A DNA stretch of 30,955 nt from the NCBI GenBank assembly GCA_026419775.2, contig JAOPGA020000631.1:1-30955 (forward strand). The letters are read 5' to 3'. The position numbers were made by a program, and so were the translations under genes. The DNA is from Acrasis kona (taxonomy: Eukaryota; Heterolobosea; Eutetramitea; Acrasida; Acrasidae). Position 1 is the stretch's first letter, and every line of letters begins with the position of its first letter. This document shows positions 1 through 30,955 of the stretch, in pieces. The notes beneath the pieces were generated by a model. It worked only from the letters and a program-made list of their open reading frames with translations, was not told the DNA's origin and made no database searches.

Positions 1-421
1 ATAATCGAACTTTAGCAACTCTCCAATGATCTTCAAAAATGAAACGAGTATCATTCCAACGTACACATTTATAATTTCATTCAACACAACATTCATCCAA
101 ATGTAAATGAATTATATCAGACTGAGTGATCCAATGATAACCACGGAAATTGATAAATGTCCATATTGACATACCAATGACGATAATCCTAATATAGTAC
201 TCGACTACACAATACTTCAACAAATTTACAAACGCACCCAAGAACCGACATGATAAAATTCATTAATGAAGAAATCACTAAAAGAATAAAACACTGAAAA
301 TCATATAATTCGTGTATTATTACTGTTTCCATAAGACTAACAGTAGTAACCTTATAACTAATTAAATGAGCTTTTGTAACTGGGACNAATATTTCATTCC
401 ATCGTTTACAATGAAGTAGGG
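1..421. other. A+T-rich left flank of the DIRS-type element, no gene seen
   Basis: No convincing coding stretch on either strand. The sequence is A+T-rich and has one ambiguous base (N) at 387. Directly before the N, TAACTGGGAC (377-386) is the same 10-mer found inside the hairpin array at the right end of the element (9432-9441). This may be a remnant of a terminal repeat, but a 10-base match could also be chance. I could not define the true left boundary of the element. Confidence 0.4.
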
Positions 422-430
422 TATAAATAG
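422..430 (+). promoter_or_regulatory. TATA box upstream of gag
   Basis: TATAAATAG lies about 70 nt before the gag ATG at 501. This spacing suggests that transcription begins near 450 and supports the ATG at 501 as the start, rather than the in-frame non-ATG codons further upstream. Confidence 0.5.
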
Positions 431-500
431 CGTGTGTGAATGATTTGTGTTAATTGTTCGAAAACAATACTTTCACACACACCATCATCATCATTTCATA

Positions 501-1739
501 ATGTCCTCTGGTTCCGCTATTTCTATTGTTGATGCATTCAAGGCTCTATTACCCAAGAATGGCATCACTCCATCTCAATATTATGCAGAAAAAGATATCG
601 CTGCTCTTGAGAGGCAATACAGAACAAAGTACAACTCTTTTCCTGAAGGTTACGAAGCACTGGAAGATGAACACAAACGCTATACGCTAATTGTGGGGCT
701 CTGGCAAAAGATTACCAGGCCAAGAAAGAAGAAAGCTAATGAGAGTGCTTCCGGTAGCGGGACAAATGAGGATCAAGAAGAAGAAGACGATGATGAGGAG
801 GAGGAACCACCTAAAAAGCGCACTAAAATATCTTTGAGCGTGGAGGATCTCCAAAAAATGATCTCCGATAGTGTCTCAAAAGGGATTGCGGAGGTTAAGG
901 CTGACGTTGAGTTGCGACTCTCCAAAGTCAACCAACAAAACAACGAAGAGTACGAAGAAGATGTAGGGCCGGTCGTAGTTGAATCAGACGAGGATGAAGA
1001 CGAAGATGACGATGAACAGGTCCCCGTCAAGCCCAAAGGCTCCGTTCTCAATTTGATGTCCTATAAGGATATCAAGGAGGGTGAACGATATGCGAAGATT
1101 ACGCATGAGTTCCCATTTTATAAGCCTATTCTCAAGAAAGGTTTGACAGACAATGGCCTCGAGCTATCCAGGTTCAGACCTGCAGTTGTTGATAAGGTTG
1201 TTGAGGATGCACCAACACACTTAAAGGAAGTCCTTCGTACATCTACCGAGGATACTTGTATTATTGGTAGAATAGCCGAGCATGCACTACATGGTTGCGA
1301 CATGATAGCACAGAAAGAGGGAGAGTCACCGTTCAACAACATTCTGTATGCGGCCCTTGTTCTCATCAGAGAAGTGGCTGAGAACAAAGTAGGGTTTGAT
1401 AGCAAGTTAGGCGGGGACATCACACACGCCAAGAAGGTAGCTGAGCATGTAAAGGACACGGAAGACATTCTTGGCCGATTTAATAAGAAGAGTGAAAATG
1501 TCCACAAGAAGACGAGCCAACAAAACATGAATGCGCTCTTGGCCCTCTTCGCCACAAACGGTCAAGGTCCCACTTCTTACTTTCCACCATCAAAACCCGC
1601 ACCTAACCCTGCTGCACCAAAAAATCCAAAAAAGGGAAATGGTGGTAAAGGTGACGACAAAAGAAATCCCAAAAGGAACGGGAATGGAGGAGGAGGAGGA
1701 AATCCGCCAAAGCGAAAGACCAAGGCAGAGAGAGGGTGA
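501..1739 (+). CDS. Gag-like ORF1 protein of the DIRS-type element
   Basis: A 412-aa protein from the first ATG after the TATA box. It has no recognised domain, but its position directly before RT and its composition fit a Gag. The N-terminal ~75 residues are helical and basic. Two very acidic stretches (roughly residues 93-105 and 155-175) flank a basic PPKKR segment that could act as a nuclear localisation signal. A central ~150-residue region looks folded. The last ~45 residues are Gly/Lys/Asn/Pro-rich and strongly basic, a plausible nucleic-acid-binding tail in place of a zinc knuckle. The stop is TGA followed by CTA, a context known from leaky UGA codons, and the same frame stays open for another 545 codons. 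The pol frame (+1) already overlaps the last ~200 nt. Confidence 0.7.
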   Translation: MSSGSAISIVDAFKALLPKNGITPSQYYAEKDIAALERQYRTKYNSFPEGYEALEDEHKRYTLIVGLWQKITRPRKKKANESASGSGTNEDQEEEDDDEEEEPPKKRTKISLSVEDLQKMISDSVSKGIAEVKADVELRLSKVNQQNNEEYEEDVGPVVVESDEDEDEDDDEQVPVKPKGSVLNLMSYKDIKEGERYAKITHEFPFYKPILKKGLTDNGLELSRFRPAVVDKVVEDAPTHLKEVLRTSTEDTCIIGRIAEHALHGCDMIAQKEGESPFNNILYAALVLIREVAENKVGFDSKLGGDITHAKKVAEHVKDTEDILGRFNKKSENVHKKTSQQNMNALLALFATNGQGPTSYFPPSKPAPNPAAPKNPKKGNGGKGDDKRNPKRNGNGGGGGNPPKRKTKAERG

Positions 1740-3377
1740 CTACTCTTCCCCAACAACACCACCTACACAAACAATGCCGACAGCACCATCACCGCAACCA
1801 ACGTCGATTGTTGCACCAAAGTCCATACCAACATTGACTACATCGACATTTCCACCACTGCTCCCAAAATCAGAATTTTACGGAGGAAGGATTTCGAAGT
1901 TTTGGAAAACATGGAAGGCTCTGGGCGTGTCCAAGAAGATCTACAAAACAGTCAAGCATGGTCTAATGTTAAAAACAAAGAACTTGATATACAAAGACAA
2001 GGGTATCAACGCCCCATTGACAGAGGACCAGCTACGCTGGCTGCAAGAACATATGGACAGTCTATTGGAAGTTGGCGCCATCCGACTAGCCAAGGAGGAA
2101 GAGTTGGATATTATTCTAATCTCTCCAATCCACCTAGTTCCAAAAAAGGACATTTGGAGGCTTATCATCAACCTTCGCACGATCAACGAGAACTTCGAGA
2201 CAATCAAATTCAAGATGGAAAGCGTGTCGGTGATAGCGCAAGCCATTCGGAAAGGCATGTGGGCCACATCATTAGATCTGGTTTCGGGGTACAATCACAT
2301 CAAGATTCACAAGAAATCCCAACACATTCTAGGATTCACATTTCTGAATCAAACATTTGTTTACAGGACACTACCGTTTGGTCTCAACATTGCCCCGAGG
2401 GAATTCACAAAAGTTGTATCGGCAGTGATTCAAATACTGAGAGGCGAGGGAATTCTTGTATTCTTCTACCTGGACGACATCCTGATCCTTGCACCCACAC
2501 AAGAGCTCTCGATTCAATGGACAGCAAGAACAGTCGAATTGTTCCAATCTCTTGGATTCATCATCTCAGAGGAGAAGAGTGTCCTCAAACTAACACAACG
2601 GATAGAGCATTTGGGTGTAATATTCGATTTGGAGAACGGATTGATTCAAATGTCGGAGCGAAAGATCGAAAAGATTATTGCCATGGCCAAGAGCATTCTG
2701 CCGAGGACTACTTTGGAAGACCGCACATTGGCAAAATTCATTGGAACAGTGAATTTTTCAACAATCGCCATTCCGTGGCTCCGTCCTTATTTATTCCAAA
2801 TGGGAAAAGAACTACAACTGTCAGTCAAAGCAAAAGGATGGACAAAGTACCTCAAGTTGTCAGTGGATTCCAAGAAGGACATCATGCACATTTGCGACAT
2901 GATTCGATCACACAACGGGATGCCATTCGAGATGGACCATCCATACCTAATCATGGCGACAGACAGTTCGAAACTGGCTTACGGAGGAGTGTGCAATGGA
3001 ATAGCGATGACGGGAAGATGGCCATCGGAGGAACAAGTGCAATCCATCAATCTGAGAGCGGTAGAGAAGATGATTCAAGAGTGCGTTCCAAAGTCACAAA
3101 CTCTACAACAACTCCACATCTTCACGGACAACAACACTTGCAAGAGCTACCTGGTCAAAGGGTACGGGAAGATTCCGCTGTTAAGGGAGACAGCCCAAAG
3201 AATCTACAAGATGTGCCAAGAGAGGAACATTTTAATCAGGAAGGTATCATACGTACCAACGCTCAAGAACGTGAAATCAGACAATCTGTCGAGAATGTCA
3301 GAAGAAGAGTTCGTAAGAATTCGACAAGAGTGTCAAAGACAGCAATGGAGTATCCAATCAAGGGTTTCAAACCGTAA
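1740..3377 (+). other. Gag frame left open across the whole RT/RNase H region after a TGA-CTA stop
   Basis: After the gag TGA (1737-1739) the same frame has no stop until TAA at 3375-3377, 545 sense codons lying entirely over the RT/RNase H coding region in another frame. The predicted peptide is hydrophilic (Ser, Arg, Gln, His, Asp, Glu) with no domain I recognise, which is what an out-of-frame shadow often looks like. Whether it is translated is unknown. It is listed because such a length is unexpected by chance and because of the readthrough-type context. Confidence 0.3.
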
Positions 3378-3847
3378 ATTCAACATTCGGTCCATTCCTT
3401 GTGGAACGTTTCGCATCAATTGCAGATCGTCACGAGGAGATTCCAAGATTCTGTTCAAGAGGAGATGTCATGAATTCGAGTTGGGAACACCCATTAACAG
3501 AAGCAGAGTGGGTGCCAGACGCATTCTTAGACGAGTGGGTCTCCCTGCCGGGTCAACCGCAGATGGAAAATTACTGCGTTCCGCCTCTTCCACTCATCAT
3601 GCGAACCATTTTACACATGGCAAAGTCCAAAAGCGTAGGAACAGTGGTAGTACCAAAATGGATATCAGCTCCGTGGTGGCCGGTACTGATGTGCATTGGC
3701 GTAAAATGGTTGGACGTAAGCCTATTCATAGAGCATCCAGAGGGTTCGGAAACGCTCAAGAATTCAGAGTGGGACAAATGGATAGCAGTCAAAGTGCAGG
3801 GAGCACGATACTTCGAGAATCATTGGAAGCAACTCGGCGTCAATTGA
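1774..3847 (+). CDS. DIRS pol: reverse transcriptase, RNase H and Dam-like methylase domain, one frame change
   Basis: This is the replication enzyme of the retrotransposon. The first reading frame, already open at 1531 inside gag and with an ATG at 1774, carries the RT: a GGR-containing N-terminal region near 1880, LVPKK near 2135, TSLDLVSGYNHI, TLPFGL near 2370, and the catalytic YLDD at 2467-2478. RNase H follows, with TDSS near 2960, a TDNN segment near 3125 and the closing SDNLSR near 3280. Near 3355 the homology moves to the +1-shifted frame. There a Dam-like domain, typical of DIRS elements, begins (TFGPFLVERFAS, then PDAF, VPPLPLI, and P-W...WW) and ends with TGA at 3847. The usual NPPY/F methylase motif reads VPPLP, so methyl transfer is doubtful. 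The frame change may be a disabling indel or a programmed shift. The start codon is uncertain. Confidence 0.8.
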
Positions 3848-4198
3848 TGGCTGGTTCACTCACAGAAGGTACATTGAAGAAGTACGAGGGTGAATGGAAC
3901 AAATTTGTCACGTATTGTGAATTTAATGACGTATCTGAGTTTCCTGCCTCAGTGGAGACATTGGAGTCGTACATGTATTACATGTTAGGTGAAGGCAGAG
4001 GTGCCAGCATCGGTACAATGAAAGCCTCAGTGAGTTATCACCACTACAAGAACAACCATCCCACCCCAGCAAACGACTATCGTATACCAATAGCTGCGAG
4101 ATTATGCAACAAATTTTGGAAAAAGAATTGCAAAAAGCTTCGTCGCGATCCTTTCCCACTTGTAGCGTTAAAGGTATACGCCGCGACCATTTACAATC
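3847..4198 (+). pseudogene. Tyrosine recombinase, N-terminal core-binding domain (5' half of a split gene)
   Basis: ATG at 3847 overlaps the pol stop as TGATG, so translation by termination and re-initiation is plausible. About 117 residues match the SAM-like core-binding domain of DIRS tyrosine recombinases: LTEGTLKKYEGEWNKF, a second helix with SVETLESYMYYM, and a basic segment ending RRDPFPL. In the intact family a catalytic domain with the R, H-x-x-R and Y residues follows at once. Here the frame instead runs into an unrelated proline-rich tail at the ACAATC word 4193-4198. The missing catalytic domain is found at 8549-9088 in the same reading frame. Alone, this half cannot recombine DNA. 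Confidence 0.75.
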
Positions 4199-4611
4199 AA
4201 CCCATCTCCGCTGCGCCTATGCTCACAAAACCACCACCGCCCAATCAACCACCACCGCCCATCACACAACCACCGCCACCGCCTCCACCACCAACACAAC
4301 CACCTCCAGCCCCCACAACTGCTCCATATCCCTATTTCATGCCGCCACCACCAGTCATGGGTGGTCATCCACCAGGTATGTTACCTCCATTCATGCCATC
4401 ACCACTCGGCATGCCACCACCTCCAGGTATCATTTTTCCACCTCAATTTGGCGGACTCATGATTCCTCCACCTCCTTTTGCAAACAGCTCTCCTGTTCCT
4501 CCCATGATACAACCAATCATTACGAGATCAAATTCCACATCACCTCCTCCTCCGGTAGTGCCCATGTCGACGAATGTAACGTCGCAGAGGATGAACAAGG
4601 TCATTAAATAA
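4199..4611 (+). pseudogene. Proline-rich C-terminal fragment fused in frame to the recombinase half
   Basis: The reading frame of the recombinase half continues without a stop into about 137 codons rich in proline, methionine and glycine: long PPPP runs, repeated M-PPPP and P-G-M, then a Ser/Thr-rich end. Poly-proline of this type occurs in actin regulators and splicing factors that bind SH3, WW or profilin, but nothing here identifies the parent gene. I take it as the 3' end of a host gene brought in with the island, the in-frame fusion being accidental. The codons CCA/CCG/CCT are mixed, as expected of coding sequence rather than a simple repeat. An AATAAA follows 62 nt after the stop, so a chimeric transcript could be properly ended. 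Confidence 0.5.
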
Positions 4612-4948
4612 GTATGTCTACATGTTTTTTTTCAATCTATAAAATGTTTTATTTTGAACAATTCATGACGTGAATAAATCTATTGAAACCTCCAATATGA
4701 TTGTTACATATTGCGGCGCCGTTGTTTTATGAGTCAGCGTTGAATCTTCGAAGCCATTGCAGCTATTTTGTATAATATTATCTTCGTGTTTATATTCTAT
4801 AAAGGTGCTCAGTTGTCTTCTTGATCTTGTAATATCGAAGACATTAAATTATAAATCTTCAACCTTTCATCTTGTAATATCACGACTTAATGTACTCTGA
4901 AAATAGATCTTAAAATCAGCCAAGGAACGCCGAAAAGAACAATACATA
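4612..4948. other. Intergenic stretch with poly(A) signal
   Basis: No coding stretch seen. It has AATAAA at 4673-4678, suited to end the proline-rich transcript, and then A+T-rich leader sequence for the ankyrin gene. Confidence 0.4.
4673..4678 (+). terminator. AATAAA poly(A) signal behind the proline-rich fragment
   Basis: Canonical hexamer 62 nt after the TAA stop, preceded by a T-run. It matches the short 3' untranslated regions seen elsewhere in the window. Confidence 0.4.
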
Positions 4949-5833
4949 ATGCGATTAAAACGTTTTTTTAATAAAAAAAGCCTAGAACAGGATGAGGATC
5001 AATACTGCTCTAGAAAAAGAATTAAAAGAGAACACGAAAATAAAACAGATCCACCTGTGCCTGCGGAAAATACTAACATTAAAGCGCTTCCAATAGAATT
5101 GTGGACAATTATTGTAGAGTTTTATTTGGAAGACCAAGATTTTAATGGTTATCCAACCAGCGCAGGGCGAGGCCAACGATACCAGAATTTCATTTGCCAA
5201 TTAAATGTTTTGTACTCGATTAACAAGGAGATGAAGGAAATATATGACGTTTTTATTAATAAATGTTATCAAAACAATTCAGAACCAGACGCAATAGAAA
5301 AGATATTTGAAGAAGAAAGAATAGAAGTTATCAGATGTTTTTATAAAAAGTTGAAAGGGTTTGAACGTCTTCATAAGCTAATGAAATATGGATTTTTAGA
5401 AAGAACAGGGTATGATGAAATAATGCAAGTACAGAAAGAAGAAGACAAACTCATCAACGAAGTCAAAAGATTGTTAAAAGATGATCAAATTATTGCCAGC
5501 AAACATAGTAGTTATATCATAACCTGTGCTTGTAAAATTGGATCGGCAGATATTGTTCAATTTCTCATCAACCACAAAGATATTGATTCATCATTAATTA
5601 AGAACTATGCTATCGGAGTTGCTAGTTGCGAGGGACATAAAGATGTTGTTGCACTACTTCTCAATGATCCAAGTGTTGATCCATCTGCATTTGATAACTA
5701 TGCTATCAGAAAAGCTAGTAGGCATGGACACAAAGATGTTGTTGCGCTACTTCTCAAAGATTCACGTGTATTCTATCTGCAGTTAAGAACTATGCTAGCA
5801 GAGAAGTTTAAAAGAAAATATTCAAAGATGTAG
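4949..5833 (+). CDS. F-box-like/ankyrin repeat protein, frameshifted in its last repeats
   Basis: A predicted 294-aa protein. It has a basic N-terminus, then around residues 47-90 a segment (LPIELWTIIVEFYL...) that resembles an F-box, then a helical middle. From about residue 190 it has ankyrin-type repeats with the protist signature NYAI-x-x-AS-x-x-GHKDVVALLL-x-D. Such proteins often recruit substrates to SCF ubiquitin ligases, but that role is inferred. Near 5775 the repeat frame is lost by a small indel: the shifted frame continues the expected pattern (SAVKNYASREV, then after further damage KDVVELSLNDPRV up to about 5870). The reported C-terminus is therefore an artefact of decay, or the gene is a recent pseudogene. 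Confidence 0.6.
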   Translation: MRLKRFFNKKSLEQDEDQYCSRKRIKREHENKTDPPVPAENTNIKALPIELWTIIVEFYLEDQDFNGYPTSAGRGQRYQNFICQLNVLYSINKEMKEIYDVFINKCYQNNSEPDAIEKIFEEERIEVIRCFYKKLKGFERLHKLMKYGFLERTGYDEIMQVQKEEDKLINEVKRLLKDDQIIASKHSSYIITCACKIGSADIVQFLINHKDIDSSLIKNYAIGVASCEGHKDVVALLLNDPSVDPSAFDNYAIRKASRHGHKDVVALLLKDSRVFYLQLRTMLAEKFKRKYSKM

Positions 5834-5883
5834 TCGAGTTATCACTTAATGATCCACGAGTTCAAAGGGAATTCTTTCGACGC

Positions 5884-6476
5884 CCAAAATCGATTTTTTT
5901 TAACCCCCGTATTGATTTCAAGGCTTTTACCCCTAAAAAAATTGATCTAAAATTTTTCGCATGCGACTGTCAAGACTGAAGCGAAGAAGGACAATAGGTT
6001 CAATAAATTTTTGCTTTTATTACCCCATGCGTCGTTGATAAAATCTTACCCCTATGCTGCACCGTCTCTAGAGCTAATGAATTTTCTGCAGCCGCCGATA
6101 TGGAAATGATATTCCTGAGTTTGTGTTTGATGGTGAGTTTCTGTTCGTCGAATAGTTATCACCAAGTTGCTAATATTTAGTAATATAAAGTTTTAAATTG
6201 CCTCTGTTGGCTCACGACCATAAAAACTTGTTTGAAATTTATGTGTTTTGTATAAAGTTTTGAACAATCTATTCTTAATGTTTAATGATTAAATAAGAAG
6301 AATCCTAGTCAAACACTCAAAGATGTCTTTTTGTAAACTAAAGAAAATTGAACCTTCAAAAAGAAATTACGTCACATTGCGATGTGTTCAACTGGAATGC
6401 TTTGTCACAGGTTTCTTTCATATAAACAAAACCAAATGATTTGTGAGTTCAACAAAATAAAAATACAAACAACGAT
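5884..6476. other. Intergenic stretch, no gene recognised
   Basis: A+T-rich with T-runs and several short frames, none with convincing coding character. It separates the decaying ankyrin gene from the Rab pseudogene. Confidence 0.35.
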
Positions 6477-7256
6477 ATGAATTCCTCATGGGATTACGAC
6501 TACGTCTGCAAAATTGTTGTTGTAGGAGACGCGGGGTGAGGAAAATCTAGCATGCTTATGCGGTACATTGACTCTGAATTTCATACCGACATGCTTACGA
6601 CAATTGGCGTTGATTTTAAACTCAAAACAATGGAGGTAGATGGAAAGATTATAAAAGTACAGTTTTGGGATACAGCTGGACAAGAGCGCTTCAAGAGCAT
6701 AGTTTCAGGTTATTATCGTGGTGCTGATGGTGTGCTTGTTACATATGATGTTACAAACAATAGCTTCTACAACGTACCAAGGTGGTTGAATGAAATTCAT
6801 TAAGGAAGTGGTAGAGACACAAAGATTATGCTAGTGGCTACAAAGTGTGACGATGTTTACAACAGAGTCATAGATAGACAAAAGGGAGAGGAGCTGGCAG
6901 CACGACACAACATTCCTTACATTGAGACTAGTGCTAAAAAAAACATGAACATTGACGAATGCTTTGATGGCATTGTAAACAACGTGATAAAATCTGACTT
7001 TATTACATCCAAGAGAGCCAAAACAGCTCTATTCGTGAGGAGTCGATGTGCTTTGGCTCCAATGGTTGCTCTATTATGTAACGACTTATATACTGTCATC
7101 AAAATAAATATGTTTTCTCAACAATTGGAGGCCCTGGGTAATAAATATTTTATTTTATTTTATTATTTACCATACTCCAAAACACTCCTCCACCAAGAAG
7201 TAGCAATTCTCTTGGTCTGCCATTTTGAACGACCTTACCATCACTCATCACAATGA
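6477..7256 (+). pseudogene. Rab-family small GTPase pseudogene with two in-frame stops
   Basis: One continuous frame from ATG 6477 encodes a Rab-like G domain: P-loop region VVVGDAG-x-GKSS, switch I TTIGVDFK, the WDTAGQERFKSI switch II typical of Rab8/Rab10-like proteins, KCD in place of NKxD, and ETSAKK. Rabs direct vesicle transport at membranes. The x of the P-loop is a TGA stop (6537-6539), and a TAA (6801-6803) interrupts the helix before the guanine-binding loop. Every other gene here uses TGA and TAA as stops, so a different genetic code is unlikely. After about residue 170 the sequence loses Rab character and lacks the C-terminal cysteines needed for prenylation. It lies tail-to-tail with the ABC pseudogene. 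Confidence 0.85.
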
Positions 7257-8548
7257 CACGATAATCCATAATTGTTTCTAGTCGATGTGCAATGCAAATC
7301 ACTGAACAATTGGAGAATTCTCTCCTGATGGTACTTTGGATTAATGCATCTGATGCATAATCAACATTTGCAGTGGCTTCGTCGAGTATTAGTGTTTTAC
7401 AACCCTTGAACAAGAATATAGAAGAGGTATAATGGCAGCGATTAAACCAACTCCATAGAGATGAGACATTCCAAAAGCGATCGAACCAATAATAAACAAG
7501 GACACTATCAAATTACAACTAATCGAGATTAAATAACGAGCATCAGATCCGAGGTGATCTAATCGATTCATATCCTTACTGAATCTAGAAATAATCTTGC
7601 GGGAGGATGTATGATCGTAGAATTGAACCGGAGCACGCACAATGGACTTTAACAGTCCGACATGATACCGTTTATTAGTTTGAAGCATGTAGTGACCACC
7701 AAGAGCATTGGAGAAGATTTTCAAAATGGTAGAAACGACTCCAAATCCATTGTAGAGAGAAACAGGATTATTAACAGAAGTGCTCCAATTAGCCAAGTAC
7801 CAATCACTAACAGTCATAAATACTTTATAACCCAATTCCAAAACAATAATAACAACAAATAAACATACGTTGTAATTAGTAACGTATTCACCTGTAATTT
7901 ACTTTTATCGTCATCAGGAATTAATTTATTATTTTCAACGCCAACTACCTCTTCATCACTTTCGCTAACTGGCTCTTCATCATCAGACAATGATCCAAGG
8001 TCATCACTACAGGTCAATGACTCATTTTCATTTTTTTGAGTTCTGGACATATTGATAGCAAATTCACTATTCAACAATTCATCAAAAGAAGAAAAAACAC
8101 TTTGGATCGCTCCATCATCAATTACAACAATTTTATTAGCTTTTTCTAACATATTAAGGTGATGGGTCACCAAAATACGTGTTTTATCATCTAATAACCC
8201 AAGTATTAACTGATTCATGATATGCCTACCAGTATCAACGTCCACTGCAGATAATGGATCGTCCATCACGATCAACTCGCATTGATTTATTCTATAAGCA
8301 GCTCTAGCTAAATTCAATCTTGATTTTTGACCACCACTTAACATGACGCCGCACTCGCCTACAACCGTTTCATCTCCATTGGAGAATTGCTCCAAATCTA
8401 CATCAAGATGACACGCTTTGATGATCGACTCGTACAAAGCGTCAACGAGATTTTCTTTACTACCGAATAAAATATTATTGCGAATGGTATCGCTTTTTAT
8501 CCAACCATCTTGCGAAGAATAAATCAAAGGGCATGAGCGAATTTGTTC
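7150..8548 (-). pseudogene. ABCC-type (MRP-like) ABC transporter pseudogene, truncated, frameshifted and internally deleted
   Basis: Reading leftward from 8548, the first nucleotide-binding domain starts only at the Q-loop (YSSQDGWI). It then shows the signature LSGGQKSR, Walker B IVMDDPLSAVD and the H-loop in VTHHLNM. The acidic linker (DDLGSLSDDEEP) and the start of the second membrane domain follow, with SDWYLANWST near 7790. A frame change lies around 7850-7870. Near 7410 membrane-domain sequence jumps straight to the Walker B of the second nucleotide-binding domain (TLILDEATANVD), so Walker A, Q-loop and signature are missing, a deletion of probably 200-250 codons. The first membrane domain and first Walker A are cut off at the island junction. 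It cannot encode a working pump. Confidence 0.85.
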
Positions 8549-9088
8549 ACAATCGTAATATTGCATTTATATCCAATTGCTTTAGAGGTATGATGCGCGC
8601 AAGCGAGATTGTTAAAGCAGTGGGCGATTCGATCTCGTTTGAAACGAGGGACGATTTTAGATACATCAACTGGGATCTGGGTGTCACTAAGACGGACTTG
8701 AAGGGTGTTGACTCTGAAGTTCCGGTCGACGAGGGAAGCTCAGACTCGATAATATGCCCATACAAGAGCATGCTGACTTATCTCGAGTATTATCGGTTGA
8801 AATTCGGTGAACTGGGTAGTAACGATCGCATTTTCGTGAAGGAAGATGGCTCTCCTATGGTCACAAAAGACGTGACCGAAATTATCAAGGAGATGATTTG
8901 GAACGCTGGTTTAACCGTACAATGTAGTGCCCACTCATTGAGATCGGGTGGCGCTACAGCAGCTGCAAAAGCGGGTACCGATTGGAGTTATCATGGCTGT
9001 TGGTAGATGGAAGTCTGAGTGTGTACTTCGCTACATCAGAGCAATCTGCGCCGCTGCAAAGAGGTNATCGAAAACTTTAGAGATGTAA
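8549..9088 (+). pseudogene. Tyrosine recombinase, catalytic domain (3' half of the split gene), frameshifted near its end
   Basis: This half begins in the ACAATC word and the same frame as the 5' half. Motif I is FRGMMRASEIV with the first catalytic Arg. Box II is AHSLRSGGATAAA with the H-x-x-R pair. In intact proteins a GRWKS segment and a nucleophilic Tyr follow. Here the first frame ends at TAG 9004-9006 soon after box II, but the frame shifted by one near 8985 reads MAVGRWKSECVLRYIR, giving the expected Trp and Tyr, and ends in TAA at 9086-9088. The enzyme would cut and rejoin circular element DNA during integration. One N (9066) lies in the last codons. The frameshift may be real or a base error. 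Confidence 0.8.
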
Positions 9089-9092
9089 TAAA
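9087..9092 (+). terminator. AATAAA overlapping the recombinase stop codon
   Basis: The TAA stop is embedded in TAATAAA, so the poly(A) signal starts inside the stop codon. The same arrangement is seen at 19829-19835. It implies that the hairpin array further right lies outside the main recombinase mRNA. Confidence 0.45.
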
Positions 9093-9142
9093 TTTGGTGG
9101 TTTTATTTCTTCTCTGTTGATTCATTATTCCTCGAATAATGT

Positions 9143-9523
9143 GTAGCTTTATAGCTACTAGATTGGATTTAAGTAATCCCAGAGTTATTACATACATTAC
9201 CATAACTGGAACCGTTATGTAACTGGTTTTGATCCATGAATGATGGGGTAATTCCAGAGTTATAACACAAGTGGTTGGTGTTGTGTTACTGGTTCTCGCT
9301 ATTTTATAGCCTAGTTACATAATTTGATTCATTCCAGAGTTATTACAAACTACCTGCACGGGCTTGTTTGTAACTGGTTCTGATCACAATGTCTAATTGT
9401 GGTAATTCCAGAGTTATTACATACAATACCATAACTGGGACTGTTATGTAACTGGTTTTGATCCATAAATGATGGGGTAATTCCAGAGCAATTATATTTA
9501 ATACTGTTAGGTTATATAACTGG
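9143..9523 (+). repeat. Tandem array of five bulged palindromes alternating with small hairpins
   Basis: Five units start at 9179, 9254, 9334, 9408 and 9483 (spacing 75, 80, 74, 75). Each runs from CCAG to CTGG. Inside come a constant unpaired 5-nt insert, AGTTA (AGCAA in the last), and an inner stem: TTACATA/TATGTAA, TAACACAA/TTGTGTTA, TTACAAAC/GTTTGTAA, TTACATA/TATGTAA and TTATAT/ATATAA. Inner stems differ between units but stay paired. The spacers carry their own hairpins: GTAGCT/AGCTAC (9143-9158), CCAT/ATGG, GCTAT/ATAGC, CACAAT/ATTGTG and CCAT/ATGG, usually framed by TTYTGAT and GGTAATT. The array sits about 90 bp after the recombinase stop. Maintained pairing with changed bases suggests a selected fold in single-stranded DNA or RNA. 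Confidence 0.8.
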
Positions 9524-9679
9524 TTCTCATAGATATTCTACCATATGTGTAAGTGTGCGAACTGCTGGTAGTTTTATCGAAGGTATTGTTAACAGTTTAA
9601 TCTGTTTTTCAGCTGACTGAGAATTAGCTATGTTGACGTGTTATGTCTCTGCTATTCTCGGGTCAAGTTTCTTGGGCAG

Positions 9680-9706
9680 TGCTAGCAATCACAGTTGATG
9701 CTAGCA
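9680..9706. repeat. Duplicated palindrome TGCTAGCA
   Basis: The self-complementary 8-mer TGCTAGCA occurs at 9680-9687 and again at 9699-9706, 11 bp apart. The two copies can pair with themselves or with each other. It may be a protein site or chance; it lies downstream of a minus-strand coding exon. Confidence 0.35.
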
Positions 9707-9755
9707 TTCTCGGTAGGTGCATTTTGTAAATTGCGAATTAAATTAGTAGATAAGG

Positions 9756-9935
9756 TTACGCCAGTTTACCAACTTCCGCACCACTTTCAAGACCATACAT
9801 AGATCCTTTTGTTCCCAGAACAACTCCAATCACCCCTAACAAACTCACCCAGGCCTAGAAGTAAGAAATCCAGACATGAGGACACATTTACTTCTCCAAC
9901 CATTCCGCCCGCTCCCTCCTGATGAACCTCAACGC
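9756..9935 (-). CDS. Probable 3' exons of a small membrane-protein gene
   Basis: A terminal exon (9854 to 9756) encodes AWVSLLGVIGVVLGTKG followed by 15 more residues and a stop, with one hydrophobic helix. It is preceded by a 37-nt intron-like segment (9855-9891, GTAAAT...CTTCTAG), the usual intron size here. The exon before it (about 9892-9935) reads in frame as GVEVHQEGAGGMVGE. A stop lies just upstream of that, so another intron or a break is needed there, and I could not find the start. Family unknown. Treat it as a lead rather than a finished gene model. Confidence 0.3.
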
Positions 9936-10078
9936 CATCTTATAACAACACCACACCTTGACTTGCACATTGTTTGCCCTCACGGGAGTAGTGCCTAGTC
10001 CATGTAAATCTCAATTTAAATAAATATTACGTTTATTATCTTTATTTTCCTTAATTCAAATATCTTTTCATTGGAGCC

Positions 10079-10961
10079 CTAACCATCATCAGGAAACAGA
10101 CCTGTCTCCACACTCTGACCAAAAGCTGTGATCTGCGTAAAGAAGACCGTTTCATTTGAATCCTCCTCGATATAACATTCCTACGCTGTCTCCACCTGTT
10201 TTGTGGCTAGCTGGCAATCAGTCGTAATAGTCTCTTAGGGCGGGCCTCTTCCTGAAATCTCTCTTATTCCTTGCCCTCTCATAATACCTCATGCAGCCTG
10301 TACAATCACAGCTTTCAGTTATAAATTTAGTGTCATATCTGTCTGAGTCGAACTGTGATTTTTAACCGTGCCTTCAAAAAGTCATCAATGTTATTTGAAA
10401 CTTTTTTTGTTCGGACTGTGTGTAGTCTGCTATAAATTATTTTACATGTAATTGTCACCTATAAATGTCAGTTGCCAAGTCAACATGAATGGGTGACACG
10501 TTTGAATCATTTCCTGCCACATTAGAGTGGTGATTTGCAACTAATTTAACTTCTGTGCTCTTGTTCTTATTTTCATCTGTAAACTAGACAAGTTTTATAA
10601 AACTACAATCGGAATTAAATTACATCCTTCCGTAAAGTATTTGATGCATCTCCTTCGGTTTTTACTTCGAATCCGAACGTTTCTTTTAGGTTGGTGCGTC
10701 ACTTGATTGTGAATTTTGATTAATTCTCTCATCGAATAGAACTCTAATCATTTTTTGATAATGTCCATTTGTGCATGCAGGCATACAGCCGATCCTGAGT
10801 TTAATAGTTCCTGTAAGACTGATCTGATTCAATGTTCATGGTTTGTGTTATGCCCTTAGTTAACGACTTTATGGGGCATTGGAAACTCTTTATTTTGATT
10901 CCCCTTCTCCATTAAACTCAAACTGGTGTTGATGTTGCTGATGTCGTAACCGACATTCTCG
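10079..10961 (-). CDS. Unrecognised multi-exon gene with seven or more tiny introns (5' end and final join unresolved)
   Basis: No single long frame exists, but removing 28-41-nt GT-AG segments joins coding-like exons. Probable introns are 10824-10864 (41 nt), 10665-10702 (38), 10584-10623 (40), 10427-10458 (32) and 10339-10366 (28). The first exon seen begins at 10961 after a TTTCAG acceptor. Peptide landmarks in order: SENVGYDISNINTSLS, RIGCMPACTNGHYQKM, GDASNTLRKD, NHHSNVAGNDSN, NNIDDFLKARYDTKF, ESCDCTGC (possible metal site), then FFTQITAFGQSVETGLFPDD before TAG at 10079-10081. Between about 10300 and 10170 no splice pattern keeps one frame, so the gene may be damaged or use an intron I missed. 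I do not recognise the family. Its 5' part runs toward the promoter of the RCC1 gene, head to head. Confidence 0.45.
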
Positions 10962-11116
10962 CTGAAATTAAAAAAGGGTTCAATCACTGATTGATACACG
11001 AATCATCCTGTCGGCATCAGCGCATAGCGCCAAAACGAGATTTAATCCTCCGGAGATTTAGTTGGTTCAAATTAGTCCAATCATTTGCCTGGATATCTAT
11101 CAAGAAATTAACACCA

Positions 11117-14100
11117 ATGAGAAGTTGTGCTCTGCTCTTCGCGGGGTTGCTGTTTTTCTCACACTTAGTAATCTTCTCATCAGCTGAGATCAACATTTAC
11201 GCTTATGGATGTATGTGAAACCTTACTAATTTCTTCTAAGCTTTGTAGCGAACGGCTATGGACAGCTTGGTAATCCATCATACACGGACACTTCAAATGG
11301 CGCTCCTTTACCACTTGATCCCTCTAGCATTATGAATGTATCAAGTGTAGTAAGAGTATCTATGAACTCCTATGGAATGTTTATACTCGCACTCACTTCT
11401 GACAACAAACTCTACGCATGGGGAGATAACTCTGTAGGACAATCTGGAGTTAATAACACAGCAAGTCAAAAGATGCCAATTCAAGTAATTCAGACTGGTG
11501 CCTTGGCAGGCAAAGTAATTTCTGTAATTGGAGCAGGAAGAGAACACGCCGCAGTACTATCGAATGATGGTAATGTTTTTACTTGGGGAAAAAATGACGA
11601 TGGTCAATTAGCCACCGGAACCCAAATCGCCTCCTATTTACCCATTGCAGCCGACATGTCTGCAATAGGAGGAGTAACTATTGGTGATATTCACGTTGGA
11701 GCCTACTCCATCTTTGCTATTAGTAGCGACAGGTCCCAAGTCTTCGCTGCAGGTCGTAACTTGGCAGGGCAGCTTGGAGTCGGCAACAAATTGAACCAAT
11801 TGGGATTTGCCCCGATGCGATTTGTCGGAGCATTAGCCGGCAAGAAAATCAAAGAAATTTCCGCATCCAGTTCATTCATACTAATCCTTACCCAAGACAA
11901 CCAAGTATTAGGATATGGAGGTGAGCGGACAATTAATAATTTCATTAACACATTTAGACAATGGACAAGGACAACTTGGAGCGAGCACCGGTCAAACTTC
12001 ATTTGATGATACACCAGCTCAACTCAACACTACTGGAGCAATTAACGGAAAGACAATCGTTCAAGTCAAGGCCGGGTTATCACATTCAATAGTTTTGACA
12101 AGCGATGGACTCGTTTATACATTCGGAGGCAACTCTTATAAACAACTCGGAGTGACTTTTTCAGACTCAACATCGACCCCGACATTAGTTGACTTGACCA
12201 AAACATCTTGTGCAAAGGTTGCCAAGATTGGTGGTGGAGGATATCATACCGCCGTCTTGATGACCGATGGATCTGTTGTGGCATGGGGTTTGAATGAACA
12301 GGGTAGATGTGGTTACTCAAGTAGCGTTTTGATGACCGAACCTATTCAATCAAACATGACTGTGGGTGGAACATTAACGGCTGCGACTCAACTCGAAGTT
12401 GGTTTCTTCAACACTATTTACTTAGGAGGTGTAAGAACTAGTCCAGTACCTTCTTGCAGCACATCCACACCCACTTCTACACAAACATCTACTCCAACAT
12501 CAACATCGACACCTACAACCACTTCCACACCTACACCAACACCTACCCCTACACCATCCTTCACAATTACCCCAACACCCACATCAACTCCTACACCTAC
12601 ACCAACCTCCACAACTTCAACCCCCACAGTAACAATCACACCAACATCTACACCTACTCCTACACCAACCCCTACACCAACTCCAACGTCTACACCTACC
12701 CCTACACCAACTCCCACAATTACCCCTACACCAACTCCCACAATTACCCCAACTACCACATCAACTCCTACACCTACACCAACCTCTACAACTTCAACCC
12801 CCACAGTAACAACCACACCAACGACTACATCCACACCTACTCCAACACCTACCGTACTTCCTCCTACTTTTGGCGATACTCTATATGCATGGGGAGAGTT
12901 ATCTGAGGCAGGTAATTCCTTCTTCACATCTAATCCACCATACGCAATGCCCATAAACTCTCAAGGAGCGCTTGCTGGACAAACAATCAAAGAGTCTAAA
13001 TCCGACTCTTATGGTGCATTCTCTTTGTTACTCACCACATCAGGCAAGATCTTTTCGTGGGGAAGCAACAAATATAAGCAACTTGGTATTGGAAACACAG
13101 ATGACCAAAGAGATCCTTTACAAATCACAGGTGGTGATTTAGGAAGCAACGTTGTATCGAAATTTGCAGTTGGTGTACTTCACTCTGTTGTATTGACTAC
13201 AGACGGTAAGCTTCTGACATGGGGATACAATGACAAAGGACAACTTGTAAATGGTTTAGTGTCACCTGATAAATATTCAGGCACAACTGACACTGCAGGA
13301 AGAACAGTACCAACACTAGCAAATGTTGCAGCACTAAGTGGTGAGACCATAACTGATATCTATGCCGGAGGATACTGCACATTTGTACTTACTGCGAGCA
13401 ACAAACTATATGGAGCAGGAGCGAACGACAAAGGACAACTGGGTTTAGGAAGTACATCAACAAATGAACCATTATTCAAACAAGTACCAATGACAGGTGC
13501 ACTAGCATCACAAACAATCACAAAGATAGCAGCAGGAGCAGGTGGCCACACCTTGATCTTGACTGCAAGTGGAGATGTTATTGTTACTGGTGACAACAGC
13601 AGTGGACAATTAGGTTTACCTTTATCCACTACTTCTATTAGCACACCAATCAAAGTATCAGCACAGTTCACAGGCAAAACATTTGCTCAAGTAAGCACAG
13701 GTCTTTCGCATACAATGATTCTATCAACTGATGGATCAATATACACCGCAGGATACAATGCATACGGTCAACTAGGTTACAACATGCCAGGAGTATACAG
13801 TAATCCAAACTTGACAGCTGTAACATCATCATTATGGTCAGGAAAGACTGTAAGCAAGATTGCAGCAGCAGGATATCATTCATTAGTATTATTTACAGAT
13901 GGCACAGTGTCAACATGGGGACTGAACGATCAAAAGAACAGACTTGGAGTAACACCAGTAATATCGTCATCAACACCGCTAATGATGAACATGACCGTAC
14001 CAGGAGGAAATCTGTTCGCAACAAACATCTACGGAAGTTTCTTCGATTCATTTGTATATTCTAGATTCGTATCAGATAATACCACAAGAACTACACCGAC

Positions 14101-17100
14101 GCCTACCCAAACCTCTACCCCAACACCAACCTTCACACCAACACAAACATTCACACTTACACAAACTACTACACCAACAGTTTCTTCTACTCCCACAAAT
14201 ACACCCACACCTACTCCTACTGTAGGAGCACCTACATTCGGTGAAACTCTTTATGCATGGGGAGAGTTATCTGAGGGAGGTAACTCTTATTTCACATCTA
14301 ATGCGCCTTATGCAATGCCTATTAATTCTATGGGTTCACTTGCAGGGCAAACAATCAAAGAGTCAAAGACGGACTCCTACGGTGCGTTTTCACTTCTACT
14401 CACCAATTCTGGTAAACTATTCTCATGGGGAAGCAACAGATATAAACAACTTGGTATTGGAAACACAGATGACCAAAGAGATCCAATGCAAATCACAGGT
14501 GGTGACCTTGGAAGTAAAGTAGTATCAAAGTTTGCTGTAGGAACACTACATTCAGTGGTATTAACTACAGATGGACAATTACTAACATGGGGATACAATG
14601 ACAAAGGACAACTTGTAAATGGTTTAGTGTCACCTGATAAATATTCAGGCACAACTGACACTGCAGGAAGAACAGTACCAACACTAGCTAATGTTGCAGC
14701 ACTAAGTGGCGAAACAATTGTTGAAGTATTTGCAGGAGGATACTGCACATTTGTGCTGACCGCGAGCAACAAACTATACGGAGCAGGAGCTAACGACAAA
14801 GGACAACTTGGTCTCGGAAGTACATCAACAAATGAACCATTATTCAAACAAGTACCAATGACAGGTGCACTAGCATCACAAACAATCACAAAGATAGCAG
14901 CAGGAGCAGGTGGCCACACCTTGATCTTGACTGCAAGTGGAGATGTTATTGTTACTGGTGACAATAGCAGTGGACAATTAGGTTTACCTTTATCCACTAC
15001 TTCTATTAGCACACCAATCAAAGTATCAGCACAGTTCACAGGCAAAACATTTACTCAAATAAGCACAGGTCTTTCGCATACGATGATCTTGTCATCGGAT
15101 GGGTCCATTTACTCTGCGGGTTATAATGCATATGGACAGTTGGGTTACAATATGCCAGGAGTATACAGTAATCCAAACTTGACAGCTATAACATCATCAT
15201 TATGGTCAGGAAAGACTGTAAGCAAGATTGCAGCAGCAGGATATCACTCGCTAGCACTATTTACAGATGGCACAGTGTCAACATGGGGACTGAACGATCA
15301 AAAGAATAGACTTGGAGTAACACCAGTAATATCATCATCAACACCGCTAATGATGAACATGACCGTACCAGGAGGAAATCTCTTCGCAACAAACATTTAT
15401 GGAAGTTTCTTTGATTCTTTTGTTTATGCCAAATTCGTACCTGCATACAATACTTCAACCCCAACACCGACCTTTACACCAACCTCCACACCAACACAAA
15501 CATTCACACTTACACAAACTACTACACCAACAGTTTCTTCTACTCCCACAAATACACCCACACCTACTCCTACTGTAGGAGCACCTATATTCGGTGAAAC
15601 CTTATACGCATGGGGTGAGTTATCTGAGGGAGGTAACTCTTACTTTACATCTAATGCACCTTATGCAATGCCCATAAACTCTCAAGGGGCACTTGCTGGA
15701 CAAACAATTAAGGAATCCAAGTCTGACTCGTATGGTGCATTCACCCTATTACTCACAACATCGGGTAAACTCTTCTCATGGGGTAGCAACAGATATAAAC
15801 AACTTGGTATTGGAAACACAGATGACCAAAGAGATCCAATGCAAATCACAGGTGGTGACCTTGGAAGTAAAGTAGTATCAAAGTTCGCAGTGGGTACAAT
15901 TCACTCTGTTGTATTGACTAGTGATGGACAATTGTTGACATGGGGTTATAATGATTATGGCCAATTAGTAAACGGACTCGTATCACCCGATAAGTACAGT
16001 GGGAGCTTGAGTGATACTGCTGGTAGAACAGTTCCAACCCTAGCTAATGTTGCAGCACTTGGAGGTGAGACCATAACCGAGGTCTTCGCAGGAGGATATT
16101 GTACATTTGTACTTACTGCGAGTAACAAACTATATGGAGCAGGAGCGAACGACAAAGGACAACTGGGTTTAGGAAGCACATCAACAAATGAACCATTATT
16201 TAAACAAGTGCCAATGACAGGTGCTTTGCAATCTCAAACCATATCAAAGATAGCAGCAGGAGCAGGTGGCCACACCTTGATCTTGACTGCGAGTGGAGAT
16301 GTTATTGTAACAGGAAACAACAATGGTGGACAACTGGGATTACCGTTATCGACCTCTTTCGTCAGCACACCAGTCAAAGTATCAGCACAGTTCACAGGCA
16401 AAACATTTGTACAAGTGAGTGCAGGTCTTTCTCATATGATGATCTTGTCATCGGATGGGTCCATTTACTCTGCGGGTTATAATGCATACGGTCAACTAGG
16501 TTACAACATGCCAGGAGTATACAGTAATCCAAACTTGACAGCTGTAACATCATCATTATGGTCAGGAAAGACTGTAAGCAAGATTGCAGCAGCAGGATAT
16601 CACTCGCTAGCACTATTTACAGATGGCACAGTGTCAACATGGGGACTGAACGATCAAAAGAATAGACTTGGAGTAACACCAGCAATATCATCATCAACAC
16701 CGCTAATGATGAACATGACCGTACCAGGAGGAAATCTCTTCGCAACAAACATTTATGGAAGTTTCTTCAGTTCATTCTTATATGCCAAGTTAGTAGCCGC
16801 ACCAACTACAACACCAGCACCAGGTACTCCCGTCGCAGTCCTCGTCGCTACTTCAACTAAAGTCAGTGCATGTGTTGGATTATATCTAGATGGTTCCAAA
16901 TCATTAAACGCCGATGTATACAAATGGACAGTCACCACAACTAATCCATCGCTCTCTTCACTCGCCGTCCAAATCAACGCCTATCTCTCTACACTATCTA
17001 CATCCACAAAAACAATTTCTATTTCATCCTCTTCATTCGATAATCCAAACTATGTCGATGCCACTTTCGTCGTCTCTCTACAAGTGTCTAAAACAGGAGG

Positions 17101-19831
17101 TGCGCTCTCCGAAGCTTCTTCCACAACCATCAGCATCATTAAGGAACCCATCAAGGTCGATATCGCTGCAGAGCAATTCTGGTTCGCTGCAGATACAATC
17201 AACGTAGCTTCCAATATCGTATCCAATTGTAAATTCACATCGGATCAAATCCAATGGAGTCAATCGTCAGGTACACCCAAATCAATGTTCACGCCACCCG
17301 TCAAAGCTGTCAACTTGGTCATTCCACCAAAAACTTTCGCACCTGGTAGTACCACTGGTTTATCAATGAATGTAGTCACATCTAGTGGATTCACTTATGG
17401 ACCTTATGCATTCACTCTCAAAATAAAAACCAGACCGTTCAGCTTGAGCATTGCTCAAGGAGCTGCATTCACTGCTATAGTCACCAAGGATTTGACATTG
17501 AATGCTTTGTTCAGTGATCCAGATGGCACTAATTCTGATGTAGTTATTACATGGACATGTGTAAACAGCGACTCCAGCGTATGCAACTATGCATTCGCGA
17601 CAAATTCACTATCGCAAACCATACCAAGTGCTTCCCTCAAAATCTCTACCGTTACATTCACGGTAAGCGCAGTCAATAGCATTGGAAGTGCCACTGCAAG
17701 TATAGTCGTGTCTATTAAAGGAGGATCCGCTCCTACTTCAACCTTGGATGTCAAACCATCAAAAACAGTAGCGTTGACTTCGTCATTGAGTATCACTGCC
17801 GTACCCAAAGATTCCAGTTACAATCCAGCAAATGCCAAATATAGTTGGACCGTAAAATCAAAGGGCGACACAAAGACATTACCGGCGAGCGTAGTCACGG
17901 ACAGAGCAACTTTGAACATTCCACCAAACACATTTACTGATAAGGGCAGTTATCAATTCTCCATCACAGTCATCTCTCCAACATCATCCGACAGCGGAGA
18001 ATCATCAGTAGAGATTAACTATGTTGGAAATAACATCAAATCGGGTCTATTGGATATCTCTGCTCCACAAACGAGCGCTTTATCTACCGTCACATTAACT
18101 GCTTCAAATTTCACTGACACTGATGGAACCAACGATGACACGCTTCGTTTATTCTATACATTTACTTACAAGGATCTAGATAAGCCAACAATCAATAATA
18201 TCATTCTAGAAGGCTCTTTGACCAAATCTACATCATTCCAATTACCTATCGTCAACAGAGCAGATGGAAGAATCGATATATCGGTTACTGCATCGAATAG
18301 TAACGGATATACCTCGGTCGTGACTTCGCCCTTCTATGTTACTGCACCAGTGATCCCTGGATTGAACGGATCGTTAGCAAACGCTACTGATTCTACATCA
18401 GTGACTTCTTACTTTAGCGATCGCTTAGATAGTCTACCTACAACTACTCCACCGTCTTTGGCTGATCTTATGTTGATTACATCCGCTTCAAACGCTTTAT
18501 CACAAGTCAAGAACAATGCTGATCAATTAGCTGGTGTTCAGCCCGCGCTTACAACCAGCGCGCCAACCAAATTTAGCTGCAAGAATGATTGCTTCTCGTT
18601 TGCTAACAAGGGTGTTTGTTTGAATGGAATTTGTAAATGTAACGCTGGATTTGCAGGAACTGACTGTAGTTATGACCAAGCTGCTCTAGCGGCTCAACAA
18701 ACATTTATATCCAAAGCACTTAATGTGTTAGGAAATGCATTCGGTACTCTAGCGGCGAGCGGTGCGTTGACTCCACAGGAAACAATCGCGCTCAACCAAA
18801 AGATTACTGGCGTGTTGTCGGTAATGGATACCGTGACCAGTAACTCCGATGTGGTCACTTTACAATCCAAATCAAATGCTCTGGATAAATTATCAACCAT
18901 GTTGACTCAAACAACTGGTTCGTTGACCGTCGGTACTTCAGGTGCAGTACTCAACATCATCAACAACTTGATTGATGGATTCAAGATTTCGTTATTCGCT
19001 CGTTCCATAAAGGCTGATTCGGTCATAGAGAAGGCTTATAGGGCATCATGTCAAGTCGTAGATAGCGTCGCATCAAGTATGAACGCTGGTGATGCGCCGG
19101 TGACTATGGGCACTTCCATCAAGTTATTGGTAGCAAAGGATTATCCCTTCAACATTCAAACCAAAGCAAGATTGGGAGCTTTGAACGAAACAGATTCGGT
19201 AACTATTCCAGTAAACGCTGGTGGACGTGGCGATGGAGTGACCGCATTGGAATACAAGGCCATGTCACTTCCAGTACAATTATATCCATCTAAAAAGAAT
19301 GTTGTTTCTAATTTAATGTCTATACATTTAGGAGAAAGTTGTAATGCAACATTTGCATTGAAGTACTTGACGAGTGATCTGGAATTTAGTATCACTGGTG
19401 CCTTTAATACCAGTTTGAATTACGAATGTCAATATTGGGATCCAAACGTGAATGAATTTAGTAACTTTGGATGTAAAACGTTAGGAGTCACCTCAAATAG
19501 TGTTTCTTGCTCGTGTAACCATACAACTGATTACGCGGCCGTTCAAGTGAATGAGACGAGATCGAGTGCGATAGATCCTCCATCGGCTGGAAGTATGGGA
19601 TTGAGAGGAGGTCAAATTGCCGGTATTGTGATTGGTGTGGTTGCCGGTGTCATGATTATCGGCTTGTTGATCATCTTGGTTGTTGTTGCTTTGAATTTCG
19701 TTGTTAGAAATAAGGGCAGTAACGTTGAAACACCAGAAGTTTATGGCAAAGTACCCTCTCCTAACTCACCTACCTCCTCTCCTCGATCACCAAGCACACC
19801 CTTGGAAAACATCGATATTGAAATGAACTAA
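11117..19831 (+). CDS. Giant single-pass surface protein: four RCC1 blocks, Thr/Pro linkers, REJ/PKD-like region, EGF, GPS motif
   Basis: Spliced CDS 11117-11210, 11249-11921, 11959-19831 (introns of 38 and 37 nt; both joins restore RCC1 motifs such as YG-x-NGYGQLG), giving 2,879 aa. A signal peptide (1-24) is followed by RCC1 block A, then blocks B (~560-963), C (~1013-1416) and D (~1466-1870), separated by Thr/Pro-rich linkers. RCC1 repeats fold as seven-bladed propellers. Residues ~1873-2386 look like REJ/PKD beta domains (LYLDGSKSL). One EGF module lies near 2462-2494 with six cysteines. A GPS motif lies near 2745-2786 (CQYWDP, then [11 protein letters not shown]), the autocleavage site of GAIN domains, here H-T-T rather than H-L-[ST]. 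One helix (~2807-2835) and a ~44-residue Pro/Ser tail follow. I infer a role as adhesion or recognition receptor at the cell surface. Confidence 0.85.
12464..12858 (+). repeat. Thr/Pro-coding minisatellite linker
   Basis: A degenerate repeat of ACA/ACT/CCA/CCT/ACC codons encoding about 130 residues of mostly T-P, T-P-T-S-T-P and T-T-S-T-P. Long internal duplications are visible, such as the segments near 12588-12640 and 12757-12812. A linker of this kind is probably extended and heavily O-glycosylated. Two shorter relatives separate the later RCC1 blocks (about 14090-14220 and 15445-15580). Such DNA changes length easily. Confidence 0.8.
12870..16790 (+). repeat. Three tandem copies of an RCC1 block (about 1.36 kb each)
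   Basis: Blocks begin near 12870, 14232 and 15590, each with its own Thr/Pro linker in front. Long stretches are nearly identical between copies, for example about 13216-13320 with 14590-14690, and about 13490-13680 with 14860-15050, while neighbouring stretches differ at many third codon positions. Copies B and C are closest in some segments, C and D in others, a mosaic that suggests recent duplication plus gene conversion. Confidence 0.75.
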
Positions 19832-19835
19832 TAAA
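19830..19835 (+). terminator. AATAAA inside the stop codon context of the RCC1 gene
   Basis: The stop TAA (19829-19831) is part of TAATAAA, giving a minimal 3' untranslated region. The next gene starts 98 bp further on. Confidence 0.5.
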
Positions 19836-19929
19836 CTTGTTTTTTGTAATTTAATGATGTTTTATGTTATTGATGGGTGACATGTTCAAAAATTATAACA
19901 TTCTCGTTGGAACCTTCTCTTTGTGGTGA

Positions 19930-20979
19930 ATGCAATCAGAAAGAGGAAACTCATCGAGGGAGTTGCAGCACCTAAGGGCTGCTAATGCAAAGCTTCAAAG
20001 AGAGAACGAATTACTTAAAAACAACTTTAAATCTTTAAGCTTGGTAGAAGGTATAATTGATGATCACTTGGAGCAGTACAAAGAACGACTCAAGTCAATG
20101 AGCTATACTATGGATTTATTGTCATGTGTTGTTGGTGAGGGAGAGAAGGTCAGGTCTTTGGAGATTTTAGTAAATGATGTTGTGATAGGAGCCTCTTTGG
20201 TTGATAACTCTCAAGTTTCATTTTTAATCAGCGAAAGAAACCATGCAAGAAACAAATTCAAACGTTCTGTTGATGAATATTATTCTCGCATCTCAAGCAA
20301 GAAGGACCACAGCTCAGATAACTTTGATTGGAATGAATTGTACAAGAAAGTTACGTCATGCTGCGAGGCACATGAAGAATTAGAATTGTGCAACGCTAAG
20401 CACGAACAAGTCGCACAAGAGTACAAAGCAATGAATGATAGAATCGAGACCATTGAAAGTACTAAATTACGTTATGAGGGATTAATATCAGAAGCGGAGA
20501 AAATAGTTCGGAGAAAAGAGAGGGACTTAAGGAGAGCAGGAATAGATTTAGAGGATGCAGAGGATTCCAATCGAGATGTTGCAAAGTATCAAAAAGAGTT
20601 AAAAACTTGCAGGGGAGAAGTTATGAATGCCAAGTATGCAGTTTCCCGCATCAAAAAAGAAATGGTCGAAGCGTGTGTGTTGGATTTTCCTGAACTTAGT
20701 TTAATGGACCAAAGTGATTTGAGCATTAAAAATACATCTTGTGTCAGAGATTTTATAAAAGAAGAGGAGATGAACACATGTTCGATATGTATGGAGAGGG
20801 AGCGAAGTCATGCGTGTGTTCCTTGTGGCCACGTAGTACTTTGTTATGAGTGTCTAGATTGTGTTCAAAATTCATGTCCCATATGTAGAGCTTCGGTAGA
20901 TAAATTTGTTGAAATATTTTTTAGTTACATAATGATGTTCTATTGTAGAATCTTGCACACCTATATAATAATCGTCTAG
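19930..20979 (+). CDS. Coiled-coil RING-finger protein, probable E3 ubiquitin ligase
   Basis: A predicted 349-aa protein. Residues ~1-270 are helical and charged with heptad-like leucine spacing, probably coiled coil for oligomerising. The C-terminal RING (~283-325) has CSICMERERSHACVPCGH, then CYEC and CPICRA, the C3HC4 pattern with the single His of the IAP/MIB/MGRN class, which ends in a hydrophobic V-x-IFF. Such RINGs recruit E2 enzymes to ubiquitylate partners; targets are unknown. The last 18 residues after IFFS look non-coding-like. Downstream sequence 20960-21125 reads as plausible coding (REKCPRCNAKGAIS), so the 3' end may be an alternative exon reached through a 53-nt intron (20899-20951), or a remnant of another RING. 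Confidence 0.75.
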   Translation: MQSERGNSSRELQHLRAANAKLQRENELLKNNFKSLSLVEGIIDDHLEQYKERLKSMSYTMDLLSCVVGEGEKVRSLEILVNDVVIGASLVDNSQVSFLISERNHARNKFKRSVDEYYSRISSKKDHSSDNFDWNELYKKVTSCCEAHEELELCNAKHEQVAQEYKAMNDRIETIESTKLRYEGLISEAEKIVRRKERDLRRAGIDLEDAEDSNRDVAKYQKELKTCRGEVMNAKYAVSRIKKEMVEACVLDFPELSLMDQSDLSIKNTSCVRDFIKEEEMNTCSICMERERSHACVPCGHVVLCYECLDCVQNSCPICRASVDKFVEIFFSYIMMFYCRILHTYIIIV

Positions 20980-21308
20980 ACGTAAGAGAAAAATGTCCAA
21001 GATGCAATGCTAAAGGAGCAATTAGTTTGTTTGGGAGAACGGATGTGAAAGTGGTTACACTTTGTGTGTTGTTTTGGAAGATGCTTTATAATACCAGAGA
21101 AGAAGAACCAACATGTGAAGTTTAAAAAAGAAGGAAACGTAATCCTTTTTCGTCGATGAATGAACTAAAATTGATGTATAAAGTCCCAATTTAGTACTAA
21201 TGAATGATTTTGACCGGCCATAATTTGATTTGAATCACCACTCCGGTTGATGTGACATAAATTCTTTTGTCAATTGGGTATTCTCACACAAAGCAACTAA
21301 AACAATCG

Positions 21309-22136
21309 ATGAGGTCAAGTCTAGTCATCTTGTTACTCATCGCAGCATTCGTTACACAGTGTATCGCAGCTGACTCTCTGCGTGTTGGATCATTTAACAT
21401 TCAGGTATTTGGTACAAAAACAATGTCGAAGCCACACGTAGTTACATTGTTAACAAAGATACTCTCAAGATATCACATTGTATTTATTCAAGAAATCCGT
21501 GACCATACCAATACTGCATTGGAAGAACTAGTTAAGACCACAAATGAAAACCAAGGCACAAACTTTGAATACGTGGTGAGCGAGAGATTAGGGAGATCTG
21601 CAAGCAAAGAGCAGTATGCCTATATTTACGATCCTACTCGCCTTACTGTTCTTTCAACATACCAATTTCCAGACGAGAACGATTGGTTTGAAAGACCACC
21701 CTACTCCATAGCCATTGAGAGCAAGCATAATGGAAGAAAACTATTCCTGACTGGTATCCATGTTAAACCAAGGGATGCCGTTGCAGAGATCGACCACCTT
21801 GTTGATGTATATGACTTCTACATCGGATCAAACAACATCAACCAAGGTTGGATATGCATGGGTGATTTCAACGCTGGTGGTAGTTATGTTGCAGAGTCAG
21901 ATATGGAGAGTATCAGACTTCGCCAGATGTCAGACAGGTTTGAATGGTTAATTAAGGATGGTACTAGGACTACTGTTTCAGAACACAACTACGCCTACGA
22001 CCGATTTGTGGTAGACACTATGGTATCTGGAACAGCGGATGTTTTCCGGTTCGATTTGTCTATGAGAATATCAATCGAAGAGGCAAGAGAAGTTTCTGAT
22101 CATTTCCCTATTGAAATGGTTGTCAAGGACTTTTAA
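21309..22136 (+). CDS. Secreted DNase I-like endonuclease
   Basis: A predicted 275-aa protein. ATG 21309 is chosen because it starts a clean signal peptide (hydrophobic LVILLLIAAF, small residues before ADS), giving a mature enzyme close to the usual DNase I length of ~260. Family motifs appear in order: GSFNIQVFG, FIQEIRD with the catalytic Glu, YAYIYDP, TGIHVKP with a catalytic His, MGDFNAGGSYV with the metal-binding Asp, YDRFVV, and the final SDHFPIEM catalytic His. DNase I enzymes cut double-stranded DNA with divalent metal. A secreted form would fit digestion of food bacteria, an inference from the signal peptide. No introns. AATAAA sits a few bases after the stop at 22143-22148. Confidence 0.93.
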   Translation: MRSSLVILLLIAAFVTQCIAADSLRVGSFNIQVFGTKTMSKPHVVTLLTKILSRYHIVFIQEIRDHTNTALEELVKTTNENQGTNFEYVVSERLGRSASKEQYAYIYDPTRLTVLSTYQFPDENDWFERPPYSIAIESKHNGRKLFLTGIHVKPRDAVAEIDHLVDVYDFYIGSNNINQGWICMGDFNAGGSYVAESDMESIRLRQMSDRFEWLIKDGTRTTVSEHNYAYDRFVVDTMVSGTADVFRFDLSMRISIEEAREVSDHFPIEMVVKDF

Positions 22137-22321
22137 TGTAAAATAAAGGTTTAGTTTTGTATATAATACAGTAGTCTGTTATTATAAAAAAATTATTCAG
22201 AAATAGAATTCAACAAGGCCCACTTCCATTTGAGTGGTGAGATTTATGATTTGAATGGTCACCAAGAAATTTGGCTGCATCATGCCACAAACTCGGCACT
22301 GTGAATTTTTAATGTAGATAA

Positions 22322-22536
22322 TCATGTTGAAGGGTGGTGCTCTGCCAAATGATCTTCGTTCTTCAAGGCCTTGACACCAGCATCAGTCATAATATTAAAA
22401 GGACCACGCTTCAGTCCATCCACATCCCTTGCTCCTGAGTCAGTATTTGATCACTCAATTCCCACAAATAAGTAAGAGTAATACCTCGTAGAGCATTCTG
22501 GTTCATTATTGAGCACAATTCATTTTTTTGCGGCAT
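22322..22536 (-). CDS. Small two-exon gene, 54-aa protein of unknown function
   Basis: Exon 1 22536-22485 and exon 2 22434-22322 are separated by a 50-nt intron (GTATTA...TACTGACTCAG, with a branch-site-like CTGAC). Splicing gives an uninterrupted 54-codon frame from ATG to TGA. Unspliced, the frame is lost because 50 is not a multiple of 3. The protein is hydrophilic, with the landmarks GARDVDGLKRGPFN and MTDAGVKALKNEDH. It has no signal peptide, helix-spanning segment or motif I know. It begins 53 bp after the homeobox gene stop on the same strand. Regular codons and a good intron support a real gene, but the protein is too short to classify. Confidence 0.55.
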
Positions 22537-22589
22537 GTCAGCATCAAAGTTAATTTTTATTGTACATCCTACCAATTGATTGGAAATTG

Positions 22590-23459
22590 TTAATTGTTAC
22601 GAAGAGACATAATTTCTGTTTTCATCGCTACGCTGGGAGGTACGTAAGAATATTTGCCGCGTCTTCTGTTGTTGGAGAACCCTAGAGGTATAAGCGTAAT
22701 GGTGCAATGGTACTTACATGTTTCAATTTGCTTCTTGGTTAGATTTGTCATATCTGCCAGCTGCATCTTTTGATCATCTGTTGGGTATGGTGATTCAATA
22801 TTATTATTGAACCATGTTGTAAGAACTTGTTTTTGTTCGTCAGTGTAAATGTTCTTTTTTCTTTTGCCATCCTCTTGGTCATCTTCCCTAGCTCTTTTCA
22901 AAGAATTAACACTCCCAACAGCATTGATTCTTTCTTCAGATTCTTGTTCCCCCTGCATCCTAATTTGGTGTAACATAAATTCTCCACATTTAGAGTACCA
23001 GCTTTTTATTAGTTTACTGGCTTCTTGGAGTATCAAAACTTCACTTGACTCAATTGTTGTAGATTGGGATAAAATTTTCTCGGACTCTTCCAAATATGAT
23101 ATTAAAACTTCATCCAAATATACCCTAAAGGTGTTTGTATCTACGCCGATATCGTTGCTGATGAGTCTGCTCATCATATTTATTTTATCTTGATATGGTT
23201 TGAGTACCTCTATCCAAGTGCTAACTATATATGAAAACAGTCTACTCGCGCTCATCATTGGATGTAGCGTAAGAAGAATATCAGTTATTCTATCTTGTTC
23301 TTGTAGACAAGCCTCACTTACACCAGATCCTGTAAAACAATTAACTTCATCAATCAGAGTTGATGAGATGTCATCATTCATAAAGAAGACATCTGTTGAT
23401 TCGAAATCGCACAAGAAGCAAGACAAATTGTTGTGCTGTTCGCATGGTATGTCCAGCAT
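22590..23459 (-). CDS. TALE-class homeodomain protein 1
   Basis: A likely transcription factor. The CDS is interrupted by a 36-nt intron (22682-22717) inside the homeodomain. Without splicing, the third helix is broken by 12 stray residues. Splicing creates the missing Trp codon and gives IETWFSNNRRR, the WF-x-N-x-R core of helix 3. The loop between helices 1 and 2 has ESPYP, the three-residue extension with PYP typical of TALE proteins. An ATG at 23459 with an A+T-rich leader is taken as start; the frame is open a little further upstream but without ATG. The first ~210 residues are acidic and helical, with a Cys-rich CEQHNNLSCFLCDF near the start, and may mediate dimerising. KRAREDDQEDGKRKK just before the homeodomain is a probable nuclear localisation signal. 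Confidence 0.85.
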   Translation of the reverse strand: MLDIPCEQHNNLSCFLCDFESTDVFFMNDDISSTLIDEVNCFTGSGVSEACLQEQDRITDILLTLHPMMSASRLFSYIVSTWIEVLKPYQDKINMMSRLISNDIGVDTNTFRVYLDEVLISYLEESEKILSQSTTIESSEVLILQEASKLIKSWYSKCGEFMLHQIRMQGEQESEERINAVGSVNSLKRAREDDQEDGKRKKNIYTDEQKQVLTTWFNNNIESPYPTDDQKMQLADMTNLTKKQIETCKYHCTITLIPLGFSNNRRRGKYSYVPPSVAMKTEIMSLRNN

Positions 23460-23580
23460 ATTTATTATATTAGGAAATATCCTAAATGGGTTGGCTACAA
23501 ACCAACCTGGTTCCAACGAGCAAATCAATGAGATGGGATAGGATTGATCGCTATGAACACAAACGAATTAATAATTATAA

Positions 23581-24162
23581 CTATTTATTCCTTGTTCTTT
23601 TATTTACAAACCACCGTTTTATCTTTCTATGGTCTAGTCCTGTCTGCTGAGATAGCATTTCTAATTCAAGTTCGTTTGGGTAAGGATGGTCAATATGCGC
23701 CATAAACCATTGATGCAAGAGGTTAGTGGCCTCTCTAGGTATGAAAACGTGTTGACGTGTAGAAGTAGTTTTGGTTTGATTGTGACTGGACAAGCATTGC
23801 AAAAACATAGACTCTATATCTGTTATCATTTGAGATCTTCTCAACTCAAAATTCGTATGAATGCCCTGGTGAAGCTCTACTAAGCTCTGAATTCTTTCAA
23901 TTTTGTCCATAATGACAAGTGTCAGATTTGCCCAAACTGACATGGCATTGTCATAGCTCCTCAAGTTTGGGTAATGTTTTTCAAGATATTTCAAAGCTAG
24001 GTCTTTATCTTGGGTAATTAAGAATATATCAAATTTTTCAGTTTGTTGTTTGGGACTTGCAATGAACTGAGGATTGATGAGATCATAATCTTCCTCTAGT
24101 CCTTTAGCGTCGTTATTCAAGGAGTAGAAGATTGCATCCCAGTCGAGCTCACTCGTCATCAT
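23581..24162 (-). CDS. TALE-class homeodomain protein 2
   Basis: A 193-aa protein, start taken at the first of two adjacent ATGs (24162). The C-terminal homeodomain has HIDHPYPNELELEML (PYP loop of TALE class) and KIKRWFVNKRTRN at helix 3, and the protein stops right after it. The N-terminal ~125 residues are acidic and helical, with a layout similar to homeobox gene 1 although sequence identity looks low, so the pair may be an old tandem duplication. No intron is needed. TALE proteins commonly act as heterodimers, and this neighbour pair would be natural candidates, but that is inference. The two genes are in the same orientation, separated by about 120 bp. Confidence 0.88.
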   Translation of the reverse strand: MMTSELDWDAIFYSLNNDAKGLEEDYDLINPQFIASPKQQTEKFDIFLITQDKDLALKYLEKHYPNLRSYDNAMSVWANLTLVIMDKIERIQSLVELHQGIHTNFELRRSQMITDIESMFLQCLSSHNQTKTTSTRQHVFIPREATNLLHQWFMAHIDHPYPNELELEMLSQQTGLDHRKIKRWFVNKRTRNK

Positions 24163-24251
24163 TTCCAATTATTTAGGAAACTACTAAAGTTGGTGTTCTA
24201 CTTACAAAATTAAAAATAGTTGCAGTTGACCTGACTTACAATTAAAAATAG

Positions 24252-24991
24252 CTGATAGATGCAGGATCATCCATGTGCAAACATGGGTTTGGGGAGAAGA
24301 ATTTGCACGATCATTATGTCCTACGATCATTGGATAAATGAAGCACAACACAATGAAAATCGATGACATACGTTGGAACTGGTGCTTATCATAAAAGAAG
24401 CATACTTTCAATACGATACCCTATACAACACAACACGGTATTATAGATTGGGACGACATGCAAAAAATATATGATCACATTTTTGAGTCAGAATTAGAGT
24501 CGACCCTACAGAACATCCAGTACTACTAACTGATGTACCTTAGAATCTAAAAATAAACAGAGAAAAAATGACACAATTAATGTTTGAGCATTTTTCATTT
24601 CCTTCCTTGTTTATTGGTAACCGAGCCTCTACATGTTTAGTTATGTCCAAAAGCCTTGTTCCAACCAAAGTTAATGGGATTAGGTGTCAATGATTTGACT
24701 GTTGAATTTATCAACAAGTGTGATGAGGACATTAGAAAAACGTTATGTGATAATATTTTATTGTGTGGTGGGAACACTATGTTTAAAGGTTTTGATGAGC
24801 GCATGAGAAGGGATTTGGAAAAGTTGTTGCCCGACGAGAGCATTAAAGTGTTTGCAGCTGAAGAGCGTCAGTTTTCTGCTTGGTCTGGTGGGTCTATCTT
24901 ATCGTGTCTCAATACTTTTGAAAGCATGTTATCAACAAAGAGGGAATACGAAGAATGTGGTTCGGGTATAATCTTTAGAAAATGTTTGTGA
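24252..24991 (+). pseudogene. Actin-family pseudogene with frameshifts and a large internal deletion
   Basis: Fragments of actin appear in order but in changing frames: LIDAGSSMCKHGFG near 24252, then CPTIIG near 24320, KRSILSIRYPIQH near 24395, DWDDMQKIYDHIFESEL near 24450, RVDPTEHPVLLTDVP near 24498, and NREKMTQLMFEHF near 24555. Around 24650 the sequence jumps to the C-terminal third (LFQPKLMGLG, then CGGNTMFKGF, AEERQFSAWSGGSIL), dropping about 120 codons of the ATP-binding core. At least four indels are visible, for instance a missing A between SEL and RVD and a small duplicated CAACA near 24430. The C-terminal third still reads openly to TGA 24989-24991 and ends in FRKCL where actin has HRKCF. 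It was probably a divergent actin or actin-related protein. Confidence 0.85.
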
Positions 24992-25435
24992 TGGGCTGAT
25001 TTTAAAGTTTGTTTACGATGTATTGGTAAACAAAATACTCAAATTGTTTTTAGAACGTTCGCATCGCATTTGTATCCTTCCTGAATTTTGGACTGAATAT
25101 ATTCTCTATGTTGACAATTCACAGATAGCAACCTTCATGACCGTCCTGCTATGTGCGGTATTCCATATAATGAATTGATGTTATGAATGTGTTATAGGGT
25201 TTCACTTTGGGTGGATTTCGAATGTAGATAACAAATCCTCTACTACTTCAGAGTTCCGTTAATGTCAATTATCTCACGGATCCTCATGTCATTCACCTCA
25301 AGAAGTATGATGGGTAACAAAAGCCTTTCATCTACTTCTACTTCAGAACATAAATTTCGGTTGTTCGGTGTTAATAAATTTCAACAACTTCTACAACCTC
25401 TAATTTGATCATATGATTTATTTGTACAATGTTCA
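24992..25435. other. Intergenic stretch, no gene recognised
   Basis: No supported coding region. The right end includes the TTTATT (AATAAA on the minus strand, 25417-25422) that serves the 52-aa gene. Confidence 0.35.
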
Positions 25436-25594
25436 TTAATGTATTCCTGGATTTGATGAAGTGTTGTTAGCACTGTAGTTATATCCTGAGCTCACTCCGT
25501 AGCCAGATTCTCGGAAGCTGTTGATGTTCGCAGAAGTTATGTCTTGGTCATGTTTAACTTCTCTATAGTCTGAAAGGCTTTGTGAGTAGTCCAT
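25436..25594 (-). CDS. Small gene, 52-aa Ser/Tyr/Asn-rich protein of unknown function
   Basis: An uninterrupted frame from ATG 25594 to TAA 25436, beginning MDYSQSLSDYREVKHD and containing ESGYGVSSGYNYSANN. It is hydrophilic, with five Tyr and many Ser/Asn and no Cys, signal peptide or membrane helix. AATAAA follows the stop by 13 nt on the minus strand, and the leader is A+T-rich, as at other genes here. Short length makes chance possible, but the poly(A) signal and even codon use support a real gene. No family recognised. Confidence 0.45.
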   Translation of the reverse strand: MDYSQSLSDYREVKHDQDITSANINSFRESGYGVSSGYNYSANNTSSNPGIH

Positions 25595-25945
25595 ATTGTG
25601 TTCTTTTTGATCCAAATGTTATTTGTATTATTAACACAAAGCCATTAATAAATAACGAAATTCGTTACCTCATTTGAGGGTCTGCAAGCATTGTAATCAT
25701 TTTGTAAGAATTTAAACATTCCCTTTTTTAACAAACGTCGCTGTTTCAGGTTCGAAAGAATAACGAGTCATCTAAAATAACGCTTTACAATCCAATGACA
25801 TCCTCTACCCTAGGCATTATGTGTAAGGATAACATGGAAGTTAAAAGAATTAAAGTCATGTGTTATACGGAATAGTGATATTTAATAATCATACAACTCC
25901 GCATACCACTCCTTTTGGTGTCCATTTGGAGGGTTATATTAACAA
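25595..25945. other. Intergenic stretch between the 52-aa gene and the RUS gene
   Basis: No supported gene. It holds the upstream region of the 52-aa gene and the 3' region of the RUS/DUF647 gene, both on the minus strand. Confidence 0.3.
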
Positions 25946-27278
25946 TCACGTCAAAAATTCAACTCTATTCTGTCTCTCCTCAACGAAGTCATGGTCCACC
26001 TTCCACCCTGACAACATCAGCTTCTCAATAAATTCTTGTTCTGAATAATCTTTTTCACTATTATTCAAAGAGCACAACAAACCACAAAGGACATCTGATG
26101 TACTCGCCCCCGAAATAAACATTAAATTGTTTTTATTGATCATGTATCCCCTGCCAGCATACTTACTTCGAATCTCTTCCAGTTCTGAAATGCTAGAAGT
26201 AAATCTTTCGAGAGGAGGGTTTATTATAATGGATGATTGATAAGGAGCAACAAATGACTCTTTTTTACTAACGTCAGATGGTGTCATCACAACACCAGTC
26301 TTCAGAAAATGTTTTGATACAATCTCTGCTCTTTGCTTATTCAAAACATTAAGTTCAACAAACCCAACAGCCTTATACAAAGCATACAACTGTGCAGAGG
26401 CAATGACCGCAAAAGAAGTTACAACAGAAGAAAACTCCGGACCGATACATGCAGAAGCAAGTATACCAAGACCCGTACCAACCAAACTACCGGCTATCGC
26501 CTGCGAACCTGACTTTGCAGTCAAATCAGCAAGATTATCCTTACGGGTGAACGACAAATTAATAGACGCTCTAGTAGCCGATGCAGAAAGCCAAGAAACA
26601 TTTTTGCCAATATTGGCCAAGGAAGCAAGAGGAATAAAAAGTTTTGGAAACAAAGGAGTTAAGATTTCTATTAAAGTACTTGCAATTAAGGCAAACTCTC
26701 CTCTAAATCTCCACTTCTTAGGGTCGGCATCAAAGTTTGTACTGACTTTGCTTGCAAATATGACACCTCCCAATTGTCCAAGACCATCCTTGATGACCCA
26801 GTTGAGTGTTGCTGCTAATGGAATCGCACCACTACCGAGACCAACTGCATACAGTAGTGCCTGCATTGATAGCACTGTGGAATTGTGAGATTGGATCATG
26901 TGTAAATTACAAACCTCCACCCATGGAACTTGCTACATAGACAAGCGATTGCCATTTTACGTAAGACATGTAGTTTTGATGTACAGCATCTGGGTAACCT
27001 TTTGGAAGCAAGTGAATGAAAATCTTTTTGTATAAGAATTCTCTCGTAGAATTTTTGGACCAAGTCGCTGTTTTTGTTGACGATTGTTGATTGGCATTTA
27101 TAATGTTGGTTGTTTTGACGAGCTCTTCATCTTTTTTCAAGTAAATAGACTCCTTGTTAAATTGTGTTTGATGTAGAGATTGTTTCGCATAAGGTGTCCC
27201 ATGTCTTGGAATAATTGACCTATGATAGCCGCGTGCTATCACATTTGTGGTGTGTTTGAGCCTCTGTGTGGCTTTCAT
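25946..27278 (-). CDS. RUS (root UVB sensitive)/DUF647 family protein
   Basis: Spliced CDS: exon 1 27278-26915, a 40-nt intron (26875-26914, GTTTGT...TTCCACAG), exon 2 26874-25946, giving 430 aa. ATG 27278 is the first in frame. The N-terminal ~60 residues are basic and Ser/Thr/Gln-rich without acidic runs, compatible with a mitochondrial presequence. The family core starts with LLPKGYPDAV and continues across the splice into LGSGAIPLAATLNWVIKDG, DADPKKWRFRGE and a Ser/Ala-rich NLADLTAKSGSQ segment. RUS proteins are conserved in plants, animals and protists; in plants they are linked to vitamin B6 homeostasis and auxin transport, and the biochemical function is not settled. Several hydrophobic segments suggest membrane association. 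Confidence 0.88.
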
Positions 27279-27372
27279 TTTGTAAGAAAATATTGTAAAA
27301 TCGCACACAATGATACCAAGTTAATTTTTATTAGTCGACATCACAAAACAGTTTGTCGCTGTGCATATGCCA

Positions 27373-28318
27373 TTATACCTCGTATGGAATTGTTTGTACC
27401 CTTTGTTTCATCTTTGCCTGAGGAGAGAAACTACCAGATCGGCGCACAGCGGTAACTTTGATAATATCAGAGTCTTGATGATCTATATCGTCTGTGCTGT
27501 ACACAAAAAAGTTTTGATACAATTGCACAACATTGAAAAAGAGTGTTACCAAACTCAGTCCAAGCTTTGGCGTCGTAAGCTGACTTGCAAACGCCGTCCA
27601 GCCCCCAGATAAAGAGCACAACAACGCGACTTGTGTAAGTGACAGCATACCACCACTAAAATCAAGAGACACAGAAGATACACTGGTTCCTTTTGTACTA
27701 CCACGTTTGTAGTTCATGTGTACTTGAGGAATGTACTTTATAAGAGATGACATCACTTTAATGGTCCCCAAATAATTTAACATGGACGACCAGTCAATCA
27801 ATGGTGGATCGAACAGTTTAACTGATAGGCAACCAAATGCTATCAAGGTTGTTATGGTGGCTAAAATCACACAGCACACGAAAGACACTTGTTGTTTCCC
27901 TCGGTTGTACATGATGCATTGTATACATAAAATTATACTTAATAAAACAGAATGTGAAGAAAACACAACGTCATTGATTTGAACAGGTCTAAATGTCATG
28001 TTGTGTTTTGCTTGATAAATCGAGACCATTTTATCATTGAAGCAAAGTGTTACATTAAAAACCAAGTAGCAAATGTGACCATATAAACTGTAGGAAAGGA
28101 AATCAAAACTCAGTCCAGTGACTGATCTTCTTGAGTAATTTTTGTATACTTGCGGGTAGTAGCTCAGACCCCAACATATAATGTAGGACCAACCTATTAC
28201 CTATTGGAATTTAGAGATGAATTGAGATTATTATTACCTGGCTTAGAGAGTGCACAATCCATTCTCCTTCAAACACGCCTTCTCCAATCAAGACGGAAGT
28301 GTTCGTTGAATTGATCAT
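27373..28318 (-). CDS. CTNS: Cystinosin-like lysosomal cystine/H+ symporter (PQ-loop protein)
   Basis: Spliced CDS: exon 1 28318-28238, a 37-nt intron (28201-28237), exon 2 28200-27373, 302 aa, close to the seven-helix core of cystinosins but without the long luminal N-terminus. Splicing joins IVHSLSQ to VIGWSYII, as in the family. The first PQ loop is SYYPQVYKNYSRRSVTGLSF. The conserved PVQINDVVFSSHS contains the Asn-Asp pair important for proton coupling. The second PQ loop is KYIPQVHMNYKRGSTKGTS, followed by SLDFSGG. Cystinosin exports cystine from lysosomes together with protons. No clear GYDQL-type lysosomal sorting signal is visible in the ~30-residue tail. No signal peptide is predicted, since exon 1 is short and polar. 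Confidence 0.9.
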
Positions 28319-28394
28319 TACAAAATAAAAGCTGATCAAGACCTTCACTGAGGGGTGCACAATAAAAGAAAGAGGTTAGATAAAACTGTGTTTT

Positions 28395-28838
28395 TTATGC
28401 TTGTACAAGTTTTTGTGAGATGCCTGCTAGTGAGTTCTTGACCTTGTTGTCGTTCATTCTAATTTTACCGGATGCTTGAATGGCAAAGACAGAGTTCTTG
28501 TTCTTGAGGTTAATGCGATCAACGATGCTGGCGTAGCCGCTAATGCTGACGTCGATGGTGACGTGTCCCTTCTTCTTGACGACTTGGAGCTCTTCGCTTT
28601 GTCCATTAGAGTAGTAGATGACGAAAGTCCAGTCAGGGGTGCCGACTGGTGATGATGAAGAAATGGTCATATCAACGAAGAATGTGCGACCGATGACTCT
28701 TCCGATCTTGCAGACACCAGCTTCAGCACCAGCCTTCAAGTCAGGGACGTTGAAGTTGCACTCGAAGGGGTTGGCTTCTTGACCAGCTACGCATGCGGCT
28801 AAAGCAATAAGGACGATGGCGAGGATTTTTGCGTTCAT
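28395..28838 (-). CDS. Small secreted protein of unknown family
   Basis: A 147-aa protein with a textbook signal peptide (ILAIVLIALAACVAGQ), leaving a mature domain of about 130 residues. Two cysteines (ECNF and GVCKIGR) could form a disulfide. Alternating hydrophobic patterns (FFVDMTISSSS, WTFVIYYSNG, VTIDVSISGY) suggest a beta sandwich. The GC-rich, evenly biased codons stand out from neighbours and, with a TATA box and a short CA-rich leader, suggest high expression. Function is unknown; lectin-like or lipid-binding folds are possible, but nothing in the sequence decides it. Confidence 0.85.
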   Translation of the reverse strand: MNAKILAIVLIALAACVAGQEANPFECNFNVPDLKAGAEAGVCKIGRVIGRTFFVDMTISSSSPVGTPDWTFVIYYSNGQSEELQVVKKKGHVTIDVSISGYASIVDRINLKNKNSVFAIQASGKIRMNDNKVKNSLAGISQKLVQA

Positions 28839-28878
28839 TGTGTTTTATTTTGTGCGTTGGGTTGTGTGTTTTGACTAA

Positions 28879-28885
28879 ATTTATA
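28879..28885 (-). promoter_or_regulatory. TATA box of the small secreted protein gene
   Basis: TATAAAT on the minus strand about 40 nt before the start codon, followed by a leader rich in CA and AAC with no ATG. Confidence 0.55.
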
Positions 28886-29118
28886 TTGCCAAAATGCTAT
28901 AAAAAGATTGAAATTTATTATCACCAAAACATCCAGGAGCTTTCAACTCCGAGATTTTCTTTTTACACCTCTTTTTTTATTCTTAAGCATGTACTTGGGT
29001 ATTTTCACTGGTGCCAAATTTGTCAAACTTGTCGAAAAGTTTCGATGAATAAACAAATGTTACAAATGTTTGATAACTTTTCAGTGGGCGATAAAAACAT
29101 GATAAAGATAAGATTATT

Positions 29119-29743
29119 TTATAATGCATTGTGATCACGTTGAGCTCTCGTCTTAAACAGCTTGATGATGCCTGCACACACTACCCAGCACATATTATGC
29201 TCTTCTTGTACAGAGTCAATGTTTGAAACACTTCCTCGAAATGTATCCTTACAAATGTGGAACTTTCGAATTTGGTTGTTGACATTTTCGATAACAATCC
29301 GTACGCTCTTGAAATTCTTGTTGAACTCTATTTCCTCCTCAAACATCTTTACCCCTTTTGGCTGCTCAAATGGAAGTACAGAGGCATGTAACTTTTGAAC
29401 ACCAGTAAATCCACCATCAAATGCTATCGCTTCATCCTCATCCAGCAGCAGGTCAATTCTATTCTCTCTCAACTTGTACATTTCAAAATCTGAAGTCGAA
29501 CCTGAGTATGATGATGATATCTGGTAGAACGCACCTTCTGGAGACGAGTTTATCAACATTGTAAAAGTGTGCCTTTTCTTTTTTGGGCTATATACCACCT
29601 TCTCCTGCTTGCGGTTGTCTGGTGTTTTACACTGACTCCTCCTCAAAATGTTTATCCCAGTCCGGTTTGAATCGCTTGGGCGTAGGTTCAATGCTACTGT
29701 TGGTGGGAGTGTTCTCAGGTGATGGGGTTCTGTCACTGTTCAT
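29119..29743 (-). pseudogene. DDE transposase fragment (DDE_Tnp_4, Harbinger/IS5-like)
   Basis: From about 29600 leftward the frame encodes the second half of the DDE fold: YSPKKKRHTFTM, SSYSGSTSDFEMY, AIAFDGGFTG with the second Asp, and RIVIENVNNQIRKF with the catalytic Glu. It ends normally at 29119. The first Asp and the helix-turn-helix region expected before YSPKKKRH are missing. The only ATG start nearby (29743) opens a 38-codon hydrophilic peptide (MNSDRTPSPENTPTN...) in another frame. So the gene is internally deleted and frameshifted, and a self-mobile element is unlikely. I did not find terminal inverted repeats or a target duplication. Confidence 0.75.
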
Positions 29744-30002
29744 TGATTTTGAATTGTTGTGAATTAGTTAAATTGATTTGTTGTTTAAATAAAACAACAT
29801 AAGATAGAAACTTTTGGAAGAGGACAAAAAAGTTGTTATTTAACAGGTTTTTTATGATGTATCACAAAATTGTCAAAAATTTTTGCTTTTCATAGATTTG
29901 TCCCAATTTAGCATCCCAATGAAAATGGCCAACTCATTCGTCAGTCTATTGTAATTGTCATTCGTTTATGTGAACTCTTCTGTGATCACTGATGTCAAGC
30001 GA

Positions 30003-30300
30003 TTCAACACCCATATTAACGGTAGAGTTCAACCTACCAAAGATTCATTATATATCGTCTGGGAAACAGTGAAGAGGGAATTTAGTTAATGGACAAAGAC
30101 AAGGTAAATTCATCGGTAATCATCATAGTGGCGACAAAGAGGAGGGGACATATATTAATGGAGTTAACAAGGTAAATATGTGTATTGTTTTCACAGTGGC
30201 GACAGAGCGGAAGCGATATTTATTGATGGAGTTGAACAAGGTAAATGTGTGATATATCGTCACAATGGCGACAAAGAGGAGAGCACATTTCTAATCGGCG
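30003..30300 (+). pseudogene. Decayed MORN-like repeat gene fragment
   Basis: A 66-69-bp repeat, about four copies, encodes units of roughly 23 residues such as NGDKEE-T, FIDGVEQGK and IYRHNGD: the (N/S)GD-x-EEGT-x-x-NGV-x-QGK pattern of MORN-type repeats common in protists. Single-base losses change frame between copies: GTTGAACAAGG at about 30231 is GTTAACAAGG in the copy before, and a stop lies near 30080. No start, no intact frame. MORN repeats bind membranes or lipids in working proteins. Confidence 0.6.
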
Positions 30301-30312
30301 CTAATTTTGGTG

Positions 30313-30430
30313 GGTGGTATCCACCATCCATTTTTGGTGTTAAACACCAATAGTGGTTTACACTGAGTGTCATCCACAAATGGTGGTTTACACTTGGTGG
30401 TTACCACCGACGGCGGTTAACACTTAGTGT
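30313..30430. repeat. Cluster of short perfect palindromes
   Basis: In 118 bp: GGTGG-TAT-CCACC (30313-30325), TTGGTGTT-A-AACACCAA (30334-30350), ACACT-G-AGTGT (30360-30370), GGTGG-TTA-CCACC (30396-30408) and ACACT-T-AGTGT (30420-30430). The surrounding bases repeat GTGGTTTACAC-like words. No coding frame. It may be the end structure of a small transposable element or a set of protein sites. Confidence 0.65.
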
Positions 30431-30538
30431 GTGCCACAGTGTGTTTGGCACGTCGAGTTTCAGTGGTATGATTGGTGGTGACAACAATAAACAAAGCATC
30501 CTCTGGAATGGAATATCAACATTTAAAAGAATGATATT

Positions 30539-30955
30539 TTAATAAAATGTACAGATAAATTGATCAATATTGCTTCTTGTGGCCAAAAGTGATGGTGTAA
30601 GGTTATTAATATGCATAGCAACATCCTCTTCTTGCGTCACGCACGTCTTCACATTTGGGCATAAATGCCTATCTGAAACAGGGTAACTTTTGTAGTATTT
30701 GAGAAAGGCTACTGGCATGCTTTTTGAATTCAACTTCCAAACCTCCAATGCTGTAATCTCTGCATACATACCATATTCACCAGTTACAACATGATCCCCC
30801 ACAGAGAATTGTGTTCGATCGCGTTTAATAGTACTTACCTGCCTCACTAGATTGATCTTGTCATCGGGACTGCACCACTTATTCTCTTTTGCACACTCAA
30901 GATATGATCTTGCACAATCGTTGCTGATTGATGTTGATACTGATCCTTCGATTAA
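30539..30955 (-). CDS. Protein of unknown function, 5' part cut off by the window edge
   Basis: The frame is open from the window edge to the stop at 30539, at least 138 codons. Landmarks are NDCARSYLECAKENKWCSPDD (five words before the core), FSVGDHVVTGEYG, then AFLKYYKSYPVSDRHLCP and INNLTPSLLA. The VGDHV...G...Y start followed by alternating strands resembles the small beta-rich domains (BAH- or Tudor-like) seen in chromatin and transposon proteins, but the match is too weak to name. A GTAAGT at about 30838 could be a splice donor, in which case the right part belongs to another transcript. Its neighbours (transposase remnant, palindromes) suggest a mobile element. Confidence 0.5.
   Translation of the reverse strand, partial: LIEGSVSTSISNDCARSYLECAKENKWCSPDDKINLVRQVSTIKRDRTQFSVGDHVVTGEYGMYAEITALEVWKLNSKSMPVAFLKYYKSYPVSDRHLCPNVKTCVTQEEDVAMHINNLTPSLLATRSNIDQFICTFY

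What the first reader, a model, noticed from the sequence alone, without database searches (positions are those of the whole stretch)
9143..9523. Array of bulged palindromes with compensating stem changes next to a tyrosine recombinase, formally like integron attC arrays
Five units spaced 74-80 bp share outer arms CCAG/CTGG and a one-sided unpaired 5-nt insert (AGTTA, once AGCAA), while their inner stems differ in sequence yet remain fully paired. Spacer hairpins change the same way (GCTAT/ATAGC, CACAAT/ATTGTG, CCAT/ATGG). Changed bases with kept pairing point to selection on a fold, not on plain sequence. The array lies past the recombinase poly(A) signal. Conserved ends, variable inner stems and an extrahelical bulge are what folded single-stranded integron attC sites show, and DIRS elements also move through single-stranded/circular DNA. 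That it is a recombination substrate is my inference; a structured RNA or a replication site are alternatives.
Basis: partly seen in the sequence, partly recalled or inferred. Interest (0 to 1): 0.85.

Follow-up and report, generated by a model that had tools for sequence, protein, structure and literature searches.

The report
Bulged-hairpin array in a recombinase retrotransposon
A mobile element in an amoeba-like protist carries a row of five small hairpins whose letters change but whose fold is kept, probably as a folded signal in the element's own RNA rather than as a bacterial-integron-like recombination site.

Summary
Window 9143-9523 carries five units (spacing 75, 80, 74, 75), each CCAG + one-sided 5-nt insert + 6-8 bp inner stem + CTGG. 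Shuffles give a mean of 0.35 such hairpins, maximum 2 in 60. Unit 4 is a recent copy of unit 1. Among the distinct units 4 stem pairs are fully compensated (random-substitution P = 2.5e-6); the innermost pair is broken in 2 of 6.

The array lies in the 3' non-coding part of a tyrosine-recombinase (YR) retrotransposon with split direct repeats (PAT/Ngaro/VIPER-like), between YR and repeat B1. The host looks heterolobosean. The window copy is dead.

The array was found at two loci, both this element. Other YR families of the genome carry differently built hairpins at the same place, two with compensated stems; several show no excess.

The attC reading is not supported: the element ends lie at A1/B termini with inverted ATAAGGTTA/TAACCTTAT arms. 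I favour a folded sense-strand RNA signal of the full-length transcript; this is inferred, not shown. The searches made found no paper describing such arrays in YR retrotransposons.

The parts
317..575 (+). Repeat A1: left end of the element (TTATTACTGTTTCC...), with TAACCTTAT arm at 347-355
   Evidence: Same left end after different flanks in copies on other contigs; 262 of 264 aligned bases identical to the C115 copy; matches A2 of C737 at 79%; arm position
447..1739 (+). Gag-like ORF (430 aa, no Pfam match; 'gag-like' from position only)
1531..4182 (+). Pol-like region with reverse transcriptase (PF00078) and the N-terminal part of the YR; the stretch shared with C642 ends at 4182
4183..8511 (.). 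4.3 kb that interrupts the YR (ankyrin, Ras and ABC-transporter pieces); insertion or misassembly; absent at this point in the C642 copy
   Evidence: C642 runs on across this point; Pfam
8512..9084 (+). C-terminal part of the YR (PF00589, E = 4.5e-7 on ORF 8533-9006); frame broken before the end
9087..9092 (+). AATAAA, possible poly(A) signal of the YR transcript
   Evidence: sequence; also after the YR in C642, C480, C509, C946, C560 and C737
9123..9141 (+). First hairpin CATTATTC-ctc-GAATAATG
9143..9158 (+). Hairpin GTAGCT-ttat-AGCTAC
9165..9179 (+). Hairpin GGATT-taagt-AATCC (same in C642)
9179..9226 (+). Unit 1: CCAG-AGTTA-TTACATA...TATGTAA-CTGG
9234..9246 (+). Spacer hairpin CCAT-gaatg-ATGG
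9254..9292 (+). Unit 2: inner stem TAACACAA/TTGTGTTA (two compensated pairs)
9298..9310 (+). Spacer hairpin GCTAT-ttt-ATAGC
9334..9377 (+). Unit 3: inner stem TTACAAAC/GTTTGTAA (one compensated pair)
9383..9403 (+). Spacer hairpin ATCACAAT-gtcta-ATTGTGGT (one T-G pair)
9408..9455 (+). Unit 4: recent duplicate of unit 1
9463..9475 (+). Spacer hairpin CCAT-aaatg-ATGG
9483..9523 (+). Unit 5: bulge AGCAA, inner stem TTATAT/ATATAA (one compensated pair)
9580..9758 (+). Repeat B1, right end of this copy (ATAAGGTTA at 9750-9758); TCTCGGTA at 9708-9715

Best explanation
The array is a structured, cis-acting 3' non-coding segment of a YR retrotransposon with split direct repeats. It grew by tandem duplication of a hairpin unit, and selection kept the fold (outer 4 bp, one-sided 5-nt bulge, inner stem) while letting stem letters change. 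In this element it lies beyond an AATAAA that follows the YR and before B1 (B1-A2-B2 in the sister subfamily). I infer that it is present only in the read-through, full-length RNA and not in shorter mRNAs. There it would act as folded sense-strand RNA bound by the element's own protein (Gag or RT), marking the full-length RNA for packaging or for start of cDNA synthesis. Shown: anatomy, compensation, association with this YR element, differently built hairpins at the same place in some other families. Inferred: that RNA is the folded molecule, who binds it, and what for.
For: Bulged hairpins 5 against 0.35 by shuffling, and only on the coding strand. Four compensated pairs, none one-sided in pairs 1-6, P = 2.5e-6. 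The 5-nt asymmetric bulge is kept in all 6 units aligned, which suits recognition by a partner.

The same interval in some other YR families of the genome holds other compensated hairpins. C491: hairpins with an invariant GC-CAC-GC loop and different stems, with C317 relatives, covariation 0.595 against 0.221 +/- 0.068 shuffled, 0 of 500. C946/C560 against C509: one hairpin with loop AGGCGACAnGCG and stems CTGTGGA/TCCACAG against ATCTAGA/TCTAGGT, all 7 pairs kept after 7 changed columns, P = 0.0016. Both sets were picked by eye, so these figures are generous. Just before the split repeats a hairpin abutting CTCGGT is clear in 4 of 8 elements compared (C946, C737, C999, C491: 1, 2, 5 and 16 of 300 shuffles as high); summed over all 8, 34 WC pairs against 9.8 +/- 4.1, max 24 in 300.

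Non-WC pairs in hairpins of the 13 regions scanned are 37 G-T against 13 A-C; the shuffle means sum to about 26 and 20.
Against: No transcript, protein-binding or mobility data. The G-T excess is modest, some of the 13 regions are near copies of each other, and chance hairpins are included. In the window units the stems are all Watson-Crick, so they say nothing about strand. The fold excess of the window array is larger with DNA than with RNA energies (z = -4.99 against -3.18; -3.69 against -2.22 without span limit). AATAAA follows the YR within 260 nt in only 7 of 16 loci (window, C642, C480, C509, C560 and both C946 loci), and the second C946 locus is a truncated YR; so the 'only in read-through RNA' step cannot be general. 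Not every YR family shows local-fold excess: C342 z = -1.23, C1007 -0.87, C575 -1.38, decayed C642 copy +1.16 (DNA). By plain hairpin pairs only 4 of 13 regions exceed shuffles (C491, C317, C737, C1007: 0, 0, 2, 3 of 100); the window does not (17 of 100). The nearest sister subfamily C737 has at this place, besides hairpins, a run of CCAnnnnTGG repeats with 3-bp arms that I read as a short direct repeat. Only one further locus carries the window-type array, and it retains one intact unit.
Confidence: 0.4

Rival explanations
1. attC-like: folded single-stranded units (of cDNA or a circle) are bound by the element's YR and serve as recombination or accessory sites.
For: Outer arms conserved, inner stem variable, extrahelical bases kept on one side; the array was found only next to this YR; as single-stranded DNA it folds well on either strand (z = -3.69, z = -3.92), better relative to shuffles than as RNA (z = -2.22).
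Against: Element ends fall at A1 and B, not in a unit; the termini carry inverted ATAAGGTTA/TAACCTTAT arms 30 bp apart at the B1/A2 junction of C737, as a YR site would. No significant similarity of the array to A1 or B1. Other families with YRs have different hairpins at this place. The 28-nt deletion in C317 against C491 runs between two GCCACGC repeats, which plain slippage explains; a second loss of 8 nt there has no obvious repeat.
Confidence: 0.11
2. Double-stranded binding sites: the repeats are clustered palindromic sites for a DNA-binding protein (promoter, silencer or recombinase accessory site).
For: The sister subfamily C737 has a run of AATCCAnnnnTGGTGT repeats in the same place, three of them exactly 20 bp apart; four of the five window units also begin TCCA (unit 1 CCCA), and all are followed by TT after TGG.
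Against: Unit length in the window varies from 39 to 48 bp, so the half-sites are not at a fixed distance, and inner stems change in a compensated way, which a fixed dimer site would not need.
Confidence: 0.2
3. Mutational origin: template switching keeps rewriting one arm from the other, so palindromes stay perfect without selection, and tandem duplication spreads them.
For: Compensation alone does not tell selection from arm-to-arm correction; unit 4 shows recent duplication; small perfect palindromes are seen near other element copies in this genome.
Against: Such correction should also remove the one-sided 5-nt bulge, which is kept in 6 of 6 units. 361 stretches of 400 nt from 16 held sequences of this genome (element copies included) average z = -0.31, with 11 at or below -3, so hairpin excess is not general. 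The defective C642 copy has lost local fold (z = +1.16), though its array is also shortened.
Confidence: 0.19
4. Chance repeats, or a satellite with no function, captured by one element.
For: Only two loci carry this array, both defective copies.
Against: The compensation statistics and the parallel hairpins in other families.
Confidence: 0.1

Closest known systems
Split-direct-repeat YR retrotransposons (PAT, Ngaro, VIPER)
   Same: RT and YR genes; A1 at the left end, B1-A2-B2 at the right in the sister subfamily; A1/B1/A2/B2 scheme as described for VIPER in PMC6681497 (passage seen) and for PAT/Ngaro in PMC4157794 (passages seen)
   Different: A hairpin array between YR and B1; the words hairpin, stem-loop and palindrom do not occur in the main texts of PMC3783388, PMC6681497 and PMC4157794
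DIRS1-like elements
   Same: YR plus RT; a few bases shared at the circular junction (3-bp motif per PMC3266345, passage seen)
   Different: DIRS1-like elements have inverted terminal repeats and internal complementary regions (PMC3266345); this lineage has split direct repeats and only a 22-26 bp inverted stretch at its ends
Integron attC arrays (recalled)
   Same: Tandem folded units with conserved ends, variable inner part and extrahelical bases, near a YR gene
   Different: Not the ends of the mobile unit here; 5-nt one-sided bulge; no cassettes; eukaryotic retroelement
Retroviral packaging signals (e.g. MMTV, PMC8096270, start of abstract seen only)
   Same: Folded cis element that sets full-length RNA apart; works-like comparison only
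   Different: Here at the 3' side, a tandem array, no binding data

Membership tests
YR retrotransposon with split direct repeats (PAT/Ngaro/VIPER-like) | Reverse transcriptase and tyrosine recombinase in one element | tested here: met
   PF00078 and PF00589 matches; C642 joins the two parts that the window has 4.3 kb apart, though it lacks the counterpart of window 3782-4041 and its YR has stops
YR retrotransposon with split direct repeats (PAT/Ngaro/VIPER-like) | A1 left, B1-A2-B2 right | tested here: met
   In the sister subfamily: C737 A2 identical to C964 A1 over 246 of 246, B1 to B2 over 41 of 41. The window copy itself ends after B1 and lacks A2-B2
YR retrotransposon with split direct repeats (PAT/Ngaro/VIPER-like) | Placement within PAT, Ngaro or VIPER by RT tree or methyltransferase domain | not tested
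   Pfam gave only RVT_1 for the pol ORF; no tree was built
DIRS1-like | Inverted terminal repeats plus internal complementary regions | tested here: not met
   A and B repeats are direct; minus-strand comparison of the ends finds only 22-26 bp inverted stretches at the terminal arms. No complete copy was held
Integron attC site | Crossover of the mobile unit lies in the folded site | tested here: not met
   Element ends lie at A1 and B termini; this is inferred from copy ends, no crossover was observed
Integron attC site | Core sites (RYYYAAC/GTTRRRY, recalled) at the base of the hairpin | tested here: inconclusive
   Unit ends are CCAG/CTGG; read by eye, no motif search run
Integron attC site | Recombinase recognises the folded single strand | not testable with these tools
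   needs binding assay
Known RNA families (Rfam 15) | Match at or above the gathering score | tested here: not met
   One match below threshold in window 8500-10500 (SCARNA7, 14.2 bits against 65, E = 0.9); none in 12 related loci

The most novel reading that the evidence does not exclude
YR retrotransposons of this lineage carry, between recombinase gene and split repeats, fast-changing hairpin arrays, and at least one family's recombinase handles them as folded single strands of cDNA, as integron integrases handle attC. To my knowledge (recalled, not searched exhaustively) that would be the first eukaryotic case of recombination on folded single-stranded DNA by a retroelement YR.
Probability: 0.08. 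Interest if true: 0.9.

Novelty: new variant of a known kind. Interest (0 to 1): 0.55.

Why it matters
How YR retrotransposons pick out their full-length RNA and start cDNA synthesis is, as far as I recall, little known. A short, fold-conserved segment at a fixed place, built differently in different families, gives a concrete candidate for that signal. It can be tested by probing, binding and deletion, and the natural compensated variants serve as controls.

Tried and rejected
Similarity of the array to the element ends: rejected, local alignment scores no better than shuffles (as high in 186 of 500 for A1 +, 333 for A1 -, 185 for B1 +, 42 for B1 -). Known RNA family: none at threshold. Viral contigs encoding a close YR relative: none by pattern. 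General hairpin excess in this genome: rejected as a full explanation, although the strongest of the 361 stretches lies elsewhere (window 23201-23600, z = -5.25). Spread of the unit to other loci: model R1 finds the window's 5 units and one in C642 among 42 sources, the other 4 rows being chance-level (E 1.3-7.9); pattern search finds 4 exact matches, all at these two loci. AATCCAnnnnTGGTGT gives 18 genome matches against 3 for the reversed control, of which 4 cluster (C737). Bulged hairpins in other regions: mostly at shuffle level. Two further relatives, C842 and C137, were fetched and, read by eye, showed no intact hairpin array. One search had a parameter error (energy tables lagged by one call) and is not used; replace it. 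Protein search with the YR found one relative, 55% identical, on a 3000-base unnamed contig, whose DNA I did not fetch.

For the first of these I lowered the best reading from 0.42 to 0.40 and spread the rest over the rivals.

Papers: search listings; passages of PMC5633606, PMC6681497, PMC4157794, PMC3266345, PMC3537659; no passages matched in PMC3783388 and PMC11589745. No paper was read whole. The statement that such arrays are unreported rests on these searches alone.

Full report
What is there. The window is contig C306 of an unnamed 37.35-Mb assembly in 1021 contigs. A DNase-like host protein at 21267-22136 has as nearest named relative a protein of Acrasis kona, 70% identical. I therefore take the host as a heterolobosean near Acrasis, an inference from one protein.

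The array. Five units stand at 9179-9226, 9254-9292, 9334-9377, 9408-9455 and 9483-9523, with spacing 75, 80, 74 and 75. Each is CCAG, a 5-nt one-sided insert, an inner stem of 6-8 bp, a loop, the inner stem again, and CTGG. A scan for such bulged hairpins finds these 5 in 9120-9720, against a shuffle mean of 0.35 and a maximum of 2 in 60 shuffles, and none on the minus strand. Small hairpins stand in the spacers (CCAT/ATGG read). Counted as plain hairpins the region is not in excess (63 pairs against 49.8 +/- 13.4, 17 of 100 shuffles as high): the signal lies in the bulged form. Unit 4 and its spacer are a 94% copy of unit 1 and its spacer, so there are four independent unit types.

Compensation. 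On the five units plus the one intact unit of contig C642, inner pairs 1-6 show four double changes and no one-sided change. Pair 7 is broken in 2 of 6 sequences. The covariation score is 0.230 against 0.072 +/- 0.041 (0 of 500 shuffles). One slid register (-3) reaches 0.188, with only 48.5% of cells paired. If the observed numbers of changes fell at random on the 14 inner-stem columns, four or more compensated pairs would occur with P = 2.5e-6 (5 of 2,000,000 trials). This test takes unit 1 as ancestor and leaves out unit 4.

Fold energy. With pairs limited to 60 nt, 9120-9530 has z = -4.99 as DNA (0 of 200 shuffles) and -3.18 as RNA (1 of 200). 73 control stretches of the window have mean -0.40 and minimum -3.04 as DNA. 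The value depends on the frame: 9201-9600 gave -2.57 with 25 shuffles, within a set of 361 stretches of mean -0.31 and sd 1.27 that includes element copies.

The element. Left end at 317 (A1), gag-like ORF, RT, YR, AATAAA at 9087-9092, array, B1 to 9758. In the sister subfamily the full right side B1-A2-B2 is seen in C737. A2 equals A1 of C964 over 246 of 246 bases, and B1 equals B2 over 41 of 41. At the B1/A2 junction ATAAGGTTA and TAACCTTAT face each other 30 bp apart. This is how a YR exchange site would look, an inference. The window copy is dead: 4183-8511 interrupts the YR at a point where C642 runs on, and the frame is broken before the end. C642 is defective too: stops in the YR and no counterpart of window 3782-4041.

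Distribution. DNA search finds the array at C306 and C642 (the tool calls its counts lower bounds). Four exact pattern matches lie at these two loci. The unit model finds 6 good matches in 42 held sources, 5 in the window and 1 in C642. The C642 array is shortened and decayed.

The same place in other YR families. The genome search gave 20 YR matches, which I place at 16 loci: the window, C642 and 14 others whose downstream sequence I read. C491 has four hairpins with the loop GC-CAC-GC and one with GC-CTT-GC, on differing stems. With C317 relatives the score is 0.595 against 0.221 (0 of 500). These units were picked for their look, so this number is generous, though all four GCCACGC occurrences of the C491 array are included. 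C946/C560 and C509 share a hairpin loop with different, fully paired stems. C342 has a differently registered hairpin there (read). Among 8 elements with CTCGGT before the split repeats (near copies left out), an abutting hairpin is clear in C946, C737, C999 and C491 and not in the window, C642, C509 and C342 (68, 80, 51 and 35 of 300 shuffles as high); summed, 34 pairs against 9.8 +/- 4.1. Against generality: C342, C1007 and C575 have no significant local-fold excess; 9 of 16 loci show no AATAAA within 260 nt after the YR match; several loci are truncated after the YR; C737 has a run of short CCAnnnnTGG repeats besides its hairpins.

Which molecule folds. Non-Watson-Crick pairs in the hairpins of 13 regions are 37 G-T and 13 A-C on the coding strand; the shuffle means sum to about 26 and 20. 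This leans towards the sense strand, modestly. The larger z with DNA energies leans the other way. In this element the position beyond AATAAA means, if that signal is used, that only read-through RNA holds the array. I therefore favour a cis signal of the full-length RNA. The attC-like reading is left at low probability for the reasons given.

Known or not. Split-direct-repeat YR elements are known. In the searches, and the passages seen, I saw no hairpin array described in them. Hence: new variant of a known kind.

Noticed in passing
window 4183-8511: A 4.3 kb stretch with ankyrin, Ras and ABC-transporter pieces splits the YR gene at a point where the C642 copy runs on; insertion or misassembly.
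   Followed up: partly
L023, L031, L034, L044 (clear); window 9698-9715, L026, L027, L030 (weak): A short hairpin with family-specific stem abuts CTCGGT just before the split repeats; the following GGTAAGT/GGTATAT also resembles a 5' splice site.
   Followed up: partly
L044 540-700: B1 has TTTTTCAG near its start and CGGTAAGTG near its end, as if an exon lay between splice sites.
   Followed up: no
L034 4370-4600 and L074 1515-1680: Array of hairpins with loop CAC and differing stems; the C317 relative has lost 28 nt between two GCCACGC repeats, and 8 nt inside another hairpin.
   Followed up: yes
L044 244-387: Run of AATCCAnnnnTGGTGT repeats, three of them exactly 20 bp apart.
   Followed up: partly
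window 23201-23600: Strongest local-fold z (-5.25, 25 shuffles) of 361 stretches; overlaps an ORF (22590-23528, minus strand).
   Followed up: no
L026 and L033, downstream of the YR: Repeated perfect hairpins of the kind TGCACGC-AA-GCGTGCA near the split repeats.
   Followed up: no
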